Below are positions 1 through 34,183 of a stretch of 34,183 bases of DNA, piece by piece. The notes under the pieces are model-generated. The model was given only the letters and a program-made list of their open reading frames with translations. It ran no database searches and was not told where the DNA came from. Every line of letters begins with the position of its first letter. Within the stretch, counting starts at the first letter, position 1. The position numbers and the translations under genes were made by a program. The DNA comes from Bacillota bacterium (GTDB taxonomy: Bacteria; Bacillota_I; Bacilli_A; Erysipelotrichales; Coprobacillaceae): assembly GCA_030540195.1 (NCBI GenBank), contig JAUNWT010000016.1:1-34183 (forward strand), in the 5' to 3' direction.

Positions 1-60
1 TCATTGTTCTTTTTCTATTTTTGGCTGTTTATTTTATTTTGTTACAGCCCCTTTCCTAAA

Positions 61-1740
61 TTATTTATTTTTTAAATCAGATTCATCAAACGCTTTAGAA
101 ATAGCACCACCTGGAGCAACCATTGGGAAGACTTTATCATCTTTACCAATCATTACTTCAATTAAAACAGGTCCATTAGTTTCTAATGCTTCTTTAATAG
201 CTGGAGCCACTTCTTCTTTCGTAGAAACACGAATTGCTTTACAACCTAATCCTTCGGCAACTTTACAGAAATCAACTTTATCATCTAAAATCGTATTACT
301 ATAACGTTTACCATAGAATAATGTTTGCCATTGTCTTACCATTCCTAATACTTTGTTGTTGATGACAACTTGGATAATAGGGACATTGTAACGACTTGCT
401 GTAGCAAGTTCATTCATATTCATTCTGAAACATCCATCACCAGCAATATTAAATACTGGGAATTCAGGATTTCCATATTTAGCACCAATTGCAGCACCTA
501 AACCAAATCCCATTGTTCCAGCTCCACCTGAAGTAATTAATTGACGTGGACGACGATAATGATAATATTGAGCAGCCCACATTTGATGTTGTCCTACATC
601 TGTACAAATAATTGCATTACTATCTGTTAAGTAATCAATTTGTTCAATGACATAAGGTCCTGTAAGAGTTGAATCATCATAGTTAAGTGGATAACGATCT
701 TTTAAATCACGAATTTGTTTTAACCATTGTGGATGATTTTGTCTTTCTAATTTATTATTTAATTCATTTAAGATACATTTAGCATCACCAATAATACCTA
801 AATCAACTTGAATATTTTTATTGATTTCAGCTGCATCTACATCAATGTGAATAATTTTAGCATTTGAAGCAAATGTTTGCGTATTACCAGTTACACGATC
901 AGAGAAACGAGCACCAATTGTAATTAATAAGTCACATTGGCTTACTCCAAAGTTACTTGCTTTTGTTCCATGCATTCCAAGCATTCCTGTATAACGAGGT
1001 CTTGTATTATCAAAAGCCCCTTTACCCATTAATGTTTCACAAACAGGCGCATCGATTTTTTCCGCAAATTCTTTTAATTCTTGACTAGCATTTGATGAAA
1101 TAACACCACCACCAGCAAAGATAAATGGTTTTTCACTTTCTTTGATCATTTCAATTGCTTTATCTAAATCTTCAACAGTATATGTTTCTGTTTTAGGTTC
1201 AATTGTTTTTGGTTGAAGTGGTTCAAATTCCATCTTTTCAGCAGTTACGTTTTTAGTAACGTCTACTAAGACCGGTCCTGGTCTCCCTTCTTTAGCAATA
1301 TAGAATGCTTTACGAATTGTAGGCACTAAATCTTTGATATCTTTAACGATAAAATTATGTTTTGTAATTGGCATTGTCACACCAGTAATATCAATTTCTT
1401 GGAAACTGTCACGTCCTAAGATTTCAACACCAACGTTTGCTGTAATAGCAACAAGTGGTGTTGAATCCATATAAGCTGTCGCAATTCCAGTAACAAGGTT
1501 TGTTGCTCCTGGTCCTGAAGTAGCCATACAAACACCAACTTTTCCAGTTGCTCTAGCATACCCATCAGCGGCATGAGAAGCACCTTGTTCATGAGAAGTC
1601 AAAACATGATTGATTTTATCTTGATAACGATAAAGTGCATCATAGACGTTAAGAATAGTTCCTCCCGGATAACCAAACACTGTATCGACACCTTGTTCAA
1701 TTAAACATTCACATATAATTTCTGAACCAGTTAACATCAT
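61..1740 (-). CDS. ilvB: Acetolactate synthase, large (catalytic) subunit
   Basis: ThDP-dependent enzyme that joins two pyruvates to acetolactate (or pyruvate and 2-ketobutyrate to acetohydroxybutyrate), the first common step of valine, leucine and isoleucine synthesis in the cytosol. The 559-residue protein has the family's usual length. The catalytic glutamate lies in SHEQGA (E51), the ThDP/Mg motif begins at GDG (434-436) and ends with NN about 25 residues later, and RDSFQEID in the middle domain is typical. I chose the ATG at 1740 because AGGAGG (1750-1755) sits nine bases before it; the longer reading frame adds 17 lysine-rich residues that overlap ilvD and have no homologous look. It is the last visible gene of the leu/ilv operon, 16 bp after ilvD. 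Its regulatory subunit ilvN is not adjacent but six genes upstream. Confidence 0.97.
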   Translation of the reverse strand: MMLTGSEIICECLIEQGVDTVFGYPGGTILNVYDALYRYQDKINHVLTSHEQGASHAADGYARATGKVGVCMATSGPGATNLVTGIATAYMDSTPLVAITANVGVEILGRDSFQEIDITGVTMPITKHNFIVKDIKDLVPTIRKAFYIAKEGRPGPVLVDVTKNVTAEKMEFEPLQPKTIEPKTETYTVEDLDKAIEMIKESEKPFIFAGGGVISSNASQELKEFAEKIDAPVCETLMGKGAFDNTRPRYTGMLGMHGTKASNFGVSQCDLLITIGARFSDRVTGNTQTFASNAKIIHIDVDAAEINKNIQVDLGIIGDAKCILNELNNKLERQNHPQWLKQIRDLKDRYPLNYDDSTLTGPYVIEQIDYLTDSNAIICTDVGQHQMWAAQYYHYRRPRQLITSGGAGTMGFGLGAAIGAKYGNPEFPVFNIAGDGCFRMNMNELATASRYNVPIIQVVINNKVLGMVRQWQTLFYGKRYSNTILDDKVDFCKVAEGLGCKAIRVSTKEEVAPAIKEALETNGPVLIEVMIGKDDKVFPMVAPGGAISKAFDESDLKNK

Positions 1741-1756
1741 TTTGTTTTTCCTCCTT

Positions 1757-3436
1757 TTATTTTTTTTCTTCTGGTGCTTGTAATACGGCACCTTTATCTG
1801 CAGATGTTACTAAAGAAGCATATCTTACTAAGTAACCTTTTTTAATACGAGGTTCTCTTGGTTGCCATTTAGCTTTTCTTGCAGCCATTTCTTCATCACT
1901 TACACGTACGTTCATTGAATGATTTGTAATATCAATATCGATGATATCTCCTTCTTCAATGAAAGCAATTGGTCCACCTAAAGCAGCTTCTGGTGCTACG
2001 TGTCCAATAGAAGCTCCACGAGTTGCTCCAGAGAAACGACCATCTGTAATTAAAGCAACATCTTTATCTAAGCCCATACCAGCGATTTCTGAAGTTGGTG
2101 ATAACATTTCACGCATACCAGGTCCACCTTTAGGTCCTTCATAACGAATAACAACAACATCACCTTTAACGATTTTTCCTTCACGGATAGCAACGATAGC
2201 ATCATCTTCACAATCAAAGACACGAGCAGGTCCAGTATGTACCATCATTTCTTTAGCAACAGCTGATTGTTTAACAACGGCACCATTTGGACAAATATTT
2301 CCTTTTAAAACAGCGATACCACCATAAGGTGAATATGGATTTTCCACTGGACGAATGATTTCAGGATCTAAGTTGACACATCCTTCAATATTTTCAGCTA
2401 CTGTTTTTCCAGTAACAGTTAATAAATCAGTTGATAATAAACCTAATTTATTGATTTCATTCATAACAGCATAAATTCCACCTGCTTCATTTAAATCTTC
2501 CATAAATGTATCACCAGCTGGAGCTAAGTGACATAAGTTAGGTGTTTTCTTAGAAATTTCATTCGCAATTTCAAGATTTAAAGTAACTCCTGCTTCATGA
2601 GCAATAGCTGGTAAATGAAGCATTGAGTTTGTTGAACATCCTAGTGCCATATCCATTGTTAGAGCATTGATAAATGCTTTTTCAGTCATAATATCACGAG
2701 GACGAATATCTTTTTTAATAAGTTCTACGATTTGCATACCTGCATGTTTTGCAAGTCTAATTCTTTCTGAATAAACCGCTGGAATTGTTCCGTTTCCACG
2801 AAGAGCCATTCCTAAAACTTCAGTTAAACAGTTCATTGAGTTTGCTGTATACATACCTGAACATGATCCACAAGTTGGACATGCTTTTTGTTCAAATTCA
2901 TGAAGTTTATCTTCTGTCATATTTCCCGCATTGAATTGTCCTACTGCTTCAAATAATGAAGATAAACAAGTTCTTTTTCCATCCATTTTACGACCAGCTA
3001 ACATTGGTCCACCAGAAACAAAGATTGTTGGAACATTAACTCTGGCAGCAGCCATTAATAATCCTGGTACGTTTTTATCACAGTTAGGAATCATAACTAA
3101 ACCATCAAATTGATGTGCTTCAGCCATGGCTTCTGTACTATCAGCAATTAATTCACGGGTAACAAGTGAATATTTCATACCTGTATGGTTCATGGCAATA
3201 CCATCACATACAGCGATTGCTGGAATTTCTACTGGTACTCCACCTGCAAGATAGATTCCTTTTTTTACAGCTTCACAAATTTTATCTAAGTTCATATGTC
3301 CTGGAACGATTTCATTGAAAGAATTGACAACCCCAATTAATGGTCTTTCTAATTCTTCATCTGTATATCCAGCCGCATTAAATAATGATCGATGTGGCGC
3401 TCTTTCAGTGCCTTTTTTTACAAAATCACTTTTCAT
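1757..3436 (-). CDS. ilvD: Dihydroxy-acid dehydratase
   Basis: Iron-sulfur enzyme that dehydrates 2,3-dihydroxy-isovalerate and -methylvalerate to the 2-keto acids of valine/leucine and isoleucine synthesis. The 559 residues fit the family. Visible motifs are PNCDKNVPG (C119) and [16 protein letters not shown] (C186, C189, C192). Where oxygen-stable [2Fe-2S] members have a first cysteine (a PCN-type motif), this protein has VPGHMNL, as in the E. coli enzyme. I infer the oxygen-labile [4Fe-4S] type, which suits an anaerobe. It lies 12 bp after leuB and 16 bp before ilvB in the T-box-controlled operon. The start ATG at 3436 has an AGGAGG-like site (cctcct near 3445-3450 on the plus strand). Confidence 0.97.
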
Positions 3437-3448
3437 CCCTATATCCTC

Positions 3449-4531
3449 CTATAAATGACTTACAATAAGGTCTCCCATTTCACGAGTCCCTACTAATGTT
3501 TTACCTTCAGACATGATATCTGTTGTACGATATCCTTCTTTTAATACTTTTTCAATGGCTTCTTCTACATCTTTTGCTTCTTGATCTAAATCAAAAGAAT
3601 AACGAAGCATCATTGCTGCTGATAAAATAGTTGCGATTGGATTTGCAATATTTTGTCCAGCAATATCTGGTGCACTACCATGACTTGGTTCATACATACC
3701 AAAACTATCTTCTCTTAAAGAAGCACTTGATAACATTCCAATTGAACCAGTAACCATACTTGCTTCATCTGATAAAATATCACCAAACATATTTTCAGTT
3801 AAAATAACATCAAATTGTTTTGGATCTCTTACAAGTTGCATTGCACAGTTATCCACTAACATATGTTCTAAAGTTACTTCAGGATATTCTTTAGCAACTT
3901 CTTCAACAACTTTACGCCATAAACGAGAAGTATCTAAGACGTTTGCTTTATCCACACTTGTTACTTTTTTATTTCTTTTCATGGCAATATCAAATCCACG
4001 TTTAGCAATACGACGAATTTCACTTTCACTATAACTCATTGAATCACGTGCAACCATTTGATCTCCTTCTTTTTCAGTTGAACGTTCACCGAAATAAAGA
4101 CCTCCAGTTAATTCACGCATGATCATCATATCAAATCCACCTTCAGTTAATTCTTCTTTAAGTGGACAAGCCCCTTTTAATTCATCATATAAATAAGCAG
4201 GACGTAAGTTTGCGAATAATCCTAATTCTTTTCTAATTTTTAATAAACCAGCTTCTGGTCTTAATGATGGTTCTAATTTATACCAAGGTGAAGTTGTTGT
4301 ATTTCCACCAATAGCCCCTAATAAAACACTATCACTTTCTTTAGCAATTTTTAAAGCTTCATCACTTAATGGCACACCATAAGCATCAATTGAACAACCA
4401 CCCATTAAGATTTCTGTATAATTAAATTTATGATTATATTTTTTCGCAATAGCATCCAAAACTTTCATCGCTTCTGTCACGATTTCAGGTCCGATTCCAT
4501 CACCTTTAATAACCGCAATATTCTTTTCCAT
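3449..4531 (-). CDS. leuB: 3-isopropylmalate dehydrogenase
   Basis: NAD-dependent oxidative decarboxylase that converts 3-isopropylmalate to 2-ketoisocaproate in leucine synthesis. The 360-residue length is standard for bacterial LeuB. Family features are the N-terminal [10 protein letters not shown], the [22 protein letters not shown] stretch in the first third, [12 protein letters not shown], the active-site lysine in SVDKANVLD, and [12 protein letters not shown] followed by [10 protein letters not shown] near the nucleotide site. These distinguish it from isocitrate dehydrogenase, which is longer and has different substrate-loop residues. It follows leuD by 23 bp and precedes ilvD by 12 bp, so translation is probably coupled within the operon. 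Confidence 0.97.
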
Positions 4532-4541
4532 TTTTTATCCC

Positions 4542-5018
4542 CTATTTTTTAGAATTTACATAATTTACTAAACCATCAGCATCAATCATTTTTTGTAAGA
4601 ATTCTGGGAATGGTTGACTTTGATAAGTTTCATTTTTTGTTTTATTTGTGATCACACCTGTTGAAAAATCAACTTCTACTTCATCACCTTTTTCAATTTT
4701 ATCAGCTGCTTCTTCACATTCCATAATTGGGAATCCAATATTAATTGAATTACGATAGAAAATACGTGCAAAGCTTTTCGCAATAACACATTTAACACCA
4801 GCAGTTTTTAAGCAAAGTGGTGCATGTTCTCTTGAAGAACCACAACCAAAGTTTTGGCCAGCTACAATGATATCTCCCTTTTCTACAGTTGAAGCAAAAG
4901 TTGCATCAATATCTGCCATTGCATGACTTGCAAGTTCTTTTGCATCAAATGAATTTAAATAACGTGCAGGAATAATTACATCTGTATCTACATTATCTTT
5001 ATATTTATAAATTTTCAT
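4542..5018 (-). CDS. leuD: 3-isopropylmalate dehydratase, small subunit
   Basis: Small (swivelling-domain) subunit of isopropylmalate isomerase; with LeuC it interconverts 2- and 3-isopropylmalate. At 158 residues it belongs to the short type also found in archaea and clostridia rather than the roughly 200-residue enterobacterial type. The substrate-binding GSSREHA motif is at residues 60-66, and the N terminus has [16 protein letters not shown], as expected. Its ATG overlaps the leuC stop by one base (TAATG), which is strong evidence for translational coupling and for a 1:1 complex. Confidence 0.96.
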
Positions 5019-6292
5019 TATTCTTTACCTACCTTTTCAGGATTTGCGATATATCCAGCAATCGCACTTGCTGCAGCTACTTGTGGAGAAGCTAAATAAA
5101 TAAGTGCTTCTGTATCTCCCATACGACCTACGAAGTTACGGTTTGTTGTTGAAACACATTTTTCACCTTTAGCCATAACACCCATATGACCACCCATACA
5201 TGGTCCACAACTTGGTGTATTGAATGCACACCCAGCTTCTACAAAGATTTCAGCTAAACCTTTTTGAATACATTGTAAGAAAATTTTTTGTGTTGCTGGT
5301 ACAACCATCACACGTACATTGTCTGCAACTTTTTTACCTTTTAAAATAGCTGCTGCTTTTTCTAAATCAGATAAACGTCCATTTGTACAAGAACCAATAA
5401 CGACTTGATCAATATAGATTTTATCCATTTCTTCAATTTCATCAATTGTATGTCCATTTCCTGGTAAATGAGGAAATGCTACAGTTGGTCTTACTTCACT
5501 TAAGTTGATTTCTACGACTTGTTCATATTCAGCATCTTCATCTGCTTCAAAGACTTCATAAGGTTTTTTAGAATGTTTTTCAATATAAGCAATTGTTTGA
5601 TCATCAACAGGGAAAATACCATTTTTAGCTCCTGCTTCAATTGCCATATTACAAATTGTAAAACGATCATCCATTGTTAAATATTGAATACCATCTCCTA
5701 CAAATTCCATTGATTTGTATAAAGCACCATCAACACCAATTTTATCAATAATATGTAAAATAACATCTTTCCCACTAACATATTCACTTGGTTTACCAGT
5801 AATCACAAATTTAATAGCACTTGGTACTTTAAACCATAATTCTCCAGTTGCCATTCCAGTTGCGATATCTGTTGTTCCTACACCTGTAGAAAAAGCTCCT
5901 AATGCCCCATAAGTACATGTATGACTGTCTGCCCCAATAATACATTCACCAGCCACAACGATTCCTTTTTCTGGTAAGATTGCATGTTCCACACCACATT
6001 TACCTTGTTCCATACGATGTGTTAAACATTGTTTGTTTGTAAAATCTAAGATTGCTTTTGAGTTTTCTGCAGATTTGATATCTTTATTTGGTGTAAAGTG
6101 ATCTGGCACTAAAACCACTTTATCTCTATCAAAGACTTTATCTGCCATTTTATCAAAAATTGGTAATGCCATAGGCCCTGTAATATCATTTGCCATTACA
6201 ACATCCAATTTTGCTTCAATTAATTGTCCCGCTTCAACATGATCTAATCCCGCATGTTTTGCTAAGATCTTTTGTGTCATTGTCATTGCCAT
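5018..6292 (-). CDS. leuC: 3-isopropylmalate dehydratase, large subunit
   Basis: Large [4Fe-4S] subunit of isopropylmalate isomerase, an aconitase-fold enzyme. The three cluster cysteines are visible as C302 (IGSCTNGR), C362 and C365 (SCGPCMGGH). The length of 424 residues matches the short LeuC class that partners the short LeuD encoded next. The start at 6292 is supported by an AAGGGGG-like site about ten bases upstream (6303-6309); internal methionines at residues 3 and 5 are possible alternatives. Unlike the rest of the operon, the gap to the upstream gene ilvC is long (88 bp) and holds two hairpins, so its expression may be set separately from that of ilvC. Confidence 0.96.
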
Positions 6293-6327
6293 TTTTTAAA
6301 TTCCCCCTTCATTTTTAACCTTAGTAG

Positions 6328-6363
6328 GTTGTCATTAGAAAGTCATGACTTTCCAATGACAAC
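6328..6363 (-). repeat. Long near-perfect inverted repeat (18-bp stem) between ilvC and leuC
   Basis: The plus-strand arms GTTGTCATT and AATGACAAC (6328-6336 and 6355-6363) enclose an uninterrupted palindrome GAAAGTCA/TGACTTTC (6338-6353). The single non-complementary position (A6337 against C6354) becomes a U·G wobble in the minus-strand transcript, so the operon RNA can form an unbroken 18-pair stem. No U tract follows, so it is not an intrinsic terminator by sequence. A role as an mRNA processing site or 3'-end stabiliser for ilvC is inference. Confidence 0.8.
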
Positions 6364-6379
6364 ACACTAAAGTGTGTTG
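6360..6379 (-). repeat. Second hairpin immediately after the ilvC stop
   Basis: CAACACACT and AGTGTGTTG (6360-6368 and 6371-6379) form a 9-bp inverted repeat with a two-base centre, one base after the ilvC stop codon. It shares four bases (6360-6363) with the longer inverted repeat, so the outer pairs of the two stems compete for the same GUUG in RNA. There is no U tract. Confidence 0.75.
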
Positions 6380-6380
6380 A

Positions 6381-7900
<1,520 letters not shown>

Positions 7901-7913
7901 GTTTTAATCCTCC

Positions 7914-9590
7914 CTATTTTTTTAATTGTTTATGAATTCTATTCATTGCTGAAATGATTGCTTTAATTGTTGCTGTTGTAATATTTGGATGTACCCCTAC
8001 TCCATATTCTTGAACAGCACTTCCTTTAACTCTTAAATAAACATAAGCAGCTGCTTTTGAACTAGATCCTGATGATAATGAATGTTCACTATAATCTAAG
8101 AAATGTGTATAAACAAAACCATTTTCATTGAATGCATCTTTAACAGCATCGATTGGTCCATTACCATAACCAACAATTGTTCTTACTTCTCCATGATCTT
8201 TTAATGTAATTTCTGCTTTTCTTTCAAATTCAGAATCATCTTCAGAAATATCAATTAATTTTTGTTTAATGAATTCATATGGTTCTTTAATATCTACATA
8301 TTGTTCAATAAATGTATCATAAACTCTTTCTGGTGAAACTTCTCCTTCTTCTTCAGAAATATCTTGAATCACTTTTGCGAAGTCTACTTGTAATCCTTTT
8401 GGTAAATGATAACCATACATGCTTTCCATAACATAAGCAACCCCACCTTTACCAGATTGTGAATTAATACGAACGATTGGTTCATATTGTCTACCTAAAT
8501 CACTAGGATCAATTGGTAAATATGGAACTTCCCACATTTTTGAATTTCTTTCTCTTAAAGCATGCATTCCTTTATTGATTGCATCTTGGTGACTTCCAGA
8601 GAATGCTGTAAAGACTAATTGTCCAACATATGGATGTCTTGGTGGAATATCCATTTTTGTACATTTTTCATAAACATGTTTAATATCATTAATATTTCCC
8701 AATTCTAATTGTGGATCAACGCCATGAGTAAACATATTTAAAGCAACAGTCACAACATCAACGTTACCTGTTCTTTCACCATTACCAAATAATGTTCCTT
8801 CAACACGATCAGCACCTGCTAATAAAGCAAGTTCAGTTGAAGCAATTCCACAACCTCTATCATTATGAGGATGAACAGAAACGATGACTCTTTCACGATC
8901 TTTGAAGTTACGACACATCCATTCGATTTGATCAGCATAAACGTTTGGTGTATCCATTTCTACTGTTGAAGGTAAGTTGATAATGACTTTATTATCTTTA
9001 CTTGCTCCCCATACATCCATAACAGCTTCACAAACTTCCATTGCATAATCTACTTCAGTTCCTGTAAAACTTTCTGGTGAATATTCAAGAATCACTTTTC
9101 CTTCAAATTCTTTCGATAAATCTTTTACTAATTGTACACCATCAATCGCAATTTGTTTAATTTCATCTTTATCTTTATTAAAGACAACGTCTCTTTGTAA
9201 AATAGAAGTTGAATTGTAAACATGAACGATTGCTTTATCTAATCCTTTTAAAGCTTCAAATGTTTTTCTAATTAAATGTTCTCTTGCTTGAGTTAATACT
9301 TGAACAGTAACATCATCAGGAATTAAATTTTCTTCAATTAATAATCTTAAGAAATCATATTCAATTTGACTTGAAGAAGGGAAACCTACTTCAATTTCTT
9401 TAAATCCTAAGTCTACTAAAAGTTGGAACATTTCCACTTTTTCTTCAATTTTCATTGGTGTAATTAAAGCTTGATTCCCATCTCTTAAATCAACTGAACA
9501 CCAAATTGGTGCTTTTTCAATTGTTTTATCAGGCCAAGTACGGTCTTTTAATTTAATTGTTTCAAATCTCTTGTACTTTTCGTAATTCAT
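7914..9590 (-). CDS. leuA: 2-isopropylmalate synthase (long, LEU4/actinobacterial-like class)
   Basis: Condenses acetyl-CoA with 2-ketoisovalerate, the committed step of leucine synthesis. With the start at ATG 9590 (AGGAGG at 9599-9604, eight bases upstream) it has 558 residues. The further upstream reading frame is only translated T-box leader and should not be annotated. The DRE-TIM catalytic barrel begins at APIWCSVDLRDGNQAL near residue 30; metal ligands appear in VSVHPHNDRG. The C-terminal LeuA dimer/allosteric domain occupies about 430-555 and should bind leucine for feedback control. This layout matches the class that includes the yeast and actinobacterial enzymes, not the roughly 510-residue B. 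subtilis type. It is the first gene of the operon, directly behind the leucine T-box. Confidence 0.96.
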   Translation of the reverse strand: MNYEKYKRFETIKLKDRTWPDKTIEKAPIWCSVDLRDGNQALITPMKIEEKVEMFQLLVDLGFKEIEVGFPSSSQIEYDFLRLLIEENLIPDDVTVQVLTQAREHLIRKTFEALKGLDKAIVHVYNSTSILQRDVVFNKDKDEIKQIAIDGVQLVKDLSKEFEGKVILEYSPESFTGTEVDYAMEVCEAVMDVWGASKDNKVIINLPSTVEMDTPNVYADQIEWMCRNFKDRERVIVSVHPHNDRGCGIASTELALLAGADRVEGTLFGNGERTGNVDVVTVALNMFTHGVDPQLELGNINDIKHVYEKCTKMDIPPRHPYVGQLVFTAFSGSHQDAINKGMHALRERNSKMWEVPYLPIDPSDLGRQYEPIVRINSQSGKGGVAYVMESMYGYHLPKGLQVDFAKVIQDISEEEGEVSPERVYDTFIEQYVDIKEPYEFIKQKLIDISEDDSEFERKAEITLKDHGEVRTIVGYGNGPIDAVKDAFNENGFVYTHFLDYSEHSLSSGSSSKAAAYVYLRVKGSAVQEYGVGVHPNITTATIKAIISAMNRIHKQLKK

Positions 9591-9612
9591 TTCTATTTCC
9601 TCCTTAATACTA

Positions 9613-9664
9613 TAAAAAAACTCCCGTCTCAAAATAGCCAGTCCGGCCACTTTGAGGACGAGAG
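9613..9664 (-). terminator. Leu T-box leader attenuator terminator
   Basis: The minus-strand stem arms begin CTCTCGTCCTCAAAGTGGCC and end GGCTATTTTGAGACGGGAG, followed by a run of seven U. It lies between the T-box core (9676-9688) and leuA, as a class I T-box attenuator should. Charged tRNA(Leu) should allow this hairpin to form and stop transcription; uncharged tRNA should favour the antiterminator. Confidence 0.93.
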
Positions 9665-9911
9665 TTATATTACTTCGTGGTTCCACCTCAATTTGTGAAT
9701 AAATCACTTTATCCACCTCGCTAAGTACGCTACATAATAGTTCATACTCTTGCAAAATAACGGTTGCATACCGTAGCCACCTACTTAAGTTCAGCGCTCC
9801 ACTCAAGGATGAGTTCAGTATTACACAAACAATTCTTTTCACCAGCCAGAATTTCTCTACGCTTTGAAATAGTACTTACTAGTTCCTATCGAAGTATTTA
9901 TTTTATGGTTA
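9613..9911 (-). ncRNA. T-box riboswitch, leucine-specific (CUC specifier)
   Basis: Untranslated leader of about 300 nt from the promoter to leuA. The conserved T-box sequence reads AGGTGGAACCACG on the minus strand (9688 down to 9676), followed by the attenuator terminator. In stem I an AGTAAGTA segment is followed by the specifier-loop context GAA-CTC-A (codon at 9813-9811) and then TCCTTGAGT. The same layout around an ATG codon occurs in the second T-box of this window, which supports the assignment. CUC is a leucine codon and the downstream genes make leucine. The variable T-box base is A (UGGA), whereas pairing with the A73 usual in tRNA(Leu) would call for U. Confidence 0.93.
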
Positions 9912-9917
9912 CTTGTA

Positions 9918-9946
9918 ATGTTAGACTCTTTTTTTACTAAAGTCAA
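9918..9946 (-). promoter_or_regulatory. SigA-type promoter of the leu/ilv operon
   Basis: Minus-strand TTGACT (9946-9941), a 17-base spacer, then TAACAT (9923-9918). Transcription should start near 9911, just ahead of T-box stem I. The promoter lies about 60 bp downstream of the ddl stop. Confidence 0.82.
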
Positions 9947-10002
9947 TGTCTTTAAGTTAATTTCACTAATTTAAAATATATTATTATTCTAATAGCTTTT
10001 TA

Positions 10003-11043
10003 TTATTTATCAAAAGCAAGTTTAATTACTCTATCTAAAAGTTCACTATAAGAAATACCAAAGTCATTCATTAATTGTGGATACATTGAAATCTTTGTAA
10101 ATCCAGGTAATGTGTTGATTTCATTTAAATAGATTTGATTTGATTTCTTATCTAAGAAGAAATCAACTCTTGATAAACCATGTCCATCAACTGCTTTGAA
10201 AACTCTTAAAGCATATTCACGAATTTTATCTTGAATTTCTTGATCAACTAAAGCTGGAATACATGTTTTACTTTCTTCATCTTCATATTTAGATTCAAAA
10301 GTATAGAATTCACCATGAGGCATAATTTGTCCCACACGTGATACAATTGGATCATCATTTCCTAAAACCGCTGTTTCAAGTTCAATACAATCCACACATT
10401 CTTCTACAACAATATGACGATCATATTTTGAAGCTTCAATAAGTTTAGTCATTAAATCTTCTTTATGATCACAACGATAACATCCAACACTTGAACCCGA
10501 ACGGCTTGCTTTAATAAAGCATGGGAATCCTAATTCTTCTTCTACTGTTTTTTCAATATCTTCAATTTCATCAAATTGTTTATTTACAACAACAAGTTTT
10601 CCATCATATCTTTTTTTAACATATAAGGATTTTACTTGCGGAATTCCTGCAGTTTCTAAAATCTTCTTTGTATAGATTTTATCCATAGATACTGCCGAAG
10701 CTAAAACACGACATCCTACATAAGGAACCCCAGCAAGTTCAAATAAACCTTGAATCGTTCCATCTTCACCAAAAGCCCCATGTAAGATTGGTAAAACAAC
10801 ATCTTGTTGTTTTAATAAACCAAAAACATCTTGAACAGCCTTTGAATTTTCTAACCAAGTATCTTTAGCAAGATCTTCTTGGTTTTGATCTAAGATATAC
10901 CAAGAACCCTCTTGATCAATTCCTACTAAAGTCACATCATAATGATCTTTATTCAAATTATTCATTACTGAAGTACAAGACATACGAGAAACGATATGTT
11001 CACTCGATTGTCCGCCACAAACAACCATTAATTTTTGTTTCAT
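10003..11043 (-). CDS. ddl: D-alanine--D-alanine ligase
   Basis: ATP-grasp enzyme that makes the D-Ala-D-Ala dipeptide used by MurF. The 346 residues are standard. Visible motifs are the N-terminal VVCGGQSSEH, the loop HGAFGEDGTIQG, KASRSGSSVG in the ATP-grasp domain, and LNEINTLPGFT at the metal site. The omega-loop context FYTFESKYED has the tyrosine/lysine pattern of D-Ala-D-Ala ligases rather than the histidine pattern of VanA-type D-Lac ligases, so no vancomycin resistance is implied. The RBS AAGGAG overlaps the stop of the preceding lysozyme-like gene. It is the last gene of the wall operon; I see no convincing terminator before the leu promoter. Confidence 0.96.
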   Translation of the reverse strand: MKQKLMVVCGGQSSEHIVSRMSCTSVMNNLNKDHYDVTLVGIDQEGSWYILDQNQEDLAKDTWLENSKAVQDVFGLLKQQDVVLPILHGAFGEDGTIQGLFELAGVPYVGCRVLASAVSMDKIYTKKILETAGIPQVKSLYVKKRYDGKLVVVNKQFDEIEDIEKTVEEELGFPCFIKASRSGSSVGCYRCDHKEDLMTKLIEASKYDRHIVVEECVDCIELETAVLGNDDPIVSRVGQIMPHGEFYTFESKYEDEESKTCIPALVDQEIQDKIREYALRVFKAVDGHGLSRVDFFLDKKSNQIYLNEINTLPGFTKISMYPQLMNDFGISYSELLDRVIKLAFDK

Positions 11044-11053
11044 AATAATCTCC

Positions 11054-11677
11054 TTATCGATATAATTCTAACCAATCATCAACAAGAGTAGTATCTGTAT
11101 AATATCGTAAAACATGATAGACATACTTACTATCTCCATAGACGGATGCATTATATTCTTTTTTACATTTTTCAGAAAACGCTATAGCATTTTGATAAGT
11201 GTATTGCTTGTCAGTTTGTTCAACATATTTAATATATCCAATACCATAATTATAAGATTGTAAGGCTAAAAAGATACCTTTTTCATCTTTTAAGGATGTT
11301 ACATTTGCTTGTTTTAAACACTTTGCAAAATATTGGATTCCTACTTGAATAGAATATTCAGGATCATTGATGGCATTGGGTTTCTTTTCAAACTGTGTAT
11401 TAAATTCACATTCTGAAGATTGCATTGGGTCATTTCCTTGCCCACCTGATTCTTGCATCATCATCGCTTGTAATAATTCTAAATATTCTTCTATATCATT
11501 TTCTCTAGCATATTTTAGCATTAAATCTTCATAATTCAATACCTGAGTTGAAACCAATGGATTCTCTTGTTTAAATTGATTTTTAATCAACTGATAGAAA
11601 GAAAATGCTAGTAGAAATAAAAGCGCAGCTAAAAGAAGTTGAAATGGTTTTTTTAATTTATATTTTTTCTTTTTCAT
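11054..11677 (-). CDS. Membrane-anchored lysozyme-like protein (CwlT-type muramidase fold)
   Basis: Predicted peptidoglycan hydrolase of 207 residues. A basic N terminus and one membrane segment (about 12-31) place the rest outside the cell. The catalytic domain starts near residue 48 and contains MMQESGG (likely catalytic E76), DPMQSSE, SIQVGIQYFAKCL and LQSYNYG. These match the 'lysozyme-like' domain found at the N terminus of CwlT from Tn916/ICEBs1, here without the NlpC/P60 partner domain. I chose ATG 11677, one base after the murF stop (TAAAATG); the longer frame needs a TTG start inside murF. Close coupling with murF and ddl suggests a wall-growth role instead of conjugation. Exact substrate is inferred from the family. 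Confidence 0.85.
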   Translation of the reverse strand: MKKKKYKLKKPFQLLLAALLFLLAFSFYQLIKNQFKQENPLVSTQVLNYEDLMLKYARENDIEEYLELLQAMMMQESGGQGNDPMQSSECEFNTQFEKKPNAINDPEYSIQVGIQYFAKCLKQANVTSLKDEKGIFLALQSYNYGIGYIKYVEQTDKQYTYQNAIAFSEKCKKEYNASVYGDSKYVYHVLRYYTDTTLVDDWLELYR

Positions 11678-11678
11678 T

Positions 11679-13010
11679 TTAAATCTTTTCAACAACTTCT
11701 TTTAAATTCATCGAATGACTGCCTTTAACTAAAATCACATCATCCTCTTTTAATAATGTATCTAAATGATCAATGACTTCTTGATTCGTTTCAAAATAAT
11801 AAACATCATTCATACTTTCTTTAGCTTTTTGATAAATATATTTTGCTTCTTTACCCACACATACTAATACATCAATTCCTTTAGAAGCCACATAACTTCC
11901 CACTTCTTCATGAAGTTGTTGACTATAATTTCCAAGTTCTAACATATCTGCCAAGATAGCAACTTTACGTTTTTTATAATTAGCTAAAACATCAATACTT
12001 GATTTCATTGAATCAACACTGGCATTATAGGTTCCATCAATAACAGTTTTATGATTTTTTTCAAGAATATCCATACGATTCTTCGTTAATTTAAATTCTT
12101 GAATTCCTTTTTTAATATCTTCTAATGGAATATTTAATTCAATACCTACTGCAATCGCAATTAAAGCATTTGAAATATTATGTTCTCCTTGAACTGGTAC
12201 TTCAATGATTTCTTTCTTTCCTTGATATTCCACTTCAAACGAACTCTTTGTTTCTTCTAAGACAATATGACTTGCTTGAATCGAAGCTTCTTTACTTTTT
12301 CCTACACGAACTACATTTAAATGAGGAAGATCCACAGTTTGTAACATGTCATTATCTTGATTGATAATTAAAGTTGAGCCATCTTTCATTCCATCGGTGA
12401 TTTCTAATTTCGCTTTTAAAATATTTTCACGACTTCCTAATTCTCCAATATGAGCTGTTCCAACATTCGTAATACAAGCAATATCAGGACGAGCAATCAT
12501 TGATAAACGAGACATTTCTTGTAAATGATTCATTCCCATTTCTAAAACGAGGACTTCTTCACCTTGATATCTTAAAATCGTAAGAGGTAGCCCAATTTCA
12601 TTATTGTAGTTTCCTTCAGTTTTAAGGGTCTTATATTTTTGTTTAACTACACTATAGACCATATCTCTGGTACTTGTTTTTCCTACACTTCCTGTCACCC
12701 CAACAACTTTTACAGGGCGATGACTTCTTAAATAGCTTGCCATATCTTTTAAGGCTTGATACGTATCTTTGACTTTGATTACAATTTTATCTTCATAGCT
12801 GACATCTTTTTCACTAATGATTGCTTGTGCTCCTGTTTGAAAGGCACTTTCAATAAAATCATGACCATCAAATCTTTCTCCTTTTAAAGGAATATACATT
12901 CCTCCATTTGTCATTTGACGACTATCTTGACTAAAGAAATTAATTTCATCATATTTATTTCCTGACACAAGAATTCCTTGTGTTGCTTCTACAATTTCAT
13001 ATACTTTCAT
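11679..13010 (-). CDS. murF: UDP-N-acetylmuramoyl-tripeptide--D-alanyl-D-alanine ligase
   Basis: Cytosolic Mur ligase that adds D-Ala-D-Ala (made by the nearby ddl) to the UDP-MurNAc-tripeptide. The 443 residues contain the N-terminal substrate domain with FSQDSRQM and GERFDGHDF, the ATP-binding GVTGSVGKTST (105-115), the central EMGMNHLQEMSRLS and NVGTAHIGELGS motifs, and the C-terminal DGTYNASVDSMKSS and VKGSHSMNL. These are MurF-specific features, not MurE ones. The RBS AGGAG overlaps the stop codon of the zinc-ribbon gene upstream (TAGGAGAAAAATATG), so the two are co-transcribed and probably translationally coupled. Confidence 0.97.
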   Translation of the reverse strand: MKVYEIVEATQGILVSGNKYDEINFFSQDSRQMTNGGMYIPLKGERFDGHDFIESAFQTGAQAIISEKDVSYEDKIVIKVKDTYQALKDMASYLRSHRPVKVVGVTGSVGKTSTRDMVYSVVKQKYKTLKTEGNYNNEIGLPLTILRYQGEEVLVLEMGMNHLQEMSRLSMIARPDIACITNVGTAHIGELGSRENILKAKLEITDGMKDGSTLIINQDNDMLQTVDLPHLNVVRVGKSKEASIQASHIVLEETKSSFEVEYQGKKEIIEVPVQGEHNISNALIAIAVGIELNIPLEDIKKGIQEFKLTKNRMDILEKNHKTVIDGTYNASVDSMKSSIDVLANYKKRKVAILADMLELGNYSQQLHEEVGSYVASKGIDVLVCVGKEAKYIYQKAKESMNDVYYFETNQEVIDHLDTLLKEDDVILVKGSHSMNLKEVVEKI

Positions 13011-13019
13011 ATTTTTCTC

Positions 13020-14225
13020 CTATGCATCTTGTACATTTTCAAATGTTTCTGTTTGATTTGCACCTAAATAATATCTTTGACCTTCACTATTAAATACACA
13101 GAAGGTTTCTCCATCACTTTGTTCGTAACCTTCCATAAAAATATCATTCCCTAAAACTTGTAAATTTCTAGCCACAACATTTTTAAATAATACATGATCT
13201 TCTTTTCCACTTAAATTCATACAATTTACTTTTGTCGATGAAGCATAAATGATTTTATTTTCCACAAGAACCATTGATCTATTTTCTACTTCTTTGATGG
13301 TTTTTTGTTCAAGATTTTCTTTATTTACTTGAACAATTTTTGAACCATCTGATAAATAAAGAGAGTTATCATTTATAAAGAATTCACATTGACCATTATA
13401 AACTATATCAACTTTTTCATCCTCTAAATTCATTCTTTTTAAAGAATAATTTTCTTGTTCATCTTGACTTAAATAATAAATATATTTTCCATCAACTGTT
13501 ATATCATAGGTTGTTTCATCATTTATTTTTTTATTTTCTTTTGTTGATAAAGAGTAACAATAAAGACTTTCATGATCTTGATCTAATTGATAATAAAGAT
13601 CATCTCCTTTAATAATAGGATAATAAATATTTTCTAATATTTGTGTTGTTGTTTTTTCTTTTAAATCATAAGCTTGATAATTATAATTGGCATCACAATA
13701 ATAAAGAATATGATCTTTAATACTTAAATAACCTACACAATCATCAATGAGAACTTCACTTGTATCTAATTGATTCAAATCACTTACATATAATTGATTA
13801 TTTCTAACATAATAAAATGATTTTTGATCTTTAATCACTGTTCCACCTGATTGATTATTATAAGCAAGATTATATAAATTCACTTTTCCCTTTAACGCAT
13901 AATTTTCTTGATTCGTAGATGTTGACTTCGTTCCTTGAAGAGGATGACTTGTCATATAATTTCCTAAAAAGATAGAAGAGATACATAAAACAAGGGCAAT
14001 GATCCAAAGAATTGGCTTTTTCCAATAGCCTTTATAAGGATCCTCTTCTTCAACAACTTCCTCTTGTATTTGTCTTGTTCCACAAGCAGGACAAATTTCT
14101 TCATCTTCACTTAAAGGAAGATGACAACGAATGCATACTTTTTTTATTGGTTGAAGCTGTTTTCCACATTGAGGACAAAACAACATATCATCTTCGACAT
14201 ATGTTCCACATTGACTACAATACAT
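13020..14225 (-). CDS. Zinc-ribbon / membrane / beta-propeller-like protein (paralogue 2)
   Basis: Function unknown. The 401-residue protein starts with two zinc ribbons, each made of two CxxC knuckles (C3, C6, C17, C20; C31, C34, C45, C48), followed by an acidic linker (54-62) and one membrane segment (about 71-89). The remaining 300 residues hold about seven repeats of a strand pattern ending in aromatic pairs (for example DHILYYCD, GDDLYYQLD, GKYIYYLS, DNSLYLSDG, GNDIFMEG). This looks like a DUF5050-type beta-propeller; the family name is from memory. Positive residues before the membrane segment suggest ribbons inside and propeller outside. It heads the murF-lysozyme-ddl operon, 9 bp before murF, which hints at a wall-related role. 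Start ATG 14225 has an AGAGGTG site. Confidence 0.8.
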   Translation of the reverse strand: MYCSQCGTYVEDDMLFCPQCGKQLQPIKKVCIRCHLPLSEDEEICPACGTRQIQEEVVEEEDPYKGYWKKPILWIIALVLCISSIFLGNYMTSHPLQGTKSTSTNQENYALKGKVNLYNLAYNNQSGGTVIKDQKSFYYVRNNQLYVSDLNQLDTSEVLIDDCVGYLSIKDHILYYCDANYNYQAYDLKEKTTTQILENIYYPIIKGDDLYYQLDQDHESLYCYSLSTKENKKINDETTYDITVDGKYIYYLSQDEQENYSLKRMNLEDEKVDIVYNGQCEFFINDNSLYLSDGSKIVQVNKENLEQKTIKEVENRSMVLVENKIIYASSTKVNCMNLSGKEDHVLFKNVVARNLQVLGNDIFMEGYEQSDGETFCVFNSEGQRYYLGANQTETFENVQDA

Positions 14226-14248
14226 TTTTATTCACCTCTAGTGTCCTT

Positions 14249-14257
14249 ATTCTACCA
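14249..14257 (-). promoter_or_regulatory. Possible extended -10 promoter of the zinc-ribbon/murF/ddl operon
   Basis: The minus strand reads TGGTAGAAT, an extended -10 (TGn followed by TAGAAT at 14254-14249), just after the terminator of the preceding gene and about 25 bases before the ATG at 14225. No convincing -35 is visible. Confidence 0.45.
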
Positions 14258-14263
14258 TACAAA

Positions 14264-14296
14264 GAAAATAAAAAGAATGACTAAATTGTCATTCTT
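14264..14296 (-). terminator. Intrinsic terminator after the first zinc-ribbon gene
   Basis: Minus-strand AAGAATGAC, loop AATTTA, GTCATTCTT (stem 14273-14296), followed by TTTATTTTC. It begins at the stop codon and separates the two paralogous genes into different transcripts. Confidence 0.85.
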
Positions 14297-15677
14297 ATAA
14301 AGGGGCATATTCCCCATCATAGCTACTAATAAAATAATGGCGTGTATAATCGTCATCATAAGTAAAGAAAATCACTTTATCTCCAATGACATAAAAATCT
14401 CTAGCATCATCATATAGAGAATAGCTTTCATCATCACTATAAGCATCTAAAGCATTATCATAGTCTTCACTATAAACAATGACTTTTTCATTTTCTTCAT
14501 CTTTACCTACGCCAAAACGATAAATATCACTTATTTCTTGAACAACTTCTGAATCATCACTATTGAGATCTGATTTATAGACCCCATCATATTCTCGATA
14601 ATATAAGAAGCCATCGATAAAATACCCATCTCCATAGCTATTCATTTTATTTTTTAAAGTTGTTCCATTAAAATCAATCAATTGACTTTCATAATCTGTA
14701 TTTGTACATAAAATACGTTGATTTTGATCATCTACTGTAAATTCATAAATATTATCTTTGATTTTTTGATTATCAATAACATTTATATTTTCATCAATAG
14801 TTGCACAATAAAGCGTATCATCTCTAATATAGAAAATCTTTTGATCAAGAACATAACAATGACTTGCATCATTTAATAATGTTTTTCTTTTTGCATTAGA
14901 ATCCAAGAAAATGAAATCATTATAATTTTCATAGAAACATCCTCGATCATCAACATAAATATGATCACAGCTACTGTCTTCTAAAACCTCTTGATTTTCA
15001 AAATCAGCATCATATTTTACTAATTGATCATTCAAAGAAATGTAAAGTTCATTTTGATAAACAAAAGCACCACCATCACTATTTAAAAAGTTTTGATTGT
15101 AATCGCCTCTTGAACTATCTTGTTTTAAATTAAAACTTGATAAATCTGTATTTCCTTTACCATCAAAAGAAGATGTCGCTTCATCTGTTGTTTGTACAAT
15201 ATTTGTAATTGTATGAATAACAAACTGTGAAACTGGAATGAAGATAAAACATACCCCAAAAATAATTCCTATAAATGTTTTAATAAATGATTTTTGTTTA
15301 GGTTTTTTTCGCATATTCTTTTTTCTTGGTTGACTTTGAAACTTTTTAAAGGTTTCCTTATAATTCATACTATTTAAATCTTTTAATTGTTTAAATGAAT
15401 CTTTAAAATCATAAGCATTTTTCTTATAATCATAACTTTCTGATACCGTATTATAATTATGACTTTGTTCACTATGTACAATTATATCTGGTGTTACTTT
15501 TTTTATTGTATTATCTTTTCGATAGATTGTTGGACTTCCACAGTTAGAACAATATTCTTGATAGGGATAAATTAATTTAAAACAGACAGGGCATGTTGTT
15601 TTCCCAATTTGTTTATGTCCGCATAAGTGACATTCCAAACTATTACCAATCTCTACCCCACAATATTTACACTTCAT
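14295..15677 (-). CDS. Zinc-ribbon / membrane / beta-propeller-like protein (paralogue 1)
   Basis: Function unknown; same architecture as the next gene downstream. From ATG 15677 (AAGGAG seven bases upstream) it has 460 residues. Two zinc ribbons use C3, C6, C16, C19 and C29, C32, C43, C46. A longer, lysine-rich linker of about 80 residues follows, with a tyrosine/asparagine-rich stretch and a basic cluster (RKKNMRKKPKQK, 118-129), then one membrane segment (about 134-155). Beyond it are about seven aromatic-rich strand repeats (NELYISLND, QKIFYIRDD, DGFLYYREYD, DKVIFFTYDD) rich in Asp, compatible with an extracytoplasmic beta-propeller. The preceding metI terminator and its own terminator make it monocistronic. 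The domain reading is clear; the cellular role is not. Confidence 0.8.
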   Translation of the reverse strand: MKCKYCGVEIGNSLECHLCGHKQIGKTTCPVCFKLIYPYQEYCSNCGSPTIYRKDNTIKKVTPDIIVHSEQSHNYNTVSESYDYKKNAYDFKDSFKQLKDLNSMNYKETFKKFQSQPRKKNMRKKPKQKSFIKTFIGIIFGVCFIFIPVSQFVIHTITNIVQTTDEATSSFDGKGNTDLSSFNLKQDSSRGDYNQNFLNSDGGAFVYQNELYISLNDQLVKYDADFENQEVLEDSSCDHIYVDDRGCFYENYNDFIFLDSNAKRKTLLNDASHCYVLDQKIFYIRDDTLYCATIDENINVIDNQKIKDNIYEFTVDDQNQRILCTNTDYESQLIDFNGTTLKNKMNSYGDGYFIDGFLYYREYDGVYKSDLNSDDSEVVQEISDIYRFGVGKDEENEKVIVYSEDYDNALDAYSDDESYSLYDDARDFYVIGDKVIFFTYDDDYTRHYFISSYDGEYAPL

Positions 15678-15706
15678 ATTCCCACTCCTTTTTTCCATCA
15701 TATCAT

Positions 15707-15730
15707 AAAAAAAGACCTCTTGGGCCTTTT
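15707..15730 (-). terminator. Intrinsic terminator of the met operon
   Basis: Minus-strand AAGGCC, loop CAAGA, GGTCTT (one G·U pair), followed by a run of seven U. It starts at the metI stop codon. Confidence 0.87.
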
Positions 15731-16364
15731 AAGATAATTTTTTATATAAATGATTTCCGATTGTTTGGATAATTTGTACAAAGATAATAAGAATGATACT
15801 TGTAACAACAAGATAAGGAATCTTGTAGGCTTGATATCCATAACGAATAGCAATATCTCCAAGTCCTCCTGCCCCTAAGGCACCACCCATTGCACTATAG
15901 CCAATAATACTAATCATAGTAAGTGTTATTCCTGATAAAATAGCGGGAAAGGCTTCTTTTAAATAGATACGATAAATAATTTGAAAATCAGTTGCGCCAA
16001 ATGATTTAGCAGCTTCTATTAAACCAACATCTACACTTCTTAGTGCACTTTCGATAACTCTGGCAACAAAAGGTATTGCCGAAATCGTAAGAGGTACAAG
16101 AGCTGCCGTTGTTCCAATGGCTTTACCCGCAATAAGTCGTGTAAGAGGTATTACGATGACCATTAAAATCACAAATGGGAAACTTCTAAAGACGTTTACT
16201 AAAACATCTAGAATTGTATAAATAACTTTGTTTGGTTTTAATCCATCAGGTGCTGTGAGTGTTAAAATGATGGCAGGAATAAAACCTAAGACCACCGCAA
16301 AAAACGTTGATCCAATCACCATGTATAATGTTTCATAAGTTGCTTTTAAAATAACATCACTCAT
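15729..16364 (-). CDS. metI: Methionine ABC transporter, permease
   Basis: Membrane component of the MetNIQ importer of L/D-methionine. The 211-residue protein has about five membrane segments and the cytoplasmic EAA-type loop (AAKSFGATDFQIIYRIYLKEAFP) that docks on MetN. I chose ATG 16364: GGGAGG lies seven bases upstream, and the codon overlaps the metN stop as ATGA, indicating coupling. The longer frame adds only five residues. It is the last gene of the methionine T-box operon, and a terminator begins at its stop codon. Confidence 0.95.
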   Translation of the reverse strand: MSDVILKATYETLYMVIGSTFFAVVLGFIPAIILTLTAPDGLKPNKVIYTILDVLVNVFRSFPFVILMVIVIPLTRLIAGKAIGTTAALVPLTISAIPFVARVIESALRSVDVGLIEAAKSFGATDFQIIYRIYLKEAFPAILSGITLTMISIIGYSAMGGALGAGGLGDIAIRYGYQAYKIPYLVVTSIILIIFVQIIQTIGNHLYKKLS

Positions 16365-17329
16365 ACAATTTCCTCCCAAGTAATTCCTTCTTGATTTAAA
16401 TAATTTCCTACTGCTTGTAAATCTTTTTCTTCAATATTAATAATTAAGCTTCCCATCATTGAACCTCTAAAGTTTTCGAGTTTTCCTTGACAGATATCAA
16501 AGTTGATATCAAGGGTCCTAGCTAATTGGGTAATGGTATGTGATTTTGAATTATTATTGGTAAAGAATAATTTAATATTTTTTCCCGTTTGAGGAAGAAT
16601 TTCCACATCATCACCCACAAATTTTTGGATTTCTTGATTTGGTGCTACAAAAAGTTCTTCTGGTTTTCCAACCGATAAAACACGTCCATCTTTTAGGAAA
16701 GCAACTTTATTACAAATTTGTTTAATCACTTCCATTTGATGTGTAACGACTACAATTGTAATATTCATTTCTTTATTGATTTTTAATAAAAGATTGAGAA
16801 TATCTCTGGTAATTTGTGGATCTAAAGCTGATGTTGCTTCATCACACAATAGAATTTTAGGATTTAATACAAGTGCTCTAGCAATGGCTACTCTTTGTTT
16901 TTGTCCACCACTTAATTGACGAGGATAAGCTTGACTTTTTTCTTCCAAGCCAACAAGTTTTAATAAGTTTTCAATGCGTTGCTTGTTTTCTTGACTGTTT
17001 GGATCTTGTTTCCAAAATTTAAGAGGTAAAGCAATATTATCATAAACATTTAATCGATTTAAAAGATTAAAGTTTTGGAAGATCATTCCCATTTCTTTTT
17101 GAACAAAACTTAGTTGTTTTTTATCTAAAGAAGAAATTGCTTTTCCGTCAACCACTACTTCTCCTTTTTGAAAACTTTCTAAGCCATTAAAACAACGAAG
17201 GAGTGTTGATTTACCCGCACCACTTTGTCCAATAATCCCAAAGATATCACCTTGTTCAATGGAAAAAGAAACATCTTTTAATACTTCTAAATTTCCATAG
17301 CTTTTATACAAATTTTGAATTTCAATCAT
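16361..17329 (-). CDS. metN: Methionine ABC transporter, ATP-binding protein
   Basis: ATPase of the MetNIQ importer, 322 residues. Walker A GQSGAGKST lies at 34-42, the signature LSGGQKQRVAIARAL near 140, and Walker B ILLCDEATSALDP follows. The C-terminal NIL domain (about 245-322) is the regulatory domain that binds methionine and inhibits transport in characterised MetN proteins. I prefer ATG 17329, which has AAGGGG nine bases upstream; for the ATG at 17338 that site would be too close, and the longest frame runs into msrA. The RBS overlaps the restored msrA stop codon. Confidence 0.95.
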   Translation of the reverse strand: MIEIQNLYKSYGNLEVLKDVSFSIEQGDIFGIIGQSGAGKSTLLRCFNGLESFQKGEVVVDGKAISSLDKKQLSFVQKEMGMIFQNFNLLNRLNVYDNIALPLKFWKQDPNSQENKQRIENLLKLVGLEEKSQAYPRQLSGGQKQRVAIARALVLNPKILLCDEATSALDPQITRDILNLLLKINKEMNITIVVVTHQMEVIKQICNKVAFLKDGRVLSVGKPEELFVAPNQEIQKFVGDDVEILPQTGKNIKLFFTNNNSKSHTITQLARTLDINFDICQGKLENFRGSMMGSLIINIEEKDLQAVGNYLNQEGITWEEIV

Positions 17330-17342
17330 AAATCTCATCCCC

Positions 17343-17824
17343 TTATCCAAAGAAACATTGTCCAATATGGCAATATCCTTGTGGATTCTTTTCTAAATAC
17401 TTTTGATGGTATTCTTCTGCTTCATAGAAATTATCAAGAGGTTGTATTTCAACAACCACTTTTTCTTGATAATCCTTTTGTACCTCTTGTGTCTTTTTTG
17501 AATAATTTCTAAATCATTTTCATTAATATAATAAATACCTGTACGATAAGAAATTCCTTCATCTTCACCTTGTTTATTTAAAGAAGTTGGTTCAATAATT
17601 CTATAGTAATCATCTAAGATCTGTCTTAAACTTCTTTTACTTTCATCGTATTCCACTTTAACAGTTTCAACATGTCCTGTTTTTCCCACTTTTACATCTT
17701 CATATTTTGGATTTTCTGTATGTCCATTAGCATAACCTACTGTTGTTTGAATAATTCCTTCAAATTGGTCAAAATACTTTTGAACGCCCCAGAAGCATCC
17801 TCCCGCTAAATAAATAACACTCAT
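17343..17824 (-). pseudogene. msrA: Peptide-methionine (S)-S-oxide reductase with a -1 frameshift
   Basis: MsrA reduces methionine S-sulfoxide back to methionine. The N terminus is intact, with the catalytic cysteine in GGCFWG and GYANGHTENPKYEDV. The open frame continues normally to about DLEIIQK (near 17495) and then changes to a lysine-rich tail ending at 17393. A neighbouring frame supplies the missing MsrA C terminus ([18 protein letters not shown], then [14 protein letters not shown] and GYCHIG) and stops at 17343. One additional A in the six-A run (17493-17498) would join the two into a 160-residue MsrA of normal length. This is either a real null or phase-variable allele or a sequencing error at a homopolymer. 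It sits inside the met operon, 11 bp after metQ. Confidence 0.88.
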
Positions 17825-17835
17825 TTTAAATCTCC

Positions 17836-18657
17836 TTATTTTGTTGGATCTGTAAAGACATCTTTTACTGATCCTTTATATTTTTTAATATAGTTTTTCA
17901 CTTTTTTAGATTGTAATGCTTTCTTTAATGCTTTTGTTTTAGCTGTATTTTCATTTCCTTCTTTAACTACTAAATAGTTGATATAAGGTTGTGCTTCTTC
18001 ATCTGTAAAGCTTTCTGTAAGTAAGACGTTAGCACTATCTCCTAAGTTATGTTCTAATGCATAGTTTCCATTGATAACAGCAACATCAACATCTGGTAAG
18101 TTGTTTGGTAAGTTGGCTGCTTCTAATTCTTCAATTTTATAGTTATGTGGATTAGAAGTAATACTTGATGCTGTATAAAGTGTATCATCGTTTAATTCGA
18201 TTAAGTTGTTTTTAGCAAGTAAAGCTAACGCTCTTGATTCATTTGAACCATCATTTGGTATGGCAATTGTTGCCCCATCTTTTAAATCATCTAATGATTT
18301 TAAGTTTTCTGAATATAAAGCCATTGCTTCATAGTGAACTCCAGCGACTGCTTTTAAATGAAGTTTTCTTTCTTTGTTTTGTTCCTTTAAATAAGCAAGT
18401 GTTTGGAAATAGTTTGCATCTAAATCTCCATCTTCTAATGAAGTATTTGGCGTAACATAATCTGTAAATTCTGTGACTTCTAATGTATATCCTTCTTTTT
18501 CTAATTCATCTTTTACCACATCATTTAAGATTTCTGCATGTGGTATTGCTGTTGCCCCTACTTTAATTGTTTTATCATCACTTGATGAATTTCCTGCACA
18601 TCCTACGATTGAAAGTGCAAATGCTGCTGATAATAATAATTTGATTCCCTTTTTCAT
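17836..18657 (-). CDS. metQ: Methionine ABC transporter, substrate-binding lipoprotein
   Basis: NlpA/MetQ-family lipoprotein that captures methionine for MetN-MetI. The 273 residues begin with a lipoprotein signal peptide ending in IVGC (C20 as the lipidated cysteine). They continue with the typical KVGATAIPHAEIL strand, YVTPNTSLEDGDLDANYFQ and the ligand-region motifs IAIPNDGSNESRALALL and VAVINGNYAL. The start is supported by AAGGGAG upstream. It is the first gene after the AUG-specific T-box leader, which agrees with methionine as the ligand rather than another amino acid. Confidence 0.95.
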   Translation of the reverse strand: MKKGIKLLLSAAFALSIVGCAGNSSSDDKTIKVGATAIPHAEILNDVVKDELEKEGYTLEVTEFTDYVTPNTSLEDGDLDANYFQTLAYLKEQNKERKLHLKAVAGVHYEAMALYSENLKSLDDLKDGATIAIPNDGSNESRALALLAKNNLIELNDDTLYTASSITSNPHNYKIEELEAANLPNNLPDVDVAVINGNYALEHNLGDSANVLLTESFTDEEAQPYINYLVVKEGNENTAKTKALKKALQSKKVKNYIKKYKGSVKDVFTDPTK

Positions 18658-18698
18658 TTTTTTGTTCTCCCTTTTTCTTTTATATTCAATACAACAAA

Positions 18699-18730
18699 TA
18701 AAAAACTCGTCCTTTATACAAAGGACGAGT
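18699..18730 (-). terminator. Met T-box leader attenuator terminator
   Basis: A perfect 11-bp stem, ACTCGTCCTTT, with loop GTAT and AAAGGACGAGT, followed by a U run on the minus strand. It lies just after the T-box core and about 40 bases before metQ. Confidence 0.94.
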
Positions 18731-18961
18731 TACCTCGCGTTACCACCTTAATTTAAAATAACCTCACGATTATTTCCTCATCGAGTACTATCATACTCTA
18801 TCACTTTAACGGGTGAATCCGTCATAGCCTAACCCTTTGGGCTCGGTATGCAACTCCAAGGCCATTTTCGTTTACCTTCCATGTTTCTTTTCCACCAACC
18901 AAGAACTCTCTAGGCATTTTCAGTAAATTACTTTCCTTTTCAATGTCTTTATTGTATTGTT
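18699..18961 (-). ncRNA. T-box riboswitch, methionine-specific (AUG specifier)
   Basis: Leader of about 260 nt ahead of metQ. The T-box core reads AAGGTGGTAACGCGAGG on the minus strand (18749-18733), directly followed by the terminator. Stem I shows GGTGG near the apical region and the specifier context GAAA-ATG-G (codon at 18865-18863) followed by CCTTGGAGT. This parallels GAA-CTC-A plus TCCTTGAGT in the leucine leader. The UGGU variable base can pair with A73 of tRNA(Met). Uncharged tRNA(Met) should therefore switch on metQ-msrA-metN-metI. Confidence 0.94.
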
Positions 18962-18963
18962 GT

Positions 18964-18986
18964 ATTCATAGTATACCCCTATGAAT
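18964..18986. promoter_or_regulatory. Putative operator: 8-7-8 inverted repeat over the met promoter
   Basis: ATTCATAG (18964-18971) and CTATGAAT (18979-18986) form a perfect inverted repeat with a 7-bp spacer. It covers the -10 element and most of the spacer and lies just upstream of the expected start site near 18961. It therefore acts as DNA, not as part of the leader RNA. This geometry would let a dimeric repressor block the promoter. No regulator can be named. Confidence 0.55.
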
Positions 18987-18996
18987 TATATGTCAA
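18968..18996 (-). promoter_or_regulatory. Promoter of the met operon
   Basis: The minus strand has a consensus -35 TTGACA (18996-18991), 17 bases, and -10 TACTAT (18973-18968). The -35 lies only eight bases from the stop codon of the preceding small gene, leaving no room for a terminator between them. Confidence 0.87.
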
Positions 18997-19004
18997 TAGT
19001 TTTT

Positions 19005-19289
19005 TTATTTTTTTTCATCTTTTTCTACATAATCAACATCAATGATATCATCACTACCTTGACGGTAAGCTTCTCCAGATTGATAAGCTGCTTTCTTTTC
19101 AGCCATCTCTTTTTCAATCTTTTCATTGTATTCATTAATTTGTTTTTCATAAAAATATCTTCTAATAAAAGAATATAAAACCAAAACTCCTACAATAGCC
19201 CATGTAACAGGACTGAATAATAAATTTAAAAGAAGACTTAAAACTAAAATAACAACGACAATAATTAAAATAATTTGATAAATTGGCAT
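19005..19289 (-). CDS. Small membrane protein, unknown function
   Basis: A 94-residue protein I do not recognise. The N-terminal half is hydrophobic (about residues 4-25 and 28-42, either two short helices or a hairpin). It is followed by a charged, probably coiled segment (YEKQINEYNEKIEKEMAEKKAAY) and an acidic tail with DDIIDVDYVEKDEKK. The start is supported by an AGGAG-like site in the short gap after the upstream HTH gene. It is the last gene of the rapZ-whiA group, with the met promoter immediately behind it. It could be a membrane-associated accessory factor, but nothing in the sequence fixes a role. Confidence 0.7.
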   Translation of the reverse strand: MPIYQIILIIVVVILVLSLLLNLLFSPVTWAIVGVLVLYSFIRRYFYEKQINEYNEKIEKEMAEKKAAYQSGEAYRQGSDDIIDVDYVEKDEKK

Positions 19290-19298
19290 TTTTTTCTC

Positions 19299-19517
19299 CT
19301 ATTTGGAAAACGTAAATAAATCTTTGATTTCTACATGAAGCCCATAAGCTAATTTAGAAATTGCTTTCAAAGAAATATTACGTGTTCCTCTTTCTACATC
19401 TGATATATAATTTTTTGATAATCCACAGCGAAATGATAATTCTTCTTGAGAAATATGTGCTTTTAAACGTAATTCTTTAATTCGTAATCCAAACAAAATG
19501 TGAACATCTTTATTCAT
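19299..19517 (-). CDS. Small XRE-family helix-turn-helix regulator
   Basis: A 72-residue protein made almost entirely of one HTH_3 domain: LRIKELRLKAHISQEELS, then the recognition helix region GLSKNYISDVERGTRN. The pattern resembles stand-alone regulators such as the controller proteins of restriction-modification systems, but no restriction or methylase gene is nearby. The gene starts within the last codons of whiA (8-bp overlap) and lacks a clear RBS, so it is probably translated by coupling. Its target is unknown; the inverted repeat over the met promoter about 530 bp away is one candidate, which is speculation. Confidence 0.85.
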   Translation of the reverse strand: MNKDVHILFGLRIKELRLKAHISQEELSFRCGLSKNYISDVERGTRNISLKAISKLAYGLHVEIKDLFTFSK

Positions 19518-20460
19518 TTTGCATTTGCATTAATTCTGCTGCTTGATCACTGATTTTTTTAAAACGATGATGAAGACCGGACTTACTAATAGATAATCCT
19601 GTTTCTTCTTGATAAGCAGCACATAACTCATTTAATGTATAATCTGGATATTTTTTACGAACTAAAGCTACCGTTCTGGTTTTTTCATCAAGCATATCTA
19701 AGCCCATAAACATCTCAATAATACTGATATCTTCTAATTGTTTATTTGATGAAGCCATCGATTTTACTTCATTTGCAATATCACAGTTATTCCAACGGTT
19801 GACAGTATTAGACATACTACGATCAATTCTGGTACTTTCAAAATTCATGACCGATTGACTTGCACCAATAGCTCTTAAAAAATCACCTATTTTCTCTGCT
19901 GATTTTAAATATACAAGATATTTGTTTCTTCTTTTTGTCATTTTTGCATTTAAATTAAAATAATTCATTAATTCTTGTATATATGAAGCATATTCTTCTT
20001 CATCTACCGAAAGTTCTAAATGATAATTAGATGTTTCTGGGTTATTGACAGAACCCCCTGATAAAAAGATACCAGCTAGAAACGCTCTTTTGCAACATTC
20101 TTTTTCTAAAAGCTTTTTATCAGGTAAAGTATGAAAACCTAAACCATTCATTAATCCTAAATCATCTAAAATTTCTCTTGCTTTAGATACTTTTAAAATA
20201 TAAACATTATTTTTTTGTAATTTCATTTTTCGTGAAACAAGAAATTCAATATGAGGGTGATAAACTTCTTTGAGCATTTTATGAACTTTAGATGCAATTT
20301 TCGCATTTTCTGTTCTTATGGTAAGTAATAAACCTTGATTAGAAAGAGAAAGTGTTCCATTGACTTTAATAATTGCAGATAGAATTGCTTTTTGACAACA
20401 AATATCAAAATCATTGAAAACAACTTCTTCTTTGACTTGTCTAGCAAATGATACTTTCAT
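19510..20460 (-). CDS. whiA: Sporulation/cell-division regulator WhiA
   Basis: DNA-binding protein of 316 residues, conserved across Gram-positive bacteria. In Bacillus it affects cell division and chromosome segregation; in Streptomyces it controls sporulation septation. The N terminus (SFARQVKEEV) and the two LAGLIDADG-homing-endonuclease-like modules (about 20-90 and 100-190, including FLAGIFLSGGSV) are followed by the C-terminal HTH region (about 225-310), with the conserved IANEVKSM-like and LSISKSGLHHRFKKI motifs. Its ATG overlaps the rapZ stop by one base (TAATG). The yvcK gene that usually separates the two is missing here. Confidence 0.95.
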   Translation of the reverse strand: MKVSFARQVKEEVVFNDFDICCQKAILSAIIKVNGTLSLSNQGLLLTIRTENAKIASKVHKMLKEVYHPHIEFLVSRKMKLQKNNVYILKVSKAREILDDLGLMNGLGFHTLPDKKLLEKECCKRAFLAGIFLSGGSVNNPETSNYHLELSVDEEEYASYIQELMNYFNLNAKMTKRRNKYLVYLKSAEKIGDFLRAIGASQSVMNFESTRIDRSMSNTVNRWNNCDIANEVKSMASSNKQLEDISIIEMFMGLDMLDEKTRTVALVRKKYPDYTLNELCAAYQEETGLSISKSGLHHRFKKISDQAAELMQMQNE

Positions 20461-21308
20461 TAGTGAATCGCATCCCTATGTAGACGATGAACATGATATT
20501 TTTCACTATAATGATCGGCAAAATAATTTGTTAAACTTACCGAACGATGTTGTCCACCGGTACAACCAATACCAATGACAACATGTGTTTTCCCTTCTTT
20601 ATCATATTCGTCTAATAAATAATCTAAAAGATCTGTCATTTTGTTAATAAATTTTTGTGTTTCTGGTTTATCAATTACATAATCATAAACTTCTTTATCA
20701 TTTCCTGTTAAATTTCTTAATTCATCTATATAGAAAGGATTTGGTAAAAAACGGACATCAAATAATAAATCGGCATCTTTGGGAATTCCATGTTTGTATC
20801 CAAAGGATACAAAACTAATTCTAAAAGGATCTGTTGATTGATGATTAAATTGGTTTTCTAATAATTGTTGGAATTTATTTCCTTTAAGTTGTGTTGTATC
20901 AATCACAACATTGGCCTCTTTAGAAATTGGGCGTGCTAATTTTCTTTCATATTCAATTGCTTCTACAAGCGTTGAAGCTTTATTAGAAATTAAGATTGGA
21001 TGTGATCTTCTTGTTTCTTTATATCTTTTTAAAATAATATTATCATCACAATCTAAAAAGATAACCGATACGTTAAGCCAATCTACGTTTGATAAAAAGC
21101 GAATCGCTTTTGGCGCATCATTTAAACTAACAGCCATCGCAATTCTTTGATAAGCCGTATTATCTTTTAAATATTCAGAAAAAGCTCCTAATAATTCTAT
21201 TGGGTAATTATCAATACAACGATAAGCCATATTTTCAAAAGCAGCCATTGCCGTTGTTTTCCCTGCACCTGACATTCCAGTAACAATTACAATTTCAATT
21301 TTATCCAT
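20460..21308 (-). CDS. rapZ: RapZ/YvcJ-type nucleotide-binding protein
   Basis: P-loop protein of 282 residues. In E. coli RapZ is the adaptor that delivers the small RNA GlmZ to RNase E; in B. subtilis YvcJ binds and hydrolyses nucleotides and affects competence. Walker A GMSGAGKTT is at residues 11-19, and the C-terminal domain carries the conserved GIGCTGGQHRSV and a final HRD. It begins after the trxB terminator, with an AAAGGTG ribosome site and a possible promoter of its own. It is coupled to whiA. The RNA-adaptor role should not be transferred to this lineage without evidence. Confidence 0.94.
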   Translation of the reverse strand: MDKIEIVIVTGMSGAGKTTAMAAFENMAYRCIDNYPIELLGAFSEYLKDNTAYQRIAMAVSLNDAPKAIRFLSNVDWLNVSVIFLDCDDNIILKRYKETRRSHPILISNKASTLVEAIEYERKLARPISKEANVVIDTTQLKGNKFQQLLENQFNHQSTDPFRISFVSFGYKHGIPKDADLLFDVRFLPNPFYIDELRNLTGNDKEVYDYVIDKPETQKFINKMTDLLDYLLDEYDKEGKTHVVIGIGCTGGQHRSVSLTNYFADHYSEKYHVHRLHRDAIH

Positions 21309-21335
21309 AAAACCACACCTTTCATTTTCGTATCT

Positions 21336-21364
21336 ATTCTATCAAAATTCCTAAATAATGAAAA
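21336..21364 (-). promoter_or_regulatory. Possible promoter of rapZ-whiA
   Basis: Minus-strand TTTTCA (21364-21359), a 17-base spacer and TAGAAT (21341-21336). The -10 is good and the -35 weak (four of six). It overlaps the tail of the trxB terminator, which makes a fresh promoter here plausible. Confidence 0.4.
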
Positions 21365-21385
21365 GCCAGATGTGAACATCTGACT
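21359..21385 (-). terminator. Intrinsic terminator after trxB
   Basis: Minus-strand AGTCAGATG, loop TTCA, CATCTGGCT (21364-21385; one U·G pair), then a short U run (TTTTC). It begins two bases after the trxB stop codon. The short U run suggests partial termination. Confidence 0.72.
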
Positions 21386-21387
21386 AT

Positions 21388-22290
21388 TTATTTTAAAGAA
21401 GCAATATATTGTCCGGCAATAGCCCCATCATTTGTTGCTGTTACAACTTGTCTTAATTGTTTATTACGCACATCGCCTGCCACAAAGATGCCTTTAACGG
21501 CTGTTTCCATATTTTCGTTGGCATCAATATAACCATTTTCATTGACAATATTTAATGATTTTGCACATTGTGTCATTGGATCTAATCCAATAAATGGGAA
21601 GATACCATTTACCTTTAATTTTTCTGTTGTTTGATCATCACTATTTTCAATAAGAAGTCCACATACTTTTTGATCTTGTTCAAGTATTTCTTTTGGCTTT
21701 CTTTTAAAATGAACTTCAATATTTTCTACTTTAGAAAGACGATCTTGAATCACTTTATCCGCTCTAAAGACATCTCTTCTTACAATTAAATGGACTTTAT
21801 GACATAAAGTTGCAAGATACATTGCTTCTTCTAACGCTGAATTTCCACCGCCAATAACAGCAACATCTTGTTCTTTAAAGAAAGGTCCATCACAAACTGC
21901 ACAATAAGAAATACCACGTCCAACAAGTTCGTTTTCTTTTTCTAGATTCATTTGTCTTTCTTTTGTTCCTGTCGCAATTAAAACATATTTTGCTTGATAG
22001 CTTTGTTTAGCAGTAATGACTTCTTTATAATCACCATGATCTTTAATATCTAAAGCTTCTTCATAAGCCATTTTTGCCCCAAAGCTCATAGCACTTTCAT
22101 ACATGGTAAAGGCAATTTCTGGTCCAGGTGTTGGTTTTAATCCTGGATAGTTTTCAATTTGTGCTGTAACATTCAATTTTCCACCAGGTGCTGCTCCATC
22201 TAAAATAAGAACCTCTAAACCGGCACGACTGGCATAAAGACAAGCACTCATCCCGGCAGGACCTGCACCAATAATAATTAAATCTAACAT
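21388..22290 (-). CDS. trxB: Thioredoxin-disulfide reductase
   Basis: FAD enzyme that reduces thioredoxin, here 300 residues of the normal low-molecular-weight type. The FAD motif GAGPAGMSA begins at residue 8, the redox-active CAVC is at 130-133, the pyridine-nucleotide motif IGGGNSALEEA follows near 146, and the C-terminal FAD-contacting GIFVAGDVRNKQLRQVVTA is intact. The pyridine-nucleotide motif and the HRRD-like region (VRRDVFR) suggest NADPH use. The start overlaps ppaX by 7 bp, with AAGGAG eight bases upstream. Confidence 0.96.
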   Translation of the reverse strand: MLDLIIIGAGPAGMSACLYASRAGLEVLILDGAAPGGKLNVTAQIENYPGLKPTPGPEIAFTMYESAMSFGAKMAYEEALDIKDHGDYKEVITAKQSYQAKYVLIATGTKERQMNLEKENELVGRGISYCAVCDGPFFKEQDVAVIGGGNSALEEAMYLATLCHKVHLIVRRDVFRADKVIQDRLSKVENIEVHFKRKPKEILEQDQKVCGLLIENSDDQTTEKLKVNGIFPFIGLDPMTQCAKSLNIVNENGYIDANENMETAVKGIFVAGDVRNKQLRQVVTATNDGAIAGQYIASLK

Positions 22291-22931
22291 AGCTCATTCT
22301 CCTTTATATATTCCATAAATTCTTTATAATCATTGATTAATAAATCTGGGTTTTCTTTTTCAATCTGTTGATATCCTTTAGGCGACCATTTAACTCCTAT
22401 TGTTTTTACTCCAGCACTTTTTCCAGCTTGAATATCAGTCACATTGTCACCGACATAGTATCCTTCTTGACAGTTTAATTTTTTCAAGGCACATAAAATG
22501 CCTTCTGGATCAGGTTTTGATTTTTTAACATCATTTTCACCGATAACCACATCAAAGTATTGTGTAATATCAAATAAATCTAAGCCTAAATAAGCTGCTT
22601 CTTTATATTTTGTCGTTACCACCCCAAGTAAGAAACCTTCCTTTTTAAAATATTCCAACATTTCTTTAACATAAGGATAGATTGTCACAAAATCTTCATG
22701 ATGTTTATGATTGTAGTCTCGATAGTATTGAATTAATTCGTCTACTTGATTTTCTTCCACATAACGACTAAATGTATTTTTTAAAGAAGGACCTAAAAAA
22801 GATAAAAGTTCTTCTTCAGATAAAGTATAGTCTGGTTTGTATTTTTTAAATGTATGAATAAAAGATTTTTTTATAAGTAAATCTGTATTTAAAAGTGTTC
22901 CATCTAAATCAAATAATATTGCTTTTTTCAT
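22284..22931 (-). CDS. ppaX: Pyrophosphatase PpaX (HAD family)
   Basis: HAD hydrolase of 215 residues. In B. subtilis PpaX removes the pyrophosphate released when HPr kinase/phosphorylase dephosphorylates Ser46-HPr. The HAD motifs are DLDGTLLNT (nucleophile D8, acid D10), VVTTK, the lysine in KKSKPDPEG, and GDNVTDIQAG. The stretch YRDYNHKHHEDFVT closely parallels PpaX, separating it from generic phosphoglycolate phosphatases. Neighbourhood with hprK and lgt is the classical arrangement. I prefer ATG 22931 (AAGGAG at seven bases); two upstream ATGs are too near the RBS. A TATAAT sequence at 22957-22952 may allow extra initiation, but no -35 supports it. Confidence 0.9.
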   Translation of the reverse strand: MKKAILFDLDGTLLNTDLLIKKSFIHTFKKYKPDYTLSEEELLSFLGPSLKNTFSRYVEENQVDELIQYYRDYNHKHHEDFVTIYPYVKEMLEYFKKEGFLLGVVTTKYKEAAYLGLDLFDITQYFDVVIGENDVKKSKPDPEGILCALKKLNCQEGYYVGDNVTDIQAGKSAGVKTIGVKWSPKGYQQIEKENPDLLINDYKEFMEYIKENELC

Positions 22932-22967
22932 CGTCATTCTCCTTTTCAAACATTATATCTATTTTAT

Positions 22968-22998
22968 AAAAAAAAGATAGCGTTATGCACTATCTTTT
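22968..22998 (-). terminator. Intrinsic terminator overlapping the end of lgt
   Basis: Minus-strand AAAAGATAG, loop TGCATAACG, CTATCTTTT (22998-22972), extending into a run of eight U. The ascending arm lies inside the last lgt codons and the stop codon is in the loop. It would end the ctp-to-lgt transcript. Confidence 0.87.
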
Positions 22999-23786
22999 AC
23001 TCTATTTCCTTTTAAATGGCAATATATAAAACCAATAATTCCTATAATGACAAAAGCAATAGAAACAAGCTGTGCTGTTTTTAAACCAAAAACATACAGA
23101 CTATCTGTTCTAAAAGCTTCAATAAAGAAACGAATTATTCCATACCAAATAAAATAACTAAAGAATTGAACTCCTTGTTTCTTTTGAAATCTTCTTATTA
23201 TAAAGAAAATAAGTAGAAAACCAAGAACACATCCTATTGATTCATAAAGAAATGTTGGTTGATAATAAGTACCATGAATATACATTTTATCAATAATAAA
23301 TTGAGGTAAATGTAATGACTTTAAAAAACTAAGACTTACCGCACTTCCATAAGCTTCTTGATTAAAGAAATTCCCCCATCTTCCACAGGCTTGAGCAATT
23401 AAAACACCCGGCATAATGGCATCTCCAGAAACGAGAAAAGGAATATCTCTTTTTTTAAAGAAGAAATAACTGTAAAGCAGTCCTGTAAAAATTCCTCCTT
23501 GAATGGCAAGACCGCCATGACTAATCATAAAGATTTCCATGGGATTGCTTGCATAGAGTTCATTCCACATAAAGATGACATACCAAATACGTGCCCCAAT
23601 GATTCCTACAAATAAAAGTCCAAAAACATAATCAGAAAGAATTTCTTTTGAATAACCTAATTTTTTAAAATTATATTGTCCTATAAAATAAGCAATTGCA
23701 GCCCCAGTAAGTATACATAAGGCATACCATTGTATAGAAAGTGGTCCTATTTCTATAAAGGTATTAAAACTTGGGAATAATCTCAT
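22983..23786 (-). CDS. lgt: Prolipoprotein diacylglyceryl transferase
   Basis: Integral membrane enzyme that attaches diacylglycerol to the lipobox cysteine of preprolipoproteins, such as the MetQ and metalloprotease lipoproteins of this window. The 267 residues contain about seven membrane segments, GGLAIQGGIF (91-100), and the signature CGRWGNFFNQEAYG (134-147). Both belong to the phosphatidylglycerol/catalytic site. The ATG overlaps the hprK stop as ATGA. hprK-lgt-ppaX is a conserved order in Bacillota. Confidence 0.96.
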   Translation of the reverse strand: MRLFPSFNTFIEIGPLSIQWYALCILTGAAIAYFIGQYNFKKLGYSKEILSDYVFGLLFVGIIGARIWYVIFMWNELYASNPMEIFMISHGGLAIQGGIFTGLLYSYFFFKKRDIPFLVSGDAIMPGVLIAQACGRWGNFFNQEAYGSAVSLSFLKSLHLPQFIIDKMYIHGTYYQPTFLYESIGCVLGFLLIFFIIRRFQKKQGVQFFSYFIWYGIIRFFIEAFRTDSLYVFGLKTAQLVSIAFVIIGIIGFIYCHLKGNRVKDSA

Positions 23787-24724
23787 GATTCTTGTTTATT
23801 ATGATCGATATTTTTAAGAATTCTTTCCACAAATTCTTTACTTGAATCAATTCCAACATCTCTAAGACGCATATTCATAACAGCAGCTTCAATAATAACA
23901 GACATGCTTCGACCACTTGAAACAGGAACAACGATTTTAGGAATTTTAATTCCTAAAACATCTTCAGAAATATCATTTTCTTCGACACCAACACGTGTAT
24001 ATTCACGAGATGGAACCCATCTTTCTAATTGAATAATTAAGTCTACATCATTTTTATCTAAGATGGCAGAAATACCAAACATCTTAGAAACATCGATAAC
24101 TCCAATTCCTCTAATTTCTAAAAGATTCGCAAGCACAGCAGGTGCTTTTCCAACGATTTTTTGTCCAACACGATAAAGTTCTACAGCATCATCTGCGACA
24201 AGTAAATGTCCTCTTTTTACTAATTCTAAGGCAATCTCTGATTTACCAATACCACTATCGCCTTTAATAATGACACCTTTACCATGAATATTTAGGAAAA
24301 CACCATGCATTAATGTATCTTTCGCAAGTTTTTCTTCAAGTGTATTCATCAATTCACTTGAAACAGCTCCAGTAATAAGTTCTGTTTGAAAAATTGGAAA
24401 ATTACGTTCATTAGCCACATCTTTTAATACTTTTGGACATTCATGTCCTTTACAAATAACAATACAAGGTACTTCTTCATTAATAAGACAAGGAAAGATT
24501 TCTTTTTGTCTTTCTTCTGACATTTCAGCAACAAAGGCCATTTCCTTATCCCCAAAAACAATAATTCTTCTAAAATCGCTATGTTTAAAAAATCCTGCTA
24601 ATTCAAAACCAGGACGATTAATTTCACCTGTTTGAATGATTCTTTTTAAAGCTTCTTCATTTCCTGTTACTTGTGTATAACTTTTATTATTCCCTAATAA
24701 GTTTTCTACTGTAATTGATTTCAT
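23783..24724 (-). CDS. hprK: HPr kinase/phosphorylase
   Basis: Bifunctional enzyme that phosphorylates and dephosphorylates Ser46 of the PTS carrier HPr and so drives catabolite control. It has 313 residues. The N-terminal domain (1-130) is followed by the catalytic region, with LMHGVFLN (catalytic H140), Walker A GDSGIGKSE (155-163), ADDAVE, and the family signature EIRGIGVIDVSKMFG. The conserved C-terminal K/R-loop region (near 238-250) is present, consistent with an active enzyme. It is preceded by a TAAGGAG motif, in which the uvrA stop is part of the RBS, and is coupled to lgt. The linked PpaX would remove the pyrophosphate from its phosphorylase reaction. Confidence 0.97.
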   Translation of the reverse strand: MKSITVENLLGNNKSYTQVTGNEEALKRIIQTGEINRPGFELAGFFKHSDFRRIIVFGDKEMAFVAEMSEERQKEIFPCLINEEVPCIVICKGHECPKVLKDVANERNFPIFQTELITGAVSSELMNTLEEKLAKDTLMHGVFLNIHGKGVIIKGDSGIGKSEIALELVKRGHLLVADDAVELYRVGQKIVGKAPAVLANLLEIRGIGVIDVSKMFGISAILDKNDVDLIIQLERWVPSREYTRVGVEENDISEDVLGIKIPKIVVPVSSGRSMSVIIEAAVMNMRLRDVGIDSSKEFVERILKNIDHNKQES

Positions 24725-24735
24725 CTTTTATCTCC

Positions 24736-27555
24736 TTAAAGCATCGTTTTTAAAAATTGACCTGTGTAGCTTTTTTCACATTTAGCAACTTTTTCAGGTG
24801 TTCCAGTAACAACAACCGTTCCACCACCGGCACCACCTTCAGGGCCTAAATCAATAATATGATCAGCAACCTTAATAACATCTAAGTTATGTTCAATAAC
24901 AATAATGGTATCCCCTTGGTCTACAATTCTTTGTAAAACATCAATAAGTTTTGAAACATCATGACTGTGTAATCCAGTTGTTGGTTCATCAAGAATATAA
25001 ACTGTTTTTCCTGTTGATTTCTTTTGAAGTTCACTTGCCAATTTAACTCTTTGTGCTTCTCCACCAGAAAGTGTTGTTGCACTTTGTCCAAGTTTAATAT
25101 AACCAAGTCCAACATCATAAAGTGTTTGTATCTTATTTCTAATTTTAGGTAAATTATCAAAGAAATCAAGAGCTTCTTCTACAGTCATTTCTAAGACATC
25201 ATAAATATTTTTATCTTTATAGGTAACTTGTAAAGTTTCTTCATTGTATCTTTTTCCTTCACATTGTTCACAAGGAACATAGACATCTGGTAAAAAGTGC
25301 ATAGAAATTTTCTTTAAACCATCACCTTGGCAAGCCTCACAACGCCCACCTTTAACGTTAAATGAGAATCTTCCTTTATCATAGCCTCTCATCTTTGCTT
25401 CATTTGTTTGTGCAAATAAATCACGAATATCATCAAAGACCCCTGTATAAGTTACTGGATTAGAACGTGGTGTTCTTCCAATTGGATCTTGTGATACTTC
25501 AATTACTTTATCGATATTTTCAATCCCCAGTATTTCCTTATGTAATCCTGGTCTTTCTTTCGATTGATAAACATAACGCATGAGTGATTTTCCTAAAATA
25601 TCATTAACTAATGTTGATTTTCCACTTCCAGATACCCCAGTAACAACATTGAATTTTCCTAAAGGAAATTTCACATTAATATTTTTTAAGTTATGTTCTT
25701 TTGCTCCCTTAACCTCTAAGAATAACCCATTTCCTTTACGACGTTTTTTAGGAACTTCAATTTTTTGTTTACCTGATAAATATTTTCCGGTAATTGAATC
25801 TTCACAATTCATAATTTCTTCCGGTGTTCCTGCACAAATAACTTGTCCCCCATGAACACCCGCTCCTGGTCCAATATCCACAATAAAATCAGAAGCACGC
25901 ATTGTATCTTCATCATGTTCTACAACAAGAACACTATTTCCTAAATCACGAATATCTTGTAAGGATTTGATTAATTTTTCATTATCTCTTTGATGAAGCC
26001 CTATAGAAGGTTCATCTAAAACATAAAGGACACCTGTCAAGCGTGTTCCAATTTGGGTTGCTAAACGAATACGTTGAGCTTCTCCACCCGATAATCCTCC
26101 AGCACGTCTAGCAAGAGTTAAATAACCAAGACCAACATTATTTAAGAATGTTAAACGATCCGTAATTTCTTTAAGTACAAGACGAGCAATATTCATTTCA
26201 TAGTCTGTAAGTTTTATATTTTTCACAAATTCCAAGGCATCTACAATGGCTTGTTCAGTAAATTCCGCAATGTTCATACCACCTACTCTAACAGACAGAA
26301 CTTGTTCATTAAGTCGTCTTCCTTTACAAGTAGGACAGGTATGTTCTGACATAAAAGAAGCATACCATTCTTTTGACCATTTAGAAGTTGTTTCTTCATA
26401 ACGACGGGCAATTAAAGTACGAACACCTTCAATGAATTTTGTCGTTTTACTGACATTTCCACTATCAGAAACAATTTGATAACTAATAGGTTCTCTTGAG
26501 CCATCTAAAATATAACTTAATTCTTGTTTAGAAAAATCTTTAAGTGGTTTATCTAAATCAATATTGTAATAATCACATAAAACTAAAAATCTTTGCCATT
26601 CAATACGATTTGTCCCTACAGCTGTTTTAAAATAACGAAGTCCACCTTCATTAATAGATTTATTCCAATCAGGAATCAATAAATCATCATCCACTTCATT
26701 TTTGATTCCAAGTCCTCGACAATCTGGACAAGCTCCTAAAGGATTATTGAAAGAGAAAAGACGTGGTTCTAATTTAGGCACAGAAAAGCCACAAACAGGA
26801 CATGCAAGATGCTCACTAAAGAGTTCTTCTGTTTTTGTCGTTAAGTTTTGAACAACGGCTTCACCACCTGTTAGTTTTAAAGCAACTTCTAATGAATCAA
26901 CCAAACGGCTACGATAACCTTCTTTTTTTATAATACGATCAATGACCACATCGATATCATGTCTTTTATTTTTATCTAATTCAATTTCTTCATCAAGCAT
27001 ATAGTTTTGACCATCAACAATAACACGTAAATAGCCATCTTTTAAAAGATCTGCAAAGTAATCTTTAAACGTTCCTTTTTTTCTTTTAACGACACGGGCC
27101 AAAACCATGAGACGATCTCCATCATCATAACGATCTATCGTATCAGCCATTTGTTTAATAGTTTGGCTTTCAATGACAATATCATGTTTTGGACAATAAG
27201 CCTTTCCTACACGTGCATAAAGCAATCTTAAATAATCATAAATTTCTGTAACAGTTCCTACTGTGGAACGGGGATTGTTTGATGTCGTCTTTTGATCAAT
27301 GGCGATTGCAGGAGAAAGTCCTTCAATCGTATCCACATCTGGCTTTTCCATGTTTCCCAAGAATTGTCTTGCATAAGCACTTAAAGATTCTACATATCTT
27401 CTTTGGCCTTCTGCATAAATGGTATCAAATGCAAGAGAAGTTTTGCCTGAACCAGATAATCCTGTCATAATGACAAGCTTATTTTTAGGAATATCAATAT
27501 TGATATTCTTTAAATTATTTTCTCTTGCCCCTCGAATAACTAATTTATCTTCCAT
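24736..27555 (-). CDS. uvrA: Excinuclease ABC subunit A
   Basis: DNA-damage sensor of nucleotide excision repair, 939 residues, the normal length. It has two ABC ATPase modules. The first Walker A, GLSGSGKTS, is at 32-40; the second, GVSGSGKST, is near 640. Both signature motifs (GGLSGGEAQRIRLA, TTLSGGEAQRVKLA) are present. Zinc-binding CxxC pairs occur in CPVCGF ... CPDCRG and in CEACQGDG ... CEQCEGKRYN. Its start lies 11 bp inside cca, with AAGGAAG as RBS. uvrB is two genes upstream in the same operon, with cca placed between them. Confidence 0.98.
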   Translation of the reverse strand: MEDKLVIRGARENNLKNINIDIPKNKLVIMTGLSGSGKTSLAFDTIYAEGQRRYVESLSAYARQFLGNMEKPDVDTIEGLSPAIAIDQKTTSNNPRSTVGTVTEIYDYLRLLYARVGKAYCPKHDIVIESQTIKQMADTIDRYDDGDRLMVLARVVKRKKGTFKDYFADLLKDGYLRVIVDGQNYMLDEEIELDKNKRHDIDVVIDRIIKKEGYRSRLVDSLEVALKLTGGEAVVQNLTTKTEELFSEHLACPVCGFSVPKLEPRLFSFNNPLGACPDCRGLGIKNEVDDDLLIPDWNKSINEGGLRYFKTAVGTNRIEWQRFLVLCDYYNIDLDKPLKDFSKQELSYILDGSREPISYQIVSDSGNVSKTTKFIEGVRTLIARRYEETTSKWSKEWYASFMSEHTCPTCKGRRLNEQVLSVRVGGMNIAEFTEQAIVDALEFVKNIKLTDYEMNIARLVLKEITDRLTFLNNVGLGYLTLARRAGGLSGGEAQRIRLATQIGTRLTGVLYVLDEPSIGLHQRDNEKLIKSLQDIRDLGNSVLVVEHDEDTMRASDFIVDIGPGAGVHGGQVICAGTPEEIMNCEDSITGKYLSGKQKIEVPKKRRKGNGLFLEVKGAKEHNLKNINVKFPLGKFNVVTGVSGSGKSTLVNDILGKSLMRYVYQSKERPGLHKEILGIENIDKVIEVSQDPIGRTPRSNPVTYTGVFDDIRDLFAQTNEAKMRGYDKGRFSFNVKGGRCEACQGDGLKKISMHFLPDVYVPCEQCEGKRYNEETLQVTYKDKNIYDVLEMTVEEALDFFDNLPKIRNKIQTLYDVGLGYIKLGQSATTLSGGEAQRVKLASELQKKSTGKTVYILDEPTTGLHSHDVSKLIDVLQRIVDQGDTIIVIEHNLDVIKVADHIIDLGPEGGAGGGTVVVTGTPEKVAKCEKSYTGQFLKTML

Positions 27556-28903
27556 TTTGTCTTCCTTTCAATAATTTGATAATACTTTCAAAGTCATGAC
27601 CCCGCATTTGTAGGTCATAGGCCCAATCTAATAATTCTTTAAATTCATCATTTGGTTTAAATCCTAAATCTATTAAAATTTTACCATCTATCAATGGTTT
27701 TAATGCATGATTTCCTAATCTTGAAACTTTTTCTTCAACGTACGCATCTAATGTTGAAATGGTTTCTGGACGATTTGCAAGCCTCCCTAACTTATCACAT
27801 TTTGACATGCATACAAGATCTTCTAAAGGAAAAATGCCTTCAATGCCTTTTAAAAGTTTATAATAACTGTAATCTTTGCTTTGATTTCTTACCATATTCA
27901 TTAAATGCATATGATAATAAATCATTGTTTTTATATATTTTTTCATTTTCTTATTTTCAAAGAAATGCGTAAAATATTGATTAAATACTTGGACACCACT
28001 TTCATTATGACCAGGTGCTTTCCCTTCTGGTGTCGTTACTAACGGTTTTCCAATATCATGTAATAAAGCACTCCACATAAAGGCTAAAGGCCAACTTGTT
28101 TTTTGACGACATAGCGCCGCTAAATCAACGACAAGAAGGGTATGATTCATAACATTTCCTTCTGGATGAAAATCGAGGCGTTGAGGACATGTCACAAGTG
28201 TTTCCAAGGGTTCAATAATTGCATCAATTTCTAATAAAAACTTTAATCCTACTGAAGGATGATTCGAAAGTAAGAGTTTATTATATTCTTGTAAAACACG
28301 TTCTTTCGATAGGTAATGAAGTTCTCCTTTATGAACCATCTTTTTACATACTTCTTTTGTCTTTTCGTCCACTTGCATTTCAAAACGAGCCATAAATTGA
28401 GCTAAGCGCAAGACTCTTAAAGGATCTTCTTGAAATGTCTTTTCATCAATCATTTTTAAGATTCTCTTTTGCAAATCATCTTTACCGTTATAAAAATCAA
28501 GTATTTCATCATTTTTATAATCATACATCAATGCATTTACCGTAAAATCCCTTCTACGACAGGCTTCTTTTAAATCTAAATCTTTATAAACCTCTACCTC
28601 AAATTCGCGATGCGTTTTGCCATTTTTTCTTTCTTTACGTGGCATTGCGAAATCAAAATGAGGAAGTGTATCTAATTTTAAAATACCAAAGCTTTTACCT
28701 ACACGATTAACATGACCATATTTAGATAAGATGGCATCAATTTCTTCTATTTCTAAATCATAGATTTCAACATCCACATCATGATAATCCACTTGATGAT
28801 ATAAAAGATAATCTCTAACAATACCTCCTACCAGATAAATACGTCCTTTTTTTGATAAAGAATCTAATACTTGTTTTTCTAATCCTTCAAACTTAAATTT
28901 CAC
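27545..28903 (-). CDS. cca: CCA tRNA nucleotidyltransferase with HD domain
   Basis: Adds or repairs the 3' CCA end of tRNAs. The 452 residues show the class II nucleotidyltransferase core: [11 protein letters not shown] (24-34), the metal aspartates D42 and D44 in DVDVE, the [15 protein letters not shown] motif (114-128) and the template [12 protein letters not shown] (159-170). A C-terminal HD domain (H282/D283 in LLHDIGKP) is typical of enzymes with added phosphodiesterase or phosphatase activity. The start is GTG at 28903, supported by GGAG seven bases upstream and an 11-bp overlap with uvrB; it also overlaps uvrA by 11 bp. Whether it adds CCA fully or only part cannot be read from the sequence. 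Confidence 0.92.
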
Positions 28904-30866
28904 CTTGTAGCTCCAACATCATATCACGAAGTTCCATGGCACGTTCAAAGTCAAGGGCCTTCGCAGCTTCTTTCATTTGTTTTTCTAATTCTTTAACAAG
29001 TGTTTCTTTATCTTTCTTCTTCGCTTTCTTACCTTTTTGAACAAGAGATACAGCTTCATCTATATTTTCTTGTCCATGAATAGCATCTCGAATTTCTTTT
29101 TTGATAGTTTGTGGAATAATACCATGTTCTTCATTATATTTTTCTTGAATTTCACGTCTTCTTGCGGTTTCATCAATCGCTTTTTGCATTGAATCTGTTA
29201 TCTTGTCTCCATACATGATAACTTTCCCATTACTGTTTCTGGCGGCACGCCCGATGGTTTGAATAAGTGATCTTTCTGATCTTAAGAAGCCTTCTTTATC
29301 AGCATCAAGAATACAGACAAGGGAAACTTCAGGCAAATCTAAACCTTCTCTTAATAAGTTGATACCAACAAGAACATCATATTTTCCTAAACGAAGATCT
29401 CTTAAGATTTCCGTTCTTTCTAAAGTTTTTGTATCACTATGCAAATAAGCTACTTTTAATCCTAATTCTACTAAATAAGCACTAAGATCTTCTGCCATAC
29501 GTTTTGTAAGAGTTGTAATTAAAACACGTTCATTTTTTTCAATACGTTGATGAATTTCATCAATAATATCATCCACCTGTCCATCAATTGGTCTTACTTC
29601 AATAATTGGATCAAGTAAACCTGTTGGTCGAATAATTTGTTCAACAACTTGTCCATGTACCTTTTCAAGTTCATAATCTCCTGGTGTTGCCGAAACAAAG
29701 ATAGCTTGGTTAATGAGATCTTCGAATTCTTCAAAAACAAGTGGTCTATTATCTAAAGCACTTGGAAGTCTGAAGCCATATTCAACGAGCGTTTCTTTTC
29801 TAGAACGGTCTCCATTATACATTCCTCTTATTTGTGGAAGCATAACATGGCTTTCATCAACCACAAGTAAAAAATCTTTAGGAAAATAATCAATTAAAGT
29901 ATAAGGACGTTGTCCTTCTTTTCGCCCATCAATATGACGTGAATAGTTTTCAATTCCCGGACACATTCCTACTTCTCTTAACATTTCCACATCATGTCGT
30001 GTTCTTTGATCCAAACGTTCATATTCAAGAAGTTTTGTTTCATCTTTGAAATATTGTAAACGTTGTTCTAATTCTTCAGAAATCGTGTCACATGCTTTCA
30101 ACATTTGTTCCTTTTTAGTAACATATCCATAAGCAGGATAAATTGTATAGGTATTATATGAACCTAGAATATGTCCAGTAAGAGGATCTACTTCACAAAT
30201 ACGTTCAACCGTATCTCCAAAAAGTTCAATACGAATTAAATAATTTTCTGTATGACCAGGCACAATTTCAATAACATCTCCACGAACTCTAAAAGTTCCT
30301 TTAGATTGTTCAATATCATTTCGTTGATATTGGCGATCCACTAAAAAGGTAAGTAATTCTCTACGGTCAATATCTTGATCGACACGTAAAGAAAAAATCA
30401 TTTCTTTATATTGTTCAGGATTTCCAAGTCCATAAATAGATGCCACTGAAGCGACAACAATAACATCTTCTCTTTCAATAAGAGAATTCATTGCCGCCGA
30501 ACGTAACATTTCTATTTCATAATTTGTTTTCGCATTTTTATCAATATAAAGATCTCTTCCTGGAATATAAGCTTCTGGTTGATAAAAATCGAAGTTAGAA
30601 ATAAAGTATTCTACTCGATTTTCAGGAAAGAATTCTTTTAATTCTGAGTAAAGTTGACCCGCTAATGTCTTATTATGAGCAAGCACCAAAGTTGGTTTAT
30701 TATATTCTTTAATAACATTGGCAACCGTAAAAGTCTTCCCTGTCCCAGTTCCTCCTAAAAGAACTTGTTCCTTCTTTCCTGCTTTTAAACCTTCTACAAG
30801 TTCCTGAATGGCTTGAACTTGATCTCCCATAGGTTTAAAAGGAGAAACGAGTTTAAATTCAGACAT
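28893..30866 (-). CDS. uvrB: Excinuclease ABC subunit B
   Basis: DNA helicase-like damage-verification subunit of nucleotide excision repair, 657 residues. Walker [11 protein letters not shown] is at 38-47, the aromatic beta-hairpin region follows ([17 protein letters not shown], near 92-108), then the DESH motif [11 protein letters not shown], helicase motifs V and VI ([26 protein letters not shown]), and a C-terminal UVR domain (about 622-657) that binds UvrC. The RBS AAGGTGG precedes ATG 30866. It lies 12 bp after ctp. No uvrC is in the window. Confidence 0.98.
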
Positions 30867-30878
30867 TATAACACCACC

Positions 30879-32324
30879 TTACTTTATTATTTCCATTAAA
30901 TGTTCATATTGTTTATCATTTTCATGATTATTGATATAAATCATCATTCTTGCAATCATCATTTGTTTATCACTTTGACTATATTCACCATCAACTGTTA
31001 AATCATTATCTGCTTCAAATTTTTTCAATGCTTCTTGTGTTGTTACTGAAAAATAACCATCTTCTCGATCTACCGGATATCCCAAAATATTAAGCATCTT
31101 TTGCATTGATTTAATGCGTGTATTGACGCAATCTACTTTCAAAGTTTCTTTAACATCTTTTGTAGAGATACCATCTAATGATACATTTTCCACTTCAATA
31201 TCTGGTGTAAGTCCTTTGCCATTAATACATGTACCATTAGGAATCATCCATTTTGCATACGTATATTTTAAAACGGAACCATCTGATAATGTTTTTTGTG
31301 TTTGAGCACTTCCTTTACCGTACGTTGTTGTTCCAACAAGTTGATATCCCTTTTCACTTTGTAAAGCACCTGCTGTTAATTCAGAAGCACTTGCCGTATT
31401 TTCATTAACAAGAATATATCCATTTTCAAATTCATACTTATTATCAGTACTTGCATAGTATTTCTTAGCTGCACTATTTTTTTCTTTCATTTGATAAATA
31501 ACTTCATCCGATGAAAAGAATAAATCTAAAATATCTGTAGCCGCTGTTAAATAACCTCCACCATTGTCTCTTAAATCAAGAACAAGAGTTTGAATGTTTG
31601 CTTTCTTGAAACTTTTTAATGCTTCTTCTACTTGCTTAGCAGTATCTGTTCCAAATGTTGAAAGTTCAATATATCCAAAAGAAGTATTTCCTTGTTTTCT
31701 TATTTCATAATAAGCAGATGTATCTAAAGCACCTCTTGTTACCTTAATTTCACTTGTTTTTTTATTACTTAAAACAGTTAAAGTAACTTCTGTTCCATCA
31801 TCACCACGAACATATTCTTTGACCTTTTCAGTATCTAAATTAGCTAAATCTTTTCCATCCGCTTTTACAAGAATATCTCCTACTTTTAATCCTGATTTGC
31901 TGGCAGGTGAATCATTATATACCTTTGTAATCATCGCACCACTTTCTACCATAGAAAAGCCAACACCAATTCCTTGATAATTTCCTGCCACTGTTTGATT
32001 AAATTCAACGGCTTCTTTACTTGTTAAATAGCTAGAATGTGGATCATTAAGACCTGCAACCATTCCTTCAATGGCGGAGGCATCTAAATTAATATCTTGA
32101 TCTGTCGTATTGACCCAATATTTATTAAGTGTTTCATAAACTTCATTAATAACACCTTTATTATCTGTACTTTTTACAACAACATCTTTTTTAGAAATAT
32201 AACCTGCAAAATAGCCAATCGTAAGACATACAATAATCAATATAACAATCAATATTTCTTTAATCGGCCTTTGCTTTGTTTCTTTCTTTATTTCCTTTTT
32301 TGGTGGTCTAATAAAATCATCCAT
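30879..32324 (-). CDS. Carboxyl-terminal processing protease (S41, CtpA/CtpB-like)
   Basis: Membrane-anchored serine protease of 481 residues. A charged N terminus precedes one membrane segment (about 23-43). A PDZ domain follows (about 115-195, with NYQGIGVGF and SPASKSGLKVGD), then the S41 core with LRDNGGGYL (252-259), the likely nucleophile S314 in NTASASEL, K337 in TTYGKG, and Q341 nearby. The C-terminal part (about 400-455) is a peptidoglycan-binding type 1 domain. I chose ATG 32324, which has GAGGTG six bases upstream; the longer frame uses a GTG with the RBS too close. It heads the ctp-uvrB-cca-uvrA-hprK-lgt operon behind a good promoter. Substrates cannot be inferred. Confidence 0.94.
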   Translation of the reverse strand: MDDFIRPPKKEIKKETKQRPIKEILIVILIIVCLTIGYFAGYISKKDVVVKSTDNKGVINEVYETLNKYWVNTTDQDINLDASAIEGMVAGLNDPHSSYLTSKEAVEFNQTVAGNYQGIGVGFSMVESGAMITKVYNDSPASKSGLKVGDILVKADGKDLANLDTEKVKEYVRGDDGTEVTLTVLSNKKTSEIKVTRGALDTSAYYEIRKQGNTSFGYIELSTFGTDTAKQVEEALKSFKKANIQTLVLDLRDNGGGYLTAATDILDLFFSSDEVIYQMKEKNSAAKKYYASTDNKYEFENGYILVNENTASASELTAGALQSEKGYQLVGTTTYGKGSAQTQKTLSDGSVLKYTYAKWMIPNGTCINGKGLTPDIEVENVSLDGISTKDVKETLKVDCVNTRIKSMQKMLNILGYPVDREDGYFSVTTQEALKKFEADNDLTVDGEYSQSDKQMMIARMMIYINNHENDKQYEHLMEIIK

Positions 32325-32413
32325 CCTTTTCACCTCACCTTAACATCTTATCATAATTTATTTTAAAAATCTTTTAACGAATTCATTTAAAATATTGTTT
32401 CTTTTTTAGACAC

Positions 32414-32442
32414 ATTATAACTTTTTTTCACACATAAGTCAC
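32414..32442 (-). promoter_or_regulatory. Promoter of the ctp-uvrB-uvrA-hprK-lgt operon
   Basis: Minus-strand GTGACT (32442-32437), a 17-base spacer and a consensus TATAAT (32419-32414). It lies in the 136-bp gap after the lipoprotein gene. I see no terminator in this gap, so readthrough from upstream is possible. Confidence 0.75.
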
Positions 32443-32460
32443 GCCTTTTACATCATGTCC

Positions 32461-33030
32461 TTATTTTTTTAAAATTTTAGAATCTACTTTTTCCATATAA
32501 ACAAGAAACATAGAAATTTTATCATCATGATGACTTATATATTCTTTAAAACATTCCGCAAAGTATTCACTATTAGATTTAGAATCAAATAAATCTTTAT
32601 TTCGTTTTTTGAGTTTTATAAAATCTTTATCTTTACTAAAATGATATTTATAATCAAAATAATGTCCTAATTCATGAAGAATGACACCCTCACTTGTCAC
32701 ATTTTCAATATTGGGATGAACAAGTATAATTGTCGATGGTGGTTGCATTTCCCCGGAAATAATCATATTTTCTTTTTTTATGCTGTAATTATAAAGTTTT
32801 ATTTTTCCACCCTCGTCAAAAAATTGTTTTAAATATTTTTGATCATAGGAATATTGATATCCTCCCTGTAATTCTTCTTTTATATAACTATCTCCTTTTT
32901 CATTTAATTCTAACCAACTATCTTTAAATTCTTTTTCAACATAAATATGTTTTTTTATTTCTACAAACGATTCATTAGATGAACATGCTACTAAAAATAA
33001 TAAACTAAAAAATATAAAAAAACGTTTCAT
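32461..33030 (-). CDS. Lipoprotein with lethal-factor/PPEP-like zinc metalloprotease motif
   Basis: A 189-residue protein with a lipoprotein signal peptide ending in LVAC (C16 lipidated), so it should sit on the outer face of the membrane. The motif HELGH (H119, E120, H123) is a gluzincin zinc site, and FAECFKEYI provides a likely third ligand, E159, 36 residues after H123. This spacing and the (Y/F)FAExF context resemble the anthrax lethal factor C-terminal domain (M34) and clostridial Pro-Pro endopeptidases, which are close in size. The substrate is unknown. It follows the AEC permease terminator and precedes the ctp promoter, so it is effectively single. RBS GAGAGG supports ATG 33030. A non-proteolytic role cannot be excluded. 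Confidence 0.78.
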   Translation of the reverse strand: MKRFFIFFSLLFLVACSSNESFVEIKKHIYVEKEFKDSWLELNEKGDSYIKEELQGGYQYSYDQKYLKQFFDEGGKIKLYNYSIKKENMIISGEMQPPSTIILVHPNIENVTSEGVILHELGHYFDYKYHFSKDKDFIKLKKRNKDLFDSKSNSEYFAECFKEYISHHDDKISMFLVYMEKVDSKILKK

Positions 33031-33066
33031 AATTTACCTCTCTTTTTTATTAAAACATATCTTACT

Positions 33067-33094
33067 AAAAATAAAAAAGGTATTTCTACCTTTT
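33067..33094 (-). terminator. Intrinsic terminator after the AEC permease
   Basis: Minus-strand AAAAGGTA, loop GAAA, TACCTTTT (33094-33075), then TTATTTTT. The ascending arm begins at the stop codon. Confidence 0.88.
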
Positions 33095-34022
33095 ATAGTA
33101 ATTGATAAATCATAATAATAAGTGGCATAGTTATTATACTAAAGATTACGCCCATGACATTCATGATACTTGCATATCCTGGATGCTTATTATAAAGCTG
33201 TGCAAACTGTGTTACGGTTGCCGCAGGAGGAGCACAGGCCGCTAAAATAGTGATCAACAAAATCTTATCTGCATCATTTGTAAGTAATGATAAACCACTC
33301 AATTTGAAAATGAATACCATTAATAATGGAAAAACAATTAATCTAAAAAAAGAAATTAAATAAGTTCTTTTTTCTACAAAAATACTCTTTATATCCATAT
33401 CACCAATAAGCATACCAATAACAATCATAGCAAGTGGTCCCATCATACTCCCTACTTTAGAAAAAGTTTCAATCACCAAATTTGGTAATTGTAATTGAAA
33501 AATAAATAATACTAATCCAATAATAATTGCAATAATATTAATATTTAAAAAGATTTTCTTTAAATCATAAGAAGGTTCATTACAAACAAGACTTTTTGCA
33601 TGTGTCCATAATAAAATAGTTTGAATGACCATATAACCACTTGAATAAATTACCCATTCATTTCCTAATATAGCGCCAACTAAAGGAATAATAAGATTTC
33701 CAGAATTAGAATAAATAATTGTAGCTTTTTCAATAGGTGTAAACCCCAAAATTTTTCCAATTAAGTTTGCTAGAGGAATAAAAATTACATGAACAAGAAT
33801 CGCTCCTAGAAAAGAGATTCCTAAGCCAATCAACTTATCTGATGTAAATTCAATCATAAATGAATTGATGATTGCACATGGACAAGTTACATAAAGTAGT
33901 AAGATTGAAAGAACTTTACTATTTTCTGTGGTTAAAACTTTTGTTTTCACAATTAAGTAACCAAAAAAAATCATTATAAAGAGTTGGCATATTTGTTGAA
34001 TAAGTAAGATACTTAATTCCAT
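33093..34022 (-). CDS. AEC-family (auxin efflux carrier-like) permease
   Basis: Integral membrane protein of 309 residues with about ten hydrophobic segments in two halves, as in the AEC family (malate permease MleP/YwkB-like and relatives). Typical features are FFGYLIVKTKVLT near the start, NSGNLIIPL in the fourth helix region, GPLAMIVIGMLIGD in the middle and AACAPPAATVTQFAQLY near the end. Bacterial members move organic acids or unknown anions; the substrate cannot be read from sequence. I prefer ATG 34022, with GAGGTG six bases upstream, over the frame starting six residues earlier. It lies directly behind an rRNA operon terminator and has its own terminator. Confidence 0.88.
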   Translation of the reverse strand: MELSILLIQQICQLFIMIFFGYLIVKTKVLTTENSKVLSILLLYVTCPCAIINSFMIEFTSDKLIGLGISFLGAILVHVIFIPLANLIGKILGFTPIEKATIIYSNSGNLIIPLVGAILGNEWVIYSSGYMVIQTILLWTHAKSLVCNEPSYDLKKIFLNINIIAIIIGLVLFIFQLQLPNLVIETFSKVGSMMGPLAMIVIGMLIGDMDIKSIFVEKRTYLISFFRLIVFPLLMVFIFKLSGLSLLTNDADKILLITILAACAPPAATVTQFAQLYNKHPGYASIMNVMGVIFSIITMPLIIMIYQLL

Positions 34023-34090
34023 TTTCTTCACCTCATACAAGAGTTTAATGTTTTTTTTAGAAAAAAGTGAAATGTTTCATTATTTGAAAA

Positions 34091-34118
34091 TAAAAAAAAC
34101 CTGATAATTATGTCAGGT
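34091..34118 (-). terminator. Terminator of the rRNA operon
   Basis: Minus-strand ACCTGA, a short loop, TCAGGT (34118-34099), followed by a run of seven or more U. It lies about 27 bp after the 5S 3' end. Confidence 0.88.
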
Positions 34119-34144
34119 CTGATTGTTATAAGAAAATAAAAAAA

Positions 34145-34183
34145 GAACTGGCAACGAGCTATTTTCGCACCGTAGTACTATCT
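34145..34183 (-). rRNA. 5S ribosomal RNA, 3' end only (cut by the window edge)
   Basis: The minus strand reads from the edge into GTACTACGGTGCGAAAATAG and then CTCGTTGCCAG. This is the conserved 3' part of 5S rRNA in low-GC Gram-positive bacteria (the right side of the loop E/helix IV region and the closing strand of helix I). A terminator follows. The rest of the gene, and presumably 23S and 16S, lie beyond position 34183. Confidence 0.85.

Follow-up and report, generated by a model that had tools for sequence, protein, structure and literature searches.

What does a membrane protein with zinc ribbons at one end and a beta-propeller at the other do beside a cell wall gene? The question is raised by a 34,183-nt stretch of DNA from a member of the Coprobacillaceae (the window), in which two adjacent genes, P1 and P2, encode such proteins upstream of murF (Table 1). 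Wall genetics is little developed in the Coprobacillaceae, a family of Firmicutes common in the gut. A sequence-only reading had described the architecture and suggested that the proteins could report on wall state or regulate wall enzymes; the observation is confirmed, and the interpretation is supported in part. The domains, fold, charge-based orientation, homology, gene order and constraint of these proteins were established by computation. On these grounds, we tentatively favour, at a little under even confidence, a reading in which P1 and P2 are single-pass envelope receptors or adaptors whose ribbons are an output that docks an envelope-growth partner encoded by a neighbouring gene; the ligand, the partner, the signalling and the effect on the wall are what we infer.

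Table 1. Positions of features in the window
Feature	Position	Strand	Remarks
T-box (Rfam RF00230)	9651..9901		overlaps 5' end of leuA as called (frame of 642 aa)
ddl (D-Ala-D-Ala ligase)	10003..11043	-	Pfam
Lysozyme-like gene	11054..11695	-	Lysozyme_like PF13702
murF	11679..13010	-	Pfam Mur_ligase N, M, C
P1 stop/murF RBS overlap	13011..13022	-	TAGGAG, 9 nt to ATG; relatives arranged alike
P1	13020..14225	-	401 aa; zinc ribbons 1-52, membrane helix about 71-93, seven-bladed propeller (DUF5050) about 116-390
Terminator-like hairpin	14273..14296	-	at P2 stop; sets P2 apart from P1
P2	14295..15677	-	460 aa; zinc ribbons 1-50, conserved SYDYKK linker motif 81-86, membrane helix about 132-167, seven-bladed propeller about 190-460
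Terminator-like hairpin	15710..15730	-	after metI, 5' of P2
metQ-msrA-metN-metI block with T-box	15729..18952	-	separates the small membrane protein gene from P2 in the window, G003 and G004 alone
msrA	17393..17824		frameshifted after about codon 107
T-box (Rfam RF00230)	18718..18952		5' of the metQ block
Small membrane protein	19005..19289	-	94 aa; counterpart directly before P1 or P2 in 26 relatives
XRE-type helix-turn-helix (HTH) protein (HTH_3)	19299..19517	-	72 aa; between whiA and small membrane protein, order conserved

Architecture and distribution of P1 and P2

P1 passes the Pfam cut-offs for Zn_Ribbon_1 (two stretches), DZR (PF12773; 40.3 bits, cut-off 27.3 bits) and DUF5050 (PF16472; 59.6 bits, gathering cut-off 27 bits), and its four CxxC pairs supply eight ribbon cysteines. 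No Pfam family passes its cut-off in P2: ribbon families appear only below it (14.8 bits for DZR, against the same 27.3 bits), and DUF5050 has no match at E <= 1. P2 also has four CxxC pairs, with all eight cysteines invariant across 11 P2 rows, and the P2 relative in genome G061 passes the DUF5050 cut-off (40.7 bits). The two four-cysteine ribbons proposed for each protein are thus borne out by the CxxC pairs, by Pfam for P1 and by the invariant cysteines for P2. In a scan of NCBIfam, neither protein had a match above cut-off.

The proposed seven propeller repeats hold up in the AlphaFold models of both proteins, each of which has 28 strands in seven four-stranded blades. In the P1 model (30 P1 rows; pLDDT 86.6), the strands run over residues 130-386; the P2 model (11 P2 rows) has a pLDDT of 71.6, which is only fair. 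For both models, the best PDB match in Foldseek is 3S25 (EUBREC_1955 of Eubacterium rectale), titled as a 7-bladed beta-propeller-like protein. The likeness to P1 extends to sequence, 3S25 being the best sequence match of the P1 profile as well (E 1.6e-20). For the P1 fold, VIA-align gives Z 24.9 and rmsd 3.3 over 264 aligned residues, with the next row 3 lower. A phmmer search of PDB sequences with P1 returned zinc-ribbon matches at chance level and nothing else. The 3S25 crystal holds the propeller alone, so the N-terminal parts fall outside the comparison, and its title gives no function; in the accessible part of PMC6143338, 3S25 figures only in an electrostatics comparison.

Each protein has a single hydrophobic segment, at residue 72 in P1 and 136 in P2, and lysines and arginines in the 15 residues before and after it number 3 and 1 in P1 and 6 and 0 in P2. 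The same bias is found in 36 of 37 aligned homologues of P1 and P2 taken together, with one tie and no case of the opposite. A single helix with a positive-inside flank is the pattern of a one-pass protein with its N-terminus inside, and the charge bias is what would be expected if the ribbons lie inside and the propeller outside. This predicted orientation, called from hydropathy and charge alone, agrees with the layout first proposed. The C-terminal part is acidic in both proteins.

Are P1 and P2 related to each other? BLASTP left this doubtful (E 0.001-0.005), but profile-profile comparison settles it, with a probability of 100% and an E-value of 2.9e-39 over 389 columns; hence the two are full-length homologues, and their description as paralogues stands. 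They fall on opposite sides of one branch in a 42-row tree (support 100/97), a placement consistent with an old duplication. Outside the window's genus, P2 is found in genus g4 alone. Its start is placed at the ATG at 15677, with AAGGAG just 5'; if translation began at the ATG at 15701, P2 would be 468 aa long. The earlier suggestion that P2 is monocistronic is consistent with the two terminator-like hairpins that flank it, which are sequence signals alone.

The closest named genomes are those of Faecalibacillus faecis (87% identity to P1) and F. intestinalis (67%), both placed by NCBI in the Coprobacillaceae, and a scan of genome contigs with P1 found four close relatives only. DUF5050 occurs in 42 of 43 genomes of the window's family (f1) and in 23 of 201 in the rest of the order. 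P1 is thus a near-universal gene of the family; in the 43rd genome (G032), no P1 was found, and the contig stops just past the small membrane protein. Among 295 genomes sampled from the phylum, all of which belong to the window's own class, ribbons and propeller were both covered only in f1, and elsewhere just one end matched. Accordingly, the claim of a rare architecture stands for the full-length fusion within that sample, but not for DUF5050 and the ribbons singly, which are common domains. The ribbon-membrane-DUF5050 arrangement may be common elsewhere, for example in Clostridia.

Gene order on both sides of P1

The sequence-only reading made P1 the first gene of an operon with murF, a lysozyme-like gene and ddl. 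In the window, the stop codon TAG of P1 runs into TAGGAGAAAAATATG of murF, as the reading had it. Counts for P1 or its positional counterpart in 42 f1 genomes, the kind of survey that the sequence-only reading had asked for, indicate that the neighbourhood is kept across the family: murF lies within about 1.6 kb 3' of P1 in 35, with a spacing of 0-12 nt in 23 (20 of the 30 loci of one set, the window, G001 and G013), 78-168 nt in 5 and one or two intervening ORFs in 7. In genus g4, P1 stands directly before murF-ddl in 9 of 9 genomes. P1 is far from murF in six genomes (G007, G011, G012, G014, G027 and G035), and in G060 a contig end cuts the region. The proposed gene order is therefore supported for murF and ddl family-wide, but its lysozyme-like member is narrow: this gene adjoins murF in only seven genomes, six of the window's genus and G017.

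Several relatives have an ORF of 111-118 aa between P1 and murF (for example L060:10465-10800 and L064:9622-9978), which matches no Pfam family and begins on or beside the P1 stop codon. An extra gene with a hydrophobic N-terminus lies in the same interval in G010 (L064:10035-11093), where it matches Exo_endo_phos, and in G026 (L068:6850-7947). Beyond ddl, the overlap of a T-box with the called leuA frame suggests that leuA probably starts further 3', past the T-box.

Equally tight coupling is found on the other side. A small membrane protein of roughly 80-120 aa comes directly before P1 in 24 genomes and directly before P2 in G002 and G005; in most of these genomes, the small membrane protein is itself preceded by an HTH protein of roughly 70-80 aa and whiA. 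Of the 24 gaps to P1 that were measured, 23 fall between -1 and 38 nt, and the remaining one is 90 nt. Seven genomes (G013, G017, G020, G022, G024, G028 and G030) have both murF and the small membrane protein tightly coupled to P1. Five of the six genomes in which P1 is far from murF keep it with the whiA block, G007 having neither neighbour, and in genus g4 whiA, the HTH gene and the small membrane protein gene lie away from P1 in the five genomes read. Since P1 can be away from murF (six genomes) or from whiA (g4), neither neighbour is obligatory. The description of P1 as the first gene of a wall operon thus fits its coupling to murF but leaves out an upstream link that is just as tight.

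The family as a whole keeps the HTH and small membrane protein genes together behind whiA, also in genomes from which P1 has moved off. The small membrane protein matches no Pfam family above cut-off and has a recurring IIDVDY-type tail. In the met block, the C-terminal remainder of the window's msrA is readable in another frame; msrA is intact (160 aa) in G003 and G004, and the frameshift could be an assembly error.

Constraint and loss of the propeller

Which end of these proteins is constrained? Nei-Gojobori dN/dS, computed with our own script for the window against G003 and G004 (three species in all), is 0.052 and 0.040 for the ribbons of P1 and 0.281 and 0.497 for its outside part; the corresponding values for P2 are 0.026 and 0.027 for the ribbons and 0.178 and 0.397 for the outside part. 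For reference, murF gives 0.075 and 0.149 and whiA 0.016 and 0.053. The constrained part is therefore the inside ribbons and not the outside propeller, although constraint on cysteines and fold alone may explain low values over about 50 residues.

One patch of the P1 propeller departs from this pattern. On a 0-1 scale, mean conservation is 0.61 for blade 3, comparable to 0.62 and 0.58 for the ribbons, and 0.42-0.53 for the remaining, fast-evolving blades. Y202, Y211, Q213, D215, E219 and Y290 do not vary in any of the 30 P1 rows, and the 215-219 turn connects strands 2 and 3 of blade 3, as placed by strand order in the model (the B-C loop). This loop is shortened in the P2 rows, and E219 is kept in none of 29 aligned stretches from 12 DUF5050-like proteins of the sister family f2.

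The propeller can also be absent. P2 of G002 and G005 ends just past the helix (159 and 147 aa), retaining the ribbons and a SYDYKK-type cytosolic motif; the roughly 80-130 nt between P2 and P1 leave no room for a propeller. The P1 tree pairs these two genomes as sisters, and a single loss therefore probably accounts for both. The P1 position of G013 is taken by a protein of 152 aa that has a helix and ribbons (three Zn_Ribbon_1 stretches) but no propeller; the gap is 1 nt to the small membrane protein before it and 11 nt to murF after it. Together, these cases amount to at least two losses of the propeller with the inside half kept in place. Elsewhere in its genome, G013 has a DUF5050 protein that begins like a lipoprotein (L126:7691-8812; 29.1 bits), and in G026 P1 is split into frames of 312 and 84 aa (L068:8390-9654).

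Possible functions of P1 and P2

Proteins that resemble P1 in one part or another are found in other systems. TcaA of Staphylococcus aureus has a one-pass layout and is not known to have a propeller. The Pfam matches of P1 and P2 at E <= 1 include no TcaA family, a result that would tell against membership only if the library contains TcaA models. TcaA is a zinc-ribbon protein linked to the glycopeptide response, according to the accessible part of PMC10611510. In Bacillus subtilis, YdjG of the PspA-YdjGHI system has two zinc ribbons and a membrane segment, as described in the part of PMC11237479 available; YdjI and PspA require it for membrane localisation, and its loss disturbs the pattern of wall synthesis under alkali shock, as reported in the available part of PMC8581546. 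YdjG is like P1 and P2 in its ribbons and membrane segment but has an NTF2/YpeB-like domain instead of a propeller and belongs to another operon. Conversely, TsgL of T7SSg in Acetivibrio and Paenibacillus, named as a DUF5050 propeller in PMC11217815 (seen in part), shares the propeller but belongs to a type VII secretion locus; a term search of the main text of that paper found no mention of a zinc ribbon.

Family f2 has proteins that combine Pfam TIR_2, a membrane helix and DUF5050 (L133:5853-7334, L134:6132-7607, L142:5186-6766). Like P1, they are membrane-spanning with a C-terminal propeller; unlike P1, they have TIR in place of the zinc ribbons, and murF is absent from the regions read. 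In L143 of the same family, a propeller beside TIR is detected by the P1 profile only. An anti-phage defence reading was dropped, the best PADLOC-DB E-value being 0.023 for P1 with none for P2. Literature searches for DUF5050, for zinc ribbon with beta-propeller and membrane, and for TIR with beta-propeller, in the partial texts they returned, brought up nothing evident on the ribbon-membrane-DUF5050 architecture, which is hardly present in that literature.

Constraint inside, one conserved patch outside and one helix between them form the pattern expected of a receptor or adaptor, and the same propeller on a TIR output in f2 fits receptor-style domain swapping. Taken together with the YdjG precedent, these features favour the membrane receptor or adaptor reading. 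The propeller would lie outside, where in P1 the B-C loop of blade 3 (Q213-D215-E219) may take an envelope ligand or protein; the helix would connect it to two cytosolic zinc ribbons, the constrained output, to which a partner in the cytosol or the membrane would dock. That partner would most likely be an envelope-growth factor from an adjoining gene, whether on the upstream side (the small membrane protein and the HTH protein) or on the downstream side (the precursor enzymes MurF and Ddl), and P1 and P2 might hold or gate it at the membrane according to conditions outside, as YdjG helps hold YdjI/PspA. P2, an old paralogue, is without the blade-3 loop; an invariant cytosolic E-x-Y-D-Y motif is its own. 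Zinc ribbons are also generic interaction modules, which counts against the receptor or adaptor reading. A bolder form, in which a family-wide Coprobacillaceae gene for transmembrane signalling connects the outside propeller, by way of a blade-3 ligand site, with ribbons that control the envelope growth genes on either side, WhiA and HTH upstream together with MurF and Ddl downstream, as one of a modular receptor class with the propeller on zinc-ribbon or TIR outputs, is improbable.

Several alternatives explain parts of the same evidence. P1 might work with the whiA-HTH-small membrane protein module in cell-cycle or envelope regulation, with murF as merely the next gene on a conserved stretch. 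The short upstream gap, the five genomes in which P1 remains there without murF and the promoter-like sequence that murF has of its own in several relatives all argue for this, but g4 keeps P1 before murF-ddl with the upstream module elsewhere, and the direct coupling of P1 to murF recurs in 23 genomes; we regard this explanation as possible though rather unlikely. Because the whiA-side link is as strong as the murF link, the regulation of wall enzymes is one option and not the finding. In its narrow form, the sequence-only reading would have P1 act on MurF and Ddl directly, with the ribbons as a membrane tether for the precursor enzymes and the propeller as a reporter of wall state. Abutting genes or stop-codon/RBS coupling in 23 of 42 genomes, with ddl after murF, are consistent with such action; set against the six genomes in which P1 and murF are apart, and several others with a terminator and promoter or another gene between them, it appears quite unlikely.

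An equally doubtful alternative takes P1 for a generic membrane protein with zinc ribbons, its position a reflection of slow rearrangement of rapZ-whiA...murF-ddl-leuA without a functional link. The genes leuA-ilvN-ilvC-leuC, which have no known functional link to murF, are often as syntenic with it, and full-length P1 is limited to one family, and both speak for such passive synteny; however, overlapping or abutting frames recur in rows just 20-25% identical to P1, and one or other P1 neighbour is retained through most rearrangements. Least probable of all is that the propeller is mainly a surface domain for binding or shielding (adhesin-like, wall- or nutrient-binding), with the ribbons as an inside anchor only. 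Propeller-only DUF5050 proteins with lipoprotein-like starts do occur in f2, but constraint is much stronger on the ribbons than on the propeller, and versions lacking the propeller persist.

The interest of P1 lies chiefly in its being near-universal in the family, in its position between two envelope or cell-cycle gene blocks and in its near-absence from the literature searched. The natural variants without a propeller are ready-made controls, and the contrast between ribbons and blade 3 points to the ends worth testing. If the receptor or adaptor reading is correct, nearly every member of the Coprobacillaceae would have a membrane receptor translationally coupled to MurF or to the WhiA block.
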